From: Roseivirga seohaensis
GTDB taxonomy: Bacteria; Bacteroidota; Bacteroidia; Cytophagales; Cyclobacteriaceae
Assembly (NCBI RefSeq): GCF_001592945.1
Contig: NZ_LRPB01000023.1
Span: 248,001-312,000, forward strand
Reading direction: 5' to 3'
Length of the DNA stretch: 64,000 bases
Part shown: piece by piece, positions 1 through 64,000 of the stretch
Numbering within the stretch: position 1 is the first letter of the stretch
Layout: each line of letters opens with the position of its first letter
The notes under the pieces: generated by a model
Told to the model about the DNA's origin: nothing
The model's input: the letters and a program-made list of their open reading frames with translations, nothing else
The model's database searches: none
Translations under genes and position numbers: made by a program

Positions 1-13
1 GCTAATATTATAG

Positions 14-1549
<1,536 letters not shown>

Positions 1550-1553
1550 GCTT

Positions 1554-3200
1554 ATGAATTTCCTCTCTTCCACCAACCGAAAAGCATTAACAGACACTGT
1601 AAAAGCGCAGCACTATGACCTATTGGTTATTGGAGGGGGAATTACGGGGGCAGGTATTGCGCTCGATGCCGCTTCAAGAGGGCTCAAAACTGTTTTAGTT
1701 GAAAAGAACGATTTCGCCTCGGGTACCAGCAGTAAATCCACCAAACTGATTCATGGCGGTTTGCGCTACCTCAAGCAGTTTGAAATTGCGCTCGTGCGTG
1801 AAGTAGGCAGAGAGCGCGCCACTCTCCATAAACTCATTCCCAACTTGGTAACTTCTGAAAAAATGTTGCTTCCGCTCATTAAGGATGGCACTTTCGGAAA
1901 GCTCATGACCAGCATTGGTTTAATGGTCTACGATGTTTTGGCAGGTGTAGAAAAAGTGGATCAACGCAAAATGTTGGACATTCAAGAGACCTTAGAAAGG
2001 GAACCACTATTAAGCGAAGAGAATGTAGAAGGCGGTGGCATTTATGCAGAATACCGAACTGATGACGCTCGCCTAACAATTGAAATTATTAAAACCGCCT
2101 CCAGATTTGGAGCGCATTGCCTTAATTATGTGCAGGCCGATGAGTTCATTTATAAGGAAGGAAAAGTAGCCGGTGTTTTTGCTACGGACTTTATTTCAGG
2201 TGAAAAAATGGAGATTAGGGCCAAATCTACCATCAGTGCAGCTGGCCCTTGGGTGGATGAACTGAGAACGAAAGACCATTCTTTGACCAACAAACACCTC
2301 CACCTCACCAAAGGCGTACACATTGTGTTGCCCCACAGTAAATTTCCGCTCAAGCAAGCCATTTATTTCGATTTCCCCGACAAGCGAATGGTGTTTGCCA
2401 TTCCACGAGGGAAAATCACATATATAGGCACTACCGACACCGATTACTTTGGCGATAAGGATAAAATTTTAACCACCAAAGCCGATGTAGACTACCTTAT
2501 TAATGGGACCAATCATGCATTTCCAAAGTTGAACCTAAAGGCCAAAGATGTAGAATCGAGCTGGGCCGGAGTAAGGCCACTGATACATGAAGACGGAAAG
2601 TCTGCTTCAGAAATTTCGCGCAAAGATGAAATCTTCGAGTCGGAAAGTGGACTGATCTCTATTGCTGGCGGCAAGCTCACGGGCTATAGAAAAATGGCTG
2701 AAAAGGTAGTCGATCGCTTGTATGATAGACTGCACAAAGAAGAAGACATGCCCATTGTGGAAACCAAAACCACCCATATTGATCTGGATAATGGCGCTTT
2801 TAAAAATGCCAAAGCGGTAAAGAAATACAGAAGAGCAATTCGTGAGCAATTAGAGGTCATTGGCCTCGAGAAGTACTATGCGGGCTATTTGGTGAGCAAT
2901 TACGGAAAGGTAACAGACGAAATTATTGAAGGCATGAATGCTTTTGACAACAAAGCACTCCACCTTAAATTGATTCGTTCAGAATTGAGGTATTGCCTAG
3001 AAAATGAAATGGTCTTTTCAATTCAAGATTTCTACATCCGCAGAACGGGCCGTTTGTATTTCGATATTCACAGCATCAAACCTACGCTTGAGGTTATACT
3101 CAAGGATTTTCAAAATCACTTCGGTTGGTCTGTTGAAAAAGTACTTTCAGAAAAAGAAGCCATGGAAAAAGCCATTCAAGAGGTTTCTGTTTTTGGCTAG
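1554..3200 (+). CDS. glpD: Aerobic glycerol-3-phosphate dehydrogenase (FAD)
   Basis: Membrane-associated flavoenzyme that oxidises glycerol 3-phosphate to dihydroxyacetone phosphate and passes electrons to the quinone pool. The 548-residue protein has the dinucleotide-binding fold near its start (LLVIGGGITGAGIALDAASRGL, about residues 22-44) and the family signature FASGTSSKSTKLIHGGLRYL just after it. The C-terminal region (from about 410) matches the helical cap domain of GlpD/GlpA. It follows glpK by 4 bp and completes the two-step route from glycerol to glycolysis. Its stop is 4 bp from the stop of the convergent lipoprotein gene, leaving no room for a dedicated terminator. Confidence 0.96.
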   Translation: MNFLSSTNRKALTDTVKAQHYDLLVIGGGITGAGIALDAASRGLKTVLVEKNDFASGTSSKSTKLIHGGLRYLKQFEIALVREVGRERATLHKLIPNLVTSEKMLLPLIKDGTFGKLMTSIGLMVYDVLAGVEKVDQRKMLDIQETLEREPLLSEENVEGGGIYAEYRTDDARLTIEIIKTASRFGAHCLNYVQADEFIYKEGKVAGVFATDFISGEKMEIRAKSTISAAGPWVDELRTKDHSLTNKHLHLTKGVHIVLPHSKFPLKQAIYFDFPDKRMVFAIPRGKITYIGTTDTDYFGDKDKILTTKADVDYLINGTNHAFPKLNLKAKDVESSWAGVRPLIHEDGKSASEISRKDEIFESESGLISIAGGKLTGYRKMAEKVVDRLYDRLHKEEDMPIVETKTTHIDLDNGAFKNAKAVKKYRRAIREQLEVIGLEKYYAGYLVSNYGKVTDEIIEGMNAFDNKALHLKLIRSELRYCLENEMVFSIQDFYIRRTGRLYFDIHSIKPTLEVILKDFQNHFGWSVEKVLSEKEAMEKAIQEVSVFG

Positions 3201-3204
3201 AAAA

Positions 3205-4368
3205 TCATTTTTCTACAATCTTCACTTTCAAAAAAGTCTGGTAATCGCGTTCATCTTTGTAGGTGCGTTTCAGCCAAAGAAAATCGTTTTCTGTGCCTTT
3301 GGGTAAAGCCTCATTAAGGTTAATTTCCCATTCAACTTTTCCTAAAAACTGTTTTTGATCAAATAGTAGAAAATCAGTTGTTATATATTTTCTCACCGCA
3401 GCTTCTAACTCTGGCGACTCATAATAATTAGGAATTTGTTGCAACTCTTTCATCACAGCGTCCGGTATTCGCCCGATGCTCAAGAGCAATACTTTATCAC
3501 CTACAGAAAAAATATTTGCATTTACTCTTAACTGCTCAGGGGCATCTTTGCTACCAAAGCTTACTGCATTATACTTAGGCAAAAAATCGGTTGGAATTTC
3601 AATTTTATTGAGGTACTCATTTTTCTCTGCATCAAAAATATAAAGGTAACTGTCGCTTTGATGGGTAAAAGCAAAGGTACTTCCCGACAATCGTGTGAAA
3701 GTCGGATAACCCCAGTCCATGTACTCGCCAGCCGTACGGTAAATATTGTCAGGTTCTTTATGCATAACCGTAGTGTTTTCACCCGTCTCAAAATTCATTC
3801 GAAAAACCGCATCAACGGAATCCTGATATTCCTGACTGCTGCGGTTTCTGTTGGTAAGGTCCAAAATCAGAGCCACCACTTCCGTTCCCCGTTGGGTTTC
3901 AAAAGCCTTTATCCGTTGGGGGGAATAATCAAGCCAAATACCTCCTCCAGGATTTATTGGATTGTCGTAACGCCCAAGTCTTTCACCGGCCTTGGAAAAG
4001 CGATAAAAATCAGGGTGACCAAAAGCCACCAGCTCATCTTTACCATAAAAGCTCCAGCCATAACTTGAATTGCCCATATAGTTTGGCCCTTCTATATGAG
4101 GGTTAAAAGAAGAAAGAACCTCACCGTCTTTGTCCATAACCAAGTAATCCCCCGATTGAACATCCGCAAACAGAAGGTCTCCTGTAGTACTTTGGTAATC
4201 TAGCAATTCAACCATTGAGAGTCTATCAATCACCAAAGAGTCAACAATTTCAGCTTTGAAGCTTCTTATTTTACTTTCTGAATTTTCTTCATTGCCACTG
4301 CAAGCCATCATTGATATAAGGCAGCATGTGAGCAAAAAGAGTTGAGAGTTTTTGAAATACTTAAGCAT
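3205..4368 (-). CDS. DUF4221-like beta-propeller lipoprotein, paralogue 1
   Basis: A 387-residue predicted lipoprotein of unknown function. The N-terminus has a hydrophobic stretch ending in a lipobox-like MMAC followed by SGNEEN, so it is probably exported and lipid-anchored. The body is rich in repeated aromatic/hydroxyl strands (for example SYGWSFYGKDELVAFGH, TFAFTHQSDSYLYIFDAE) that suggest the six-bladed propeller fold of the Bacteroidota DUF4221/BF3164-type families. It is clearly paralogous to the next gene upstream: the two share the order VDS.x.DRLS.x.LLDY, FNPH.E.P, YGWSFYG, MNFETGE and the terminal RDYQTFLKVKIVE. The two genes are 12 bp apart and likely one transcript. Family assignment is from memory of sequence features; no ligand can be stated. 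Confidence 0.75.
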   Translation of the reverse strand: MLKYFKNSQLFLLTCCLISMMACSGNEENSESKIRSFKAEIVDSLVIDRLSMVELLDYQSTTGDLLFADVQSGDYLVMDKDGEVLSSFNPHIEGPNYMGNSSYGWSFYGKDELVAFGHPDFYRFSKAGERLGRYDNPINPGGGIWLDYSPQRIKAFETQRGTEVVALILDLTNRNRSSQEYQDSVDAVFRMNFETGENTTVMHKEPDNIYRTAGEYMDWGYPTFTRLSGSTFAFTHQSDSYLYIFDAEKNEYLNKIEIPTDFLPKYNAVSFGSKDAPEQLRVNANIFSVGDKVLLLSIGRIPDAVMKELQQIPNYYESPELEAAVRKYITTDFLLFDQKQFLGKVEWEINLNEALPKGTENDFLWLKRTYKDERDYQTFLKVKIVEK

Positions 4369-4380
4369 ACAAATCTGAGG

Positions 4381-5565
4381 TTAGGGTTTTTCTGAATTAG
4401 AGTCTTCTACAATTTTTACTTTCAAAAAAGTCTGGTAATCGCGTTCGTCATCATACCTACGCTGAACCCAGAAATATCCATCGGGGCTACTGATTTTTTG
4501 ATACCCCACATTTCCGGCAGTCCATTTCACCTCGCCCAAAAAGCGGTTTTCGTCAAAGAGTAAATGGTTATTCGTCATGTACTTTTTTACTGCATCCTTA
4601 TAATCCTGCGATTCAGACAGCATGTCTACCTTTTTATATATTTCTCTTATGATAGACTCTGGAACTTTTCCCATGACCGAAACCATGATGTTATCACCAG
4701 TGGAGACCACATAGGAGTTAATTCTAAATATATCTGGCTCTCCCTTTTCTCCAAACTCAATCGTTTCATACTCAGGCTGAAAAGCCTTTGGAAGCGGGAT
4801 CGCGTTTACTAAGTTGTTATTCGCCACATCAAAAATGTAAAGCATGGAGTCAATGCTATAGACCTGAGCAAAGCGGTCGTTTTTCATTTTTGTTACATAA
4901 GGAAAGCCGCGGTCTACAAATTTCCCTAAAGTCCGATATACACTTTCAGGCTGTTTTTCCATTACGGGAGTGGCCTCTCCAGTTTCAAAATTCATACGGT
5001 AAAGCATAACTGTCGAATCTTGAAAGCCTTGAGAGTTGTAAGGAGGCCCAGCAGGCTCAGTGATAAAAGCAAGCACTTCAGTGCTGCCATTTATAGTATA
5101 ACTGTCCACCATAGTTGGGTCTCTATCTAACCACCAAATCGACCTTGCTTCTACAGGGTAGGGTATTTTAGCAAGCTTGTTTCCCTTTTTATCAAACTGA
5201 TATAAATAATAGTGGCTGTGACAAACCAATCCATCATTTCCGTAAAAACTCCAACCGAAGTCATAATCACCAACATAGGCGGGGCTTTCAACATGGGGGT
5301 TGAATTGCAAGACCAAGTCACCGTTTTCGTTCACGATCAATACTTCATTGGTTTGTTGATCGCCTACTAAAAACTCTTTCGTGTCAACATTGTAGTCTAA
5401 TAGTTGAAGTGTTGAAAGTCGATCGACCATAACGGAATCGACTACTTGGGTAATGTAGGATTTGACATTATCATCAGTAACCTCTTTTGAAGTACCACAG
5501 GAAACAGTCAATAAAACCAGCAGAAGGAAACTAAAAATTGAGAATGCCTGAGATCGGAGTTTCAT
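4381..5565 (-). CDS. DUF4221-like beta-propeller lipoprotein, paralogue 2
   Basis: A 394-residue predicted lipoprotein and the tandem paralogue of the gene just downstream. Signal sequence SFLLLVLLTVSCGTSKE gives a lipobox ending in VSC. It shares the internal landmarks DRLSTLQLLDYN, FNPHVESPAYVGDYDFGWSFYG, LYRMNFETGEATPVMEKQPESVYRT and the C-terminal RDYQTFLKVKIVE with its neighbour, so the pair arose by duplication. It is probably the first gene of a two-gene unit transcribed from the 154-bp divergent region shared with the radical SAM gene. Function is unknown; a periplasmic or surface binding role is an inference from fold and lipidation only. Confidence 0.75.
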   Translation of the reverse strand: MKLRSQAFSIFSFLLLVLLTVSCGTSKEVTDDNVKSYITQVVDSVMVDRLSTLQLLDYNVDTKEFLVGDQQTNEVLIVNENGDLVLQFNPHVESPAYVGDYDFGWSFYGNDGLVCHSHYYLYQFDKKGNKLAKIPYPVEARSIWWLDRDPTMVDSYTINGSTEVLAFITEPAGPPYNSQGFQDSTVMLYRMNFETGEATPVMEKQPESVYRTLGKFVDRGFPYVTKMKNDRFAQVYSIDSMLYIFDVANNNLVNAIPLPKAFQPEYETIEFGEKGEPDIFRINSYVVSTGDNIMVSVMGKVPESIIREIYKKVDMLSESQDYKDAVKKYMTNNHLLFDENRFLGEVKWTAGNVGYQKISSPDGYFWVQRRYDDERDYQTFLKVKIVEDSNSEKP

Positions 5566-5719
5566 TATAGCTTAAGTATAATTTTATGTTCCAAAATATA
5601 AATTAATAGTCCAGAAAACAAAAGAGCACAAATAAGGCTTCAAAAGAAATACTCAATCTATTAGCTATAATATTTGGTTTGAATCTATTATTTTTAGTTT
5701 TACTAATAATACTAGATTA

Positions 5720-6769
5720 ATGATTAAAGGAAGAGGCGCTCAAAAGCAGGTGAAGAACAGGTTCTTGATGCACGAATATGTACAAGAACACCTAGAGGCA
5801 ATCGATGAATTTGATGGCCAAAACCCGAACACCAAATACATCCCCATCTTCCCAAAAACCATTGTGAACAAAGTGGAAAGTCCTGATGTAGGCATGACCT
5901 ACTCCCTCAACCCTTATCAAGGTTGCGAGCATGGCTGCATTTATTGCTATGCGCGAAACAGCCATGAATACTGGGGTTATAATGCTGGGTTAGATTTCGA
6001 AAAAGTGATTATGTACAAGGAGTCTGCGCCACAGTTGCTAGAAAAGCATTTGCAAAACCCCAATTGGCAGCCTTCTACCATCGTGCTTTCTGGCAATACC
6101 GATTGTTATCAGCCTTTGGAGCAAAAGCTCGAAATTACCCGAAAGCTGCTCGCTGTTTTTCTGAAATACAAACACCCGGTGGGCATTATTACCAAAAACG
6201 TTACCATTACCCGCGACCTCGATATTATTGGCCCTTTGGCCGACCTCAACCTGATTAGCGTTTATTTCAGCCTCACTACTTTGGATGAATCGGTAAGAAG
6301 AAAGCTTGAACCGAGAACAGCTTCGGCTATTAGAAAATTGAAGGCCATTGAAACCCTAACCCAGCGTGGCGTGCCCGTAAACATTATGATTGGCCCTATT
6401 ATTCCCGGCCTAAACGACCATGAAATTCCTGAAATTATGAAAGCCGCTTCCAAGGCTGGAGCGCGAAGCGCTGGTTATACCATGGTGCGGTTAAATGGCG
6501 CCATTGGCCAAGTGTTCGAACATTGGGTGCAGGAAGCTTTTCCCGACAGGGCAAGTAAAATTCTGAACCAAATAAAGGCCGCACACGGAGGCAAACTAAA
6601 CGACAGCCGTTACAGCACCAGAATGCGAGGCGAGGGTTTGATGGTGCAATCCATCAACCGACTGTTTGAGCTTTCTAAAGCCAAGTACTTTCAAAATACA
6701 GAACCCAGGCCGAAACTCCGCACCGACTTATTTGTGAAAACCAACAAAGGGCAGATGGGGCTGTTTTAG
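5720..6769 (+). CDS. PA0069-family radical SAM protein
   Basis: A 349-residue radical S-adenosylmethionine enzyme. The 4Fe-4S ligand motif CxxxCxxC is visible as CEHGCIYCYAR at about residues 73-83, followed by a spore photoproduct lyase-like barrel (VLSGNTDCYQPLE, TKNVTITRDLD, GPIIPGLNDHEIP). This order is typical of the uncharacterised PA0069/Rv2578c group, which is widespread but has no firmly assigned substrate. It is transcribed alone and divergently from the paralogous lipoprotein genes. The ATG at 5720 is preceded by a very A/T-rich leader. The enzyme class is secure; the reaction is not known. Confidence 0.9.
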   Translation: MIKGRGAQKQVKNRFLMHEYVQEHLEAIDEFDGQNPNTKYIPIFPKTIVNKVESPDVGMTYSLNPYQGCEHGCIYCYARNSHEYWGYNAGLDFEKVIMYKESAPQLLEKHLQNPNWQPSTIVLSGNTDCYQPLEQKLEITRKLLAVFLKYKHPVGIITKNVTITRDLDIIGPLADLNLISVYFSLTTLDESVRRKLEPRTASAIRKLKAIETLTQRGVPVNIMIGPIIPGLNDHEIPEIMKAASKAGARSAGYTMVRLNGAIGQVFEHWVQEAFPDRASKILNQIKAAHGGKLNDSRYSTRMRGEGLMVQSINRLFELSKAKYFQNTEPRPKLRTDLFVKTNKGQMGLF

Positions 6770-6902
6770 GAGGGGTTTGAAAAAAATATAGAGTGAATGG
6801 CTCCTTGCTTTTCTCTATTTAACCTACAAGCAATTTTCTAATACAATTTATCCTGTGAGTTTTCAAGTCTCAAATAAACCCTATCAATTGTTGACAATTC
6901 GT

Positions 6903-7709
6903 TTATATCCAATCTATATTTCCAGATGTTTGGTTTAAAATTCCCTGTCGCCCATCAAATGGCCCTAAATATATTGGAAGACCTTCTTCATTTAGTTCTG
7001 ATTCCTTGTTAAAAATCATGTCAAATGCAGACTTGAAAATGAGTTGTTCATTGTCTATTACAGAAGGTTTCAAAGCTACGTTCGTTTTTTCTCGATATTG
7101 AATACTCGGATATGCAATTCCATCAAGATTGCTACCAGTTAGTTCAGACCTTTCCAGCACTGAAGTCACTAGTGCAGAAGTCAGCTCATAGATAACTGGA
7201 TTGCACTTCGATGATTGATAGAAATATGGACTTATGAAGTTCCAAAATTTTTTATCCTCTTCAGAATAGGGAGCAACTTCATTAAATGCTTTGGCAATTT
7301 CATTCTTGAGTTCAACATCTGGAATTAATAGAATTGATATCACCTGTCTTATTTGCCAAGTACCTATTGATACTCTAATTGATGTACCGAGTTCAAATTG
7401 CTCATACCAGTATGGGAGCATTTCCATTAGACAAGCCTCATAATTATCTGAGGCATAGAACCAAGTATCACCAGGTTTTCCAATCCTCGAAAAGGAATTA
7501 GACTTGTGAGGAGGGTAAATGTATTCCGTGTAGTCTTCTAGAATTTCATCAGGTTTGGAAAATCTTGCCCGAAATATAGTCTGCGCTAGTTTTAGCTTAG
7601 TTTCTATTATAGGTATGTGGATACTATGGAAGTAATTTAGGAAATGATCATACCTATTATTGGAGAACTTAAATATTCCTTCTATAATCGATGGTTTTAG
7701 GTAGTCCAT
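6903..7709 (-). CDS. RES-domain protein (ADP-ribosyltransferase-fold toxin-like)
   Basis: A 268-residue protein with the hallmarks of the RES domain: an arginine-rich start (IFRARFSKPDE, about residue 46), the block FSRIGKPGDTWFYASDNYEACLMEM (about 74-98) with the conserved Arg, Tyr, Ser and Glu, and the late GIAYPSIQYREKTNVALKP (about 198-216). Characterised RES toxins modify or degrade NAD+ and are paired with an Xre/MbcA-type antitoxin carrying a COG5642/DUF2384 domain. No such partner is visible on either side; the gene upstream is a broken TlpA-like gene. It is longer than a minimal RES toxin (~150 residues), with about 40 extra N-terminal residues, so it may be one of the solitary RES proteins. 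The ATG at 7709 lies next to repeated DNA. Confidence 0.7.
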   Translation of the reverse strand: MDYLKPSIIEGIFKFSNNRYDHFLNYFHSIHIPIIETKLKLAQTIFRARFSKPDEILEDYTEYIYPPHKSNSFSRIGKPGDTWFYASDNYEACLMEMLPYWYEQFELGTSIRVSIGTWQIRQVISILLIPDVELKNEIAKAFNEVAPYSEEDKKFWNFISPYFYQSSKCNPVIYELTSALVTSVLERSELTGSNLDGIAYPSIQYREKTNVALKPSVIDNEQLIFKSAFDMIFNKESELNEEGLPIYLGPFDGRQGILNQTSGNIDWI

Positions 7710-7714
7710 ATGAT

Positions 7715-7748
7715 CTGAGACTGTTACCCATAAATATATTGAATTTTA
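7715..7748. repeat. Direct repeat, copy 1 (flanks TlpA-like pseudogene)
   Basis: The stretch TGAGACT-(4 nt)-CCCATAAATATATTG followed by AATTTTA recurs at 8899-8931. The last 22 bases are identical in both copies and the four-base spacer differs. The two copies bracket the broken TlpA-like gene. A shorter form (AAATATATTGAATTTTA) also occurs near 11609. Confidence 0.8.
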
Positions 7749-7842
7749 TGACATTTCTACCCAACCAAAAAACCACTCCCTTTCGAGTGCGGTTAGTTGT
7801 TTCAGTATTTGTGTATCAATTACTTCTTGCTGTTGATGGCTG
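7732..7842. repeat. Duplicated 3' end and terminator of the S9 peptidase gene
   Basis: This stretch is a diverged copy of 11608-11720. From 7781 to 7842 it differs from 11659-11720 at only a few positions, including the bases that encode the last residues (AINSKK-stop) of the S9 peptidase on the minus strand and its terminator. Here those bases sit immediately after the stop codon of the TlpA-like pseudogene, so they no longer encode a peptidase. The left part (7750-7780) is more diverged. Confidence 0.85.
7766..7795 (-). terminator. Probable rho-independent terminator after the TlpA-like pseudogene
   Basis: On the minus strand a short stem (CACTC with GAGTG) around a GAAAGG-type loop is followed by a run of T. 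It is a mutated copy of the terminator at 11644-11673, where the stem is longer and perfect, so it is probably weaker. Confidence 0.55.
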
Positions 7843-8864
7843 TTACAAGCCGTCCTTTTCATTAAATAGTTGCTTGAGTCTCATTTGTAATTTTTCTCCT
7901 CGTATAAATCTGTCAATGATTATTCCGTTTTCATCGATTAAAAAATTATCAGGAATATCTCGTACTCCATAAATCATTGCGGCTTCATTATTATCTCCTT
8001 TTAGGTCACTCACATTTGGCCAAGTCAATCCATCTTTTTCAATTGCTTTTTCCCATTTTTCTTTATTACTATCCAATGATACTCCAAGAATTTCAAAACC
8101 TTGGTCATTATATAGCTCAACCAGTTCAGGATTGAAAGCCCTACAAGGGCCGCACCAAGAAGCCCAAAACTCTATTAGGGTATACTTTCCCTTTAACTCC
8201 GATAATTGAATTGTTTGTCCGTCTACATTGGCTTGCCCTCTTCTGTGGATCGTAATTTTTCGTTTATCTGCGAGAATATTTGTTCTGTTTCTTCACTTCC
8301 CATCATTTCTTTTGACCAGTTTAATTGGGTCAGACTTTCATAGGAATTAGGGTAATCCTTAATGAATCCCTTATTAATATCAATAACCACGTATTGCATT
8401 TGTTCATAAAAAACAAAAAGTGAATCACGGTTTTCCTTTGTAACCATCGCTTCAAGTTTCCCCATTTCTTTAAAAATAGAGTCCTTTCTTTCTAAAAGTA
8501 GTTCAGATTCCTTCTGGGTATTCGAACCACTTACTTTACCTTCCGAAAAACTCCCCTCTTGACCAACAAAATCAATTTCTTTATTCTCTAACCAAAAAGT
8601 CCTGTCATCCCTACTTTCAATTATCCTTAAATGCGCTAAGGTTGGCCGACTTACATTTCCTTTGAATTGAAATTCTTCATTGAGAACAATCGCAGAATCA
8701 GCAATTACATCCATTTTTGGATAGAGGTATAATAAAACTTGGGTGCTGTCAGGTACATTTTTTGCGATTCCGTTGATTAAATATCCCTTACTTACAGGCT
8801 TATCTTGACAAGAAATTAATATTGTCAATGAAATTATAGCTATGCTTGTACTTAGATTTTTCAT
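7843..8864 (-). pseudogene. TlpA-like thiol-disulfide oxidoreductase with DUF4369-type N-terminus, frameshifted
   Basis: Two reading frames together make one standard Bacteroidota TlpA-like lipoprotein. The upstream frame (8864 down to 8223) gives 213 residues: a lipobox signal (ILISCQDK), a DUF4369-like beta domain and a helical linker ending EEGKPM-stop. The downstream frame continues without a gap as VDGQTIQLSELKGKYTLIEFWASWCGPCRAF, containing the thioredoxin active site WCGPC, and ends at 7843 after FNEKDGL. The break lies at about 8223-8245 and needs a one-base shift. The linker motif usually seen just before the thioredoxin domain (ApdF-like) is also poorly preserved. A sequencing error is possible, but the flanking duplications suggest real decay. 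If intact, the product would be a membrane-anchored periplasmic reductase. Confidence 0.8.
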
Positions 8865-8898
8865 TTAGCTTTTTTACTTATCCCCAAACAGTCTTGTA

Positions 8899-8931
8899 TG
8901 AGACTAAGCCCCATAAATATATTGAATTTTA
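8899..8931. repeat. Direct repeat, copy 2
   Basis: Matches 7715-7748, with the final 22 bases identical. It lies just upstream of the start of the TlpA-like pseudogene, so the two copies delimit a segment of about 1.2 kb. Confidence 0.8.
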
Positions 8932-9018
8932 GGTAGTTAACCCTAAGCAAACCGTAAAGCCTATGGCTTACAAAAAAATAAGAATAGAAATACCGATGAA
9001 CATAGCGAGCTGGATTGA

Positions 9019-9052
9019 TTGAATAGGGCTTTGATAAAACCAATTATCTTTG
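9019..9052 (+). promoter_or_regulatory. Candidate Bacteroidota promoter for the AraC-type gene
   Basis: TATCTTTG at 9045-9052 is an exact match to the TAnnTTTG -7 element, and a TTG lies 23 bp upstream at 9019-9021, at the long end of the accepted spacing. Transcription would begin near 9060 and give a leader of about 75 bases that contains the repeats at 9069-9128. Confidence 0.45.
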
Positions 9053-9068
9053 CTGAAAAACAGCATCA

Positions 9069-9128
9069 GATTCACGTTTTACTTATCGTAACTAATACTG
9101 TAAGCTCAACGTAACTAAATCGTGAATC
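9069..9128. promoter_or_regulatory. Inverted and direct repeats upstream of the AraC-type gene
   Basis: GATTCACG at 9069-9076 and CGTGAATC at 9121-9128 form a perfect 8-bp inverted repeat. Between the arms the 9-mer CGTAACTAA occurs twice, at 9087-9095 and 9110-9118, 23 bp apart. AraC-family proteins commonly bind two direct half-sites about two helical turns apart, so this may be an autoregulatory site; that link is an inference. Confidence 0.5.
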
Positions 9129-9136
9129 CATAGCCC

Positions 9137-10132
9137 ATGAATCTCTTTGGAATATTAGGTTTGTTTGCCGGTATAGCAGTAACAACTGGTTTGTTTTTAG
9201 CAGCTTACCTCATTTTTATTAGAAAGGATGATAAAATTGGCAACTACTTTCTTGGCGCACTGTTTTTGGCAATTTCACTTCGCGTAGGTAAGTCTATTGC
9301 ATATTTTCTTCTTCCTGTTATGGCAGATGAAGGTGTGGCCACAGGCTTTTTGGGGCTTTCTTTAATAGGGCCGCTCACATTGTTTTATACCGCCTATGCT
9401 GCCAGTAGAAAATCAATTCCATGGTATTATTATGCAATTCATTTTATATACCCATTGGTTGGTACAGTGCTTTGCTTCACGGTAGTAAAAGATGAAGGAT
9501 TTACATGGTTTTATCAGATTACTACAGTCATAATGTTTTTCTATTTGCTCAAGGCATGGAAGGTGAATACCGTAAGCACTTATGAGCATGAGCGCCTTGC
9601 TGCTTGGAACAAGCAAATATTGATTGCTGTTTCGCTAGTTTGGGCGGCCTTTGTTTATCAGCACCTTACCAACTCCATGATGGATTATGCCATTGGTTCA
9701 GGAATTGCGGCTGTGGGCATTTATTTTGTGTTTATCAATGCCCTCAAATCTCCAGTGGTTTTTCAGCCAGCCATGAAGGTAGAGGTTTCTCCATTGTATG
9801 TAAAGAAGGTGAAAGAGGCCTTTGAGCATGAAAATGTTTACAGAGTGCCAGGAATAACAATCAATCAACTTTCCGAGCAATTACAAATACCCGCTTATTT
9901 GATCACTCATTGTGTAAAAGAACTTTACAAAATGACATTTCCTGAAGCCATTAATCATTTCAGAATTAACGAAGTGCAGAGCCTATTATTGATCGAAGAC
10001 AATGTAAAAGTGGAGGCTTTAGCTTATGATGTTGGCTTTAAAACGCCATCTGCATTTTATGCCGCGTTTAAAAAGCAAACGGGTATGAGTCCGAAGGTTT
10101 TTAAGCAGACCCAGGCACTAAAAACAGCATAA
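9137..10132 (+). CDS. AraC-family transcriptional regulator with N-terminal membrane domain
   Basis: A 331-residue protein in two parts. Residues 1-215 are hydrophobic, with about six to seven predicted membrane segments (LFGILGLFAGIAVTTGLFLAAYLIF at the start), like other Bacteroidota membrane-bound AraC proteins. Residues about 230-331 form the double helix-turn-helix DNA-binding domain, including the second-helix signature VEALAYDVGFKTPSAFYAAFKKQTGMSPKVFKQ. It is therefore likely a membrane sensor that acts directly on DNA. It converges on the DUF2911 gene. Target genes cannot be named; the repeats in its own leader suggest autoregulation. Confidence 0.9.
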   Translation: MNLFGILGLFAGIAVTTGLFLAAYLIFIRKDDKIGNYFLGALFLAISLRVGKSIAYFLLPVMADEGVATGFLGLSLIGPLTLFYTAYAASRKSIPWYYYAIHFIYPLVGTVLCFTVVKDEGFTWFYQITTVIMFFYLLKAWKVNTVSTYEHERLAAWNKQILIAVSLVWAAFVYQHLTNSMMDYAIGSGIAAVGIYFVFINALKSPVVFQPAMKVEVSPLYVKKVKEAFEHENVYRVPGITINQLSEQLQIPAYLITHCVKELYKMTFPEAINHFRINEVQSLLLIEDNVKVEALAYDVGFKTPSAFYAAFKKQTGMSPKVFKQTQALKTA

Positions 10133-10160
10133 AAACGACATGCCATTGCTGGCATGCCGT
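10131..10160 (-). terminator. Rho-independent terminator of the DUF2911 gene
   Basis: Read on the minus strand, CGGCATGCC-agcaat-GGCATGTCG is followed by TTTTT. The U-tract is on the minus strand, so it mainly ends the DUF2911 transcript; it overlaps the last bases of the convergent AraC gene. Confidence 0.8.
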
Positions 10161-10181
10161 CTGGTCAAAAAACCCGAAAAC

Positions 10182-11282
10182 TCAACTCCCAGGTACTTTA
10201 TAGGTATTGTTCTCTATTTCAGTTTTAATCTGGCCCAACCTTGCCCTGAATCCTTCAGGAATAACCTTTTCTACTTCATTCAATGTTTTCAGAGCAGATT
10301 TCTTATTGCCCAAGTAGTATTGAAAGATTCCTTTGTTCAACATTAGAAACCATGCATCAGGATTCTCCTTCAATAGCCTTTCTGTAATTTCAAGTGCATC
10401 TGATGCCTTATTGTTTTGCAATAAAAATATCCCCAATTCATTGGCCTCATTCGGGCTCATATCCATAGCTTTCAATTCAGTAATGGTAGCAGTGAGCTCT
10501 TCACTCTTATTAAGAGCCTTTAAAAGTCTAACTTTAGTCGTGAGGTTAGTCACATTTTTATTGGCAGCAAAACCACCATAACCACCATTGATAGACCTAT
10601 CTGCCCAGGTAAGTGCTTCTTCTAAGTTAGTGTTATGTATTAAGCACCACGCAGCGGCATCATTCCACGCTTGCCAGTGGTAAGTGTTGATACCACGCAG
10701 CTCACTTCTAAAACTTTCAACTACCGTATTATTAATATCAACACCTACTGTAAAAGGAATCCTTTGATTACCCCACTCCAAAGCGACTTGCACTGTTGAT
10801 TCAGTCCAATTGATGAATTCATAATCCAGCTTTTCTGAAGGAGCGCATTCTTCACTTTTTACATCAACCTTTAAGGTAACATCCTTGTCCACATCAAGGT
10901 AGTAGCTTCCCCATTGATCATTATTATGAGCAAAAAGGAGCTGGTAGCTATCATCTTTAGGTATGATATGAAATCCATACTTCCCTGCTTTCAATGCCTT
11001 ACCCTCTATGGTTACATCGGTACTGAATTCGATGGTAGTATTCATATTAGCACCAGCTCGCCACGGTATCGGGTCACCATTTTTAGGAATTACATTGGTG
11101 TCATTCCATACATCCCTTCCATTCGCAGAAGGACTTGAGTAATCGATGGTGATATCTGTGACAGCAAGTCGCTGTGTTTCGGTAACACGATTACTCGGCT
11201 GAGGAATTTTTAAAGTGTGAAATTGAGCGCTCGCTTCTACTGCTGCAATCGATAGTAGCAGCACGGCTAATAATTTTTTCAT
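10182..11282 (-). CDS. DUF2911 domain protein with C-terminal TPR-like repeats
   Basis: A 366-residue exported protein. The first 20 residues are a cleavable signal peptide (LLAVLLLSIAAVEASAQ). Residues about 25-170 match DUF2911 as remembered: DITIDYSSPSANGRDVW, PWRAGANMNTTIEFSTDVTIEGKALKAGKYGFHIIP. The C-terminal ~150 residues are alpha-helical with TPR-like spacing (ASDALEITERLLKENPDAWFLMLNKGIFQYYLGNKKSALKTL). DUF2911 proteins are common in Bacteroidota and have no assigned biochemical role. It is transcribed alone and ends at a strong terminator. Confidence 0.85.
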   Translation of the reverse strand: MKKLLAVLLLSIAAVEASAQFHTLKIPQPSNRVTETQRLAVTDITIDYSSPSANGRDVWNDTNVIPKNGDPIPWRAGANMNTTIEFSTDVTIEGKALKAGKYGFHIIPKDDSYQLLFAHNNDQWGSYYLDVDKDVTLKVDVKSEECAPSEKLDYEFINWTESTVQVALEWGNQRIPFTVGVDINNTVVESFRSELRGINTYHWQAWNDAAAWCLIHNTNLEEALTWADRSINGGYGGFAANKNVTNLTTKVRLLKALNKSEELTATITELKAMDMSPNEANELGIFLLQNNKASDALEITERLLKENPDAWFLMLNKGIFQYYLGNKKSALKTLNEVEKVIPEGFRARLGQIKTEIENNTYKVPGS

Positions 11283-11524
11283 AATGTTATTTATTTGAGT
11301 TCATGCAATTCTAGTACTCATATGGATGCCTTAACTCCTGATTCAGGAAATCAGGAGACGATTTACCTGATAAAAGTGTTGGCGTAAACAGAAAAAGGGC
11401 ATGCTCCCATGACCCTTTCAGATGTGTAATGACAGTTTAAATTATGAAATAGGGTTACTTGATTTAAGTATTAAGAACAATTGCCTTAACGGTAACTGGT
11501 GAGAGTGGCAGACCTTTCGATGAT

Positions 11525-11575
11525 TCTTAAGTGCACTTACATTTCCTTTAAATTGGAATTCTTGATTGAAAATAA
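11525..11575 (-). pseudogene. Remnant of a TlpA/DUF4369-type gene
   Basis: The stretch containing ACTTACATTTCCTTTAAATT and GGAATTCTTGATTGAAAATA aligns base by base, with a handful of substitutions, to the coding region around 8650-8690 of the TlpA-like pseudogene. Sequence on both sides no longer matches that gene. It appears to be the eroded leftover of a second copy. Confidence 0.65.
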
Positions 11576-11607
11576 TAACAGTCAGGCTTGAATGTGATTG
11601 CTAACCT

Positions 11608-11720
11608 AAAATATATTGAATTTTACCACCGTAAACCCCAAACAAAAAAACCGCACCCTTTCGAGTGCGGTTAGTTGTTTCAGTATTTGTATATCAATTA
11701 CTTCTTACTGTTGATGGCTG
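11608..11720. repeat. Source copy of the duplicated S9 peptidase tail and terminator
   Basis: Corresponds to 7732-7842 (see there). In this copy the right end is still the functional end of the S9 peptidase reading frame. Confidence 0.85.
11644..11673 (-). terminator. Rho-independent terminator of the S9 peptidase gene
   Basis: On the minus strand AACCGCAC and GTGCGGTT form a perfect 8-bp stem around an 8-base loop, followed by TTTTTT. It lies 25 bp after the S9 stop codon. Confidence 0.9.
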
Positions 11721-14169
11721 CGCTTTCTGGGCTAGTTTTTCCATTTTTTACGTGGGTTTCTAACCAAGAATCCATTTCCCAAAGCATATGCATAATCGAT
11801 TCTTTTGCGCGGTAGCCGTGGCTTTCGTGAGGTAACATTACCAAACGCGAAGTACCGCCATGCCCTTTAATGGCATTATAAAAACGAATACTCTGGATTG
11901 GGAAAGTACCTGAATTATTATCGGCCTCACCATGAATCAAAAGCAATGGTTCATTCACTTTATCGGCATTCATAAATGGCGACATGGTGTTGTATAATTC
12001 TGGAGCTTCCCAATAAGTACGCTCTTCACGTTGAAAACCGAATGGTGTCAATGTTCTATTATAAGCACCACTTCGGGCAATTCCGGCTGCAAATAAATCG
12101 GAATGCGCCAAAAGGTTAGCCGTCATAAATGCACCATAAGAATGGCCACCTACTGCAAATTTATTGCGATCGCCAATGCCCATTTCAACGGCTTTGTCGA
12201 TGGCCGCTTCGGCATTCATTACCAATTGCTCTACAAAAGTGTCGTTCGGCTCTTTATCACCTTCACCAATAATTGGAAACTCCGTACCATCCATTACGGC
12301 ATAACCTCGTAGCACCCAAAACAATGGTGAACCTGAACTTACTCTGGTAAACGAATAAGGTGTGCCTCTAATCTGAGAAGCAGTTTCTACCGACTTGTAC
12401 TCAATTGGGTAAGCCCACATAATCACTGGCAAACGGCCATCTCGATCTTTGTCGTAGCCAGCCGGGGTGTAAAGCGTAGCACTTAAGTTTACGCCATCTT
12501 TCCTTTTGTATTTTACTATTTCCTTGTTAATGGCCATTAATGAAGGTTGAGGATGAGGGAAATCAGTAATCGCCTTCATTGTGCCTTTCTTCAAATCACG
12601 GATATAATAGTTTGGTGGCTCTTTTTCTGACTCGCGAATGGTAATTATCATGTCTCCTTTTTTAGAAAGCAGATCCGTTACTCTTTCGTAATAAGGGGCT
12701 TCAGACCTAAAAAGTATTTCTGCCTTTTTGGTTTTCGTATTAAACCTGCTCAAAAACGGTCTATCACCTTCTGGCGAACCACCCGTACTACGCATAAACA
12801 GATCGTCTTTGTCAAATAAAAGCACATTCCAGCCATATTGATTTTTAGTCATTACTGGGTTTCCAGGGTCATTATAACGGTCGGTAGTAGCGCGGTCGAT
12901 TAACACCTGACCAGGAGTATTAGGCTTAGAAGGATCAATCAAGGTGGTTTTTTCCAAACGCTGTGCCCACCAACCTTCATTTAATAAGGCCCTGTTTTCA
13001 TCGCCCCACTGAATACCAGAATAGCGTAAACTAGTTCCGAAAAGCTTGGTTGGTTTTCCGTTAAACGGAGCACTTTGCATGTATACAATGTCGCGCTCTT
13101 TTACTTCTTTGTTAGGGTCTCCACCATCGTTGGCTTCTGCCCAGTAAAGCGTATTCGGTTTGTCAGCTCTCCAAGTCATGCTTCTAGCACCTAACCTTGT
13201 GGCGTCAAAGCCATTGGGACGAACTTCATCCAAATCAATTTTGGCCATTACTTTAACCAAGCTTCCTGTACTGCTCCATACTTCGTATTGAAAAGGAAAA
13301 CGTGAAGCAGGCACTAAATAAGAAAACGGTTTCTGAATGGTTTGAACTAAAATATAGTTGCCGTCAGGCGAAATATTTACAGACTTAATAATATCTGGCT
13401 TCCCTACTTTTTGGCTATTCCCATTCATGTCGATTTTTCTCAACTGAACCATGGTATAGTATTCGAAAAGCATTTCGTCATACGGGTTTTCCAGTAAATC
13501 CTGATAGGTTCTTGAAGCAGCAAGTGCGCCAGAAGTTTCTTGAAGTACTGGCCCAGTTGGTGCTAAAGGCTTTTTGGGCTGAGGACCACGGTTGTCTACC
13601 ACCGTGCTTGCCAATAGAGTAGCATTATCTGGCATCCATTCAAATGCACCTACATAGGCATTGTTGATGATTTCGTCCGTCAATTTTTTTGCCGACTTAC
13701 TGTTGACATCTGCCACCCAAAGCTCAATTCCGTTTTCGGTGGTATTGGTAAAAGCAATTTTACTTTCGTCCATCGACCAGCTTACGTTGCCAATTTGAGG
13801 TTTGCTTGGCATTCCTGAAAACTGAAATTCTTGGCCTGAAGCAATGTTCTTCAAGCTCAAGCCCGTCATAAAGCTTTGTCGGCTTGGGCCATTAGTGGCA
13901 GGGTTAATTCTGGTTCCGCCAATTCTAAGCTCTGGCGCAGCTACTTCTTCAATCGAAGGGTAGCCTGGTCTTTCCATCAGCAACATCCATTCTGCTTTAG
14001 AGTCAATACTCACCGATGGCGTAGAAGGCGCGTCAATGAGTTTAGCAATTTCTTCTGGAGGCCTTTGGTAGCCCATATTGGTGTCTTGTGCCTGTACTGA
14101 ACCGAAATTCAATAGCACCGCCACGACCAGAAGCTGGGGGAGTCGTTTTAAATTATTCGATAGTTTCAT
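11698..14169 (-). CDS. S9 family (prolyl oligopeptidase-like) exported peptidase
   Basis: Serine peptidase or aminoacyl-peptidase acting in the periplasm. I choose the ATG at 14169 rather than the more upstream 14232 because it begins a clean signal peptide (MKLSNNLKRLPQ then LLVVAVLLNFGSVQAQ), giving about 823 residues. The middle is a WD-like beta-propeller region (SWMDESKIAFTNTTENGIELWVAD). The C-terminal alpha/beta hydrolase carries the nucleophile in GGHSYGAF, an acidic residue in HGEADNNSG and the histidine in PHESHGYR. The frame is open up to 14232 but the extra residues look like leader. It is divergent from the BlaI/M56 pair, whose three operator-like palindromes lie in the shared region, so it may belong to the same regulon. 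Its tail is duplicated at 7732-7842. Confidence 0.92.
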   Translation of the reverse strand: MKLSNNLKRLPQLLVVAVLLNFGSVQAQDTNMGYQRPPEEIAKLIDAPSTPSVSIDSKAEWMLLMERPGYPSIEEVAAPELRIGGTRINPATNGPSRQSFMTGLSLKNIASGQEFQFSGMPSKPQIGNVSWSMDESKIAFTNTTENGIELWVADVNSKSAKKLTDEIINNAYVGAFEWMPDNATLLASTVVDNRGPQPKKPLAPTGPVLQETSGALAASRTYQDLLENPYDEMLFEYYTMVQLRKIDMNGNSQKVGKPDIIKSVNISPDGNYILVQTIQKPFSYLVPASRFPFQYEVWSSTGSLVKVMAKIDLDEVRPNGFDATRLGARSMTWRADKPNTLYWAEANDGGDPNKEVKERDIVYMQSAPFNGKPTKLFGTSLRYSGIQWGDENRALLNEGWWAQRLEKTTLIDPSKPNTPGQVLIDRATTDRYNDPGNPVMTKNQYGWNVLLFDKDDLFMRSTGGSPEGDRPFLSRFNTKTKKAEILFRSEAPYYERVTDLLSKKGDMIITIRESEKEPPNYYIRDLKKGTMKAITDFPHPQPSLMAINKEIVKYKRKDGVNLSATLYTPAGYDKDRDGRLPVIMWAYPIEYKSVETASQIRGTPYSFTRVSSGSPLFWVLRGYAVMDGTEFPIIGEGDKEPNDTFVEQLVMNAEAAIDKAVEMGIGDRNKFAVGGHSYGAFMTANLLAHSDLFAAGIARSGAYNRTLTPFGFQREERTYWEAPELYNTMSPFMNADKVNEPLLLIHGEADNNSGTFPIQSIRFYNAIKGHGGTSRLVMLPHESHGYRAKESIMHMLWEMDSWLETHVKNGKTSPESAAINSKK

Positions 14170-14323
14170 CTCGTTGGTAAGTTTAGTGGTTAATGAAATT
14201 AAGCATTCCTTTCGTGCTAAATACAGACACATAGTATAATTGTTCCAAAAAGGTGATGAGAGGAAAAGGATTTCTCATTTATGGTAGAAATCATATGAAC
14301 CTATTCAAATTACCGTACATGTC

Positions 14324-14394
14324 TACGAAAATATTCGTAACAAAATTTGCTATTACGAATTCGTTCGTATATGTTTGATACGAAATTTGTCGTA
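14324..14394. promoter_or_regulatory. Three BlaI-type operator palindromes
   Basis: Three 16-bp palindromes share the arms TACGAA and TTCGTA around a 4-bp centre: 14324-14339 and 14354-14369 have perfect arms, 14379-14394 has one mismatch (GTCGTA). Their starts are 30 and 25 bp apart. They lie directly upstream of the BlaI-family gene and in the region shared with the divergent S9 gene. BlaI/MecI dimers are known to bind short palindromes in their own promoters; the arm sequence here differs from the classical TACA/TGTA core and would be specific to this regulator. Confidence 0.8.
14346..14377 (+). promoter_or_regulatory. Promoter of the BlaI/M56 operon
   Basis: TTTG at 14346-14349, a 20-bp spacer, and TATGTTTG at 14370-14377 match the Bacteroidota promoter pattern. 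Operator 2 fills most of the spacer and operator 3 lies just after the -7 element, an ideal arrangement for repression. Confidence 0.75.
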
Positions 14395-14442
14395 GACTGA
14401 AATTATCTACTTCAGAAGAGGTCAATATTTAAAAAAAACAAC

Positions 14443-14820
14443 ATGACACACAAGCCCACGGAATCGGAACTAGACATACTCAAAGTGCTTTGGGAAAAAG
14501 GCCCAAGTACGGTGAGGGAAGTCAATGAAATACTCAGTCAGGAAAAGGAAACAGGTTATACCACTACTTTGAAACTGATGCAGATTATGGCGCAAAAGGG
14601 TATTGTTACTAGAGACGAATCGTCACGCACACACGTGTACAAACCAGCAATTGAACAAATAAATGTACAGCATACTTTACTTAACAAATTAGTAGATGCC
14701 GCTTTTAGCGGTTCAGCCTCGCAATTGGTCATGCAGGCATTAGGGCAAGGAAAAGCCTCAAAAGCCGAGCTCGAAGAAATCAAAAAACTCATTGAACAAC
14801 TTGAAGGAGAACAAAAATGA
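14443..14820 (+). CDS. BlaI/MecI-family transcriptional repressor
   Basis: A 125-residue winged-helix repressor. Residues about 5-70 form the DNA-binding domain (ELDILKVLWEKGPSTVREVNEIL, then TTTLKLMQIMAQKGIVTRDESSRTHVY with the recognition helix), and the remainder is the helical dimerisation domain. Members are cleaved or released when the partner M56 membrane protease is activated. Its stop overlaps the start of the M56 gene by 4 bp (ATGA), so the two are translationally coupled. Three palindromes and a promoter just upstream indicate autoregulation. Confidence 0.95.
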   Translation: MTHKPTESELDILKVLWEKGPSTVREVNEILSQEKETGYTTTLKLMQIMAQKGIVTRDESSRTHVYKPAIEQINVQHTLLNKLVDAAFSGSASQLVMQALGQGKASKAELEEIKKLIEQLEGEQK

Positions 14821-17132
14821 AAGCATTCATCAACCCACAATGGGCCGAAGCCTTAGGCTTAACCCTATTCGATTCGCTTTGGCAAGGTGCCTTAGTGCTG
14901 ATCGCTAGTTTTGTTGTTTTGCTTTTTATGAAGAAAGCTTCGCCTGCAAAACGTTATGCCGTGGTGCTTGCCGCCATCCTCATCTTACCTACACTTTCAG
15001 TCACTACTTTTCTGGGGCATTTAGATAATGGTGCAATAACTTCAACCTTTAATAGCCCGCTTGATTTAGAAAATACCTCCTTGTTTTCCTTAGAATTCAA
15101 TGAAGCTTCAACACCAATTGAGCAGGTAGCTACCTCACTCACCATTATGGAAAAATGGAAAGCTTGGACGTCACAGAACGCCAATTTGGCCTTAGTGGTT
15201 TGGCTCATGGGTGCCTTCTTATTCACAGTCAGAATGTTAGGAGGATTCTATTTTCTAAATCGCCTAAAATCCGGAGCCAACCTGATTACAGATTCCGTCT
15301 GGTTAGAGAAAATGAACGAACTCTGCAACTCTTTGAAGATAAAGGGAAAAGTGCTTTTAAAGCAGTCTGAAAGGGTTTCTTCTCCATTAGTCATGGGGGT
15401 GATTAAGCCTGTTATCATTTTTCCAATGGGTCTCATCCAAGCCCTTCCTACTGATGAAATTGAGGCCATTTTAGTGCACGAATTGGCCCACATCAAACGA
15501 AAAGATTTTCTTATCAACATAGTTATCAACCTGTTGCAAGTGATTTACTTTTTCCACCCTGCTTTTTGGTGGCTCAAAATACAGCTAGATGCCGAAAGAG
15601 AGTTTCACTGTGATGATATTGCCCTAAATCAGCTGGGTAAAAAGCTCACACTGATCAAAGCGCTCACCAATGCCTCTGAATATCAAGGTCATAAATTTCA
15701 GCCTGCTTTGGCCTTTGCCGGAAAGAAGAATCAATTGCTGAGCAGGGTAAAACGCATTGTAGATCACAAGCCCCAAATGAACTGGCTTAGTGGCTTTATG
15801 TCGCTAGGAATTCTGGTCTTGAGTTTTGTGCTTATGAGTCAGAATGCGACCCAAGCAGATAAACCTAGCATGGCTGATTTGGAAGAAAACAACATCGAAA
15901 ACTTGATGCAGACCCCAGCGCCTCAAGACACTACCAAAGTGAAAAAAGCCATTCTGGAGTTACTCAATCCAAACTCTAAAGTGACGGTGAAAACCGATGC
16001 TACTGGCACTGTAACGATGATTTTGAATGACAAAGCGGAAATCACAGGCGAAGAGTTTGAAGCCTATAAAACCGCATACAATCAAATCCATAAGTTTTCT
16101 GAAGAACACCAAAGCGCCAAAGAAAAACTTGAAACGGAAGCCAAACGCTCTGCAAAAACTCAGACCGATCAGCAGATTATTCGGACCCAAGAAGTCCTTA
16201 GAGAAGTGGAAGAATTAATTAAGGCTTTAGCACAATCTAAAGCTTCGGTGGTTGAAAAGGCTGAGGTAACTCAGGAGGAAATTATTGAGTGGGTAGAGAG
16301 GGTGAAGGAGGAAGAAGCAAAGCTCGTAGAGGCTCAAGAAGAGCTTCGTAAAATTCAAGGGAGAACTGGAAATATTCTAGTAACGCAAAGAAACAGAGTT
16401 ACCACTGGACAAAATGATTTTACGGGCAATGTATCTACTCTTTTTAAAGGAACGGCAACTACAGAAATTGTTGATAACCAGACTGCCGTTTCCGAAGAAG
16501 TAAAGAAACTGGAGGAAAGCTTACAGGAGAAGGACGCCATCAGACTAACCCTTAAAAATGTTTCCAAAAAAATAATCGATGATACAAACGAACCAGTTGA
16601 ATTGAAATTTACTAGAGCGAAAGCAACTAATGACAGCCTGATTTATGAAGTCGACAATAAAATCGTTGATGAGAAAGATTTAATGGCAATCGATCCAAAA
16701 GCAATTGTATCTGTACAGGTAATTAGAGACCAGGCAAAAATCCTTAAAATATACCCTCAACTAAAAGGTGAAAACTTAGCGTTAATCCGCGCATCTACAA
16801 AAAATAATAACGACTTGGAGCCCAATTCATTACTTGTAAAAGATCCGTTTACCGCATCCGTCATAACTCATGATTTTACAAGAATCGAGTTTGGGGATGC
16901 TTTGAGTTATGATTTACAATTAAAATTCGTCAGCGATAGACTGGCCGAGCGTAACATCATTATTGACCTAGATGGTGAACTGAAACCAGAAATGACCTTT
17001 GATGACCTAAACAACTTAGGAGATAAAAAAGTACAGACTGTGGAAATCATCAAAAACGATAAGATGTATGAGTACCACAAAAAACGTAAGCTGAAAGGCT
17101 ACGATGCGCTGATTAGAATAGTGACGAAGTAG
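14817..17132 (+). CDS. BlaR1-type M56 family membrane metallopeptidase
   Basis: A 771-residue sensor protease. The N-terminal ~330 residues carry about four membrane segments and the zinc motif HELAH at residues 221-225, with the downstream AEREFHCDD that supplies the third ligand region; this is the M56 peptidase domain. A further segment near 325-345 is followed by a long extracytoplasmic region (about 345-771) with an acidic coiled coil (residues ~420-510). The penicillin-binding sensor domain of classical BlaR1/MecR1 is absent, as no transpeptidase motifs are seen, so the signal is probably not a beta-lactam. It is coupled to the BlaI gene by a 4-bp overlap. Confidence 0.9.
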   Translation: MKAFINPQWAEALGLTLFDSLWQGALVLIASFVVLLFMKKASPAKRYAVVLAAILILPTLSVTTFLGHLDNGAITSTFNSPLDLENTSLFSLEFNEASTPIEQVATSLTIMEKWKAWTSQNANLALVVWLMGAFLFTVRMLGGFYFLNRLKSGANLITDSVWLEKMNELCNSLKIKGKVLLKQSERVSSPLVMGVIKPVIIFPMGLIQALPTDEIEAILVHELAHIKRKDFLINIVINLLQVIYFFHPAFWWLKIQLDAEREFHCDDIALNQLGKKLTLIKALTNASEYQGHKFQPALAFAGKKNQLLSRVKRIVDHKPQMNWLSGFMSLGILVLSFVLMSQNATQADKPSMADLEENNIENLMQTPAPQDTTKVKKAILELLNPNSKVTVKTDATGTVTMILNDKAEITGEEFEAYKTAYNQIHKFSEEHQSAKEKLETEAKRSAKTQTDQQIIRTQEVLREVEELIKALAQSKASVVEKAEVTQEEIIEWVERVKEEEAKLVEAQEELRKIQGRTGNILVTQRNRVTTGQNDFTGNVSTLFKGTATTEIVDNQTAVSEEVKKLEESLQEKDAIRLTLKNVSKKIIDDTNEPVELKFTRAKATNDSLIYEVDNKIVDEKDLMAIDPKAIVSVQVIRDQAKILKIYPQLKGENLALIRASTKNNNDLEPNSLLVKDPFTASVITHDFTRIEFGDALSYDLQLKFVSDRLAERNIIIDLDGELKPEMTFDDLNNLGDKKVQTVEIIKNDKMYEYHKKRKLKGYDALIRIVTK

Positions 17133-17243
17133 GTTTTCTGCCTTTTCTCGACATAGGCCGACATGTCTCCTCTTGAAATAGGTTGATGGCTTAAACCAAT
17201 ACTTCGACACTTCAATACATCAGTACTCAAACACATTAATACT

Positions 17244-17924
17244 TCAACACACCAGCTTATAACCGTAACCACGAATATTCAGAATTTCTACGGTTTCATC
17301 TTCGCTTAGTTTTTTGCGGAGTTTAGTGATGAAAACGTCCATACTTCGGGCATTAAAAAAATCATCATTGCCCCAAAGTTGAGTAAGAATTAAGCTTCGG
17401 TCGGTAACTGCATTTCGGTTTTCGCTCAAGTAAAAAAGCAGTTGCGCTTCACGGTGGGTTAAGGTTTGTTCCTTCTCGCCCAACCCTAATTTTTGTTTTG
17501 AAAGGTTAAAGCGGTATTTACCTATATTGATTTCTTCTGAAGATTCACGCTTTCTCTTTCGGTCTAAAAGCGCATGAATCCTAACGATAAGCTCTTCCAT
17601 ACTAAAAGGCTTTTTCAAATAATCGTTTCCGCCCAAACCAAAACCCTCCACTACATCTTCGGTTCTAGATTTAGAGGTCAGGAAAATGACAGGGATTTTA
17701 TCGTTTTCAGCCCGAATTTCTTTGACGAGCGTAAAACCGTCCTTTTTGGGCATCATTACATCCAGCACCAATAATTCTGGCTTCTCTGTACGATAAGTAT
17801 TTAAGGCTTGCTCTCCGTTGGTACAGAAAAGCACATCGAAACCACGGGTTTCTAGACTTTCCTTAATGATAGTGCCCAAAGCCATTTCATCTTCGGCCAA
17901 TAATATTTTGATTTTATCCGTCAT
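17244..17924 (-). CDS. OmpR-family response regulator
   Basis: A 226-residue two-component regulator. The receiver domain (residues ~5-120) has the acidic pair in LLAEDE, the phospho-acceptor Asp in LLVLDVMMPKKDG and the conserved Lys in NDYLKKPFSMEEL. The C-terminal winged-helix domain (130-226) ends with the typical FNARSMDVFITKLRKKLSEDETVEILNIRGYGYKLV. Its start overlaps the end of the kinase gene by 4 bp, so kinase and regulator are co-transcribed and translationally coupled. Tandem 10-bp repeats upstream of the pair and of the divergent GLPGLI gene are its most likely binding site. Confidence 0.95.
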   Translation of the reverse strand: MTDKIKILLAEDEMALGTIIKESLETRGFDVLFCTNGEQALNTYRTEKPELLVLDVMMPKKDGFTLVKEIRAENDKIPVIFLTSKSRTEDVVEGFGLGGNDYLKKPFSMEELIVRIHALLDRKRKRESSEEINIGKYRFNLSKQKLGLGEKEQTLTHREAQLLFYLSENRNAVTDRSLILTQLWGNDDFFNARSMDVFITKLRKKLSEDETVEILNIRGYGYKLVC

Positions 17925-19426
17925 GAAAAAGCCACTTCAAAACTGGTCAGTTGAGGTTTCAAAACTAAGTCTATCGAGCCTCCATGCTTCTCAATAATCT
18001 TTCGGGTATAATAAAGGCCAATCCCAAAACCCTTCACATCATGTTGATTACCGGTAGGAATTCGGTAAAATTTGTCAAACACCCTTTCCTTTTGGGTTTT
18101 CTCTATATAACCGCCATTGTCCTGTACTACTACCTGCGCACGGTTACCTAACTTCGTCAAAATTACCTGAATTTCGTTTCCTCCATACTTTATGGCATTG
18201 TCTACCAAATTGGAGAGGGCGTTTTCGAGGTGGAAAGGATCTGCTTCAATAATTACATCCGCAGTAGGTGCCACAAATGCAAGGCGTTTATTTCCAGCCA
18301 ACATTTTGTACTTCTCAATCATACTGGAAAGCAACAGGGTAAGATTCACGGGTTCTTTCCTTAAACTCAATTCATCACTGTCGAGCGTGGCGGTTTCCAG
18401 TAGTTTCTCCACCATCAGGTTGAGTTTTTTCAACTGGTCGTTCGACATATCTAAATACTTGGCCGTTTTTTCAGGGTCGTTTTGTTTATTGAAATTCGCA
18501 ATACCTTCAAGAGCCGATGTTACCGTGGCAATTGGGGTTTTAAATTCATGGGTGATGTTACTAATCAAGTCATTTTTAATTTCGGCCAACTGCTTTTGCT
18601 GATTGATGATTCTATAGAGATATAACAGCGAACCAATCACAGAAACGGAAATGAGCAATGAAATAAGCAAATCAACCATTCCTCTTTTCAGAATAATTAA
18701 AGAGGCATTATCGAAATACATCTTCAGCTCCTTTTTGGGTAAATAACTGGCTTTTGAAAGCGTGGAAAGCGAAAACTCATCATCTCTAAATTCTCTAGAC
18801 CGTTCAACCACCTCATTGTTTTGTAAAGAGGCAAAAGCGAAATCAATGTCTATTTTCTTTCGGCCCAATTCCTTCTTTACATACTGGGTTAAGTTTTTAA
18901 AGTCAATGGTATCTTGCACCATCGAAATCATAACTTTGGTAGTAAAAGCTTCTAGTTCATTCAGTCTAGTAGAAGAAATCGTGTCTTTTGAAACCGTAAT
19001 ATTTCTAATGGATACACCATTATTCAGCTTAGCCACACCTCTTAGCTGAACATTTGAATCTCCTTTGCCCGTGCTTCGAATCGTTACTCCACCAATAGAA
19101 GTGTCGGAGAGAACTGCCGTATTGGTAGAAAACTGAAACTTTTTTAAAGAATCGCTTGCCTTTCCTTTAATACTATTCTGAAAAAACGCCTTGATTTCGC
19201 TGGCATCAAAAGCGCCACTATCGTTTCTGTCTAGAAAAACAAAATTCTTGGCCAAAGAGGAAAAATAGCCCTCTACTCCGTTGTCTAAAGCTACTTGCAC
19301 ATCGTTGATAAAACGCTGCTTGTTCAGATTATAATTCTGAACATTTCTATACACTTGAATGCCCACAGTAATAAGTACCGTAAAGGAAATCAGATAGATA
19401 ATAGCCTTGAACTTGCGTTTTTTCAC
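17921..19426 (-). CDS. Membrane sensor histidine kinase
   Basis: A 501-residue kinase partner of the regulator that follows it. Membrane segment 1 is at residues ~8-25 (AIIYLISFTVLITVGIQVYR), the periplasmic sensor spans ~26-250, and segment 2 is at ~252-272. The phospho-accepting helix reads ISNITHEFKTPIATVTSALEG, and the ATPase domain has the N box (NALSNLVDNAIKYGG), G1 (VQDNGGYI) and G2 (GFGIGLYYTRKI) motifs. The periplasmic region matches no sensor fold I can name. It is divergent from the GLPGLI/outer-membrane receptor genes, an arrangement that suggests those genes are regulated by or sensed with this system. Confidence 0.93.
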   Translation of the reverse strand: MKKRKFKAIIYLISFTVLITVGIQVYRNVQNYNLNKQRFINDVQVALDNGVEGYFSSLAKNFVFLDRNDSGAFDASEIKAFFQNSIKGKASDSLKKFQFSTNTAVLSDTSIGGVTIRSTGKGDSNVQLRGVAKLNNGVSIRNITVSKDTISSTRLNELEAFTTKVMISMVQDTIDFKNLTQYVKKELGRKKIDIDFAFASLQNNEVVERSREFRDDEFSLSTLSKASYLPKKELKMYFDNASLIILKRGMVDLLISLLISVSVIGSLLYLYRIINQQKQLAEIKNDLISNITHEFKTPIATVTSALEGIANFNKQNDPEKTAKYLDMSNDQLKKLNLMVEKLLETATLDSDELSLRKEPVNLTLLLSSMIEKYKMLAGNKRLAFVAPTADVIIEADPFHLENALSNLVDNAIKYGGNEIQVILTKLGNRAQVVVQDNGGYIEKTQKERVFDKFYRIPTGNQHDVKGFGIGLYYTRKIIEKHGGSIDLVLKPQLTSFEVAFS

Positions 19427-19465
19427 AGTTCAAATATACGCATTCGTAATACCTGAGCATCAAAG

Positions 19466-19495
19466 GTTAACACTCGTTAACACTGGTTAACTATC
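19466..19495. promoter_or_regulatory. Three tandem 10-bp direct repeats (GTTAAC)
   Basis: GTTAACACTC, GTTAACACTG and GTTAACTATC follow one another without gaps, so GTTAAC recurs exactly every helical turn. The site lies in the 117-bp region between the kinase gene and the divergent GLPGLI gene. OmpR-family regulators typically bind head-to-tail direct repeats of about 10-11 bp, which fits the regulator encoded at 17244-17924. Confidence 0.75.
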
Positions 19496-19543
19496 GGTTT
19501 AATTGAATTCAAGCTTTTTTGTATTCCATAAAACAGATCAAAA

Positions 19544-20389
19544 ATGAAAAAGCTCAAAAAAACAATTATGCTCTTGTTGGGCATTATAACAGCAGGAACG
19601 CTCACCCTAAATGCCCAGAATTTTCAAGGCATCGCCACCTACCAATCTGCTCGCAAAATGGGCGGGTTAAGTATTAAAGGAGATGGGATGTCGCCAGAAA
19701 TGGAAAAGCAAATTCAGGAAAGCCTTAAAAAACAAATGCAAAAAGAATATGAATTGAAATTCAACTTAACTGAATCTACTTGGGCCGAAGTGGAAAGTCT
19801 TGAAGGAGCGCCTGCAACGGCAGCTGGGGGTGTGGTAATGAGAATATCTTCCAATTCGGGCACTAAATATAAAAACACTGCCGACAATCTATTTTTAAAT
19901 GAAACCGAAGTGTTTAGTAAACCTTTTTTAGTTGAGAGTGAACTAAAAAACAGAGAATGGCAGCTGACCAACGAAACCAAGAAAATTGGTAATTACACTG
20001 CCCAAAAAGCCATTTTTTCGGAAATAGTAGAGCGCACCGTTATTTCATTCGACAATGACGACAAGGAATCAACGGTAACCTCCGACACCATCAATATCGA
20101 GGCCTGGTTCACTCCTGAAATTCCAGTATCGCAAGGGCCAGACGATTTTTGGGGTTTGCCGGGTTTAATCATGGAAATTACTGACGGCAAAATCACTTAC
20201 CTCTGCACCAAAGTAATTCTGAATCCTGAAGAAGGGGTGAAAATCAAGAAGCCATCGAAAGGTAAAAAAGTGACACCAGAAGAATTAAAGGTTATTCGAG
20301 ACGAAAAAACCAAAGAGATGATGGAAAAGTATAGCCAGGGTACCAACGGAGATGGCAAAAGCTTTACTATAAAAATAGGCGGCAACTAA
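19544..20389 (+). CDS. GLPGLI family exported protein
   Basis: A 281-residue Bacteroidota protein named for the motif DDFWGLPGLIMEI, seen here at about residue 203. A signal peptide ends near LTLNAQNFQG. The region preceding the motif (KIGNYTAQKAIFS, INIEAWFTPEIPVSQGP) is also standard for the family. Its function is unknown, but genes of this family often sit beside outer-membrane beta-barrel or TonB-type receptors, as here with 33 bp separation. It starts beside the tandem repeats, so it is a likely target of the divergent two-component system. Confidence 0.9.
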   Translation: MKKLKKTIMLLLGIITAGTLTLNAQNFQGIATYQSARKMGGLSIKGDGMSPEMEKQIQESLKKQMQKEYELKFNLTESTWAEVESLEGAPATAAGGVVMRISSNSGTKYKNTADNLFLNETEVFSKPFLVESELKNREWQLTNETKKIGNYTAQKAIFSEIVERTVISFDNDDKESTVTSDTINIEAWFTPEIPVSQGPDDFWGLPGLIMEITDGKITYLCTKVILNPEEGVKIKKPSKGKKVTPEELKVIRDEKTKEMMEKYSQGTNGDGKSFTIKIGGN

Positions 20390-20422
20390 TTTTTTCGAAC
20401 CCAAAGGTCAAAAACTCACAAC

Positions 20423-23116
20423 ATGAAAAGAATAGGTTTAATTTTTTTGCTCACATTCTTATGTGTAGCAATGCAAAACGCAAATGCCCAACAAAAAGTA
20501 GTTTACCTTGGCGAGGTAAGAGATTCATTGGGTTTGCCCCTTGAATTTGCCAACGTAATGGCCATGGACACCACCAAAAAAACGATTGCTTCGTTTGGAG
20601 TCACCAATAAGCAAGGTCAGTTTAGATTACTGTTAGAAGACCAAAAAGTCTATCAGCTTAAGGTCAGTTTTATTGGCTTTGTTCCTTTCGAGAGGTATTT
20701 CACCGCCAAAGACACCCAAGATTTACCCGTTTCAATTCAGTTGAATAATGACGAAAGAAATTTGGGTGCTGTAGAAGTGGTTTCTGAAATGCCCATTCTC
20801 ATTCAAGGCGACACCATTACTTATAAAACCGATGTATTTACCCAAGGTAACGAGCGCAAACTAGAAGATGTGCTCAAAGATTTACCTGGTTTTGAAGTAG
20901 ACGAAGACGGCCAAGTAAAAGTACAGGGTAAAAAAGTGGACAAGCTATTGGTTGATGGGAAAGAGTTTTTTGAAGGAGACACCAAACTGGCTACCAAAAA
21001 CCTGCCTGCCAAAGCGGTAGACAAAGTTCAGGTATTGCAGAATTTCAACGATGTTGGCCCTTTAAGCGGGGTGAATAACAGTGAGCAACTGGCATTGAAC
21101 ATTCAACTCAAGGAAGACATGAAAAACATGGTTTTTGGCGATTTGGAACTTGCAGGGGGCCCAGAAGAACGATATAAAGCTCACGCCAATGTTTTCTATT
21201 ATGATAAGAAAACCAACATTAACTTTATTGGTGATGCCAATAACGTAGGCGATTTGGCCTTTAGCATGAGCGACTACTTTAGGTTTAGCGGTGGCTTAGC
21301 GAGTTTAGCAAGCCGATCAGGTTCAAACTTCCGCGTAAGCTCCAACCAATTGGGTATTCCAATGGCAGAAAGAAACAGCGCAAAAGAATTAAATAACCAA
21401 TTGGGAGCCCTTAACTTCAATTACACGCCTAGCAGCAAAATCAGATTTTCAGGTTTTGCCATTGGTTCTAAAGTAGATAACACTTTGGGTTCAATATCGG
21501 AGCGCCAATATGTTTTGCAATCAGGAGAAACAGAAACCCTCACTACTGAATCGAATGTTCAGAGCACTTCGGGTTTGTTCAAATTGGGCATTACCTATTC
21601 GCCAAACGCAAGTTTGCAATTGGATTACAATGTGTTCTCTCGACTTTCTAATATTGAAAATTCAGACCTTCAAAATTCGCTTTTCAATAATACATCGAAT
21701 GATATTAACAGCTTAAGCACTCAACAGCCTTTTTCTATTGAACAGCAATTAAGGGCGTTTTATGCTCCAGATGAAAAGAACGTTTTTTCGGCTGAAGTAA
21801 CTTACAAAAACCAAGAGCAAGACCCAACATATGACTTGTCGACAACGCAAAGGCCTTTTGCGGCAATCATTCCTATGACGGGCAACAGCCCTTACAACCT
21901 GCTTCAATTTAAAAATATAGGTACCGAGCAAGCCGAAGCCGCCATTAACTATTATAGAATTCTGAACAACACCAATCACATCAACTTCAAACTTGGGGTA
22001 AACCAAACCAGTCAAGACTTAAGCTCTAGTATTTTGCAAAAATTGGACAACGGAAGTACAAATGAGTTCAACGATCCCGACTTAAATAACTTAGTTGATT
22101 ATAGTTTCAGCGATTACTATTTCGGGCTTTACTACAAAGTGAAGTTTGGAAAGTTGGTATTGAACCCAGGGCTTAACCTACATCAGTATTCCATCGAAAA
22201 TCAGCAAAACGGCATCACCGAAGGTTTTGACAAAACGCTTTTACTTCCTTCATTAAACGCCAAATACAATTTCAGAAATTCACATTCATTGAATTTGAAT
22301 TATGGTATGTCAGCCAGTTTTACCGATATTCAAAACGCTGCGCAAGGTATTATTGTCAGAGGTTATAACTCACTATTCGCAGGAAATCCAGTGTTGGATA
22401 ATAGTTGGTATCATAATATAAACCTCAACTATTTCAATTTCAACATGTATAATTTCCTTAACGTTTCGGGCGGAGTAAACTACCAAAAACGTTTTGACGA
22501 CATCACCAACATTATAGATTTCAGTGGATTAGAAAGGGTAAATACGCCTACTAACATTGATTTTGCCAATGAAAGCATGTCGGGGAATGCCAGTATCGAC
22601 AAAAGGTTCGACCATTACAGAGTCAGTCTTTCCGGAAACTGGTCGCGGTCGGTAACGAATAACCGTATCAGCGATCTGGCCAATGAAAATGTAAGTTTTC
22701 AACAAGGCTATAAAGCGGGACTTTCTACCACGGTTTTAAAAGCTTTAGAATTCAATTTTGGTTATGAAGTTTCATTCAATAATTACACCGCCAGCAGCAC
22801 TAGCAGTAAGTTCGAAAATCACAAACCTACGGCTCGTTTGTACATCAATTTCTTAAAAGATTTCCGTTTCGATACCGACTATGAGTATAACACTTATAAA
22901 AACACTTCTAACGGAACAAAAAGCACTTACGACCTGCTGAATGCCAAATTGAGTTACAGAAAAGAAGGCAGCAAATGGGAGTTTAAAACCACCGCCATGA
23001 ACCTGCTGAACACCACAGGAATTAGAAGAGATTCATTTTCGGAAAACTTAATCAGCACTTACGAGTACTTTATTCAAAAGCGATATTTCTTATTTTCAGT
23101 GAATTACGACTTATAA
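20423..23116 (+). CDS. TonB-receptor-like outer-membrane beta-barrel protein with CarboxypepD N-terminus
   Basis: An 897-residue outer-membrane protein. After a signal peptide (ending near NANAQQK), residues ~27-115 form a carboxypeptidase regulatory-like domain (VVYLGEVRDSLGLPLEFANVMAMD). A plug-like region follows (VEVVSEMPILIQGDTITYKTDVFTQGNERKLEDVLKDLPGFEV) and then a long beta-barrel ending in the aromatic KRYFLFSVNYDL. This layout matches the outer-membrane beta-barrel family 3 relatives of TonB receptors. The substrate is unknown. It is probably co-transcribed with the GLPGLI gene and ends at a clear terminator. Confidence 0.9.
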   Translation: MKRIGLIFLLTFLCVAMQNANAQQKVVYLGEVRDSLGLPLEFANVMAMDTTKKTIASFGVTNKQGQFRLLLEDQKVYQLKVSFIGFVPFERYFTAKDTQDLPVSIQLNNDERNLGAVEVVSEMPILIQGDTITYKTDVFTQGNERKLEDVLKDLPGFEVDEDGQVKVQGKKVDKLLVDGKEFFEGDTKLATKNLPAKAVDKVQVLQNFNDVGPLSGVNNSEQLALNIQLKEDMKNMVFGDLELAGGPEERYKAHANVFYYDKKTNINFIGDANNVGDLAFSMSDYFRFSGGLASLASRSGSNFRVSSNQLGIPMAERNSAKELNNQLGALNFNYTPSSKIRFSGFAIGSKVDNTLGSISERQYVLQSGETETLTTESNVQSTSGLFKLGITYSPNASLQLDYNVFSRLSNIENSDLQNSLFNNTSNDINSLSTQQPFSIEQQLRAFYAPDEKNVFSAEVTYKNQEQDPTYDLSTTQRPFAAIIPMTGNSPYNLLQFKNIGTEQAEAAINYYRILNNTNHINFKLGVNQTSQDLSSSILQKLDNGSTNEFNDPDLNNLVDYSFSDYYFGLYYKVKFGKLVLNPGLNLHQYSIENQQNGITEGFDKTLLLPSLNAKYNFRNSHSLNLNYGMSASFTDIQNAAQGIIVRGYNSLFAGNPVLDNSWYHNINLNYFNFNMYNFLNVSGGVNYQKRFDDITNIIDFSGLERVNTPTNIDFANESMSGNASIDKRFDHYRVSLSGNWSRSVTNNRISDLANENVSFQQGYKAGLSTTVLKALEFNFGYEVSFNNYTASSTSSKFENHKPTARLYINFLKDFRFDTDYEYNTYKNTSNGTKSTYDLLNAKLSYRKEGSKWEFKTTAMNLLNTTGIRRDSFSENLISTYEYFIQKRYFLFSVNYDL

Positions 23117-23144
23117 CAAAATACGTTATATTAAATTCTATTCT

Positions 23145-23173
23145 ATGCCGCTCGGTTTTGAGCGGCATTTTTT
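23145..23173 (+). terminator. Rho-independent terminator
   Basis: ATGCCGCTC and GAGCGGCAT form a perfect 9-bp stem around a 6-base loop, followed by TTTTTT. It closes the GLPGLI/receptor unit. Confidence 0.93.
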
Positions 23174-23309
23174 ATGCCTTTCTCATAACAGCATTATTAT
23201 CAAAATCTTATCGTGTTTAACAGTCTTGCAGTTTTATCACCCATCACAATGTTATCCGATCAATAATTTCTGCTATTTTTATGGCTGAGATTTTTTAATC
23301 CATACAGTC

Positions 23310-23939
23310 ATGAAGCGTCTTCTTGTTATTGTAATACTCATAGGTGTAGTTGCCTATGTCGCAGTTCAGTATCTAAAAGATCGTAGATTCAATCCGCCAT
23401 CGGCTTACGATTATGAACTAAGCCAAAATATCGATACCGATTTTTACGATCGCGCTGTGCTTAAAGAATACTATAAAACTGCTTTAGAAGTGGGTTCTTA
23501 TGCCCGTTCATTGTGGAGAAACAATCAGATAGATGTTCGATTTATCAATGATGAAGATTTTGAATCTACCCGAGCAACAGAAGTTTATAATGAAATGATT
23601 GCCACGGCCAAAATGCTCGAAACTAAACTTGAAATGTCTGCCGAACTAAAATCTAAAGGTTATAATGACTATGAAGTGCGAATGTACTTTGAACAAGGCT
23701 TGACTCGAGAAGACATTAACTTTGAAAGAAATTACCATTTGCTCGATCTAAAAATAGGAGCAAAAGGTGCGGCCGTTTGGGAACTTCAAAAGTTATTAAA
23801 CACCGATTCAGACAGCATTCCTCAAGACGGAATATTTAACCTAATTACTGCCAATAGGCTTAAGACTTTTCAACAAAACAATGGTCTATTCCCTTCGGGC
23901 GAAGTAGACGAAAAAACACTTAAAGCTTTAATTAAATAA
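23310..23939 (+). CDS. Membrane-anchored protein with C-terminal peptidoglycan-binding domain
   Basis: A 209-residue protein. The N-terminus is one membrane segment (LLVIVILIGVVAYVAVQYL), followed by a helical region of unknown fold. Residues ~147-208 fit a PG_binding_1 repeat: LDLKIGAKGAAVWELQKLLN, DGIFNLITANRLKTFQQNNGLFPSGEVDEKTLKALI. It is probably anchored in the inner membrane and touches cell wall or another periplasmic polymer. It is the first of five closely spaced genes (gaps of 3, 10, -8 and 0 bp) leading to a Ras-like GTPase and a hybrid kinase, and may link that system to the envelope. Confidence 0.8.
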   Translation: MKRLLVIVILIGVVAYVAVQYLKDRRFNPPSAYDYELSQNIDTDFYDRAVLKEYYKTALEVGSYARSLWRNNQIDVRFINDEDFESTRATEVYNEMIATAKMLETKLEMSAELKSKGYNDYEVRMYFEQGLTREDINFERNYHLLDLKIGAKGAAVWELQKLLNTDSDSIPQDGIFNLITANRLKTFQQNNGLFPSGEVDEKTLKALIK

Positions 23940-23942
23940 ATC

Positions 23943-24293
23943 ATGGCTAAGGAAAAAGAAGAAGAAAAGAAACAACCTGTTTCTTCAGGCGACCCAAAAA
24001 TTGATGCAGTTAAACAATTGATTTTTGGCGAAAGCATGCAGCAGTACGATGCGGAGTTCAACGAAATCAAAGCGTTAATCAAGCGTACGCGCAACGAAAT
24101 TGAAAGCGAATTAAACGACACCCGCGATCAGCTCAACAACATCATCAACGACTTAAGAACCGACATGAACAAGAAGGTGACTCAGCTTAGGTCTGATATG
24201 GATGAAGCCGTTACCGACCTTGATAACAGAAAAGTAAACAGAAAGTTACTCGGTGCCCTATTGCAAGAAATGGGCAAACAAATCGCTGAATAA
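23943..24293 (+). CDS. Small coiled-coil protein of the GTPase operon
   Basis: A 116-residue, highly charged cytoplasmic protein. After a lysine/glutamate-rich tail it has a short motif (AVKQLIFGESMQQYDAEFNEIKALI) and then heptad-like repeats of charged residues to about residue 95, ending KLLGALLQEMGKQIAE. No enzyme motif is seen. The single coiled coil suggests an oligomeric adaptor or scaffold. It starts 3 bp after the peptidoglycan-binding gene and precedes the longin-like gene by 10 bp. I recall similar LIFGEEM-type coiled-coil proteins beside small GTPase genes, but give no function. Confidence 0.75.
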   Translation: MAKEKEEEKKQPVSSGDPKIDAVKQLIFGESMQQYDAEFNEIKALIKRTRNEIESELNDTRDQLNNIINDLRTDMNKKVTQLRSDMDEAVTDLDNRKVNRKLLGALLQEMGKQIAE

Positions 24294-24303
24294 GTAACCA
24301 TTC

Positions 24304-25140
24304 ATGAGCAAAGGCTTGGCTTTTGATAAACTTAGAGAAATACTCCTAGAGAAAGACTGGGAGGAAAGGGAAGAGTTTGCCCAAAAGCTAAGCGACCTCG
24401 ATGATCAGTTAAACTCAAGAAACAGGCTGGAAGAAAAAATTCAGCCTATTCTAGACGATGAACGTGAAAGCCTAAGGCATCGCTTTCCTGATCTTTTCGG
24501 CCCTCAAATTACCGAAACGATTAGCAAACAAATTCGCGAATCGCAAGATGAAGTGGTAGAAGCACTCTATCCTATTTTGGGTAGAATGATCAAAAAATAC
24601 ATTACCAGCGAAATAGAAAAGCTTTCTGAAAAAGTAGATGAGCAAATGAAGCTTGCTTTTTCTTGGGAGGCTTGGAAAATTCGAATCAAAGCTTGGTTTA
24701 CCGGCACGCCTCAAAAAAACATGATTATTTCTAAGCTCATTGAGCCTAAAATTGAAGAAATATTTATTGTTGAAAAGCAATCGGGCATGCTAATGGGGAG
24801 CTTCTCTAAAAACCATTCGGTAGATCAAGAGATGATTGCCGCAATGCTTACTGCCATTAAAACCTTTGTAGAAGACGCTTTCAAAAGCGAAACTCAAGAG
24901 CTGGACAGCATTGATTACGACAACTATAAAATCGTAATAAAGAACTTCAAATCATTCTTTATTGCTGTGGTTACTTCGGGCGGAATGAGCATGGCTTTTC
25001 GCGACAAGCTGGACGACACCTTACTAGATTTTGCCGAAAAAGTACTTAGAAAGGCTAAAGATGCCGATGAAGAAGTAAAGCAAGAAAGAATAACCTCTGG
25101 TCTTGAGCAATACTTTGATAACTTTGACAAGAATGAATAA
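24304..25140 (+). CDS. Helical protein with roadblock/longin-like C-terminal region, GTPase partner candidate
   Basis: A 278-residue soluble protein. Residues ~1-135 are helical and charged, including the segment KQIRESQDEVVEALYPILGRMIKKYI, which resembles the part preceding OmpA domains in some Bacteroidota and cyanobacterial proteins. Residues ~152-265 alternate strands and helices (IEEIFIVEKQSGMLMGSFS, MIAAMLTAIKTFVEDAF, DYDNYKIVIKNFKSFFIAVVTSGG, LDDTLLDFAEKVL) in the pattern of roadblock/longin folds, which act as GAPs or GEFs of small GTPases such as MglA and Rag. The next gene is a Ras-like GTPase whose start overlaps this one by 8 bp. The fold assignment is a reading of the pattern, not a search result. 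No OmpA domain is present. Confidence 0.65.
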   Translation: MSKGLAFDKLREILLEKDWEEREEFAQKLSDLDDQLNSRNRLEEKIQPILDDERESLRHRFPDLFGPQITETISKQIRESQDEVVEALYPILGRMIKKYITSEIEKLSEKVDEQMKLAFSWEAWKIRIKAWFTGTPQKNMIISKLIEPKIEEIFIVEKQSGMLMGSFSKNHSVDQEMIAAMLTAIKTFVEDAFKSETQELDSIDYDNYKIVIKNFKSFFIAVVTSGGMSMAFRDKLDDTLLDFAEKVLRKAKDADEEVKQERITSGLEQYFDNFDKNE

Positions 25141-25609
25141 AAAGGTAATTCTTGTTGGTCACTTCGGGGTAGGAAAAACTTCCTTAGTACAGCAATTTGT
25201 TTACAGTAAATTTTCCGAAAAATACCTCACTACTATTGGAGTAAAAATCGACAAAAAAGTAGTTGAATTCGATGGATATCAAATGACCCTACTTATTTGG
25301 GACATCGCTGGCGAAACCGAGCAGAACAGCGTATCAAAAAGCTATAAATTGGGCTCACACGGTATTATCTATGTTTTTGACCTAACCCGGCCTTCTACCT
25401 ACGAAAATCTTGACAAACAACTAGACTATTTGAAAACACTATTGCCCAATGCTCCCATTCAGATATTAGGAAATAAAAAAGACTTGATTTCTGAAGAAGA
25501 ACTTAACAGTATTAAAGAAAGCATTCCGCTTTCCTTTAAAGCCACAAGTGCCAAAACAGGGGAACATGTTGAAGAAGCATTTATCGACCTCGCTAAAGCA
25601 ATGCTGTAA
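25133..25609 (+). CDS. Prokaryotic Ras/Rab-like small GTPase
   Basis: A 158-residue small GTPase with every G motif: G1 GHFGVGKT at residues 9-16, a switch I threonine at 33/34 (YLTTIG), G3 WDIAGE at 56-61, G4 NKKD at 114-117 and G5 SAK at 139-141. I start at the ATG at 25133, inside the end of the preceding gene, because the more upstream 25103 adds residues that precede the P-loop strand without matching the family. Residue 61, the catalytic Gln of Ras, is Glu. There is no C-terminal cysteine, so membrane attachment by prenylation is not expected. It belongs to the broad Ras-like prokaryotic GTPases (MglA/Rup-type sensu lato). The hybrid kinase begins right after its stop. Confidence 0.92.
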   Translation: MNKKVILVGHFGVGKTSLVQQFVYSKFSEKYLTTIGVKIDKKVVEFDGYQMTLLIWDIAGETEQNSVSKSYKLGSHGIIYVFDLTRPSTYENLDKQLDYLKTLLPNAPIQILGNKKDLISEEELNSIKESIPLSFKATSAKTGEHVEEAFIDLAKAML

Positions 25610-27490
25610 ATGGATAAGCTCGATAAAGTCAAACTTCAGCAAGTAGCTTCAAAAATTCAAGTAACTATTTTTGATGAGGCTGGAAAAATACTCGAGAGCT
25701 GTGATACATTACTAAAAACAGATAAAAGTCAGCCAATTTTCGATCAATTCATGTTTTTACAAAGCTTACAAGAAGTCTTTGTAAGCATGGCCCTAGGCGA
25801 AAGCCATGAGTTTCCTGAAGTAGAATGGCAAGAACAACGACAAAGTTTATTGAGCCTAACTTTTGAGAAGCTGAAAAATGGGCAAATTCAGTTAGTTATA
25901 CTTGACAAAACAAGTGATTATCCACGAATTCTTTTAAATCAGCAAAGCAGAAACAATAGCGTTATTAATGAAGAAGTAGCACTACTTCAGAATAAAGTGG
26001 CTGAAATGGAAAACCAGCTTCTTGGGTATCAAAACGAGGAGTTAAAGAGAATTCAAGCTTTCAAAAATCAATTTTTTGCCAATGTAAGCCACGAGGTAAG
26101 AACACCATTGAATAGCATTGCAGGTTTAGTAAGCCTTATTCAAGAAGATAACTCAAAACTCAACGATTATTTGCCATCGCTAAAGGCTACTTCTGACCAC
26201 CTTAACTCCATCATCAACGATATTTTAGACATTTCTAAAATTGAAGCCCGAAAGCTTCAGTTTGAGCAAATAGATTTCAACTTAACAGAATGCATTACCA
26301 ACATTATTGCTGGTTTTGAATTTGAAGCAGAAAGAAAAAACACCCAAGTAAAGCTCAACATTCCTAATGAGCCTATTCTTCTCAAAAGTGACCCTACCCG
26401 TTTAAGTCAAGTATTATATAACCTGGTAGGGAATGCTCTAAAATTTACTTCAGAAGGTAAAGTAACGCTTGCCGTAAAGCCAACTATACTGAAAAACAAT
26501 CAAGTGAATATTCATTTTGAATTGACCGACACTGGAATTGGAATGACTCCTGAACAAGTGAAAAGTGTTTTGGAACCTTATGCGCAAGCCGACCAAAGCA
26601 CCTCCAGAATTTTTGGAGGAACCGGCCTAGGCCTAAACATTGCTTTAAAGCTTATTGAAGCCTTTGGGGGAAAACTCAATATTACTAGTAAGCCGCAAAA
26701 AGGTACCACCATGAGCTTCGACCTTGCTTTTGATAAAGGACAAGCCAAGCAAAAAAAGAAGCAACCAGATTCGAAACCTAGCCCTACTCTTGCCGAATTT
26801 AAAATTCTTTTTGGGGAAGACGACCCCGTAAGTCGTGCGGTAATTGCTGCATTTTTAGAGTCGCGAAAAGCACAACTCACGGTAGTAGCTTCTGGCGAAG
26901 AATTGATTTCACATTTAACTGATAATACTTTCGATATTGTTATTTCCGATATCCAGCTCAAGGGTTTGAGTGGCGTTGACGTAATTGATCAAAGAAGAAG
27001 TGTAAATGATTTTATACCCTTCATTTTTGTAAGCGGAAGCGAAATTGAAGAACTCAGTTCATTAGAACTTTTCAGCAATTGGCAAATATTGCAAAAACCC
27101 GTTGACCTGCCTTTTCTAGAAGAGAGCATCATTCAAGTTCTATCCTTGAAAAACAAGTTCAAAGTCGACTTGAGTATACTTAAACGTACGGTTCAAGAAG
27201 ACGAAAGCTTTTTGAAAGAGATGATTGAGGTGGTTATCTTAAACCTCCCAATGGAACTGAATATACTGAATGAAAAAACGGCCAAAGAAGACTGGACCGA
27301 GGTAAGAAAAGTATTGCATAAAATACGCCCTAGTATAGACTATTTAGGGATTACCTTTCTAAGCGAAACCCGTAAGGCTATACATAATCAAGTAGAAACA
27401 GGGAAAATAAAGGAATCCACAAAGCAGCAAATCAAAGAGTTTACAACAGGTACAGCCTTCGCATTGAATGACTTGAAAACATACATCTAG
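25610..27490 (+). CDS. Soluble hybrid histidine kinase (HisKA-HATPase-REC-Hpt)
   Basis: A 626-residue kinase without membrane segments. Residues 1-110 form an alpha/beta sensor of PAS-like character, and ~118-150 a coiled coil. The phospho-accepting His is H161 in ANVSHEVRTPLNSI. The ATPase domain has NLVGNALKF, DTGIGM and GGTGLGL. A receiver (~395-515) carries its acidic pair in GEDD and acceptor Asp in VISDIQLKG. The C-terminal ~100 residues look like an Hpt domain with a His in VLHKIRPSIDYLG. So a full internal phosphorelay is encoded, but no output domain. It starts on the base after the GTPase stop codon, indicating tight coupling. Its input may be the GTPase or longin-like protein rather than a ligand. 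Confidence 0.9.
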   Translation: MDKLDKVKLQQVASKIQVTIFDEAGKILESCDTLLKTDKSQPIFDQFMFLQSLQEVFVSMALGESHEFPEVEWQEQRQSLLSLTFEKLKNGQIQLVILDKTSDYPRILLNQQSRNNSVINEEVALLQNKVAEMENQLLGYQNEELKRIQAFKNQFFANVSHEVRTPLNSIAGLVSLIQEDNSKLNDYLPSLKATSDHLNSIINDILDISKIEARKLQFEQIDFNLTECITNIIAGFEFEAERKNTQVKLNIPNEPILLKSDPTRLSQVLYNLVGNALKFTSEGKVTLAVKPTILKNNQVNIHFELTDTGIGMTPEQVKSVLEPYAQADQSTSRIFGGTGLGLNIALKLIEAFGGKLNITSKPQKGTTMSFDLAFDKGQAKQKKKQPDSKPSPTLAEFKILFGEDDPVSRAVIAAFLESRKAQLTVVASGEELISHLTDNTFDIVISDIQLKGLSGVDVIDQRRSVNDFIPFIFVSGSEIEELSSLELFSNWQILQKPVDLPFLEESIIQVLSLKNKFKVDLSILKRTVQEDESFLKEMIEVVILNLPMELNILNEKTAKEDWTEVRKVLHKIRPSIDYLGITFLSETRKAIHNQVETGKIKESTKQQIKEFTTGTAFALNDLKTYI

Positions 27491-27876
27491 CCCAAAATGT
27501 ATTAAGGTTTGAAGCCCTAAACAATCATCCGCATTATTTTGACTTTACTTCTAAGAACCTCTGGAAGATGCTGCGATTATTTTTTAGAAATTAGTTCATC
27601 AAAAAATCTACCTCCAAAAACTGTTACAATTCAGACAACCAAAATTTAACAAAGTTTCAGAAATCTAAACTTCCGTTTTCAGATAATAAACAAGGGAATT
27701 AAGTCTGTGTTAAAGAAGAAAAACATTGATTAAAGCCCGTGAACGTACAAATGAAGGGGCGAATCGGTTCAAAGAAGCAGGTTACTTCTCAAATAGGATA
27801 TGAACCAACCAGTTAATTAACGTTAAATTAATTTAAGAAACACAACCTTTCTCTTAAAAAAACGATCTTTGTATTA

Positions 27877-28001
27877 GAAATCAATGAGAAGTAGTAACCC
27901 TCAGGTTTCAAAGAATTCGATCACAAACGTGTGATCATCTTCATTAAGTTAGTAGTTTATTTGTTTAAAACCCGAGGAGTAGTTAACCTCGGGTTTTTTT
28001 A
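27877..28001 (+). ncRNA. Candidate small RNA
   Basis: A possible transcript of about 120 bases: a near-consensus -7 element GATCTTTG at 27864-27871, a perfect 7-bp hairpin GATCACA-AACG-TGTGATC at 27919-27936, and a strong terminator at 27971-28000. No reading frame of note. It could instead be the processed end of the kinase mRNA. The start point is a guess from the -7 element. Confidence 0.35.
27971..28000 (+). terminator. Rho-independent terminator
   Basis: CCCGAGG and CCTCGGG form a perfect 7-bp stem around a 9-base loop, preceded by AAAA and followed by TTTTTTT. It lies 480 bp after the kinase stop, too far to be its usual terminator, which supports a separate small transcript. Confidence 0.93.
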
Positions 28002-28189
28002 TGCTCTATTCCGAAGGGTGTTTTTGGCACATTCCCTCCTCCATTATTAAATACCATATAACAGGCTAACTTCGAATAGTTAAAAATCATATGTAAACAT
28101 CTAGTGACAATCATCAGTTTTAAAAACATGTTATTAGCGAAAACTAAAATTGCATACGCAAGCTTAATTTCATTTTGTAAATTGGTCGC

Positions 28190-29545
28190 ATGAATACAGC
28201 CTCTTTTACCATTTTCGTAGTTGAAGATGATGAATGGTACCGAAAACTTCTGGTATATACCCTTGAATTAAACCCAGATTACCGCGTAGTAGCTTTTGAA
28301 GATGGAAAATCTTTAATGGATGCTCTTAAAGAAAAGCCACAGGTAATAACTCTGGATTATCGCCTGCCAGATACCAATGGAGAAGACCTTTTGAAAAAAA
28401 TAAAGGAGATCGCTCCTGAAATCAAGGTAATCATCATTTCAGAGCAAAGCGAAATAGATACTGCTGTAGAGTTACTTAAAAATGGCGCTTACGATTATAT
28501 TACTAAAACCAAAGACATAAAGGATAGGCTACACAATGTAATCAAACACATTCGTGAGCACTCTTCCTTACAAGAAAGAATAGAGACCCTTCAATCAGAA
28601 GTTGAGAAGAAATACGATTTCCAGAACTCAATTATTGGGCAAAGTGAACCTCTGAAAAAAGTGTTTGGGCTCATTAAGAAAGCTACAATTACCAATATCT
28701 CCGTAATCATTAATGGCGAAACTGGTACTGGAAAAGAGCTTGTAGCCAAGGCCGTTCATTATAATTCTGAAAAGAAAGAAAGCCCATTTGTAGCTGTAAA
28801 CATGAGTGCTATTCCGAAAGAGCTAGCAGAAAGCGAACTCTTTGGTCATGAAAAAGGAGCATTTACTGGTGCCGCCAATCGACATATTGGAAAGTTTGAG
28901 CAAGCCAATGGCGGAACACTCTTTTTGGATGAAATGGGCGAAATGGACAAAACCCTTCAGGCCAAAATATTAAGGGCACTTCAAGAAAAAGAAATTACCC
29001 GAGTAGGAGGAAAAGAGGTGGTTAAAATCAATTGTAGAATTGTAGCCGCCACCCATCGCGATTTACTGGAAGAAGTTAAGGCTGGCAATTTTAGAGAAGA
29101 TTTATATTATCGCCTTTTCGGGCTCACTATTCACCTTCCTCCTTTGCGCGAACGCGGGAAGGACATCATTGTTCTAGCCAAACACTTTATTGATGAATTT
29201 TGTAAAGAGAATGGTTTGGGTAAGAAAATCTTATCGTCAGACGCTTCTAAAAAACTGTTGGGCTATGGCTACCCAGGAAATATCAGAGAACTAAAATCTG
29301 TGGTGGAACTTGCTGTGGTAATGTCTGAAGGCGAAACCATCCAACCTGATGACATCACCTTCGGCACTAAAGATGTAATTGCTGAAATGTCGGGTGAAGA
29401 AATGAGTTTAAAAGAATACAACCAACGCATCATTCAGTTGTATTTAAAGAATTACGATAACGACATTAAACTGGTGGCCCAAAAATTAGATATCGGTCAG
29501 TCAACCATTTACCGAATGCTCAAAGAAATCGAAGAAAAGAATTAG
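28190..29545 (+). CDS. Sigma-54-dependent NtrC-family response regulator
   Basis: A 451-residue activator. Receiver domain (~5-120) with the acidic pair in VEDDEW and acceptor in ITLDYRLPDTNGE. A short helical linker leads to the AAA+ domain (~148-375) with Walker A GETGTGKE, the sigma-54 contact loop GAFTGA, Walker B GGTLFLDEMGEM and the arginine-finger region LYYRLFGLTIHLPPLRER. The C-terminus is a Fis-type helix-turn-helix (VAQKLDIGQSTIYRMLKEIE). It is a natural downstream partner for the hybrid kinase encoded upstream, although 699 bp separate them and a terminator lies between. A GG-N10-GC promoter-like sequence occurs downstream, before the lipoprotein gene. Confidence 0.95.
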   Translation: MNTASFTIFVVEDDEWYRKLLVYTLELNPDYRVVAFEDGKSLMDALKEKPQVITLDYRLPDTNGEDLLKKIKEIAPEIKVIIISEQSEIDTAVELLKNGAYDYITKTKDIKDRLHNVIKHIREHSSLQERIETLQSEVEKKYDFQNSIIGQSEPLKKVFGLIKKATITNISVIINGETGTGKELVAKAVHYNSEKKESPFVAVNMSAIPKELAESELFGHEKGAFTGAANRHIGKFEQANGGTLFLDEMGEMDKTLQAKILRALQEKEITRVGGKEVVKINCRIVAATHRDLLEEVKAGNFREDLYYRLFGLTIHLPPLRERGKDIIVLAKHFIDEFCKENGLGKKILSSDASKKLLGYGYPGNIRELKSVVELAVVMSEGETIQPDDITFGTKDVIAEMSGEEMSLKEYNQRIIQLYLKNYDNDIKLVAQKLDIGQSTIYRMLKEIEEKN

Positions 29546-29577
29546 CCAAAAACGCTTCAAACTTTATTCATTTTGAC

Positions 29578-29608
29578 AAAAACGCTCTCAAAAGTAGAGC
29601 GTTTTTTA
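29578..29608 (+). terminator. Rho-independent terminator
   Basis: AACGCTCT and AGAGCGTT form a perfect 8-bp stem around a 7-base loop, with flanking A and T runs. It ends the sigma-54 regulator transcript. Confidence 0.93.
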
Positions 29609-29662
29609 TTTTTATCCATTCTACCAAACTGATTTACAATTACTTACATCTAATTCTTATCG

Positions 29663-29678
29663 TGGCTTTGTTTTGGCA
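29663..29678 (+). promoter_or_regulatory. Candidate sigma-54 promoter
   Basis: TGGCTTTGTTTTGGCA has GG (29664-29665) and GC (29676-29677) separated by exactly 10 bases, the -24/-12 geometry of sigma-54, with TGG at -24 and TGGC instead of TTGC at -12. It lies 53 bp before the start of the coiled-coil lipoprotein gene and just after a sigma-54 activator gene. A single weak motif match. Confidence 0.35.
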
Positions 29679-29730
29679 TAATACAAAGCACAAAAGAAAA
29701 ATTAGTATTAACACATATAAATCAGTAGCC

Positions 29731-30654
29731 ATGAAAATTCAAAATTCAAAAACAAGCAAAGCGCTTTTAGCGTTAGCAGCGTTCGCCACTGTAGGTCTGG
29801 CGTCTTGCAGTAATGGTGAAAAACAAAAAGTAATCGAAGAACAAACCGTTTCTATTCAAGAAATGAAAAGCGAGATTGCTTCTAGGGATTCCGCCTTTAA
29901 CGAAGTGTTAAATATGCTTAGTCAGGTAGAAGATCAGGTAGCAACGATTGTTGAAAAGGAAAACCTAATTGCCAATGCCCAAACCGGAGACAATGCCGAT
30001 AACAAAGACAAGCTTCTGAAAGAACTTACTTTGATCGATAATTTAGTAGCGCAGTCGAACGAAACCATAGAAAACCTAAAAGGAAAGTTGAGAAACACTG
30101 ATTTGAAGTTATCTGGATTTCAAAAACGAATCAATCAGTTGACTGAGGATTTGGAACAACGAAGCGTTATGATTGCCGACCTAAGAAGCGAAGTGCTTAG
30201 AAAAGATGAGCAAATCAATATGATTGCAAGCAGATATGACTCCATTCAAGTGATATCGACAAGCCAGGTAAGAGAAATCAATACTAAAGATCAAGAAATC
30301 GAATTACTAACTTCTGTAAATGACGATTTGAATACTGTTCACTATGCGGTGGGTAGCTTCAAAGACCTAAAAGAAAGAGGTTTGGTTTCTAAAGAAGGTG
30401 GTTTTTTATGGTTTGGAAGAACAATTGATTTAAACGAATCTGCCTTAGGCGATGAGTATATCGAAACTGATATTCGCGAGTTTTCTAAACTTCCGATAGA
30501 AGCAGATAAAATTGAATTGGTTACCGAACACCCTGCCGATTCATATGTAATCGTTCAAGACGAAAACGAATCAAACATTAAGTACTTAGAAATTACTGAC
30601 CCTAAGAAATTCTGGCAAGTATCTAAATACTTAGTGATTTCAACAAAAAGCTAG
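29731..30654 (+). CDS. Coiled-coil lipoprotein
   Basis: A 307-residue lipoprotein. I use the ATG at 29731 because it gives a clean lipoprotein signal (KALLALAAFATVGLASC, Cys at residue 26); the frame is open up to 29662. Residues ~28-215 are a nearly continuous coiled coil with many Glu/Lys heptads (IEEQTVSIQEMKSEIASRD, LRNTDLKLSGFQKRINQLTEDLEQ). The C-terminal ~80 residues form a small globular part (DLNTVHYAVGSFKDLKERGLVSKEGGFLWFGRTIDLNE) shared with other Cbp1-like Bacteroidota proteins as I recall them. Function unknown; it may be a periplasmic spacer. A possible sigma-54 promoter lies upstream. Confidence 0.8.
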   Translation: MKIQNSKTSKALLALAAFATVGLASCSNGEKQKVIEEQTVSIQEMKSEIASRDSAFNEVLNMLSQVEDQVATIVEKENLIANAQTGDNADNKDKLLKELTLIDNLVAQSNETIENLKGKLRNTDLKLSGFQKRINQLTEDLEQRSVMIADLRSEVLRKDEQINMIASRYDSIQVISTSQVREINTKDQEIELLTSVNDDLNTVHYAVGSFKDLKERGLVSKEGGFLWFGRTIDLNESALGDEYIETDIREFSKLPIEADKIELVTEHPADSYVIVQDENESNIKYLEITDPKKFWQVSKYLVISTKS

Positions 30655-30687
30655 TGCCCCTCCTCAACTGAGCAATAGCCAGCAAGA

Positions 30688-30717
30688 AAAGTAGGCTCCT
30701 TAACCGGAGCTTACTTT
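30688..30717. terminator. Strong hairpin, probable terminator or processing site
   Basis: AAAGTAGGCTCC and GGAGCTTACTTT pair over 12 bp with one G-T wobble around a 6-base loop. It lies 33 bp after the lipoprotein stop. The U-tract on the plus strand is poor, so it may be a partial terminator or an mRNA-processing hairpin before the beta-barrel gene. Confidence 0.55.
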
Positions 30718-30756
30718 AAACACTAAAATATACAACTATACTAAAAATTGAGAACC

Positions 30757-31374
30757 ATGAAAAAGACAAATAAACTATACATAATTGCCCTATTAATGTT
30801 ACTTATGGCATCAGCGGCAAAGGCCCAAACAGGTTTTACTGTAGGCGCTAATATTTCAAATCTATATGTAGATGATGTAGATGACGAAAATGCAAAAGTC
30901 GGTTTAAACATTGGTATTTATAATCGAATCAAAATCACAAACTTCTTAGGCATTCAGCATGAATTCCTATACGCTCAAAAAGGAGCAGCACTGCAATACG
31001 ATAACTTTCTTTCGGGCAGCGGCACATACAAATACAATCTTAATTATATCAAAATGCCGGTTATGCTCAGCGCCAATTTGGGCAAGCTCAACTTACACGC
31101 GGGCCCTTATGTAGGCTTTTTAGCTGGTGTTAAAATCAAAGATGTAGACGGTGATGGCTCTATAAACAGCATCCAGGAACTAGACCGAGACGACTTCAAC
31201 ACTTTAGATTATGGTGGAGTAGCAGGTTTAGGCTACGATTTTGACGGAGGTATTTTAGGAGTAAGATATAACTACGGTTTCCGAGAAATCGGTAAATCAG
31301 GCTCCTTCGCTGGAGAAGCCACAAGCGAAGCAAAAAATTCGGCATTAACAGTCTATATCGGCTTTCATTTTTGA
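30757..31374 (+). CDS. Outer-membrane beta-barrel protein (PorT/OMP_b-brl_2-like)
   Basis: A 205-residue exported protein. The ATG at 30757 (the frame extends three codons further to a TTG) starts a signal peptide ending at AAKAQTGF. The rest is a small beta-barrel: GFTVGANISNLYVDD, GLNIGIYNRIKITNFLGIQHEFLYAQKGAAL, IKMPVMLSANLGKLNLHAGPYVGFLAGVKI, GVAGLGYDFDGGILGVRYNYGF, ending in the aromatic YIGFHF. This matches the common PorT-like barrel family. No transport role can be assigned. It follows the coiled-coil lipoprotein on the same strand with a strong hairpin between. Confidence 0.85.
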   Translation: MKKTNKLYIIALLMLLMASAAKAQTGFTVGANISNLYVDDVDDENAKVGLNIGIYNRIKITNFLGIQHEFLYAQKGAALQYDNFLSGSGTYKYNLNYIKMPVMLSANLGKLNLHAGPYVGFLAGVKIKDVDGDGSINSIQELDRDDFNTLDYGGVAGLGYDFDGGILGVRYNYGFREIGKSGSFAGEATSEAKNSALTVYIGFHF

Positions 31375-31480
31375 TGGTTCTTTTGAAAGCCATATGTGTA
31401 GGGTAGGGTCTTAGGACTCTACTCTTATTTTATGCCCAAAAACTATCGTTCTTATCAGTTATAGTTTTTTAATTTTGGCC

Positions 31481-32014
31481 ATGCGCAAATTAAAAAATGA
31501 CGAACTCGACAGGCTAACGCTCGAAGAATTCAAAATCACCGAAAAACTTCCGCTTGTGCTTATTCTGGATAATGTCCGTAGCATGAACAATGTCGGTTCG
31601 GCCTTTCGTACTTCCGATGCTTTCGCAATAGAAAAGATTTACCTCTGCGGCATTACCGCCCAACCTCCCCATAGAGAAATCAACAAAACCGCCTTGGGTG
31701 CTACCGAATCCGTAGATTGGGAACATGCAGAAAACACGGCAACACTTTGCAAAAATCTACAGCAACAGGGCTACAAAGTATTGGCTGTAGAACAAGCCGA
31801 CAACAGTACTTCATTAGAGAACTTTAAAATTGAAGAAGGCCAAAAATATGCCCTTGTTTTTGGAAACGAAGTTTTTGGGGTTGAAGATGATGTAATCGAT
31901 GTTGCTGATGGCTGCCTGGAAATCCCTCAATTTGGCACCAAACATTCGCTAAACATTTCGGTTAGCATTGGTGTGGTGTTATGGGATTTGACCCGTAAAA
32001 TAAAGTTTGGGTAA
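31481..32014 (+). CDS. SpoU/TrmH-family RNA 2'-O-methyltransferase
   Basis: A 177-residue SPOUT methyltransferase that methylates ribose 2'-OH in tRNA or rRNA using SAM. Motif 1 is visible in LVLILDNVRSMNNVGSAFRTSDAF (about 25-48), motif 2 in YALVFGNEVFGVEDDVI and motif 3 in CLEIPQFGTKHSLNISVSIGVVLWDLTR near the end, the knot-forming region. It is shorter than most SpoU enzymes because the N-terminal RNA-binding extension is missing, as in TrmL-like proteins. The ATG at 31481 is preferred to the TTG two codons upstream. The exact RNA target cannot be read from sequence. Confidence 0.9.
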   Translation: MRKLKNDELDRLTLEEFKITEKLPLVLILDNVRSMNNVGSAFRTSDAFAIEKIYLCGITAQPPHREINKTALGATESVDWEHAENTATLCKNLQQQGYKVLAVEQADNSTSLENFKIEEGQKYALVFGNEVFGVEDDVIDVADGCLEIPQFGTKHSLNISVSIGVVLWDLTRKIKFG

Positions 32015-32055
32015 CTCATTTTTGCTTAAATTCACCTTTCAAAAAGCCTGATCAT

Positions 32056-32505
32056 ATGAAGCAAATTAGCAACAAAGGAAAAGTAAACCGTTTTAAGTAC
32101 TTGCTGTACTTCTATCTGCTTTTTGTGGTGTTTATTTTTGTGTACAAATATATAATCAGACCCGATTTACCAAGCCTGATCTTATTGGTTGGCTTTGCCC
32201 CTATTTTTGGATTTTTGTCTAGTTTGGTCAATTGGCCGCTATATGTTACCGCTATTGAAACTGAAAATGGAGTGGCCATCAGTACTAAAAAACTATTCTC
32301 TAAAAAGGAGAAATCTATTTTGGTGACTAAATATAACTTTGATAGTTACTACGAAACCGATCACCTCCACATAGGACTAAACCTTTTAGACAAAGACGAC
32401 AAACTTCAAAAACACAAACTGCGCATTAGCTGGCTGCGTATTAAAGACCTTCGCGCTTTGGAAGAAAAGCTAAGAGAAATTAATCCTTATGCCCCTGTGA
32501 AGTAA
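32056..32505 (+). CDS. Small membrane protein of unknown function
   Basis: A 149-residue protein with two hydrophobic segments near the N-terminus (YLLYFYLLFVVFIFVYKYII and LPSLILLVGFAPIFGFLSSLV) and a cytoplasmic C-terminal part (TENGVAISTKKLFSKKEKSILVTKYNFDSYYETDHLHIGLNL) that looks like a PH-like beta fold. I do not recognise the family. It follows the methyltransferase by 41 bp on the same strand and may share its transcript. Confidence 0.7.
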   Translation: MKQISNKGKVNRFKYLLYFYLLFVVFIFVYKYIIRPDLPSLILLVGFAPIFGFLSSLVNWPLYVTAIETENGVAISTKKLFSKKEKSILVTKYNFDSYYETDHLHIGLNLLDKDDKLQKHKLRISWLRIKDLRALEEKLREINPYAPVK

Positions 32506-32551
32506 TTTGAGCTTGCTTAGACTGAAAACCCAAACAAGCTCATAATTCCAT

Positions 32552-34918
32552 TTACTCATACTTCAAGCTCTTTACAGGATTTGCCGCTGCGGCACGGAAC
32601 GAATGGTAGCTTACTGTAAGCAAAGCAATAATTACGGACGCAAAACCTGCCATAATATATACTCCTACGCCAATGGTTGCCTGATATTCGAAAGCCGACA
32701 AGAAATCGGACAAGAAGAAGTAAGACAAAGGCACAGCAATTCCAAAACCCAAAAGCACCAGCAGCAGAAAATTTTTGGCTAAAAGTATAATCAAATTGCC
32801 AATTCCAGCCCCCAACACTTTACGGATACCAATTTCCTTGATGCGCTGCTCTGCCGCAAAAGAAGCCAAACCGAAAAGCCCTAAAAGTGAAATAAACACG
32901 GCAATTAGGGTGAAAATATTGGCCAAAGTACCAATATCAGTTTCTCTACGATAGAGGTTTTCATATTGCTCATCTAAAAACTGGTACTCAAACGGATATT
33001 GTCCATTCACTTCTTTAAATACCTTTTCTATATAGTCCAGCGTAGCTTTGGTGTTAGCAGTAGTGGTTTTCAGAAACATTACGCTCGATGACTCTGGCCT
33101 TAAACTGATCACCAAAGGATCAATTTTATTATGCAGCGATGCAAAATGGAAATCCTTTACTATTCCAACTACCCGACCTTGTCTATCCCAAAAAGTAATG
33201 GGCTGATTCAATGGGTTTTCTACATTCATATTTTTGGCCGTTTGCTCATTTATAATCACATTGAGCGTGTCGCTCACCAAGTTTGAATCAAAAGAACGAC
33301 CCTCCTTCATTTCCATTCCTAAGGTTTCAATAAAGTCATTGCTTACTTCAAGTACCGTAAATAGCACTTCACTTTCGGGGTCTTTTCCTTCCCACGAAAA
33401 ACCTCCTGAAGTAGAAGTTCCAATATTAATCGGGGAATTACTAGCCGTAGATACATTCAAAATATTAGGGTTTTCGAGCATTTTAGCCTTAAAAAGCTCA
33501 ATCTTACTTTCGTTCTGAAGTTCGCCTTCCAACGGAAGGTAAATGATGTTCTCTTTGTTATAGCCTAAGTTGATGTTTTTTACATAAGAAATCTGCTTAT
33601 GAACGGCCAAAGTACTGATGATCAAAAAAATGGAAATCAGAAATTGAAAAACCACCAAACCTTTTCGAATTCCATTGCTCCAACCTGAAGAACGAAAACT
33701 GCCTCTCAATACTTTTATGGACGAAAAAGAGGAAAGAAATAAGGAAGGATAACTACCTGCCAAGACACCCACCACTAAGGCAATTCCCACAAGAAAAAAA
33801 AGATTATTGATGTCTAACAGAGAGAATGCCATGGCCTTACCCGTAAAATCATTCAAAGATGGAAGCAAGAGCATAATGGCCAAACCCGCCAATAGTGTAG
33901 ACGCCAAAGCCATAATTACCGATTCTCCCATAAACTGGGCAATGAGCTGACCTCGGGTAGAACCTACCGCTTTCTTTACGCCAACTTCTTTTGCCCTTTT
34001 TGAAGACCGAGCCGTAGCCAAATTCATAAAATTGATACAGGCAATGACCAAAATAAAAATGGCCACATAGCCAAAAAGTCTCACATAGGTAATTCTTCCT
34101 CCAGCCTGAACACCATCTTTATATCTTCCGTACAGATATTGATCTCCTATATTTTGAATAAAAAGTTCCACTACAGAACCTTCATTCTTTGTTTTTACAA
34201 AATCCTTAATTTTTGCATTGAAAGCCTGAGCATCTACTCCTTGATGAAGTTTAATATAATCTCTAATGCCATTGTTTCCCCAATCTTCTAACCACTGATG
34301 AGTTCTAAGCCATGGACCCTCAACGGGCAATACAAATTCAAAATCAAGGGTTGAGTTTATTGGTGGGTCTATAAATACACCGCCAATTTTGTATTCCCCC
34401 CAACCGTTAACCTGAACTGTTTTATCCAAAACCGCAGTGGTCTTAAACATTCGTTCCGCAAAACTTTCAGAAATATAGACCGCTCCCGGTGTCGTTAAAC
34501 TATTTTCCTGATTCCCCTCAATAAATGGAAAGTCGAAAACATGAAAGAAGTCTTCGCTGGCCACCCTGCCTTGGGATTTATAGGATTGGTCTCCAGTAAT
34601 AAATAGACGCTCTTCCTCCCAACTCACTTGAGCGATATATTCCACTTCAGGCATTTCGGCCTTAAAAGCATCTTTCAAAGGGCCAGGATTTGCGGTAGTG
34701 GTAAGTACATAGCCACCAGAATAGCGCTGATGTTCCATTACCTGATAAATTCGATCCACATCTTTATGAAAGAGATTAACCGACTTTTCATCTTGGATAT
34801 AAAGGAACAGCATTAGGCTTGTTGCAATGCCAACAGTTAGCCCCGAAATGTTTAAAAGGGAATAGCCGCGCTCTTTCCAAAAGACACGCAGCGCAGTGGT
34901 GATAATGTTCTTGACCAT
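32552..34918 (-). CDS. MacB/FtsX-type ABC transporter permease
   Basis: A 788-residue permease of the large Bacteroidota type. One membrane segment near residues 20-40 (SLLNISGLTVGIATSLMLFLYI), a periplasmic MacB_PCD domain, three segments at ~285-405 containing the FtsX signature region (SSKRAKEVGVKKAVGSTRGQLIAQF), a second periplasmic domain, then three more segments near the end with a second copy of the signature (AAEQRIKEIGIRKVLGAGIGNLI). No ATPase subunit is adjacent, which is usual for these proteins. It likely moves or presents an antimicrobial compound or lipoprotein, but the substrate is unknown. Confidence 0.92.
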   Translation of the reverse strand: MVKNIITTALRVFWKERGYSLLNISGLTVGIATSLMLFLYIQDEKSVNLFHKDVDRIYQVMEHQRYSGGYVLTTTANPGPLKDAFKAEMPEVEYIAQVSWEEERLFITGDQSYKSQGRVASEDFFHVFDFPFIEGNQENSLTTPGAVYISESFAERMFKTTAVLDKTVQVNGWGEYKIGGVFIDPPINSTLDFEFVLPVEGPWLRTHQWLEDWGNNGIRDYIKLHQGVDAQAFNAKIKDFVKTKNEGSVVELFIQNIGDQYLYGRYKDGVQAGGRITYVRLFGYVAIFILVIACINFMNLATARSSKRAKEVGVKKAVGSTRGQLIAQFMGESVIMALASTLLAGLAIMLLLPSLNDFTGKAMAFSLLDINNLFFLVGIALVVGVLAGSYPSLFLSSFSSIKVLRGSFRSSGWSNGIRKGLVVFQFLISIFLIISTLAVHKQISYVKNINLGYNKENIIYLPLEGELQNESKIELFKAKMLENPNILNVSTASNSPINIGTSTSGGFSWEGKDPESEVLFTVLEVSNDFIETLGMEMKEGRSFDSNLVSDTLNVIINEQTAKNMNVENPLNQPITFWDRQGRVVGIVKDFHFASLHNKIDPLVISLRPESSSVMFLKTTTANTKATLDYIEKVFKEVNGQYPFEYQFLDEQYENLYRRETDIGTLANIFTLIAVFISLLGLFGLASFAAEQRIKEIGIRKVLGAGIGNLIILLAKNFLLLVLLGFGIAVPLSYFFLSDFLSAFEYQATIGVGVYIMAGFASVIIALLTVSYHSFRAAAANPVKSLKYE

Positions 34919-35044
34919 GGTTTTGTTGATTTGAGTTACTAGTGAGACGAGGTTATGCGTATTTCATTACTCCATAGATGTGAAAAAGTAACAAGGGTTG
35001 CACTCAGTCAAACTGAAATAGACATGTTTAGTCTTTTGACAAAA

Positions 35045-35656
35045 TTATCCTCGATTATTTAGGCTCTGCCAATATTTATTCAGAATCATTAAATCTTTGT
35101 CTGAATTTACTGCAGAAACCTCCGGCCTTACTTGGCACATGTACTTTCTTTCACTCGAGAAGTAGTTGGACTCGTATTCCATTTTTACTAAACGAGCTTG
35201 AAAAATCCTTGCTCCTACGGTTAAATTTATGGCATTTTTACCTGAGTTTATTAATTCGATTGAGAGACAACCTGTATATCCTGGCTGAACAATAGTTGAT
35301 AATGAAAGCCCCAATCTAGCGTATGAACTCCTCATATTAAGTATAAGGCAAATATTCTTTGGAAGCCTTAGGTATTCTAGGGTAACTCCCAAAATGGCCT
35401 GATGAGGGTGCAGTAAGAAAGTCTCCCCAGGCCTTCTCCTAGTTTTATGAAAAAAGGTATTAAACGATCTCGCTGTCTCATCATTATTTAAAGACCCATC
35501 CATAAAGGCTTCCCTTCCTTGTATTGAAACCAAAAAATCATACCCTAAACGTAGATCAATAGTCATTTCACCTATTTGTTCAAGAGATAGAGTTGGACTA
35601 ATTACTAAGTCCCCTGATCCTTTAAGCGCTAATATCTCTTCTCTTTGTAGATACAT
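35045..35656 (-). CDS. dCTP deaminase/dUTPase-superfamily protein
   Basis: A 203-residue member of the trimeric dCTP deaminase/dUTPase fold. It shows TIDLRLG (about 32-38), FLLHPHQAILG (80-90), the nucleotide-site motif RSSYARLG (109-116, with Ser110, Ser111 and Arg114) and PGYTGCLSIELINSG (125-139) in which E134 aligns with the catalytic Glu of Dcd. The segment before PGY is two residues shorter than the HRIDPG loop of E. coli Dcd, so bifunctional or altered specificity is possible. The start ATG overlaps the stop of the metallopeptidase-like gene by one base (TAATG), showing translational coupling. In this context a defence role (dCTP depletion) is possible; housekeeping pyrimidine metabolism is the alternative. 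Confidence 0.85.
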   Translation of the reverse strand: MYLQREEILALKGSGDLVISPTLSLEQIGEMTIDLRLGYDFLVSIQGREAFMDGSLNNDETARSFNTFFHKTRRRPGETFLLHPHQAILGVTLEYLRLPKNICLILNMRSSYARLGLSLSTIVQPGYTGCLSIELINSGKNAINLTVGARIFQARLVKMEYESNYFSSERKYMCQVRPEVSAVNSDKDLMILNKYWQSLNNRG

Positions 35657-36834
35657 TATTCAGAGAATTTTTCCCAATTACTTACTAGAATATGATTTCC
35701 AATTGACTTTTCAATAAGATTATTTACTAAGTGATATACTTGTGTACGATTTAGATCGAAACCCATGTCATTTTTATCTTTAAATCCTACCCAGCTATTG
35801 AGCCAAATATTCCAACCATAAGTGAATAAGTAATGCAATTGATCATTGTTTTCTATATCAACTGGGATTAGGCGTTCAAAATTATCCGAATCAAAAGTTT
35901 CGTATCTAACCTTGAGTTCTTTAATGTCTGATGTGCATTTCAAAACAGCATGCTCAAAAAGAGCTAAAGGGAATGATTTTTCTTTTTTAAGAAAGGTATC
36001 TACCATTCTTATTCTATTTGTTGTTGATGGATGTGTTTGGGAATAGTTGGTGTTACTTTGCGTAAGGTAATTTAAATAATGATTTGAACAGGAATGGATA
36101 TACTGAGATGCAAATAAGTCGCAAAAGTATTCGGCTAAGTGACTCATCAACACATGAACTGTTGTCCCATTTCTATAATAGTCTAATAATAAAGGATCTT
36201 TGATATATGGAAAGTATTCTACAAGTTCATTTAAATTTGCTTCAGGTATTTGATTTAAGCTTAACCTACTTAAGAGATCCTCGTAAATGGCCTTGGAAAT
36301 GTTCAGTTTGTAATCAACAAAATGCCCAAGCTCATGATATAATACAACATTGGCTAGGTAGTCTCTATCCAAATGAGCAGGAAGGTTTATTTGAATTAGT
36401 CTTGATTTAAACTCAATACCATAGACCGAATTAATCAGGTTATAAATTTCTTCATTAAAGGCTAAGCTTGGATCAAAACTAAAATTATGTATATCGTTAA
36501 CTAAGGAAGTTACGATTAAAAAATCTTCCTCATTATCAATCCAGTCGCAAAGGGCTAACTCAAGACACTTTACAATTTCAAATGGGATATGATTTAGGGT
36601 ACTACTGTTGAGAAATTCTAAACTTTTAAAGAAGAAGTCACAGATCACTTTTCTTTTAAGTAGCTCCGGTTCGTCCAAAAGAGAAAAATCTTCAACACTA
36701 AGTTTAGAGTGCAGAATCTTCAAATTACTGTGATATTCATTCTTCTTTGCATCCGAATAAATATTTTCTTTTGAATACCTCCAAGCTGATGATAATTGTG
36801 TGAAGTGAAGATTTAGAAGCTTGTTATCCACCAA
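35656..36834 (-). CDS. Gluzincin-like HExxH metallopeptidase-type protein
   Basis: A 392-residue soluble protein with a zinc-peptidase core. HELGH at residues 167-171 is preceded by the hydrophobic ANVVLYHELG, and a second helix SHLAEYFCDLFASQY (231-245) offers E235 as the third ligand. The following THPSTTNRIRM (267-277) resembles the HPs..R motif after the M48 active site. No signal peptide or membrane segment, so it acts in the cytoplasm. The rest matches no family I recognise. The start is TTG (36834) or the next codon GTG; no ATG fits. It lies 3 bp after the small gene and overlaps the dCTP deaminase gene by 1 bp, so the three form one operon. Confidence 0.7.
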   Translation of the reverse strand: MVDNKLLNLHFTQLSSAWRYSKENIYSDAKKNEYHSNLKILHSKLSVEDFSLLDEPELLKRKVICDFFFKSLEFLNSSTLNHIPFEIVKCLELALCDWIDNEEDFLIVTSLVNDIHNFSFDPSLAFNEEIYNLINSVYGIEFKSRLIQINLPAHLDRDYLANVVLYHELGHFVDYKLNISKAIYEDLLSRLSLNQIPEANLNELVEYFPYIKDPLLLDYYRNGTTVHVLMSHLAEYFCDLFASQYIHSCSNHYLNYLTQSNTNYSQTHPSTTNRIRMVDTFLKKEKSFPLALFEHAVLKCTSDIKELKVRYETFDSDNFERLIPVDIENNDQLHYLFTYGWNIWLNSWVGFKDKNDMGFDLNRTQVYHLVNNLIEKSIGNHILVSNWEKFSE

Positions 36835-36837
36835 ATA

Positions 36838-37203
36838 CTAGATCAAGTTCACATTACTTTGTCTTTCAAAGATTTCAATTATGTATTGATAATCTTTATT
36901 GTTTAACGAATTAATGTCAATGTGCTTGAAATAATCAGGGTCGGATTTTTTCAAGTATACAATGATTGGGTAGCGATCTCTATCTATGGTATAAAAGTCC
37001 TTATCACCATTTAAAAGTGAACTAGTTTCTTTTATTACATTGTTTACATCTTCCCTGTAACTATCATCCCCTTTTATCAGGGATTTCAAAAAGAGATGAA
37101 ATAAACCAATTTTACTGCTTTCTAGTGTATGTGAGTAAAACATATTTTTTTGGATTAAATTATTGTTAGCAATACTCTTAATCTCCAGAAATAAGGTGTA
37201 CAA
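36838..37203 (-). CDS. Small unknown protein, first gene of the dCTP deaminase operon
   Basis: Up to 121 residues from a TTG at 37203; the first ATG, at 37143, would give 101 residues, and the frame has no ATG before an upstream stop. It is helical and charged, with FYSHTLESSKIGLFHLFLKSLIKGDDSYREDVNNVIKE and a C-terminal YPIIVYLKKSDPDYFKHIDINS. I do not recognise it. It precedes the metallopeptidase-like gene by 3 bp. Its base composition is as A/T rich as the rest of the operon. Confidence 0.6.
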   Translation of the reverse strand: MYTLFLEIKSIANNNLIQKNMFYSHTLESSKIGLFHLFLKSLIKGDDSYREDVNNVIKETSSLLNGDKDFYTIDRDRYPIIVYLKKSDPDYFKHIDINSLNNKDYQYIIEIFERQSNVNLI

Positions 37204-37351
37204 ATGTTGATAACTAATGATTACGTTTTTAAAACGCTCTTTCTAGGTTGTTATTGGATATAAATGTATGATTTATATATAACAAGTTATCCACATTTTT
37301 AAGTTTACATGAAATATTTTCGGCTTGTCATTTATTTTTTTCACAAAGGCA

Positions 37352-37381
37352 TTGCATATTCAAAGGCCTTGTTTAAATTTG
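37352..37381 (+). promoter_or_regulatory. Promoter of tRNA-Gly
   Basis: TTG at 37352-37354, a 19-bp spacer and TAAATTTG at 37374-37381 fit the Bacteroidota consensus exactly. Predicted start near 37388, about 37 bases before the mature tRNA. Confidence 0.8.
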
Positions 37382-37424
37382 CACTCCAATTCGCTACAAG
37401 AGCGATAAACAAGTACTGAAATAA

Positions 37425-37497
<73 letters not shown>

Positions 37498-37509
37498 CAT
37501 AATATTAAG

Positions 37510-37536
37510 AAGCGTGATCACGATCGCGCTTTTTTA
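37510..37536 (+). terminator. Rho-independent terminator after tRNA-Gly
   Basis: AAGCGTGATC and GATCGCGCTT pair with one G-T wobble around a minimal loop, followed by TTTTT. Confidence 0.85.
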
Positions 37537-37593
37537 CTTTAGAGCCAATAGGTTTTAAAGACTACCAAAAAACTTGACTATCTGATAGTCGAT

Positions 37594-37677
37594 GCCGGAG
37601 TGGTGGAACTGGTAGACACGCAAGACTTAAAATCTTGTGACCATCTGGTCGTGCGGGTTCAAGTCCCGCCTCTGGTA
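37594..37677 (+). tRNA. tRNA-Leu (anticodon TAA)
   Basis: Class II tRNA with acceptor stem GCCGGAG/CTCTGGT, anticodon loop CTTAAAA, a long variable arm (GTGACCATCTGGTCGTGC) and T loop TTCAAGT, followed by CA. No separate promoter was identified after the upstream terminator. Confidence 0.95.
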
Positions 37678-37678
37678 C

Positions 37679-37708
37679 AAAAGCCTCGGAGAAATCTGAG
37701 GCTTTTTG
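37679..37708 (+). terminator. Rho-independent terminator after tRNA-Leu
   Basis: AAAAGCCTCGGA and TCTGAGGCTTTT pair over about 12 bp around GAAA, followed by T. Confidence 0.88.
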
Positions 37709-37750
37709 TATTTTATCCAACCCATTACCCAAACTGATTTTCCATCCAAG

Positions 37751-37811
37751 TAATAGAACTAATAGACACGCAGGACTTAAAATCTTGTGACCATCTGGTC
37801 GTGCGGGTTCA
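37751..37811 (+). pseudogene. tRNA-Leu fragment (D-arm to T-arm)
   Basis: From TAGACACGCA through GTGCGGGTTCA this stretch repeats the body of the tRNA-Leu 160 bp upstream with one difference in the D/anticodon junction (GCAGG for GCAAG). The 5' acceptor side is degraded (TAATAGAACTAA) and the 3' half of the T arm and acceptor stem are replaced by unrelated bases. It cannot fold into a tRNA. Confidence 0.93.
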
Positions 37812-37913
37812 CTCCGAAGCATAATAGGGTTATCTCAAAAGTCCCATATTTCATAAAAAGGTATTTTTAAGGCCTGAATTACATTACAGTACGACCGTTC
37901 TTTGTAAGCAATC

Positions 37914-37921
37914 TACCTTTG
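37914..37921 (+). promoter_or_regulatory. Possible -7 element for the acetyltransferase gene
   Basis: TACCTTTG is an exact TAnnTTTG match 38 bp before the ATG at 37959, but no TTG is found at the usual distance upstream. Confidence 0.35.
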
Positions 37922-37958
37922 CTTAAACATTAAAACTTTTTACCGATAACTTGTAAAA

Positions 37959-38645
37959 ATGAAGGATTCAAAAACAAAGAAAGAACCAACTCTTGATAAC
38001 AAGAATTTTCCTGACCCAAATCAAACATTTCCACTCAAAGGGTACGAGCAATTATGCTTCTTAAAAAACATAATTCAAAACCCAAACATCATTGTGGGCG
38101 ACTTTACCTACTATCACGACTTTGAAGATGTAAAAAACTTTGAACGAAACGTAAAGTATCATTTCGATTTCACTGGCGATAAATTGTTTATAGGAAAATT
38201 CTGCATGATTGCCTCAGGAGTGAAGTTTATAATGAACGGAGCAAACCACCTATCAGATGCCATCAGCTCCTTCCCTTTTGCTATTTTCGAAGGCTGGGAA
38301 CACGCTATGGACGGAAAGGCATATCCCTTTAAAGGAGATACCCATATTGGAAATGATGTTTGGTTAGGTAATGATGTAACCGTTATGCCCGGGGTGACAA
38401 TAGGAGATGGAGCCATTGTAGGGGCAAATTCTGTAGTAACCAAAGATGTTCCTGCTTATAGTATTGTTGGGGGCAATCCGGCAAAAATTATTAAAATGAG
38501 GTTTAGTGATGAACGCATTAAAGAATTGCTAAAAATGGCTTGGTGGAACTGGCCCATTGAAAAAATCAGTGCCCATGTATCTGAGCTAACCGGTAAGGAT
38601 TTTATACTAAATCAGGCATTGAAGACATCAGAAAAAAAGGAATAA
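37959..38645 (+). CDS. Vat/CatB-type xenobiotic O-acetyltransferase
   Basis: A 228-residue left-handed beta-helix acyltransferase. It carries the family features of Vat (streptogramin A) and CatB (chloramphenicol) enzymes: IVGDFTYYHDFED near residue 45, KLFIGKFCMIASGVKFIMNGANH with the catalytic His of NGANH at about residue 93, the loop SSFPFAIFEGWEH, and hexapeptide repeats HIGNDVWLGNDVTVMPGVTIGDGAIVGANSVVTKDVPAYSIVGGNPAKIIKMRF. The C-terminal MAWWNWPIEKI is also typical. It uses acetyl-CoA to acetylate a hydroxyl of an antibiotic-like molecule; the substrate cannot be told from sequence. It lies beside the tRNA-Leu fragment, and transfer is possible. Confidence 0.9.
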   Translation: MKDSKTKKEPTLDNKNFPDPNQTFPLKGYEQLCFLKNIIQNPNIIVGDFTYYHDFEDVKNFERNVKYHFDFTGDKLFIGKFCMIASGVKFIMNGANHLSDAISSFPFAIFEGWEHAMDGKAYPFKGDTHIGNDVWLGNDVTVMPGVTIGDGAIVGANSVVTKDVPAYSIVGGNPAKIIKMRFSDERIKELLKMAWWNWPIEKISAHVSELTGKDFILNQALKTSEKKE

Positions 38646-38792
38646 TAGCGCTCTCTTAGAAAACCTCAAAAGGTGCGGATTTACGCTAAAAAAGTACGAA
38701 AAGGTAAATCAAGACGATAAGCCCCTTTATCCATTCCATTTTTGAGTTACAGTCAGCCCGAAGGCTATTTCAAACTCAAAAACAAAAACATT

Positions 38793-39194
38793 ATGAAAAC
38801 AACGTTCAAACTAAGTGTGATGCTTATCATCTTCATCAGTGCATGCTCACCAAAAATTAATTACATCGGTAATCAATTCAACCCCACCTCAGAAGTGGAG
38901 TTATTTTTCGACTCGAAAGACATTAAGCGTGAATATACGGTTATGGGTTTTATGCAAAATGAAGGTCGAGAATTCGCTAATGACCCAGAAGACATTAAAA
39001 TTGCGCTAATCGAAGAAGCCAAAAAAAGAGGTGCAGATGCGATTCTTTTTGGCGATGGTTACCAAGAGCTAATAAACAGCACTGATGGTATAGGCTTTGG
39101 AGAAAAAATAGGAAACGGTGATGTTCTTGGGCTCAATTCAGGTTTCGTCAATCGTGTAAAAGTATTCAAGGTTAAACTGATCAAATATCAGTAG
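38793..39194 (+). CDS. Small lipoprotein of unknown function
   Basis: A 133-residue lipoprotein. The ATG at 38793 starts a lipoprotein signal (MLIIFISACSPK); the frame extends 17 codons upstream, but those residues are hydrophilic and come before the signal. The mature part (YIGNQFNPTSEVELFFDSKDIKREYTVMGFMQNEG, IKIALIEEAKKRGADAILFGDGYQ) resembles the small YbjQ-like or DUF-type lipoproteins that combine a beta sheet with an ADAI motif; I would not name a family. It is monocistronic. Confidence 0.75.
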   Translation: MKTTFKLSVMLIIFISACSPKINYIGNQFNPTSEVELFFDSKDIKREYTVMGFMQNEGREFANDPEDIKIALIEEAKKRGADAILFGDGYQELINSTDGIGFGEKIGNGDVLGLNSGFVNRVKVFKVKLIKYQ

Positions 39195-39416
39195 TGCTTT
39201 TATTCACAAAACAGGTAGTTAAGCTCATTTCTTGATTTTAACTACCTGTAAAAACACATAAACAAAAAGATTTTTCAGTACCATCAAATTGCTTTTCAAG
39301 CCACAAAACCTACTTATAGCCACTTTCTTCAAACGGGATAAAGAGAAAATAAAGAAGGTATTTAGAGTTTAAAAAAACACTTTCGTATTTTCGGTCAAGG
39401 ATCAATTAATTTCCCC
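39195..39416. other. 222-bp intergenic stretch before the TolB/TPR/AraC gene
   Basis: No gene seen. The reading frame of the next gene is open only back to a stop near 39363 and offers no ATG, so its N-terminus cannot be extended. Confidence 0.5.
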
Positions 39417-41192
39417 TTGATTAACCAAAAATCCATAGCTGTTCTTCCGTTCAACAACCTAAGCTCTGATCCTGAGAATGAATATTTTTCGGATGGTATG
39501 ACGGAAGAAATAATCAATGCGCTAAGCAAAGTAGAAGGCTTGCAAGTAACTGCGCGTACTTCTTCATTTCTATTCAAAAACAAGAAGGAAGATGTTCGCC
39601 ACATTGGAAATAAATTAGGCGTTTCCACGGTTTTAGAGGGCAGTATTCGCAAATCTGGCGACCGAGTAAGAATTACTTCTCAACTGATAAGAACAGATAA
39701 CGGCTTCCATATTTGGTCGGAAAATTTTGACCGTAATCTCACAGATATTTTTGAGTTTCAGGATGAAATTAGTTTACTAATTGCTGAAAAAATCAGAGAG
39801 ACTTTCGGTCACCTTGAAATTAATGAGCATTTAGTTTCTCCTTCAACCCAAAACATTAAGGCTTACGAACTTTTCTTAAAGGGAACTTACCATTTTAAAA
39901 GAAAGGATTTTGATGACATTCAGCTGGCCTTAAAGCTTTTTGAAGAAGCCGTTACGCTCGATCCAAATTATGCCGAAGCCTACGCTTACATGGGTGAAAC
40001 ATACATTCATATGAGCGGCTTTAATTTATTAACACCAGAAGAAGGTTTTAAAAATGCCCGAAAATCTGCCGAAAAGGCCATAGAAATTAACAAAGAAGAG
40101 GCACGCGCCTATAAAGTGATTGCCAATGTTGACCTTTTTTACGACTGGAAATGGGATGAGTCCATCGCGGCATATAATATGGCCATCAAATATGGAATGA
40201 CCTCAGATAATGACTTCATTTCTTACTATTACATCTTCATTCAAAAAGATTATGAACTGGCCATTAGTATAGCAAAAGAAACGGTAAGCAAAGACCCCCT
40301 ACATGCCATAACCTATTGGCAACTTGGTTTATGCTACTATTTTGCCCAGCAATTTGAACCTGCATTGGAGGCCTTTAAAACGAGCATTCAGCTAGACGAA
40401 AGTTTTGCCGAATCTATGCGATGGGCTGGCCTAGTTTACGCCTGTTTAGGCGACTTTGAAAACGCTTTTGATTATGTGGATATGGCCTTAAATAAAATGC
40501 AGGGTCAAGGCCTTGCTAATATAGACCGCCTTAGTATTCGTATTCTCAGTGGTGAAAAAGAAAATGTAATCGAGGATATTGAAAACCTAAACACGCCAGA
40601 TCCTTGTGATAAGGCTCAGTTATATAGTCTCCTGAAAATGCCAGAAAAAGCAGTTCCACTTCTAAAGAAAGGCTTTGAAACTCGCTCTACCATGCTGGTT
40701 ACCTTAAAACATTATTGGATTTGGGATAATATTCGTGAAGATCTAGGTTTTAAAGAAGTGGTGAAAGCCATGAATTTTGGCGACCAAAAAACGCACAAAC
40801 CTCATCAACAAACCTCTCAGTTGGTTCCGGTAAATAACTATGGACTAACAGAGGGCGATATTGAACAGATTATGAAAGCCCTTAATGAAGCCATGAATCA
40901 TGAAGAGCTTGTTACAGACCATCAATTATCATTAAGAAAACTAGCAGAGTTAATCAACCTCCACCCTAACAAATTATCATGGGTTTTGAACGACCAAATG
41001 GGTAAGAACTTTAATGAGTTTATCAACGAACACAGATTAACACTTTTTCAACACAAAGCTAAAGACCCCGCCAACAGCCATTTTTCAATTCTTGGCTTAG
41101 CTTATGAAAGCGGCTTTTCTTCAAAATCAGTTTTTAACGACTTCTTTAAAAAGAAGATGGGCACCACTCCAAAAGTTTGGATGAAGCAGTAA
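39417..41192 (+). CDS. TolB/FlgO-like-TPR-AraC fusion regulator
   Basis: A 591-residue protein in three parts. Residues 1-130 are the TolB/FlgO-like domain often attached to adenylate cyclases or protein kinases (SIAVLPFNNLSSDPENEYFSDGMTEEIINALS, LGVSTVLEGSIRKSGDRVRITSQLI, HIWSENFDR). Residues ~140-440 are TPR repeats (LFEEAVTLDPNYAEAYAYMGETYIHMS, ITYWQLGLCYYFAQQFEPALEAFKTSIQ). Residues ~480-591 are an AraC helix-turn-helix pair (FSILGLAYESGFSSKSVFNDFFKKKMGTTPKVWMKQ). The start must be the TTG at 39417, since the frame has no ATG before the domain; it begins exactly at the first strand, so an N-terminal membrane part may have been lost. The MFS gene follows by 4 bp and is probably its target. 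Confidence 0.85.
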   Translation: MINQKSIAVLPFNNLSSDPENEYFSDGMTEEIINALSKVEGLQVTARTSSFLFKNKKEDVRHIGNKLGVSTVLEGSIRKSGDRVRITSQLIRTDNGFHIWSENFDRNLTDIFEFQDEISLLIAEKIRETFGHLEINEHLVSPSTQNIKAYELFLKGTYHFKRKDFDDIQLALKLFEEAVTLDPNYAEAYAYMGETYIHMSGFNLLTPEEGFKNARKSAEKAIEINKEEARAYKVIANVDLFYDWKWDESIAAYNMAIKYGMTSDNDFISYYYIFIQKDYELAISIAKETVSKDPLHAITYWQLGLCYYFAQQFEPALEAFKTSIQLDESFAESMRWAGLVYACLGDFENAFDYVDMALNKMQGQGLANIDRLSIRILSGEKENVIEDIENLNTPDPCDKAQLYSLLKMPEKAVPLLKKGFETRSTMLVTLKHYWIWDNIREDLGFKEVVKAMNFGDQKTHKPHQQTSQLVPVNNYGLTEGDIEQIMKALNEAMNHEELVTDHQLSLRKLAELINLHPNKLSWVLNDQMGKNFNEFINEHRLTLFQHKAKDPANSHFSILGLAYESGFSSKSVFNDFFKKKMGTTPKVWMKQ

Positions 41193-41196
41193 TATA

Positions 41197-42423
41197 ATGA
41201 CTGATACAAGTATTAAGGCAACCCCACTTAACAGATATCAGGTACTAATAACGGTAATCATAGCCTTACTCTTGTTTACCATTGTGGTAGACTACATGTT
41301 ACTTTCTGCCCTAAGCGCCATTCTTTTACCTGCGCTTAACTTAAGTACTGAACAATTTGGAGCCTTGGCTAGCGCCTATGCTTTCAGTGCTGCCATCTCC
41401 AGTTTTATTTCAACGGGTTTTGCCGATCGGTTTAATAGAAAATCATACCTGCTCTTCTTTTATTTTGGTTTTATACTAGGTATCGTTTGCTGTGCCTTGG
41501 CTCCCTCATATTGGGTTTTATTAGCAGCCAGAATAGTAACTGGCATTTTTGGTGGAATCGTAGGTTCTACCTGTTTTGCAATTATAGCCGACCTTTTTCT
41601 GCTCAACCAAAGGGGACGAGTTATGGGCTTTGTTCAAATGTCGTATGCTGCTGGCCAAATCGGTGGTTTACCATTGGCCATTTACGCAGCGAATACATTT
41701 ACTTGGCAAGCACCATATTGGATTATTGCTTTTTTAGGTTTAGCAATAGGTCTGGCGTTGGTTTTTTTTATGCAGCCGCTAACAGAGCACTTAAAGCAAG
41801 TTCAAAATCAAATGCCTTGGCAAAAAGTGCTTCAAGTAATTCACAAAAAAAACCATTGGAATGTATTTTTGAATAACGCCTTTCTTGTAATAGGCGATGT
41901 GCTCATACTCACTTTTGACGCTGCTTACATGGCCAATAATTTAAAGTTAAGTTTAGAAAAAATACCCCTCGTTTATGTAGTAACTGGTGGTGTTACTCTA
42001 CTATTTGGCCCTATTTTCGGTAGGCTCTCCGACAAACTCGGTAAGTTGAAGGTTTTTACTTTTGGAACTGTGCTCTCAATCGGGGCGATTGCCATGTACT
42101 CTAACCTGCAACAAGCTACTTTTGCAATGATAATAACCATTCACGCCTTGCTATTTATCGGTATCAATGCCCGAATGGTATCTTCTACAGCCCTAGGAAT
42201 GGAAGTGCCAAAACTTAAAGACCGAGGTGCCTTTATGGCTTTTGACTCTTCAGTACAGCAATTGGCCAGTGCCCTAGCCGCAGCATTTGCTGGCCTTGTT
42301 CTCTACACAACTACAGACGGTTCTCTAAGCCGCTATTGGTTACTAGGCCTTATCGTAATTTCTTTTATGCTCGCTACCCTGTTTTTCATGCAACGCATAC
42401 AAAGCACTATTCACAAGGCGTAG
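41197..42423 (+). CDS. MFS transporter (DHA1-like)
   Basis: A 408-residue permease with about 12 predicted membrane segments. The segment order and the loop-2 motif after segment 2 (GFADRFNRKSYLLFF, the G-x-x-x-D-R-x-x-R/K pattern) and a matching loop between segments 8 and 9 (GRLSDKLGKLKVF) place it in the major facilitator superfamily, probably a drug or sugar exporter/importer. It begins 4 bp after the regulator stop, so the regulator and transporter are likely one unit. The substrate is unknown. Confidence 0.9.
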   Translation: MTDTSIKATPLNRYQVLITVIIALLLFTIVVDYMLLSALSAILLPALNLSTEQFGALASAYAFSAAISSFISTGFADRFNRKSYLLFFYFGFILGIVCCALAPSYWVLLAARIVTGIFGGIVGSTCFAIIADLFLLNQRGRVMGFVQMSYAAGQIGGLPLAIYAANTFTWQAPYWIIAFLGLAIGLALVFFMQPLTEHLKQVQNQMPWQKVLQVIHKKNHWNVFLNNAFLVIGDVLILTFDAAYMANNLKLSLEKIPLVYVVTGGVTLLFGPIFGRLSDKLGKLKVFTFGTVLSIGAIAMYSNLQQATFAMIITIHALLFIGINARMVSSTALGMEVPKLKDRGAFMAFDSSVQQLASALAAAFAGLVLYTTTDGSLSRYWLLGLIVISFMLATLFFMQRIQSTIHKA

Positions 42424-42706
42424 AATTCCTTTTATAAGAAGTCCTAAATTTCATTCCACAGCACTGTATATACTAGTACGGACGATTAGAGTCTGCCTTT
42501 GCGAGACATTTGAAAGAAAAAGCTCTATCGCAGTTTATCCACAAGGCAAAAACAACAGCTAGAATGTAGGCTTTGAACAGGACTATGATTCAGAAAAATA
42601 AAAAAGTCCGACTTCTCATAATTGAGGACCTGAAATAAAACCTCGGACGATTACGGTTCATAGGCTCACCAATTTTGAACCATCAAATTTTTAAAGATCA
42701 AAAACT

Positions 42707-43759
42707 ATGAAAACAACAATTAAGCAATTATTCATTTTAGTCATCATCGCATTGGTTACGGCATGCAGCGATGACGATAAGCCAATACCAGATTATACAA
42801 CCGCTGAAGCCTTATTAGAAGAGAATGGTTTTCAAGGGAGTATACTTATTAGAAAAGGAAACACCGACTTTCTAAGAAAAGGATTTGGAATGGCCGATGC
42901 GCAAGAAAACATCACCAATGATCCTGGCCTAACTTACCGAATTGGCTCTGTAACCAAAACTTTTACAGCCATGGGGCTTGCCGCTCTAAAACGCGATGGA
43001 CTTATTGATAGCTACGATCAGACCATAAGCGATTTTGATGATGAGTTTCCCAATGGAGACAAAATTACTTTAAGGCACTTGCTCACTCATTATTCAGGTA
43101 TTCCTGACTATACAAATGCTGTGGAAGAATCGAGCATATTTTTCACTCCAAATGACATATACGATTTACTAAAAGAGTCTGCCGAAACAGACGGTCTTCT
43201 GTTCGAGCCAGGTTCACAGTTTGCCTACTCAAATTCAAACTACCTCATTTTAGGTTTATTGATAGAAGCCCTTTCCGATATGAGCTATCATGAATACCTA
43301 CAATCCAAAGTATTCGGTCCGCTTGGTTTGGAAAACACAAGAAAAGGCGAAAATGAAATTGAAGGTGAAAACTTTGCAAAAGGTTATCAAAATGGTGTTG
43401 AGGTAGCTCCTTATCAAATGCAAATTGCTTACAGCGCTGGCGACTTAATAAGCACCATTGGTGACCTTGAAAAATGGGGTGATGCAATGATGGGCGACAG
43501 CTTTATTTCCGCAGCAGAGAAAGCAGAAATATTTGCCGAACCACATTCAGAAGATAATTTCTTTACCCCAGGCTTAGGCTGGTACACCATAAAAGTAGAC
43601 GGTACGCTCATTTATAACCATGGTGGAAATATTGACGGTTTCACTTCAATCATCGCCCTACTTCCAGAAACCAACAGCATGATCATTATGCTCAGTAATC
43701 AAGATAGCTGGGAGCCAATTAATGAAGTATTAGATGCCTTAATCATCAACGAATTTTAA
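42707..43759 (+). CDS. Serine hydrolase of the beta-lactamase/S12 family, lipoprotein
   Basis: A 350-residue lipoprotein (signal FILVIIALVTACSDDD). The S12 motif SxxK is SVTK (RIGSVTKTFTAMGL, about residue 86), the YxN motif is YSN (FAYSNSNYLILG) and a HxG element (YNHGGNIDGFTS) is near residue 305. It is a penicillin-binding-protein-like esterase or D-peptidase acting in the periplasm. It is followed by a TonB receptor and a decayed serine hydrolase, which suggests a locus that takes up and hydrolyses an ester or peptide. The 283 bp upstream contains a repeated 10-mer (CGGACGATTA, 42480 and 42644) but no clear promoter. Confidence 0.88.
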   Translation: MKTTIKQLFILVIIALVTACSDDDKPIPDYTTAEALLEENGFQGSILIRKGNTDFLRKGFGMADAQENITNDPGLTYRIGSVTKTFTAMGLAALKRDGLIDSYDQTISDFDDEFPNGDKITLRHLLTHYSGIPDYTNAVEESSIFFTPNDIYDLLKESAETDGLLFEPGSQFAYSNSNYLILGLLIEALSDMSYHEYLQSKVFGPLGLENTRKGENEIEGENFAKGYQNGVEVAPYQMQIAYSAGDLISTIGDLEKWGDAMMGDSFISAAEKAEIFAEPHSEDNFFTPGLGWYTIKVDGTLIYNHGGNIDGFTSIIALLPETNSMIIMLSNQDSWEPINEVLDALIINEF

Positions 43760-43837
43760 TTAGAAAACAGGTCATGGTTGTCGAAAATCGATTCAGACAA
43801 CCATCAAATTCAATCTCAAACAATAAAACTCAAAAAA

Positions 43838-46237
43838 ATGAAACGTTTATTATTAATTATGTTGGTGCTACTATGCACCAAAATAGCGGTCAACGCTCAA
43901 GATAGCTCCGCTACCCAAACCATTCGCGGCACCATTGTAGATGCTGACAGCAAATCAGGAATTTATGGGGTAAACATCAAAATCGTAGACAGTAACCCAT
44001 TAAAAGGAACCATTACAGACCCAGACGGAAACTTTAGGATAGAAAATGTACCGGTTGGTCGTGTTTCGCTTCAGTTAAGCTTTGTAGGTTACGAAAGCAG
44101 AATCATATCAAACATCATTGTTAATGTAGGCAAGGAAGTCGTCTTGGAGCTTCAAATGCAAGAAGTAGCCATAGACCTTGATGACATAGTGGTTACTCCA
44201 GAAATTGAAGAAGGCGTGCCCGCTAATGAAATGGTTTTGATCAGTGGCCGGTCTATTTCTATGGAAGAACTAACACGGATGGCAACAGGTTTTAACGATC
44301 CTGCTATGATCACGTCAAACTTTGCTGGTGTTGCGAATGCTGGAGATGGCGGAAACGATATTATAGTAAGAGGAAACTCGCCAAAATATGTGCAATGGAG
44401 ACTAGAAGGTATGCCAATGACTACTCCAAATCACTTTGGTGATCAAGGAATGATTAATGGTACCACCGGAATATTGAACAGTAACCTGTTAGCCAATTCC
44501 GATTTCTTTACGGGCGCTTTTTCACCAGAATTCGGAAACGTAATTGGAGGTATTTATGACATCAAATTGAGAAAAGGTAACAACGAAAAGCAAGAAGCTA
44601 TTGCTGGTATTGGTTTATTGGGTACAGACCTTACTTTAGAAGGACCTCTAAAAAAAGGGTACAATGGTTCTTACCTAATCAACTATCGTTACTCAACTGC
44701 GGATGTATTAAATCAATTGGGGGCTTTAGATGTAGAGGGAAATCCTAAATTTCAAGATGCCGCGGTTAAGTTTCACCTGCCTACAAAGAAAGCTGGGCTC
44801 TTTTCAGTATACGCTTTAGGGGGAATAAGCAGCCTTGGTTTTGACGATGTTCAGCCAGACGACTGGAATATTCCTGGATCAGACGAAATGATTCCGAACC
44901 TTCAAACTGAATTTGACAAAAAGTCTTTCCTACTCAATACAGGGGTTAGCCATACCTACTTTTTTACAGATGATAACTTTATTGAAACTGGGCTTTCGAC
45001 CACTTTTGATGGAGTAAAAGATGATGTGTTCCGCAATGAAAGCGATACAGAACGTATTCATAGTTTGAAAAGTGATTTACAAAAATCGGCATATAGAGCG
45101 CAGGCAAACTATCATCATAAACTAAATGCAAAAAATAAAATTCAGGCGGGAGTGATCTACACCCTTTTTGATTATAAGAATAAACAAATCCGTCAAGATT
45201 TTGGCGAAAACCAAGCTACTCCGGTGTTAGATTTTAACGAAAACATGGGCAATATGAGAAGCTATATTAGCTGGAAACATCGTTTCAATCAGGATGTTAC
45301 CCTTGTAGCAGGAGTACATAATACCAACGTTTTCTTCAACAAAAAACACACACTTGAGCCCAGATTAGCCCTAAGCTGGCAAATGAGCCAGAAGAGCAAG
45401 CTTAATTTCGGTTATGGAAACCATAGCACCATGGAAGGAGTGAATCATTACTTCGCTCAAATAAGAGATGGGAATGGCAACCTTACACAGCCCAATTTAA
45501 ATCTTGATCTTTTAAAAGCACATCATCTAGTATTGGGTTACAACTACAAAATCAATCAAAACTGGGATTTTACCCTAGAAATGTACTATCAAGATCTTTA
45601 TGATCTACCCGTTGAAAACAATGTAAATAGTATTTTCTCTACCGTAAATGAAGACCTAGATGTTACTTATGTAGCTTTAGTAAATGAAGGCAAAGGAACA
45701 AATACAGGTATTGAACTTACCATAAACAGAAGCTTTGCCAATGGTTACTACTTTATGGCCAATACCTCTGTCTTCGAATCTCACTATACCGCTTTAGACG
45801 GTGTAGAGCGTAGTACTCGATTTGATAGTGATTACCGCATCAATATTTTAGGCGGACGAGAGTTTTCAGGTTTAGGTAAAAAGAAAAACCAGACCATTGC
45901 CATTAACGCTAAACTCTTTTTACAAGGAGGACAAAAAATACTACCCCTACTTAGAACGGAGTCAGGCAGCTTAAATGTAGACCCAGACAATAATGAGTTT
46001 TGGGATTATAGCAAAGCTTACCAAAACAGTTTAGAAGACCTCTATGCCCTTACACTTTCTGCAAGCTTTAAATGGGACAAAAAGAGAACTACCCACGAAC
46101 TGTTAGTTAACCTAGAAAACATAACCGACAATAAAGGGAAACTGAGAGAGTATTACGATGCAAACGAACCAGGAGGAGTTGGCTACAGCACTCAGTTCGG
46201 CTTGCTGCCAAACTTGATGTACAAAATCTACTTTTAA
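43838..46237 (+). CDS. TonB-dependent receptor
   Basis: A 799-residue outer-membrane transporter. The ATG at 43838 starts a signal peptide (MKRLLLIMLVLLCTKIAVNAQ); an upstream TTG would add 20 hydrophilic residues. Residues ~25-105 are the CarboxypepD_reg-like domain (TIRGTIVDADSKSGIYGVNIKIVDSNPLKGTITDPDGNFRIENVP). A plug domain follows (FNDPAMITSNFAGVANAGDGGNDIIVRGNSPKYVQWRLEGMPM) and then a barrel ending in the aromatic GLLPNLMYKIYF. It takes up an unidentified substrate. It lies 78 bp after the serine hydrolase and 10 bp before its decayed relative. Confidence 0.92.
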   Translation: MKRLLLIMLVLLCTKIAVNAQDSSATQTIRGTIVDADSKSGIYGVNIKIVDSNPLKGTITDPDGNFRIENVPVGRVSLQLSFVGYESRIISNIIVNVGKEVVLELQMQEVAIDLDDIVVTPEIEEGVPANEMVLISGRSISMEELTRMATGFNDPAMITSNFAGVANAGDGGNDIIVRGNSPKYVQWRLEGMPMTTPNHFGDQGMINGTTGILNSNLLANSDFFTGAFSPEFGNVIGGIYDIKLRKGNNEKQEAIAGIGLLGTDLTLEGPLKKGYNGSYLINYRYSTADVLNQLGALDVEGNPKFQDAAVKFHLPTKKAGLFSVYALGGISSLGFDDVQPDDWNIPGSDEMIPNLQTEFDKKSFLLNTGVSHTYFFTDDNFIETGLSTTFDGVKDDVFRNESDTERIHSLKSDLQKSAYRAQANYHHKLNAKNKIQAGVIYTLFDYKNKQIRQDFGENQATPVLDFNENMGNMRSYISWKHRFNQDVTLVAGVHNTNVFFNKKHTLEPRLALSWQMSQKSKLNFGYGNHSTMEGVNHYFAQIRDGNGNLTQPNLNLDLLKAHHLVLGYNYKINQNWDFTLEMYYQDLYDLPVENNVNSIFSTVNEDLDVTYVALVNEGKGTNTGIELTINRSFANGYYFMANTSVFESHYTALDGVERSTRFDSDYRINILGGREFSGLGKKKNQTIAINAKLFLQGGQKILPLLRTESGSLNVDPDNNEFWDYSKAYQNSLEDLYALTLSASFKWDKKRTTHELLVNLENITDNKGKLREYYDANEPGGVGYSTQFGLLPNLMYKIYF

Positions 46238-46247
46238 GTAAAGAATC

Positions 46248-46902
46248 ATGAAAATTAGAATACTCATTTTAGGCATTCTTGTAGCGGTTTTTCTTATCAG
46301 TAGCCACTTAAAAGGACAAGGTCCGCAAACAAGAACTAAGCTAATCAAGGAAGTATTCCATACATATACTCAGGAAGAAGGCGTGCATAATGCCTTCTTC
46401 CAAATTGAGTCAGCCAAATTAGAAATAAATGAAAGCTTCGTTTTTGGGGCTTTCAAAAATGGAAATAAGGTTACTTCCAATACACCATTCTATACGGCCA
46501 GTATTGGTAAAACATTCACAGCTGCGGCCATTGCTCAACTTGTAGACGCAGGAAAACTCGGCTTTAACGATAGAGTTGTAGACTATTTAGGTGATATGAT
46601 TAGTGGCCTTCATGTAATTAATGAGCAAGACTACACGAATGAGCTAAAAATACATCACTTGCTAAACCACACTTCTGGGCTGGCCGATTACTTTGAAGAT
46701 AAACCTGAGGGTGCTCAATGAGCTTTCTAGTGAACTACCAAAACTCACAATTATTGGCCATTCGGGCCTTACAGGGTCGTTTATGTACTACTGTCCAGAA
46801 TTGGATACTTACCTCAGCGGCACATTTAATCAAACTGAATTATTACAAAATCACATCGTCTTTATTGCCGAACTACTGACAAAGCTAAAAGCGAATAATT
46901 AG
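46248..46902 (+). pseudogene. Serine hydrolase (beta-lactamase/S12) pseudogene
   Basis: Two frames carry the two ends of one S12 hydrolase. The first (46248-46721) has a signal peptide and the SxxK motif in YTASIGKTFTAAAIAQL, plus the HLLNHTSGLADYF block, then ends at a stop. The second frame (46693-46902) resumes as a C-terminal piece: LPKLTIIGHSGLTGSFMYYCPELDTYLSGTFNQTE. The central ~120-150 residues that normally lie between, including the YxN motif, are missing, so an internal deletion has shifted the frame. It resembles the intact hydrolase two genes upstream and is not expected to be functional. Confidence 0.85.
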
Positions 46903-46915
46903 AAAATTTAGCAAA

Positions 46916-47788
46916 ATGAATACAAGAAGAATTATCGTAGCAGGATCGACCGGCTATCTGGGAACACATATTATTAAAGAGCTACAGTTTAGGAATGCTG
47001 ACTTTGAAGCAATCACTCGAAACGAAATAAAACTACAGGTGCTTGGGTTGAAACCTCAGCAAATTATAACCGCTGAAGTAACTCAACCAGCAACTCTGAA
47101 TGGTGTTCTTCAAGGAGCAGACGTACTCATTTCAACAGTAGGTATAACTCGCCAAAAAGATGGTGCTACCTATATGGATGTAGACTATCAAGCCAACATG
47201 AATCTACTCATCGAGGCCAAAAAAGCTGGCATAAAAAAGTTCATCTATATTTCAGCCATTAATGGCGAACAAATGCAGCACCTCAAAATTATGGCGGCCA
47301 AAGAAAAGTTTGTAAATGCACTAAAAAACTGGGGTGGCGATTACTGTATTATCCGGCCAAATGGCTTCTTTTCTGACATGAAAGACTTTTTAGAAATGGC
47401 TAGAAAAGGAAGAGTCTACTTATTCGGAAACGGTGAGTTTAAGCTTAACCCTATCCACGGAGCAGACCTTGCTAAAGTAGTAGTAGATGCAGCTTATTCT
47501 AATCAAAAGGAAATTGAAGTCGGTGGCCCAGACATTCTTACTCAAAACGAAATAGCAAAACTAGCCCTTAAAGCTTGGAAAAACCCTGTTAAAATTACCC
47601 ATATACCCAACTACTTAAGAAAATTGCTCATTGGGTCATTAAAAACATTTACCTCACAAAAAACCTACGGGCCATATGAGTTTTTTCTCACCATGATGGC
47701 CCAAGATAATATAGCTCCGCGCTATGGAATTCACCGTATTGAAAGTTTCTTCGAAAAAGAGGTCGACCAATTAAGTAAAATGAATTAG
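46916..47788 (+). CDS. NAD(P)-binding atypical short-chain dehydrogenase (NmrA-like)
   Basis: A 290-residue protein with the nucleotide-binding motif GSTGYLGTHIIKEL (residues 10-23) and the typical atypical-SDR block VGITRQKDGATYMDVDYQANMNLLIEAKKAGIKKFIYISAINGEQM. The catalytic YxxxK of classical SDRs is not seen in the usual place, as in NmrA-like proteins that sense or reduce redox cofactors. It follows the serine hydrolase pseudogene by 13 bp on the same strand, probably the last gene of that run. Substrate unknown. Confidence 0.85.
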   Translation: MNTRRIIVAGSTGYLGTHIIKELQFRNADFEAITRNEIKLQVLGLKPQQIITAEVTQPATLNGVLQGADVLISTVGITRQKDGATYMDVDYQANMNLLIEAKKAGIKKFIYISAINGEQMQHLKIMAAKEKFVNALKNWGGDYCIIRPNGFFSDMKDFLEMARKGRVYLFGNGEFKLNPIHGADLAKVVVDAAYSNQKEIEVGGPDILTQNEIAKLALKAWKNPVKITHIPNYLRKLLIGSLKTFTSQKTYGPYEFFLTMMAQDNIAPRYGIHRIESFFEKEVDQLSKMN

Positions 47789-47876
47789 CGCTGATAGGTG
47801 TAACAATCTTTTGCATGGCCACAATTAGGTAGATGACAGGCCCCGACCGTTAATTTATAATTATTGAGAAAGCCGT

Positions 47877-48350
47877 TTATTCCTCCACTTGGCAACTCGG
47901 TTCGTGCCGAACAGGGAAATTACAAGAGTTGGCAATGAAGCAAAGCTCATTGGCTTTATGATGCAACTGATTAGCTTCTTCAGTTCTACTCTTGTCTGTA
48001 ATTGTAACGGTTGGTCTTAGTACTACTTCGGTAAACCGGCCACCGCCATTGGGCGTTTCTTCCATTGTACCAGAAACGTTATCAACATACTCCACTACCG
48101 TAATTCCAGCGTCCGCACATAAGTGTAAATAAAATAACATATGGCAGGCCGACAGCGAAGCCACCAGCATATCTTCAGGGTTGTGCTTGGTGTTGTCGCC
48201 TCTAAAAGCGGGATCGGACGAACCTAAAATTTCTGGCTTTCCTTCTACCTGAATACTATGACTTCTTTCATAAGCTCGGTATGAACTAGTGCCCGTTCCT
48301 TTATTTCCAGTCCATTCTATTTTTACATTGTAGCTGTGATGCTTTGGCAT
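47877..48350 (-). CDS. OsmC/Ohr-family peroxiredoxin
   Basis: A 157-residue thiol peroxidase or hydroperoxide-sensing protein. It has both redox cysteines of the family, in SLSACHMLFYLHLCADAG (about residues 59-75) and FIANSCNFPVRHE (about 139-152). The N-terminal GNKGTGTSSYRAYERSHSIQVEG and the DPAFRGDNTKHNPEDMLV stretch are standard for OsmC-type proteins that reduce organic hydroperoxides. It is convergent with the SDR gene and transcribed alone. Confidence 0.9.
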   Translation of the reverse strand: MPKHHSYNVKIEWTGNKGTGTSSYRAYERSHSIQVEGKPEILGSSDPAFRGDNTKHNPEDMLVASLSACHMLFYLHLCADAGITVVEYVDNVSGTMEETPNGGGRFTEVVLRPTVTITDKSRTEEANQLHHKANELCFIANSCNFPVRHEPSCQVEE

Positions 48351-48519
48351 TGAACAAGATTTATGGTGGTTAAATCAAAAGCCAATTTACATGGCCTTAC
48401 ATAAATTCGATCTTCCTCTATTGAATATATTTCTTAAGAAATAGCTCAGCTTTTTACGAAACTGCCAATTGCAACGTGAGAGTTTTAGGTCATCAAAATA
48501 AAACGCAATAGGTAGAAAT

Positions 48520-48568
48520 ATCAACAAGCCTTACCCTTCGCTCAGCCAAGCGAAAAATGGCTGTTGAT
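48520..48568. other. Hairpin downstream of the 768-residue protein gene
   Basis: Outer arms ATCAACAaGCC and GGCtGTTGAT pair, with an inner stem CGCT/AGCG. It lies 34 bp past the stop of the large membrane protein on the minus strand. It may be a transcript end or the folded part of a cassette-like recombination site. Confidence 0.45.
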
Positions 48569-48601
48569 GGAGAGGGTTTTTGAGTTGTAAGACACTACTG
48601 C

Positions 48602-50908
48602 CTATAGGTTTGTTGGCTGCTGGATTTTTCTTAATGGCTCAATATCGTTAATGTCATTTTGTATACCCTGTTCCTTAAATTCAGAAGCTATATTTAATTG
48701 AACTATATCCCGATCATTTTTCCAATATATAATACTTAAAAATGAGATAGCGATTTGAACTTTTAAATCAAGGTTGTCGGGTTCATCTTGTAAACTCCAT
48801 TTACTCTTAATTTCTTTATTTGCCTCGGTGTTGATGTCAATAATAGAGGCATATACTTTTAAGTCTTCGTTAATAGGGATTAATTGTAACTCTTCAATTT
48901 CTTCTTCCTTTATCTCTCTGTGCTCTAATGCAGGTAAGTCACTTTTATTCAAAATATAAAAAGTATTCTGACTTTGATATTGGGTAGAAGGGTAATATTC
49001 AATGTTGTGTTGGAACTTGCTTTTATTGAGGGCTTCCTTCAAATTATACCCAATGTTTATACCAACAATTAAAGCTTCGTCTGAATCACCAATTATTTTA
49101 TCCAATGCAGTGAGTATATTTTTGCTATTGAATAAATAACGTCTTGTTCTAGCTATTGAGAATGAGTTTGGTATAAGCCGTTTTATGTTATTTGTTACAA
49201 TTGAACTTGCAAATACTGTATCAAAGTTTAGATGTGGGATATCGTCTTCCGTAAATGCTGATTTGGACATTAACGTTTTTGCACCATTGACAGTTAGCTT
49301 TAGTTCACTATCATCAAAGGAATCATTCTTTTCTATGAATAAAGGTTTATATTCGTTGAATGCAGAACTAATTATCTCGTTTGATTTTTCATAGAAGTCC
49401 TCAATTTTTGTATCAGCAAGGTTTGCATTAAGTTTCTGTTGTCCTATTTTTTCTTGTATGGCAGTTTTTAACTCTTCTATGAATTGATAAAACTCTTCTT
49501 TTTTTGCCTCAATAATTTCAAAGTAGCCCAATTCTGAAAAAAGAGATTTATTTTCCAAAATGTCATTCAAGCATTTTTCAAAGTAAGAAGCGCTGTCTAA
49601 CCAATTTGATAATTCTGTTACTGAATCAGGAAGGCTTGGCAAACCCGTGAAATCTTGATAAGTATAGTACTTATTTAATGAATATTGACGGACATATAGA
49701 ACAGTTATGTAACTGCAAATCCAATAATTGACTTGTCTTCTATTTCCTAAATTATCAAGTTCGGGGAAATAATATTTCAAGTCGATTGGAGTTTTTCTGT
49801 TTTTAAATTCATTTCTAAATATCTCAAACCAATAGAATACCTCTGTCATTGACTGAGGAAGCAATACGTACTTTGGAGGTTGTGATTGAGAGTATTCTAA
49901 TAAATAATTGATAAGTTGGTATTGCTTTCTATAAAGTACAAGTCCCCCTAACGCGTAATGAAATTCTAAAAACTCATCTCTTTCGTTTTTTCGTTTATCA
50001 ATTTCGGTTTGGTTTACTATCCCACCCTCGTCAACGCTATAATCAGTGTAAACGGGTTGGAGTCGGAAGTCAAAATATTGATTAGAGTTGGCCCAAAACA
50101 TTTTAACCAATCTCGGTTTATCGCAGATTGTAAAAAGATTTCTCCAAAGCCAATTATAAGTTTCTTCAGAAATAGGTATTTCTTCCAAATCTTCACCCAA
50201 TAACCAAGTTCCACTAACTGCTCGATGCTCAATTGCTTTAAGCTTTTTATTATCGGTATTGGTCACCTCAATATTCAATTTGTTTACAAGGAAATAGAGA
50301 TCAATTGGATAAATAAGCGGTGAGTCTGAATCATTATTTCTTCTAATTGAAGAAAATACCTTATAGTAGAACTCTAATAAAGTTTCTTGGAGGTGTTCGT
50401 CCTGTTTTTCAATGGCGTAAAAAGTAATTTCATTAATCGCTTTTAGGCAATACTGTTTCTTGTCAGGGTTCTTTTCTATCAAGTCATACTTTTTACGTAA
50501 GCTTTTTAGTATAGAAGTAGACTTACCGTTGTACAAAACCACTTTATCCAACCAAATAAAAAAGAATACCGTCAGGATGGTCGATAATCCAAATACTGTT
50601 AGTTGTGCCGAGTTATTGACGAACCAATTATCCCAACCAAAAGGAGGTGGAAATTGAAAAATCAAGAATAAGAATGAGAACAGAGTTAAATATAGAGCTA
50701 GTTTAAAAAATGTGGTTCTAAACTCCTTCTTGAGAACGGTTATGGAAATTGATTTCTGGGGAAACTCATCATTGAATAAAACGGGTATATATTGAGACTT
50801 ATACTTCTCTCCAATATTCGATATTTTATCGACAATAATAGGGTAGGCAATACCTAATATTGCGATGTCAATTGCTACACATATCTCAATGATGTTTTCT
50901 GGAATCAT
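48602..50908 (-). CDS. Large membrane protein of unknown function
   Basis: A 768-residue protein I do not recognise. The N-terminus has about three membrane segments: residues ~4-25 (IIEICVAIDIAILGIAYPIIV), ~70-92 (LALYLTLFSFLFLIFQF) and ~100-122 (LTVFGLSTILTVFFFIWLDKVV). The rest, about 640 residues, is a hydrophilic, aromatic-rich cytoplasmic domain with long helices; no nucleotide-binding or nuclease motif is seen. The base composition is A/T rich, like other accessory genes here. It is bounded by inverted repeats and the ParE module and its tail carries GCCAACAA just before the stop, as does the toxin gene, suggesting a cassette-borne accessory gene. Confidence 0.75.
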   Translation of the reverse strand: MIPENIIEICVAIDIAILGIAYPIIVDKISNIGEKYKSQYIPVLFNDEFPQKSISITVLKKEFRTTFFKLALYLTLFSFLFLIFQFPPPFGWDNWFVNNSAQLTVFGLSTILTVFFFIWLDKVVLYNGKSTSILKSLRKKYDLIEKNPDKKQYCLKAINEITFYAIEKQDEHLQETLLEFYYKVFSSIRRNNDSDSPLIYPIDLYFLVNKLNIEVTNTDNKKLKAIEHRAVSGTWLLGEDLEEIPISEETYNWLWRNLFTICDKPRLVKMFWANSNQYFDFRLQPVYTDYSVDEGGIVNQTEIDKRKNERDEFLEFHYALGGLVLYRKQYQLINYLLEYSQSQPPKYVLLPQSMTEVFYWFEIFRNEFKNRKTPIDLKYYFPELDNLGNRRQVNYWICSYITVLYVRQYSLNKYYTYQDFTGLPSLPDSVTELSNWLDSASYFEKCLNDILENKSLFSELGYFEIIEAKKEEFYQFIEELKTAIQEKIGQQKLNANLADTKIEDFYEKSNEIISSAFNEYKPLFIEKNDSFDDSELKLTVNGAKTLMSKSAFTEDDIPHLNFDTVFASSIVTNNIKRLIPNSFSIARTRRYLFNSKNILTALDKIIGDSDEALIVGINIGYNLKEALNKSKFQHNIEYYPSTQYQSQNTFYILNKSDLPALEHREIKEEEIEELQLIPINEDLKVYASIIDINTEANKEIKSKWSLQDEPDNLDLKVQIAISFLSIIYWKNDRDIVQLNIASEFKEQGIQNDINDIEPLRKIQQPTNL

Positions 50909-50935
50909 TTTTCTGTTAGTCTTTTTTAGCTTGCA

Positions 50936-51169
50936 GCCAACGTTAGCTATCGCTCACTTTTATGAGCGTTATGTTTTTTACAATTTCCAGAAAAGCATGA
51001 TGGGTGAAAGCGAGAGGTATGTTTTTCTAGAATAAAGAAAGACATTTAAGAGAATATTTACAAGGGCTAAATCGTATCTCTCATTTCTGTGTGCCAGAGG
51101 AGGTTTCTCAGCGGAAAATAGAAGCTCGCAAAGAAACCCTTTGGCGCATAACTGCTAGCGCTTGTTGGC
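50936..51169. repeat. Composite inverted repeat between the large membrane gene and the toxin gene
   Basis: Left side GCCAAC-GTTAGC (50936-50947), hairpin CGCTCA/TGAGCG (50951-50968) and GTTATG (50968-50973); right side CATAAC (51147-51152), GCTAGC (51154-51159) and GTTGGC (51164-51169) pair in nested order with small mismatches. The right end overlaps the last codons of the toxin gene. The layout recalls attC-like recombination sites, but the arm sequences do not match the classical integron consensus. Confidence 0.5.
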
Positions 51170-51469
51170 ATCAGTTAATTTATCTAATAGCTTATCTGAA
51201 TTTTGCCGATTATCCCAAATCACAAGTAGTTTGATGTATTTGGGAGTATTCGTATAAAATAGGGAAACCGTTTTATGTACTACGAGTTTCCTGATTTGAG
51301 TATTTTGAAAAGCTGTGCCAAGTTCAGGGTTATTTTGGAGTTGGTTTATTCGATATTCCAGTTGTTCAACAAAGCCATCATTGATGTTGGAATTCCATAG
51401 TTCGAGAATAAAATCTGAAGTTTCTTGAAGGGTTTTCTTGGCGGTTTCAGTCCACAGAACTTCTTTCAT
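51155..51469 (-). CDS. ParE/RelE-type toxin
   Basis: A 104-residue toxin of the RelE/ParE superfamily: N-terminal WTETAKKTLQETSDFILELW helices, the PELGTAFQNTQIRKLVVHKTVSLFYTN beta core and a C-terminal IKLLVIWDNRQNSDKL strand and tail. Family members target ribosome-bound mRNA (RelE) or DNA gyrase (ParE); the sequence does not decide which, and ParE-like is more likely from the helix order. It overlaps the antitoxin gene by 4 bp. Confidence 0.85.
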   Translation of the reverse strand: MKEVLWTETAKKTLQETSDFILELWNSNINDGFVEQLEYRINQLQNNPELGTAFQNTQIRKLVVHKTVSLFYTNTPKYIKLLVIWDNRQNSDKLLDKLTDANKR

Positions 51470-51675
51470 CGCATATTCAGAATATCCCTAACATTGGTAT
51501 GCTTAATGAGGTTTTCCTCTGGCTCAGCTTCTGCCATTTTTAGTAATTCTACTATTGCTTTAGGAAACTCATCCAAAGAAGACTTTTGAAACCCTGTTAT
51601 TTGATCAATTATCGCCTCGTCTTCAAGGTTTGTTATCCAGTTAATAAGCGATATTTTCTTTTGTTCGATCGTCAT
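51466..51675 (-). CDS. Antitoxin partner of the ParE/RelE-type toxin
   Basis: A 69-residue acidic protein encoded just upstream of the toxin with a 4-bp overlap. It is helical (MTIEQKKISLINWITNLEDEAIIDQITGF) with an acidic C-terminal tail (AEAEPEENLIKHTNVRDILNMR) suited to wrap the toxin. It matches no major antitoxin DNA-binding fold by eye. Assignment rests mainly on gene order. Confidence 0.75.
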   Translation of the reverse strand: MTIEQKKISLINWITNLEDEAIIDQITGFQKSSLDEFPKAIVELLKMAEAEPEENLIKHTNVRDILNMR

Positions 51676-51860
51676 GAAGTAAAGATAAAGATTTTCGTCA
51701 TCAAGTCAATTGAAGCAAACATTGAAAAGCCAGAGCACCCTCCATTGCATAAATATCCCAACTCATTTCCGTAAATTGTCCCTTTCAGCAAAGCCTGTCC
51801 ATGGCAAAAAAAGGCGAAAAGTGGAGGGCTAATTTTTTGAATTAAGAGAATAAAAAACCG

Positions 51861-54521
51861 ATGCTCAAAAAGCGAATTTTCAGTTTAATCATACTTTGCC
51901 AGGTAGTGGGCATATCACTATTTGCCCAAAAATATCCTTACCAGAACGCTAAGCTTCCGGTAGAAGAAAGAGTGGCTGACCTTCTTTCAAGAATGAGTTT
52001 GGAAGAAAAGGTACGGCAGATGGACATGTACAATGGGGCTAACCATAAGGAAGGGGAAGCCTTTTCACTAGCGTTGGCCAAGGAGTTAATCGGAGAAAAA
52101 TTGGGTGCAGGCGCGGTACACGATTACTATCCGAAAGACGCCAAGGCAGCCAATCAACTTCAAGAATTTATCATCAACAATAACCGCTGGGGAATTCCTG
52201 CACTACTTATGTCCGAGTTTTTGCACGGCTATATGGGTGAGGGCAGTACTGCTTTCCCCATGAATATTGGTCTTGGCGCTACTTGGGACAAAGCCTTAAT
52301 GGAAAAGGTGGGGCAGGTCATTGGCACTGAAGGCCGGGCGCATGGCGTACATTTCGGTTTAGGCCCCAACCTCGATTTGGGCAGAGAACCTCGCTGGGGA
52401 AGAATTGCAGAAACGCTGGGAGAAGACACTCACTTATCTGCCGAACTCGGTACCGCCTTGATCAAAGGCATTCAAGGAAAAGACTTGAGTTCTGACCGCT
52501 CGATGGTAGCAGAACCCAAACATTTTGCCGCCCACGGATCTCCACAATCGGGAGGAAATGCGGGACCTGTTTTGTTGGGAGAAAGGTCGGTAAGGCAAGA
52601 TTACCTTCCCGTATTCAGAAAGGCATTTATGGAAGGGGGCGCTTTGGGTACTATGGCGGCTTATTCCGAAATTGACGGAATTCCCAATGCCTCCAATGAA
52701 TGGCTGATGACCGAAGTGCTCCGAAATGAATGGGGTTTTAAAGGCATCGTGGTTTCTGACCTTGGTGCGATTCGCTTTTTGCAGAGCAGCCACAAATCCA
52801 GCGATTCTCCAAAAGAATCTATCCGGCAAGCCATTTCTGCGGGCATCGATATGCAGTTTTATGACTTCCCAAATGATCAATTTCAGCAAACCATTATTGA
52901 ACTGGTGAACGAAGGATCGCTTGATATCTCAAAAGTGAACAGGGCAGCATCAGGCGTTTTGAGATTGAAATTCTTGTTGGGGTTATTTGAAAACCCATAC
53001 ACAGAGCAAAGACTTATTGACGAAAGAAATCACAGTCAGAAAAACCAAAATCTGGCCTTGGAAGCAGCCCTAAAGTCAATGGTATTGCTTAAAAATGAAG
53101 GTGATTTATTGCCCCTCAGTAAAAACTTGAAGAAAGTGGCGGTGCTTGGGCCATTGGCCGATGAGTCCGTTTTGGGTGGCTATTCTGTGAAAAACAAAAA
53201 AGCCATCACGGTTTATGAAGGGGTAAAGCAATTGCTCGGAGAAAATACAGAAGTAGTGTATTCCGAAGGTGTTCCCCTCATTTATAAAGGTCAACCCATT
53301 CCGATGGCCAACTTTAAAACCAAAGACAAATCGCAAAACGGATTGAACGCCACATTCTTCAACAATAGAAATGTAGAGGGCGAACCCGTGCTCACTAGAA
53401 TTGACAAGCAAGTAGCCTTTGAATGGCCGGGTTCTCCAGGCGAAGGAGTGGGTGAAGATCACTTCTCTGTCACATGGGAAGGTTACCTTCAGCCAGATGA
53501 ATCATTTAACGGATGGTTAGCCGTCAGTTCCGATGATGGCGTAAGGCTTTGGGTGGACGACAAACTGGTGATTGACAATTGGGAAAAGGGAGCGACAAGC
53601 ATTGAAACCACGCCAATGGATTTTGTAAAAGGCAAGGAATACAAAATCAGGATGGACGTATGGGAAGGTGGTTATGGCGCCAAAGCTTATCTCAACTGGA
53701 ACATGCAAAAGCCAGATTTGACCGAGGCGATCGCGCAGGCAAAATCATCAGATGTAGCCATTGTGGTGGTCGGTGAATCGAACGAACTAGTTGAAGAGAA
53801 TAAAGACGTAAGCAGCCTAGAACTCTACGGACTTCAGAAGGAATTTGTGGATGCCATTCTTGCTACTGGAACTCCCGTAGTATGTGTTGTGCTCAACGGC
53901 CGCCCCTTATCCATTAACAGTTTAGATCAGAAAGTGCCTGCCATTTTAGAGGCTTGGTTTCCTGGAGAAAAAGGAGGCTTGGCGGTGGCACAAACCTTAT
54001 TTGGAGACTATAACCCTGCGGGTCGTTTACCTGTTACCGTTGCCCGAAGTGTAGGCCAATTGCCCATGTATTACAGTGCCAAACCCACCAGAAATCACCG
54101 CTATGTGGATGAGAAAATTACACCACTCTACCCTTTTGGCTACGGTTTAAGTTATACCTCTTTCGATTATAAAGACCTTCAGATTACCAACCAAGGGGAA
54201 GGAAAAATTCACATCGAAGTGACGGTCACCAATACCGGAAATCAAGCAGGTGAAGAAGTAGTACAGCTTTACCTCAGCGACTTGATCAGCTCTGTAACCA
54301 CAGCGGTAAGGGAACTCAAAGGTTTTCAACGGATCCACTTCAATGCTGGAGAAAGCAAGCGCGTGAGTTTCGATTTAAAACCTGAAGATCTTTCCCTTTG
54401 GAACAGGAACATGGAACGGGTAGTTGAAGCGGGCAAGTTCAGAGTAATGGTTGGAAAGAATTCTCAGGAAGGGCAAAGCGATACTTTCACTATAGAATCA
54501 GCGATTAAACTGAAGAATTAA
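51861..54521 (+). CDS. Glycoside hydrolase family 3 beta-glucosidase-type enzyme with PA14 domain
   Basis: An 886-residue exported enzyme (signal peptide ending SLFAQKYPY). The N-terminal GH3 barrel carries the nucleophile Asp in GIVVSDLGAI (about residue 302), with KHFAAHGSPQSG and EPRWGRIAETLGED upstream. The second GH3 domain follows, interrupted by a PA14 sugar-binding domain at about 490-610 (LQPDESFNGWLAVSSDDGVRLWVDDKLVIDNWE). The candidate acid/base Glu region is ESNELVEENKDVSSLEL (about 639). The C-terminus is a fibronectin-III-like domain. It likely releases beta-linked or xylose-type sugars in the periplasm. It is monocistronic, with no sugar-receptor pair beside it. Confidence 0.92.
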   Translation: MLKKRIFSLIILCQVVGISLFAQKYPYQNAKLPVEERVADLLSRMSLEEKVRQMDMYNGANHKEGEAFSLALAKELIGEKLGAGAVHDYYPKDAKAANQLQEFIINNNRWGIPALLMSEFLHGYMGEGSTAFPMNIGLGATWDKALMEKVGQVIGTEGRAHGVHFGLGPNLDLGREPRWGRIAETLGEDTHLSAELGTALIKGIQGKDLSSDRSMVAEPKHFAAHGSPQSGGNAGPVLLGERSVRQDYLPVFRKAFMEGGALGTMAAYSEIDGIPNASNEWLMTEVLRNEWGFKGIVVSDLGAIRFLQSSHKSSDSPKESIRQAISAGIDMQFYDFPNDQFQQTIIELVNEGSLDISKVNRAASGVLRLKFLLGLFENPYTEQRLIDERNHSQKNQNLALEAALKSMVLLKNEGDLLPLSKNLKKVAVLGPLADESVLGGYSVKNKKAITVYEGVKQLLGENTEVVYSEGVPLIYKGQPIPMANFKTKDKSQNGLNATFFNNRNVEGEPVLTRIDKQVAFEWPGSPGEGVGEDHFSVTWEGYLQPDESFNGWLAVSSDDGVRLWVDDKLVIDNWEKGATSIETTPMDFVKGKEYKIRMDVWEGGYGAKAYLNWNMQKPDLTEAIAQAKSSDVAIVVVGESNELVEENKDVSSLELYGLQKEFVDAILATGTPVVCVVLNGRPLSINSLDQKVPAILEAWFPGEKGGLAVAQTLFGDYNPAGRLPVTVARSVGQLPMYYSAKPTRNHRYVDEKITPLYPFGYGLSYTSFDYKDLQITNQGEGKIHIEVTVTNTGNQAGEEVVQLYLSDLISSVTTAVRELKGFQRIHFNAGESKRVSFDLKPEDLSLWNRNMERVVEAGKFRVMVGKNSQEGQSDTFTIESAIKLKN

Positions 54522-54669
54522 ATGATTGATTAGAAGATCTACATTAAGCGATTAGTAATTTATTCCGCGCACTTCATAAACCAAAACCTCCTCGCTTGGT
54601 TAATTAAAAAGCACATTTCATAACCGCTATGGAGAATTATGAAGTTATTTGTAGAGGATAAAATTTACA

Positions 54670-57600
54670 TTGAAAAGATTAATTAAGAATCGTTTTTTAA
54701 GAATACTGACCCGAGTCATCATCGGTGTGCTTATTTTTTTCGGTTTGCTGGTTCTTTTTATTCGTAGTCCTTGGGGGCAGGATATTATCGTAACCCGTGC
54801 AGTAAGTTTTATTGCCAATAAAACAGGTACCGAAGTAAGCATCGATAGGCTGTACCTTACTTTTTCGGGTAACCTTTATGTAGAAGGACTTTATTTGGAA
54901 GATGAGCAGCAAGACACGCTTGTTTATTCTAAAGATTTAGAGGTTTCTGTAGCGCTAATTCCATTAATCAAAGGAAATCGAATTAATGTGAAATCTGTTG
55001 ACTGGGATGGATTGAAAGCCAATATTCACCGACCTGCTTCAGGTGAAAATTTTAACTACAATTTCTTAATCGAGGCTTTTGCTTCTACAGATACTACTGC
55101 AACCAACACCGCTTCTTCGGCCAGCCCAGAGATTGAGATTGGAAAAATAAGGCTCAGCAACTTCAACATTACCTATAACGATGCGCTAATGGGCATGAAA
55201 GCCACCGCGCTTTTAGGTGAGCTCCATTTGGACGTAGACGCCTTGGACCTAGAGCAAATGATCTATGAAATTGATGAACTCTCCATTGCCAATAGTCAAA
55301 TCAAATACGAACTCAGTAAAGCAACTGCGGTAGACACAGCCCAAACCAATAGCGACCAAACTGAAGATTCTCTCCTTCCAACCCTTTCTGTAAGTGCATT
55401 GGTGCTGAAAAATGTAAGCCTAGATTATAATGCAATTCCAGACCAAACTACCGCAAAACTCGAGATCGGAAATTTTCGGGTTAAACTGCCAACAGCCAAC
55501 TTAACAGAACAAAAAATTGTATTGGATGAATTGAGCTTAGATAACTCCAAAGTTTTTGTAAAGCAGCTGTCAAATAATACTCAAGCTGTTCCGCAAGACT
55601 CAACTTCAACATCTGAACCTTTTGTTTTTGAATGGCCGAATTGGAACGTGGAAGTCAATGAAATATCGTTCAGTAAGAATAACATTACCTTTCAAACTAC
55701 AGACAGTTTACCCGAAAATGGAGTTTTCAACCCCAATTGGCTAGTAGTCGAAAACTTTAATTTTGATGCAGATGATATTGAATACCAACCGGGCAAGGCG
55801 AGCATGTCCATCAATGAGTTTTCCTTTACTGAAAGAAGTGGGCTTGCACTGAATAAACTGGCTTTTGATTTGAATGTAACGGACGAATCACTCTCAATTG
55901 AATCGCTAGATTTTGCTACAACGAGAAATATGCTTTCGGGTGATTTAAACCTGAATTATACCTCCATAACGAACTTCATCAATAACCCTGACGCAACTCA
56001 AATTACTGCCGATTTAGATGAATTTGAAATCGACTTGCTCGAAGCAGCAGTCTTTAGTCCAGAATTGGCTCAGAATGAATCCCTTCAGTCGCTTTCTAAA
56101 AGGAAAATCACTGGGCAGCTGAATGTAAATGGCAGCCTAACCGACTTACAAATTTCTGAGGCTCTGGTGAATTGGGGTAAGCAAACCGCTATCAATATTG
56201 CTGGCCGAGTAACCAACCCAACAGACCCCGATCAGTTAAGGCTCGACCTGCCAACTTTAAGCGCCAAAACCACCAGAACCGACATTTCTCAAATTATAGA
56301 TACTACAGGTTTAGGCTTGGGTTTACCAGAAAACATGGCCTTGGCCGGAACTTTCAAGGGCGGCCTGAATGATGCGCAAACCAACCTCACACTCAAAACC
56401 ACAAGTGGAAATGTTGAGGTAAAGGGCCAATTCAGCCAAAACAAAACCATCACTTTTGATGCAATGCTTTCTGCAAAAGAACTTCAACTCAATCGATTGC
56501 TTCAGAATGAACAACTCGATACGCTCAGTTTTACAGTAGAACTAAAAGGAAGCGGAGCCAGCTTGAATGAATTAACCGCAGAGCTAAAAACAGATTTCGA
56601 ACGACTGAAATACAACGGATACGATTTTTCTAATCTGGAATTGTCAGGTAAAATCACCAACGGAAATGGAAATATCGACTTGCGTTTTAAAGACGAAAAC
56701 CTAGACATGGCCATGGAAACTAAGCTAGCACTTGATTCTGTTGCGCCAAAAATCAATACCAATTTAACTGTGAAAGGAGCCGATTTGTACGCTTTAGGTT
56801 TGAGTTCACGAAATATAAAAACTGCCTTTGTTTTAGATGCTAGCTTTGAAGGCAATGCTTCAAGTTTCGATTTAAAAACTAAACTGAATGATGGTATAGC
56901 AATTTATAACCAAGAGGCTTACACATTCGGAAGCTTCAATCTAGTGGCTAAATCAGCTGCCGATACTCTGGATATAATGATCGACAGCCAAACCATTGAT
57001 GCAAAAATTGTGGCCAATAAAGGCTTAATGGAAATTCTTCCGCTATTGCAACAAGAGTTTACCCGCTACCTCGAAAATGGTGGAAATTTTTCAGCCCAAG
57101 ATTCGCTGAAAACTGATGCTACCTTAAAAATGACGATGGTGGCAAGGCCAACCGCCCTAGTTTCAGAAGTGCTTTTACAAGGCTTAGAACGCATGGATAC
57201 GATTGGTTTCGAATTTGATTTTGATGCAATGACTAACAAGCTTTCAGCAGAACTAATGGCCCCATACATCAATTTTCAGGGCACAGAAATAGACAGTTTG
57301 GGATTCAAAATAAATGGAAAAGACGATTATTTAGACTTCCTTTTAGGCTGGTCACAGGTAAGTTCTGGCCCAGTTACAATTGACAAAACCAAACTGCAGG
57401 GCAAAGTAGATGCAGGTACAGTTACTTCTCGTTTCAACATTATCAGTAATCAAAAAACACTTATCAACATTAACTCAGAAGTGAACCTTACAGGCGACAC
57501 CATTCAGGTACACTTTATTCCTGACACCCTAATATTCAATAGTGAACAATGGAATATTTTAGAGAGCAATCAGGTTACGCTGGCCAGTAGATACATCAAC

Positions 57601-59685
57601 ATCAATGGTTTTGAGCTTTCCAATGGGGCACAGAAGGTAACATTAAGCACAACATTGCCTGGTCATGAACAGAAACACCTAGGCGCTGTTTTTAGTAATT
57701 ATCAGTTAAGCACAATCACCAGCCTTTTTAATGCCGAAAAGCCACTGGCCACTGGAATACTCAATGGTGATATTATCATGGAAAACCCCTTCAGTGGTTT
57801 TGGAGTAATTGCTGGGCTAAATATTTCAGATTTGGCGGTTATGGAAGTGCCTTTCGGGCAGTTGAAATTAGAAGCAGAGGGAGCTGGGGTTGAAAAATAT
57901 CAGGTTGATCTTTCGTTGAAAGGAGATAATGCAGACCTAAATCTGACGGGAAATTACACTGCTTCGGCTACCGGTGGTGATTTGAATCTAAATCTCGACT
58001 TGAACGAAATAAAAATGTCGGCCATAGAGGCTTTTTCAAATAATAGCCTTTCCCAATCGAAGGGTAGTCTCTCTGCAAAAGTAGACGTTTCTGGAAATGT
58101 GAATGAGCCAAAATATACTGGAACACTCAATTTTAAACAGGTTGGTTTTTTGGTGAATGAATTGAACGCAGGCTTTAGTATTGATAATGAACAGTTAAAG
58201 GTAGATAACTCGGGGCTATTTCTCGATAGTTTCACCATAACCGATGGCGACAATAATGACTTTGAACTGGCGGGAAAAATTTTAACCGATGACCTAGTAA
58301 ACCCAACCTTCGACCTAAAAGTACAAGCCAATAATTTTAGGGTCATTAATTCAGAAAAAGAAGACAGCGACCTTTTTTATGGGCAATTAAATGTAGGGGC
58401 AGACCTCACCATTACTGGCGATTTGAACATCCCAAAAATTAGAGGAAATCTAGAAGTAATAGATGGCTCAACGCTCACATTTACAGTGCCCGAATCGCAG
58501 TTAGAGCTAAAAGAACGTGAAGGAGTAGTGCTCTTTGTCAACCGAGAAAACCCCGATGACATTTTAACAAAAACAGACCCGAGCGAAGTTTCCGCAAACT
58601 CTGCCGTAATTGCTGGCTATGACATTGAAACCATTATTTCCATAGGCGATAATTCTGAATTCAACATCATTATTGATGAATCTACAGGTGACAATTTACG
58701 TGTAGTGGGCAATGGAGATTTCAACCTAAATATAGAACCCAACGGCAGAATTGGTCTTTCTGGTAAATATGAATTAAGTGGCGGCCATTACGAAGCCAAT
58801 GTTTTCAACTTGGTAAAACGCAGGTTCGAAATTGCACCGGGCAGTAGCATTTCGTGGTCGGGCGACCCTTACGATGCCGAACTTGACGTAAGCGCGATAT
58901 ACAACATTAAAACATCAGTTGAACCTTTGATGGCGATAAGAACATCTGCCGAAGCTACTGGTGCCGAAGCTTCTTATCAGCAGCGGCTTCCGTTCGATGT
59001 ATACATTAATGTAGATGGCGAATTGCTCAGCCCTACCATTTCCTTCAATTTAGACATGCCAGAAGAAGAAAGAGGCTCATTAAGCGGAACCGTTTACAGC
59101 CAAGTTCAACAACTGAATAGTCAAGAAGAAGAACTGAACAAGCAGGTATTTTCATTGTTGGTTTTAAATCGGTTCTTCCCAAGCTCAGGAAGTGACGGCA
59201 GCAGCGGAGGGCCTACTTCAATGGCTTTAGATAATGTAAACAATGTACTTTCTGGCCAGCTTAATAATTACTCCGAAAAAATCTTTGGCAATACAGGTAT
59301 CGATGTGGGTTTTAACCTGAATAGTAACGCAAATAATGGTGGGCAAATACAAACTCAACTTGGCATTACCGCCAAAAAGGAGTTTTTCAATGACCGACTG
59401 ATTGTAAAAGTAGGTAGCGAAGTAGATGTAGCCGGTAGCCAAAGTGCTTCGGAAGGAGCGCCAATTATTGGCAATGTGAGCTTAGAATACCTGCTAACGG
59501 AAGATAAACGATTGCGCCTTCAAGGTTTTAGTAGAAACCAATACGAAGGCGTAATTGATGGTCAATTGACGGTTTCGGGTATTGCGCTGGTGTTTACCCG
59601 CGAGTTCAATAAATTCAAAGAGCTTTTTGCCAAACAGGTAAAAGAAGAAGTAGAGAAACAGGAAAAAGAGAATAACAATAAATGA
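54670..59685 (+). CDS. tamB: TamB-type translocation and assembly protein
   Basis: A 1671-residue protein with one N-terminal membrane segment (VIIGVLIFFGLLVLFIRSPWGQDII), a very long beta-taco-like periplasmic region of repeated amphipathic strands, and the C-terminal TamB/DUF490 domain (VIDGSTLTFTVPESQLELKEREGVVLFVN, GRIGLSGKYELSGGHYEANVFNLVKRRFEIAPGSSISWSGDPYDAELDVSAIY). TamB proteins bridge the inner and outer membranes for lipid transport or outer-membrane protein assembly. The start is a TTG at 54670; no ATG is available before an upstream stop and the membrane segment follows at once. It overlaps the TamA gene by 4 bp. Confidence 0.92.
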   Translation: MKRLIKNRFLRILTRVIIGVLIFFGLLVLFIRSPWGQDIIVTRAVSFIANKTGTEVSIDRLYLTFSGNLYVEGLYLEDEQQDTLVYSKDLEVSVALIPLIKGNRINVKSVDWDGLKANIHRPASGENFNYNFLIEAFASTDTTATNTASSASPEIEIGKIRLSNFNITYNDALMGMKATALLGELHLDVDALDLEQMIYEIDELSIANSQIKYELSKATAVDTAQTNSDQTEDSLLPTLSVSALVLKNVSLDYNAIPDQTTAKLEIGNFRVKLPTANLTEQKIVLDELSLDNSKVFVKQLSNNTQAVPQDSTSTSEPFVFEWPNWNVEVNEISFSKNNITFQTTDSLPENGVFNPNWLVVENFNFDADDIEYQPGKASMSINEFSFTERSGLALNKLAFDLNVTDESLSIESLDFATTRNMLSGDLNLNYTSITNFINNPDATQITADLDEFEIDLLEAAVFSPELAQNESLQSLSKRKITGQLNVNGSLTDLQISEALVNWGKQTAINIAGRVTNPTDPDQLRLDLPTLSAKTTRTDISQIIDTTGLGLGLPENMALAGTFKGGLNDAQTNLTLKTTSGNVEVKGQFSQNKTITFDAMLSAKELQLNRLLQNEQLDTLSFTVELKGSGASLNELTAELKTDFERLKYNGYDFSNLELSGKITNGNGNIDLRFKDENLDMAMETKLALDSVAPKINTNLTVKGADLYALGLSSRNIKTAFVLDASFEGNASSFDLKTKLNDGIAIYNQEAYTFGSFNLVAKSAADTLDIMIDSQTIDAKIVANKGLMEILPLLQQEFTRYLENGGNFSAQDSLKTDATLKMTMVARPTALVSEVLLQGLERMDTIGFEFDFDAMTNKLSAELMAPYINFQGTEIDSLGFKINGKDDYLDFLLGWSQVSSGPVTIDKTKLQGKVDAGTVTSRFNIISNQKTLININSEVNLTGDTIQVHFIPDTLIFNSEQWNILESNQVTLASRYININGFELSNGAQKVTLSTTLPGHEQKHLGAVFSNYQLSTITSLFNAEKPLATGILNGDIIMENPFSGFGVIAGLNISDLAVMEVPFGQLKLEAEGAGVEKYQVDLSLKGDNADLNLTGNYTASATGGDLNLNLDLNEIKMSAIEAFSNNSLSQSKGSLSAKVDVSGNVNEPKYTGTLNFKQVGFLVNELNAGFSIDNEQLKVDNSGLFLDSFTITDGDNNDFELAGKILTDDLVNPTFDLKVQANNFRVINSEKEDSDLFYGQLNVGADLTITGDLNIPKIRGNLEVIDGSTLTFTVPESQLELKEREGVVLFVNRENPDDILTKTDPSEVSANSAVIAGYDIETIISIGDNSEFNIIIDESTGDNLRVVGNGDFNLNIEPNGRIGLSGKYELSGGHYEANVFNLVKRRFEIAPGSSISWSGDPYDAELDVSAIYNIKTSVEPLMAIRTSAEATGAEASYQQRLPFDVYINVDGELLSPTISFNLDMPEEERGSLSGTVYSQVQQLNSQEEELNKQVFSLLVLNRFFPSSGSDGSSGGPTSMALDNVNNVLSGQLNNYSEKIFGNTGIDVGFNLNSNANNGGQIQTQLGITAKKEFFNDRLIVKVGSEVDVAGSQSASEGAPIIGNVSLEYLLTEDKRLRLQGFSRNQYEGVIDGQLTVSGIALVFTREFNKFKELFAKQVKEEVEKQEKENNNK

Positions 59686-61964
59686 GTTTTCGTCAGTCAT
59701 CGGTTCGATTAATTTTTGCATTGCTCGTGAGCCTAGTATTGTTCAGCTCTTGCAGTGTAAGGCGGTTTATTCCTACAGACGAATACTTATTGAAATCGGC
59801 TAGTGTTTCCATTAGCGCCCCTGATTCGGTGAAAAATATTGGTGGGGTTGAAGAAGAACTGGAGGGACTTTTACGGCCAGAACCCAATTCTACATTTTTG
59901 GGCATGCGCGTGGGTTTAAATGCCCATTATAAATCTCAAAGAGAAAACCCCGGCTTTATAAGTAAATATTTAAACAGAAAGTTTGGCGAAGAACCGGTTT
60001 ACTTATCCGATGTAGACTCTAGCCGTACCATGGACTTAATTACCAACAGGCTAGAAAACAACGGTTTTTTCAATGCCAAGGTCTCCTCTTTAACCACTAC
60101 AAAAAAGAAGCTGGCCAGTATAAAATACAGCGTAGAATTAGGCCAACCCTATACTTTGGAGCGGTTTGAACTGGACTCCGCAGCAGGTACAATTTACGAG
60201 GGCATTGCACAGTCATTAAAAGAAAGCACCATTACAAAAGGTAGCCGCTTTAGCTTAGACATGATGCAACAAGAACGTGAAAGAATAGATACCTACTTAA
60301 AAGAAAGAGGCTACTATAACTTCAATGCAGACTTCCTGATTTTCGAAGCCGACACTAACCAATACAATAGCAGGCGATTCAACCTGTTTTTAAGGTTGAA
60401 AAAAGAAGTGCCACAAAAAGCTCTATTGCCTTATAAACTCAATAAGGTTTACGTTAACCCAGATTACTCCTTTAACAACAAAGCATCGAAGGCAGACGCC
60501 TATGCCGTAAACGGAATTAACTTTATTCAAGACCCAGAGTTCTTCAAACCCAACCGAATGACTCCCTACATATTGTTTAAAGAAGACCAAGTTTATAATC
60601 CAAAAATTTCACGACTCACCAGTAGCCGCTTGTCTTCCATTGGCGCGTATAAATTTGTGAATATCCGCTACGAACCCGCCTTTGATGAAGTAACCGACCA
60701 AGACACTTTAGGCTTAGATGCCAATATTTTCCTGTCTCCATTAAAAAAACGATCCGTTCGGGCAGAGTTAAAAGCAGTCACCAAATCGAATGGTTTTGCC
60801 GGCCCTGCTTTGGCGGTGGTATACAGTAATCGTAACCTTTTTAGAGGCGGAGAAACACTTAACCTATCTGGAAATTTTGGTTATGAAGTTCAATTGGGTT
60901 CAGGAGAAGCAGAAGGTTTGAGCAGTACACAATTTGGTTTAGAAACCGGGCTTGTAATTCCACGCTTACTTCTACCTTTTAATGTAAAGGACACTGTGCT
61001 TTATGCGGTGCCGAAAACCAATATTAAGCTTGGTTACGATTTATTTAGCCGCAGCGACCTCTATAATCTCAATGCGTTAAATTCCAGTTTTGGTTATAAC
61101 TGGCGAAATACCCAGGCCATTTACCATGAGCTCAACCCCATAAATATCAATTATGTAAACACCTCTAACATTACTCCAGCCTTTCAAGAAATTCTCGACC
61201 GAAACAGTTTCCTTCAAAGTAGTTTTGAACAACAGTTGATTACTGGAACCACTTATAGTTTTATTTATAATCAGCTTACAGAAGGCAAAAAGAGAAACCC
61301 TATTCTGCTAGTAACCAACTTTGAGTTTGCAGGAAATGCGCTGGATTTGGTAAGCAAAGATTCCAATGGCGATGGGCAAGAAACGCTGTTCGGCATTGCA
61401 TATGCGCAGTTTTTTAAGGCAGATTTAAACTTTGTATACAACTACCGCCTCAGCAGCAAACAAACCATAGTAGGACGAATTTTTGGCGGTTATGGCTTGC
61501 CTTATGGTAATTCCGAAACGCTCCCGTTCTCAAGGCAGTTTTTCTCTGGTGGTCCTTCTAGCGTAAGAGCATTTAGGTCCCGATCACTTGGGCCGGGCTC
61601 TTATGATCCTACCGTAGAAGATCAAGGCGCATTCTTCGACAGGGCTGGCGATATTCGTTTAGAAGCCAACATTGAATACCGTTTCCCTATCTACTCTTTC
61701 TTAAAAGGAGCGCTCTTTGTCGATGCTGGTAATGTTTGGCTCAATAATGAAAACGCAGCCTTGCCGGGCGGAAAATTCAGCAAAGATTTTATTAAGGAAC
61801 TGGGCATTGGCTACGGTGCAGGCTTAAGGGTCGACATCCAAAATTTTGTTATCCGACTCGATTTGTCAAGCCCATTCAGCAAACCATATCTGCCAATTGG
61901 CCAACGCACCGGCTTCGATTTATCCGAAATACTCTTCAATTTTGGAATTGGTTATCCTTTTTAA
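59682..61964 (+). CDS. tamA: TamA-type Omp85 outer-membrane protein, lipoprotein form
   Basis: A 760-residue Omp85 protein. The signal ends in the lipobox LFSSC followed by SVRRFIP, typical of the TamL-type lipoprotein relatives of TamA found in Bacteroidota. POTRA-like repeats (about 90-330, for example YTLERFELDSAAGTIYEGIAQSLKESTITKGSRFSLDMMQQERERIDTYLKERGYYNF) precede a 16-strand barrel with the family RxFxSGGxxSVRAF motif (FSRQFFSGGPSSVRAFRSRSLGPG, about residues 615-638) and a C-terminal LFNFGIGYPF. It forms the outer-membrane partner of TamB, whose gene it overlaps by 4 bp (ATGA). Confidence 0.93.
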   Translation: MSFRQSSVRLIFALLVSLVLFSSCSVRRFIPTDEYLLKSASVSISAPDSVKNIGGVEEELEGLLRPEPNSTFLGMRVGLNAHYKSQRENPGFISKYLNRKFGEEPVYLSDVDSSRTMDLITNRLENNGFFNAKVSSLTTTKKKLASIKYSVELGQPYTLERFELDSAAGTIYEGIAQSLKESTITKGSRFSLDMMQQERERIDTYLKERGYYNFNADFLIFEADTNQYNSRRFNLFLRLKKEVPQKALLPYKLNKVYVNPDYSFNNKASKADAYAVNGINFIQDPEFFKPNRMTPYILFKEDQVYNPKISRLTSSRLSSIGAYKFVNIRYEPAFDEVTDQDTLGLDANIFLSPLKKRSVRAELKAVTKSNGFAGPALAVVYSNRNLFRGGETLNLSGNFGYEVQLGSGEAEGLSSTQFGLETGLVIPRLLLPFNVKDTVLYAVPKTNIKLGYDLFSRSDLYNLNALNSSFGYNWRNTQAIYHELNPININYVNTSNITPAFQEILDRNSFLQSSFEQQLITGTTYSFIYNQLTEGKKRNPILLVTNFEFAGNALDLVSKDSNGDGQETLFGIAYAQFFKADLNFVYNYRLSSKQTIVGRIFGGYGLPYGNSETLPFSRQFFSGGPSSVRAFRSRSLGPGSYDPTVEDQGAFFDRAGDIRLEANIEYRFPIYSFLKGALFVDAGNVWLNNENAALPGGKFSKDFIKELGIGYGAGLRVDIQNFVIRLDLSSPFSKPYLPIGQRTGFDLSEILFNFGIGYPF

Positions 61965-62019
61965 CGGTTTAGTCAATAATGGCTATTGTATCCGCTTATG
62001 CCTTATGCCCCTCACCTGA

Positions 62020-62074
62020 CTTATGCGATGGGCTTTTCCGTCAGTACCGCAGGTCGGACGGGAAAAGGCGTAAG
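62020..62074. other. Imperfect hairpin after the TamA gene
   Basis: CTTATGC...GGCTTTTCCGTC (62020-62042) can pair with GGACGGGAAAAGGC...GTAAG (62056-62074), with bulges. It lies 56 bp past the TamA stop without a clear U-tract and could be a transcript-end or REP-like element. Confidence 0.4.
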
Positions 62075-62179
62075 TAAAACTGCTCAGTAGCTTTAGACGC
62101 TATGAGATTAAGCTTCCACAAACCCCTAATCTTTTGTATGTTTAAAAGGTTAACAGTTACATTTTTAAAAACCAACCCT

Positions 62180-62746
62180 ATGGCTACTCCTGAAGAAATG
62201 GCGCAAACCATGATCAATAACCTTCCCGAAAAAACAGGTAAATCTTTAACCGAATGGCAGACTTTGTTGGCTGCATCTGGTCTACAGAAACACGGTGAAA
62301 TCATGAAGCTGCTGAAAGGCGAACATGGGGTAACTCACGGTTTTGCTAACCTGATTGCCCAAGTTTATTTAAAACCTGAACTGCTTGAAAACAAAGTGGC
62401 CGAGAATCCAGACGAAGATTTACTCGCAGGAAAAGAGGCCATTGCAGAAGTGTACAAAAAAGCCAAAGCACTTTTCGAAAACGTGAATGGCGAAGTAGAA
62501 TTTGCCTACAAGAAAACCTATATCAGTCTTCGGACACCAAAAAAGCAGTTTGCTTTGTTACAGCCCAGCACCAAAACGAGGGTAGATATTGGTCTCAATT
62601 TAAAAGGAGTTGAACCAGAAGGAATTGTAGAAGCCGCAGGCAGTTGGAACAGCATGGTTACCCACAGAATCAAGCTTTCTTCGGTGGAAGAAGTGGATGC
62701 TTCTTTGGCCATTTGGGTGCAAAAAGCCTACGATGCCAACAGCTAA
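62180..62746 (+). CDS. DUF4287/DUF5655 domain protein
   Basis: A 188-residue cytoplasmic protein. I use the ATG at 62180; the frame reaches 62102, but the extra residues are basic and not family-like. The N-terminal part (ATPEEMAQTMINNLPEKTGKSLTEWQTLLAASGLQKHGEIMKLLKGEHGVTHGFANLIA, residues 2-60) fits DUF4287, and the C-terminal part (VYKKAKALFENVNGEVEFAYKKTYISLRTPKKQFALLQPSTKTRVDIGLNLK) fits DUF5655. Both are uncharacterised and often fused. It is transcribed alone. Confidence 0.85.
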   Translation: MATPEEMAQTMINNLPEKTGKSLTEWQTLLAASGLQKHGEIMKLLKGEHGVTHGFANLIAQVYLKPELLENKVAENPDEDLLAGKEAIAEVYKKAKALFENVNGEVEFAYKKTYISLRTPKKQFALLQPSTKTRVDIGLNLKGVEPEGIVEAAGSWNSMVTHRIKLSSVEEVDASLAIWVQKAYDANS

Positions 62747-62789
62747 TGAATAAGTTTTTGGTTCGTTGTATCCGTTTTAGCAGCAGAGA

Positions 62790-62870
62790 AACCCTCCAAA
62801 AGTTGTTATAATTAGATCTTCCGTGGTAAATTATTCCATCTAAAGTTGAAGCGAGAACTTTTGGAGGGTT
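62790..62870. repeat. 81-bp element with 15-bp perfect terminal inverted repeats
   Basis: AACCCTCCAAAAGTT at 62790-62804 is the exact reverse complement of AACTTTTGGAGGGTT at 62856-62870; the 51 bases between are A/T rich and non-coding. It sits in the 188-bp gap between the DUF4287 and pirin genes. No target-site duplication is evident. It may be a MITE-like insertion or a large regulatory or terminator hairpin. Confidence 0.7.
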
Positions 62871-62934
62871 CTGTCAATCGAGACTGTCCCAAAAAATAAC
62901 CAGGATTTTATTTCAAACCCGAAAACAGCAAACC

Positions 62935-63807
62935 ATGTCGAACCAAGGTTTAATTATTGAAGAACGCAACCGAGATATTGGCGATTTTATTGTAGGCCGA
63001 CTGATTCCGTTTAGGAAAAAGCGTATGGTGGGTCCGTTCATCTTTATCGATCACATGGGGCCTGTCACAATTAAGCCCGGCCATTATATGGACGTTGGGC
63101 AACATCCGCACATTGGCCTTTCTACCCTCACCTATTTACTGGAAGGCGAGATTACTCACCGCGATACCTTGGGCACTGAGCAATTGGTTACTCCCGGCTC
63201 TGTAGGTTGGATGACGGCTGGAAAAGGAATTGTACATACCGAACGCACGCCCCAAAACAGACGAGACGGCAGTGAATTTACCGCCCATGGCTATCAAATC
63301 TGGGTCGCTCTTCCGAAAGAATTAGAGTTTATGAAACCACAGTTTTCTTATACTCCAAAAGAAGATTTACCTACCTGGGAAGAAAACGGTTTGCAATTTA
63401 AGCTGGTGGCTGGCCAAGGTTTTGGACATCAATCACCCGTGCCCGTTCATTCCGAATTATTTATGGTAGAAGTAAAATCTACTGCGGAAACCCTACTTAA
63501 TATTGATGGCCAACTTTCTGGCGAAATTGGGATTTGCATTGTGGAAGGGCATATTATGGCTTGCGATGAACGCGTAAACAAAGGCAATATGTTGGTGTCG
63601 AAAGAAGAAGATCTTTGCAAAATTACGCTTGGAGAAAACACACATTTATTGATTTTTGGCGGGCAGCCTTTTCCGGAAGAAAGGCATATCTACTGGAATT
63701 TTGTAGCCTCAGAAAAAGCCACACTCGAAGCCGCCAAAGAACGCTGGAAAGCCAAAGCCTTTGACATGGTGCCCGGTGAAACTGGCTATATTCCGTTGCC
63801 GGGGTAA
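62935..63807 (+). CDS. Pirin family protein
   Basis: A 290-residue bicupin. The N-terminal cupin contains the metal-binding pattern: GQHPHIGLSTLTYLLEGEITHRDTLGTEQLVTPGSVGWMTAGKGIVHTERTP (about residues 56-107), supplying His, His and Glu-type ligands. The C-terminal cupin has GQPFPEERHIYWNFVASEKATLEAAKERWKAKAFDMVPGETGYIPLPG, the usual end of the family. Pirins are iron-binding cytoplasmic proteins, some with quercetin dioxygenase activity or roles as regulators; the exact role here is unknown. It is monocistronic. Confidence 0.9.
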   Translation: MSNQGLIIEERNRDIGDFIVGRLIPFRKKRMVGPFIFIDHMGPVTIKPGHYMDVGQHPHIGLSTLTYLLEGEITHRDTLGTEQLVTPGSVGWMTAGKGIVHTERTPQNRRDGSEFTAHGYQIWVALPKELEFMKPQFSYTPKEDLPTWEENGLQFKLVAGQGFGHQSPVPVHSELFMVEVKSTAETLLNIDGQLSGEIGICIVEGHIMACDERVNKGNMLVSKEEDLCKITLGENTHLLIFGGQPFPEERHIYWNFVASEKATLEAAKERWKAKAFDMVPGETGYIPLPG

Positions 63808-63883
63808 GAAATTCAATTATCTGGTAAGCAGAACTGAATGATCTCGAAATAACTATTCACATTCTTTTAAATATCTTTAACAT

Positions 63884-64000
63884 ATGAATAAAGATTTAAC
63901 CTCTTCTAAGCTCCACAGAAAAAATATACTTAATAATACAACTGCTTTAAAAGCTGTATATGATGAGATATCTTTCCCTGGGGTTCTGTTCGAAGGGAAA
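63884..64000 (+). CDS. Start of an unidentified gene, cut by the window edge
   Basis: An open frame from the ATG at 63884 runs to the last base (39 residues: it opens MNKDLTSSKLHRKNILNN and continues through AVYDEISFPGVLFEG). The sequence resembles the start of some Bacteroidota DNA-binding/virulence-type proteins, but with so little sequence I assign no family. Confidence 0.5.
   Translation, partial: MNKDLTSSKLHRKNILNNTTALKAVYDEISFPGVLFEGK

Follow-up and report, generated by a model that had tools for sequence, protein, structure and literature searches.

The operon and its conservation

Five open reading frames (ORFs) follow one another on the forward strand of the window, the whole stretch of 64,000 nucleotides that was analysed. 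The first three are separated by 3 and 10 bp, the third and fourth overlap by 8 bp, and the fourth and fifth abut at 0 bp; their coordinates agree with the same-strand arrangement given in the original prediction (Table 1).

Table 1. Features of the operon and its upstream flank, with the support for each
Feature	Position in the window	Strand	Support
Terminator-like hairpin between the preceding outer-membrane-protein gene and the operon	23145..23168	+	10 pairs, T run
PGB, 209 aa: single-pass membrane protein with C-terminal PG_binding_1	23310..23939	+	Pfam, hydropathy
CC, 116 aa: short coiled-coil-like protein with head motif	23943..24293	+	Motif counts
LON, 278 aa: soluble, helical N-terminal part and predicted C-terminal longin-type domain, core ~149-271	24304..25140	+	AF2 model, Foldseek, VIA-align
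Group 1 Rup-type Ras-like GTPase, 158 aa, G3 WDIAGE	25133..25609 (ATG start)	+	Pfam Ras
Soluble hybrid histidine kinase, 626 aa	25610..27490	+	Pfam, profiles, predicted structure

The region has 7 terminator-like sites versus 4.7 (sd 2.3) in shuffled sequences, and the upstream hairpin is therefore weak evidence alone. TTTG-N-TAnnTTTG is the promoter pattern for this kind of bacterium; a scan found 8 occurrences against 7.4 expected, none of them within 23116-23310. A sigma-70 scan gave 6 sites against 12.9 expected, and a tandem-repeat search returned none. An NtrC-type gene lies downstream at 28190-29545. It was rejected as a fixed partner and is not counted as part of the system because it was found within the retrieved flanks at 2 of the 19 relatives' loci (L021 and L023).

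The same five-gene order is found in 18 of the 19 relatives' loci, and LON, PGB and the GTPase share one distribution, a single set of 20 among 59 relatives' genomes, which bears out the co-conservation implied by the original prediction. The dN/dS ratio against the relative G014 is 0.03-0.10 across the operon; in this comparison the GTPase and kinase genes are saturated at synonymous sites. Against a second relative, the ratio was measurable for CC alone (0.048). The shared gene order, the co-occurrence and the low dN/dS rule out a chance gene cluster. Over a wider range, LON relatives are encoded by at least 560 stretches. Eighty loci were kept, and CC upstream plus the GTPase downstream of LON was found in 68 of the 77 named loci where the LON ORF is complete; the locus titles include Cyanobacteria, Acidobacteria, Nitrospira, Desulfomonile, Mariprofundus and Chromatiales. 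The 14 phylum loci comprise seven with the order CC-LON-GTPase, three with the GTPase elsewhere in the locus, three in which no GTPase was found and one in which no upstream CC was found. Related species are counted singly in all counts across loci and genomes.

The wall-binding, coiled-coil-like and predicted longin-type proteins

PGB matches PG_binding_1 with an E-value of 2.3e-11 and has one clear membrane segment (residues 4-22, mean hydropathy 2.68), as expected of the peptidoglycan-binding membrane protein originally proposed. Its conserved middle region (family A4), presumably periplasmic, occurs in precisely those 20 of 59 relatives that also have LON and the GTPase. PGB is a separate protein, single-pass by hydropathy, that accompanies the short form of LON even where the two genes do not adjoin; in 4 of the 31 genomes with a short LON, the search did not find PGB. 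It was found in 0 of 377 phylum genomes without LON, a set that partly overlaps the 39 genomes without LON and in which a subset of first-look candidates, up to 11, was scored (up to 6 in the other phylum and class searches). These sequence-based distributions support PGB as a real component of the system. The original prediction took the first gene as a link to the wall. This survives as co-occurrence; a direct link between PGB and the GTPase is weak, since PGB would, in the orientation suggested by its sequence, expose about three residues to the cytoplasm.

The genes may alternatively be co-inherited neighbours with two functions, PGB and CC acting at the wall and LON, the GTPase and the kinase in signalling. 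The genomes of family f76 lend themselves to such a division, as PGB lies apart from the LON-GTPase-output genes there, with CC adjoining PGB in 4 of 6 and LON-GTPase-output together in 5 of 7 LON loci. Nevertheless, both halves are present in 6 of 7 f76 genomes, PGB was not found in the 377 LON-less phylum genomes, and the placing of LON between CC and the GTPase in most named loci (68/77) bridges the proposed divide, so that we regard two separate functions as very improbable and a single system as the better reading.

The sequence IDAVKQLIFG forms the head motif of CC. The tight form of the motif occurs in 108 of 111 CC homologues, in 56 of 110 longin proteins and in none of the 1949 further ORFs that these loci contain; because the segments compared with hhalign were pattern-chosen, the claim of a common motif should use the control with the 1949 ORFs alone. 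CC lacks a transmembrane (TM) segment by hydropathy, and its composition, together with weak matches to coiled-coil Pfam models, suggests a coiled coil.

The AF2 model of LON has a mean pLDDT of 55.7, with ten-residue blocks at 62-79 over residues 151-278 except for 52 at 191-200. The predicted order of its elements, beta-beta-alpha-beta-beta-beta-alpha-alpha, is that of a longin domain (strands 149-157 and 163-168, helix 175-192, strands 202-205, 208-214 and 218-225, helices 230-251 and 256-271). Searches with Foldseek and VIA-align matched the model to longins, those of Rab exchange factors among the best, and the longin matches outscore MglB. The model thus supports a longin-type fold with modest confidence. 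Hints from sequence are weak: Fuz_longin_1 reaches an E-value of 0.05 against LON (14.2 bits versus a cut-off of 26.1) and is found in 3 of 20 family members (best E 0.0046). Profile searches with LON returned insignificant matches, mostly to unrelated coiled coils; the longin AP-4 sigma appeared in one of them (E 0.32) and no longin in another. A comparison with PDB sequences gave 0 matches. No curated Pfam longin or roadblock model scored above its cut-off for LON, and hence the longin claim rests on the predicted model, not on a curated family. There is likewise no roadblock family among the matches of LON, or among the 25 families listed out of 59 for A3. Of the roadblock/longin-like protein originally proposed, the longin-like fold is supported as a prediction. 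An MglA/MglB-type system was rejected because of the missing roadblock match and the higher structural scores of longins.

LON has neither a TM segment nor an OmpA domain and is homologous to LON-TM-OmpA proteins. An OmpA model built iteratively from these same proteins matched in 70 of 77 named loci and 12 of 14 phylum loci, and Pfam OmpA exceeded its cut-off in 3 of 4 proteins tested. TM segments in LON loci were assigned with a single hydropathy cut-off that misses borderline helices.

The longin-type fold could also serve as a structural scaffold for CC, the GTPase and the kinase, with no exchange or activator activity. Longin domains of SNARE proteins have no role in GTPase control (PMC10933270), and the long helical N-terminus of LON, the head motif common to LON and CC, and the 3 of 14 phylum loci where no GTPase was found beside LON would be in keeping with this role. 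The presence of Rab exchange factor longins among the best structural matches and the identical distribution of LON and the GTPase over 20 of the 59 relatives point the other way, and a pure scaffold appears unlikely to us.

The GTPase and the kinase

The GTPase matches Pfam Ras with an E-value of 2.1e-35, and the best 60 solved chains matching it are mostly named Rab or Rab-like. It carries the motifs G1 GHFGVGKT, G2 TTIGV, G3 WDIAGE and G4 NKKD, and TSAK in the G5 region. The complete G1-G5 set originally described therefore holds for the binding motifs but not for the usual catalytic residue, because the G3 sequence replaces the catalytic Gln by Glu. Glu occupies the Gln61 position in all 15 rows of A2 and, among relatives' GTPases, in 88 of 106 readable rows; Gln occurs in one. 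The sequence resembles Ras/Rab and, set by description, fits Rup rather than MglA.

The HisKA, HATPase_c and Response_reg domains of the kinase are recognized by Pfam, and its hydropathy maximum of 1.30 indicates no TM segment, which upholds the soluble hybrid kinase proposed earlier. The layout comprises a PAS-like domain (~1-100), a helix with Q111, Q112 and N115, HisKA with H161, HATPase_c, REC with D447 and an HPt-like region with H570. H161, D447 and the REC lysine K496 are kept in all 19 aligned kinases. The PAS-like domain, assigned from predicted structure and PAS matches, and the HPt-like region are both absent from the original prediction. A roadblock fold for the N-terminus was rejected, as the model matches PAS; one dynein chain appears at rank 13 of a list of these matches. 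The HPt-like region scores 17.0 bits versus a Pfam Hpt cut-off of 24.6; His570 is kept in the 17 of 17 kinases having it, and the region is absent in 2 of 19.

The N-terminal output domain was searched for by profile in 113 loci, of which 42 were missed; its ORF starts at most 135 bp from the GTPase stop codon in all 71 loci where the profile matched, 36 of these 71 rows being seeds of the same profile. The domain precedes varied effectors, namely histidine kinase, SpoIIE phosphatase, cyclase and HD domain, and also stands alone as a protein of ~126-151 aa. One output domain before different effectors suggests that the step they share is the one between the GTPase and PAS. Its Gln (Q112 here) is kept in 37 of 37 sequences of A5 and in 69 of 69 readable rows of loci.

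This invariance, next to a G3 Gln in 1 of 106 readable GTPase rows, suits an arrangement in which control of GTP hydrolysis lies with the output protein instead of LON, through a Gln that enters the active site in trans. The kinase would then be a GTPase-activating protein and the GTPase possibly the output, an idea put forward in PMC4316618, with the actinobacterial conservon as the parallel. However, the model places Q112 on a long helix directly after the PAS core, where coupling residues would often be expected, and a domain that stands before cyclases, HD or SpoIIE, or alone, suits a shared reader of the GTPase state at least equally. We consider control in trans improbable and retain LON as the putative regulator.

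Proposed signalling route and related systems

We find it reasonably probable that the operon encodes a Group 1 Rup signalling system with a split wall anchor. Envelope state would be the likely input. CC would tie LON to PGB, possibly through the head motif common to CC and LON, and LON, probably dimeric, would act as exchange factor or activator of the GTPase. In its GTP-bound state, the GTPase may dock on the PAS domain and on the helix that bears QQxxN, altering kinase activity, and phosphate would pass from H161 to D447, to H570 and to a putative response regulator. More tentatively, a Rab-like GTPase with its own longin platform could constitute, across many phyla, a wall-to-cytoplasm switch with exchangeable PAS-led outputs. 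If so, the Rab-longin pairing known from membrane biology in archaea and eukaryotes would be an ancient signalling pair that is widespread in bacteria. With the partner domain identified as a longin, Rup GTPases gain a testable regulator and the Rab/longin pairing a counterpart in bacteria; the split operon, in which PGB, CC, LON, the GTPase and the kinase each have their own gene, is a simple genetic system.

The longin fold of the Rup partner and the separate wall-protein form look new, the former on the strength of the predicted model. A literature search, with bioRxiv and many subscription papers outside its scope, found, among the papers listed, none described as pairing a longin with a Rup GTPase of bacteria and no experimental Rup study. 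Longin domains are core elements of the eukaryotic Rab exchange factors TRAPP and Mon1-Ccz1; the operon differs in its ties to two-component signalling and the cell wall, and the exchange role of LON is putative. In the MglA/MglB pair of Myxococcus polarity, a roadblock protein is the partner of the small GTPase, whereas LON is not an MglB-type roadblock protein by sequence family. Roadblock/longin families have been considered archaeal in origin (PMC10933270), and longins have been argued to derive from prokaryotic MglB-like roadblock domains (PMC3521125), so that connecting longins with bacteria is not in itself a new proposal.

The actinobacterial conservon CvnA-D contains an MglA-type GTPase, a membrane kinase and an MglB homologue, and its description in PMC4316618 includes no wall-binding member. 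Like the conservon, the operon combines a histidine kinase, a predicted roadblock-superfold protein and a small GTPase; unlike it, the GTPase is Rup-type, the kinase is soluble and the wall-binding PGB is present. Rup GTPases are described as the prokaryotic group closest to Rab/Ras/Rho/Ran (PMC4316618, PMC4915359), and no member had been characterised by experiment in 2014, according to the account in PMC4316618. In that account, Wuichet and Sogaard-Andersen described Group 1 Rup neighbourhoods, without experiments, with histidine kinase among the outputs and Bacteroidetes, the probable phylum of the window, among the named hosts, and the composition of the operon is therefore not undescribed, as the original prediction had supposed. 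These systems combine a GTPase without the G3 Gln, a coiled-coil cytoplasmic protein, a protein with a conserved but unnamed domain, after which TM and OmpA often come, and output proteins with an invariant Gln in the N-terminal region (PMC4316618). The operon likewise has a GTPase without the G3 Gln, an adjacent coiled-coil-like protein, a protein equated with the unnamed-domain protein through that paper's description (LON), and a Gln-bearing output whose Q112 corresponds, by description, to the invariant Gln. The paper's passages on the group mention no longin and no PAS fold. The operon departs from these systems in that its LON lacks TM and OmpA and in having an additional, separate membrane protein with PG_binding_1.

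The operon in the window and its near relatives

All five open reading frames (ORFs) of the original prediction, together with their strands and spacings, were reproduced in the window. The first gene encodes a peptidoglycan-binding membrane protein (PGB; 209 aa) with a single N-terminal hydrophobic segment and a PG_binding_1 domain at its C-terminus, and the second a coiled-coil-like protein (CC; 116 aa). The third product, LON, has a predicted longin-like fold and no Pfam or NCBIfam match above the curated cut-off. The fourth is a Ras-family GTPase (2.1e-35), for which the top solved chain is Rab14 (8.5e-29), and its G3 motif, WDIAGE, carries a Glu that replaces the Gln of Ras-type catalysis. 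The fifth product, a kinase, contains HisKA, HATPase_c and REC domains.

A check of gene-neighbourhood conservation revealed that the order PGB-CC-LON-GTPase-kinase is kept in 18 of the 19 fetched loci of relatives. The exception is locus L039, the output of which is a SpoIIE-type phosphatase and the CC of which was identified by eye only. LON, the middle-region family of PGB and the GTPase each occur in 20 of the 59 relatives' genomes, a set that counts the window's own, and these 20 genomes are identical. The distribution is patchy, with the system present in 14 of 19 genomes of the genus (G000 included). Comparison of the window with the relative G014 gives dN/dS values of 0.03-0.10 over the five genes, synonymous change being saturated for the GTPase and the kinase. 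PGB and the kinase are each split into two ORFs in locus L035 (genome G027), where the wall-protein region contains an in-frame TAA. Additional DNA or a second coiled-coil-like gene lies between CC and LON in L034, L038 and L039.

Features of the window and of relatives' loci
Feature	Location	Strand	Detail
PGB gene, split	L035:6212-6841		two ORFs
Kinase gene, split	L035:8596-10430		two ORFs
Second, longer coiled-coil-like protein, CC/LON interval	L038:7946-8638	-	230 aa
Second, longer coiled-coil-like protein, CC/LON interval	L039:5969-6700	+	243 aa
Inverted repeat, kinase/NtrC-type gene gap (700 bp)	window:27919-27936		GATCACAAACGTGTGATC
NtrC-type sigma-54 response regulator, next gene downstream of the kinase	window:28190-29545	+

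Wider distribution and the wall domain

LON is found in 15 of 392 genomes of the window's phylum, taken to be the Bacteroidota, in a short form in 4 and a long form in 11. The long form (589-636 aa; 12 loci in the 11 genomes) has a transmembrane segment, and an OmpA domain was detected by a local model in all 12 loci; the Pfam OmpA model passed for 3 of the 4 proteins tested. The order CC-LON-GTPase occurs in 7 of 14 phylum loci; in a further 4 the GTPase lies at another place in the locus, and in 3 none was found. Among named genomes, a scan yielded at least 560 LON relatives, of which 80 were kept. The LON ORF is complete in 77 of these loci, and 68 of the 77 have CC on its upstream side and the GTPase on its downstream side. 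Loci L101 and L143 have one LON gene and two GTPase ORFs nearby, and L121 carries the CC-LON-GTPase set on a contig titled as a Klebsiella pneumoniae MAG, a label that we doubt.

The PGB middle-region family is present in 27 of 31 short-LON genomes (20/20 relatives, 1/2 and 6/9), with no match in G191, G757 (630 contigs), G563 and G583. It was found in none of 13 OmpA-type genomes (0/11 and 0/2), nor in the 39 relatives or the 377 phylum genomes that have no LON, two sets that partly overlap. In seven genomes PGB lies away from LON, on another contig in six and 217 kb off in G674. The best evidence for PGB as a member of the system is that the two are found together even where they are unlinked. 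CC adjoins PGB in 4 of the 6 genomes of family f76 with unlinked PGB, and LON, GTPase and output are together in 5 of 7 LON loci of that family.

Head motif, outputs and proposed signalling scheme

Many CC and LON proteins start with a motif resembling (L/I)xx(L/I)Rx(I/L)L(F/L)G. A tight form of this pattern matches 108 of 111 CC and 56 of 110 LON proteins, and none of the 1949 other ORFs in the same loci has it; with shuffled N-termini it matches 2/2200 (LON) and 0/2220 (CC). The motif may have a docking role common to both proteins.

NtrC-type genes also lie near the system in phylum loci L063-L067, and in L058-L060 a relative of the sigma-54 domain of the window's NtrC-type regulator adjoins the GTPase. 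Among near relatives, an NtrC-type gene is within the fetched flanks in only 2 of 19 loci.

The composition of the operon, the co-occurrence of its genes and the conserved relay residues are shown by sequence, and the folds by prediction. In the proposed scheme, envelope input would enter via PGB and CC, LON would regulate the GTPase, the PAS domain and QQxxN helix of the kinase would read the GTPase state, and the kinase relay would pass the signal on to a regulator. The main gap is topological, as PGB would have about three cytoplasmic residues. Stand-alone PAS-like proteins of ~126-151 aa, encoded immediately 3' of the GTPase (L083, L087, L097, L118, L124, L149 and others), are homologous to the kinase N-terminus and have the same invariant Gln. 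The main rival, an idea set out in a 2014 survey that describes Rup GTPases (PMC4316618), is that the Gln of the output protein completes the GTPase active site. In the kinase, Q112 lies in the helix that follows the PAS core, a position that neither proves nor excludes such a role.

Relation to Group 1 Rup systems

As the survey describes them, Group 1 Rup GTPases are without the G3 Gln and have three gene partners: one is a coiled-coil protein, another has an unnamed domain, often with a membrane helix and OmpA behind it, and the third is an output protein, either a kinase or a c-di-GMP enzyme, with an invariant Gln (PMC4316618). The operon of the window bears these marks, LON corresponding to the unnamed domain by description only. 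The original prediction knew of no characterised system of this composition. The kind was already known from computation, and the literature searched showed neither an experiment on it nor a longin domain paired with a bacterial Rup GTPase. The present operon differs as a variant. In relatives with OmpA-fused LON, the span from longin to wall lies within a single protein. The window's lineage has a soluble longin protein, and a wall domain is provided by PGB.
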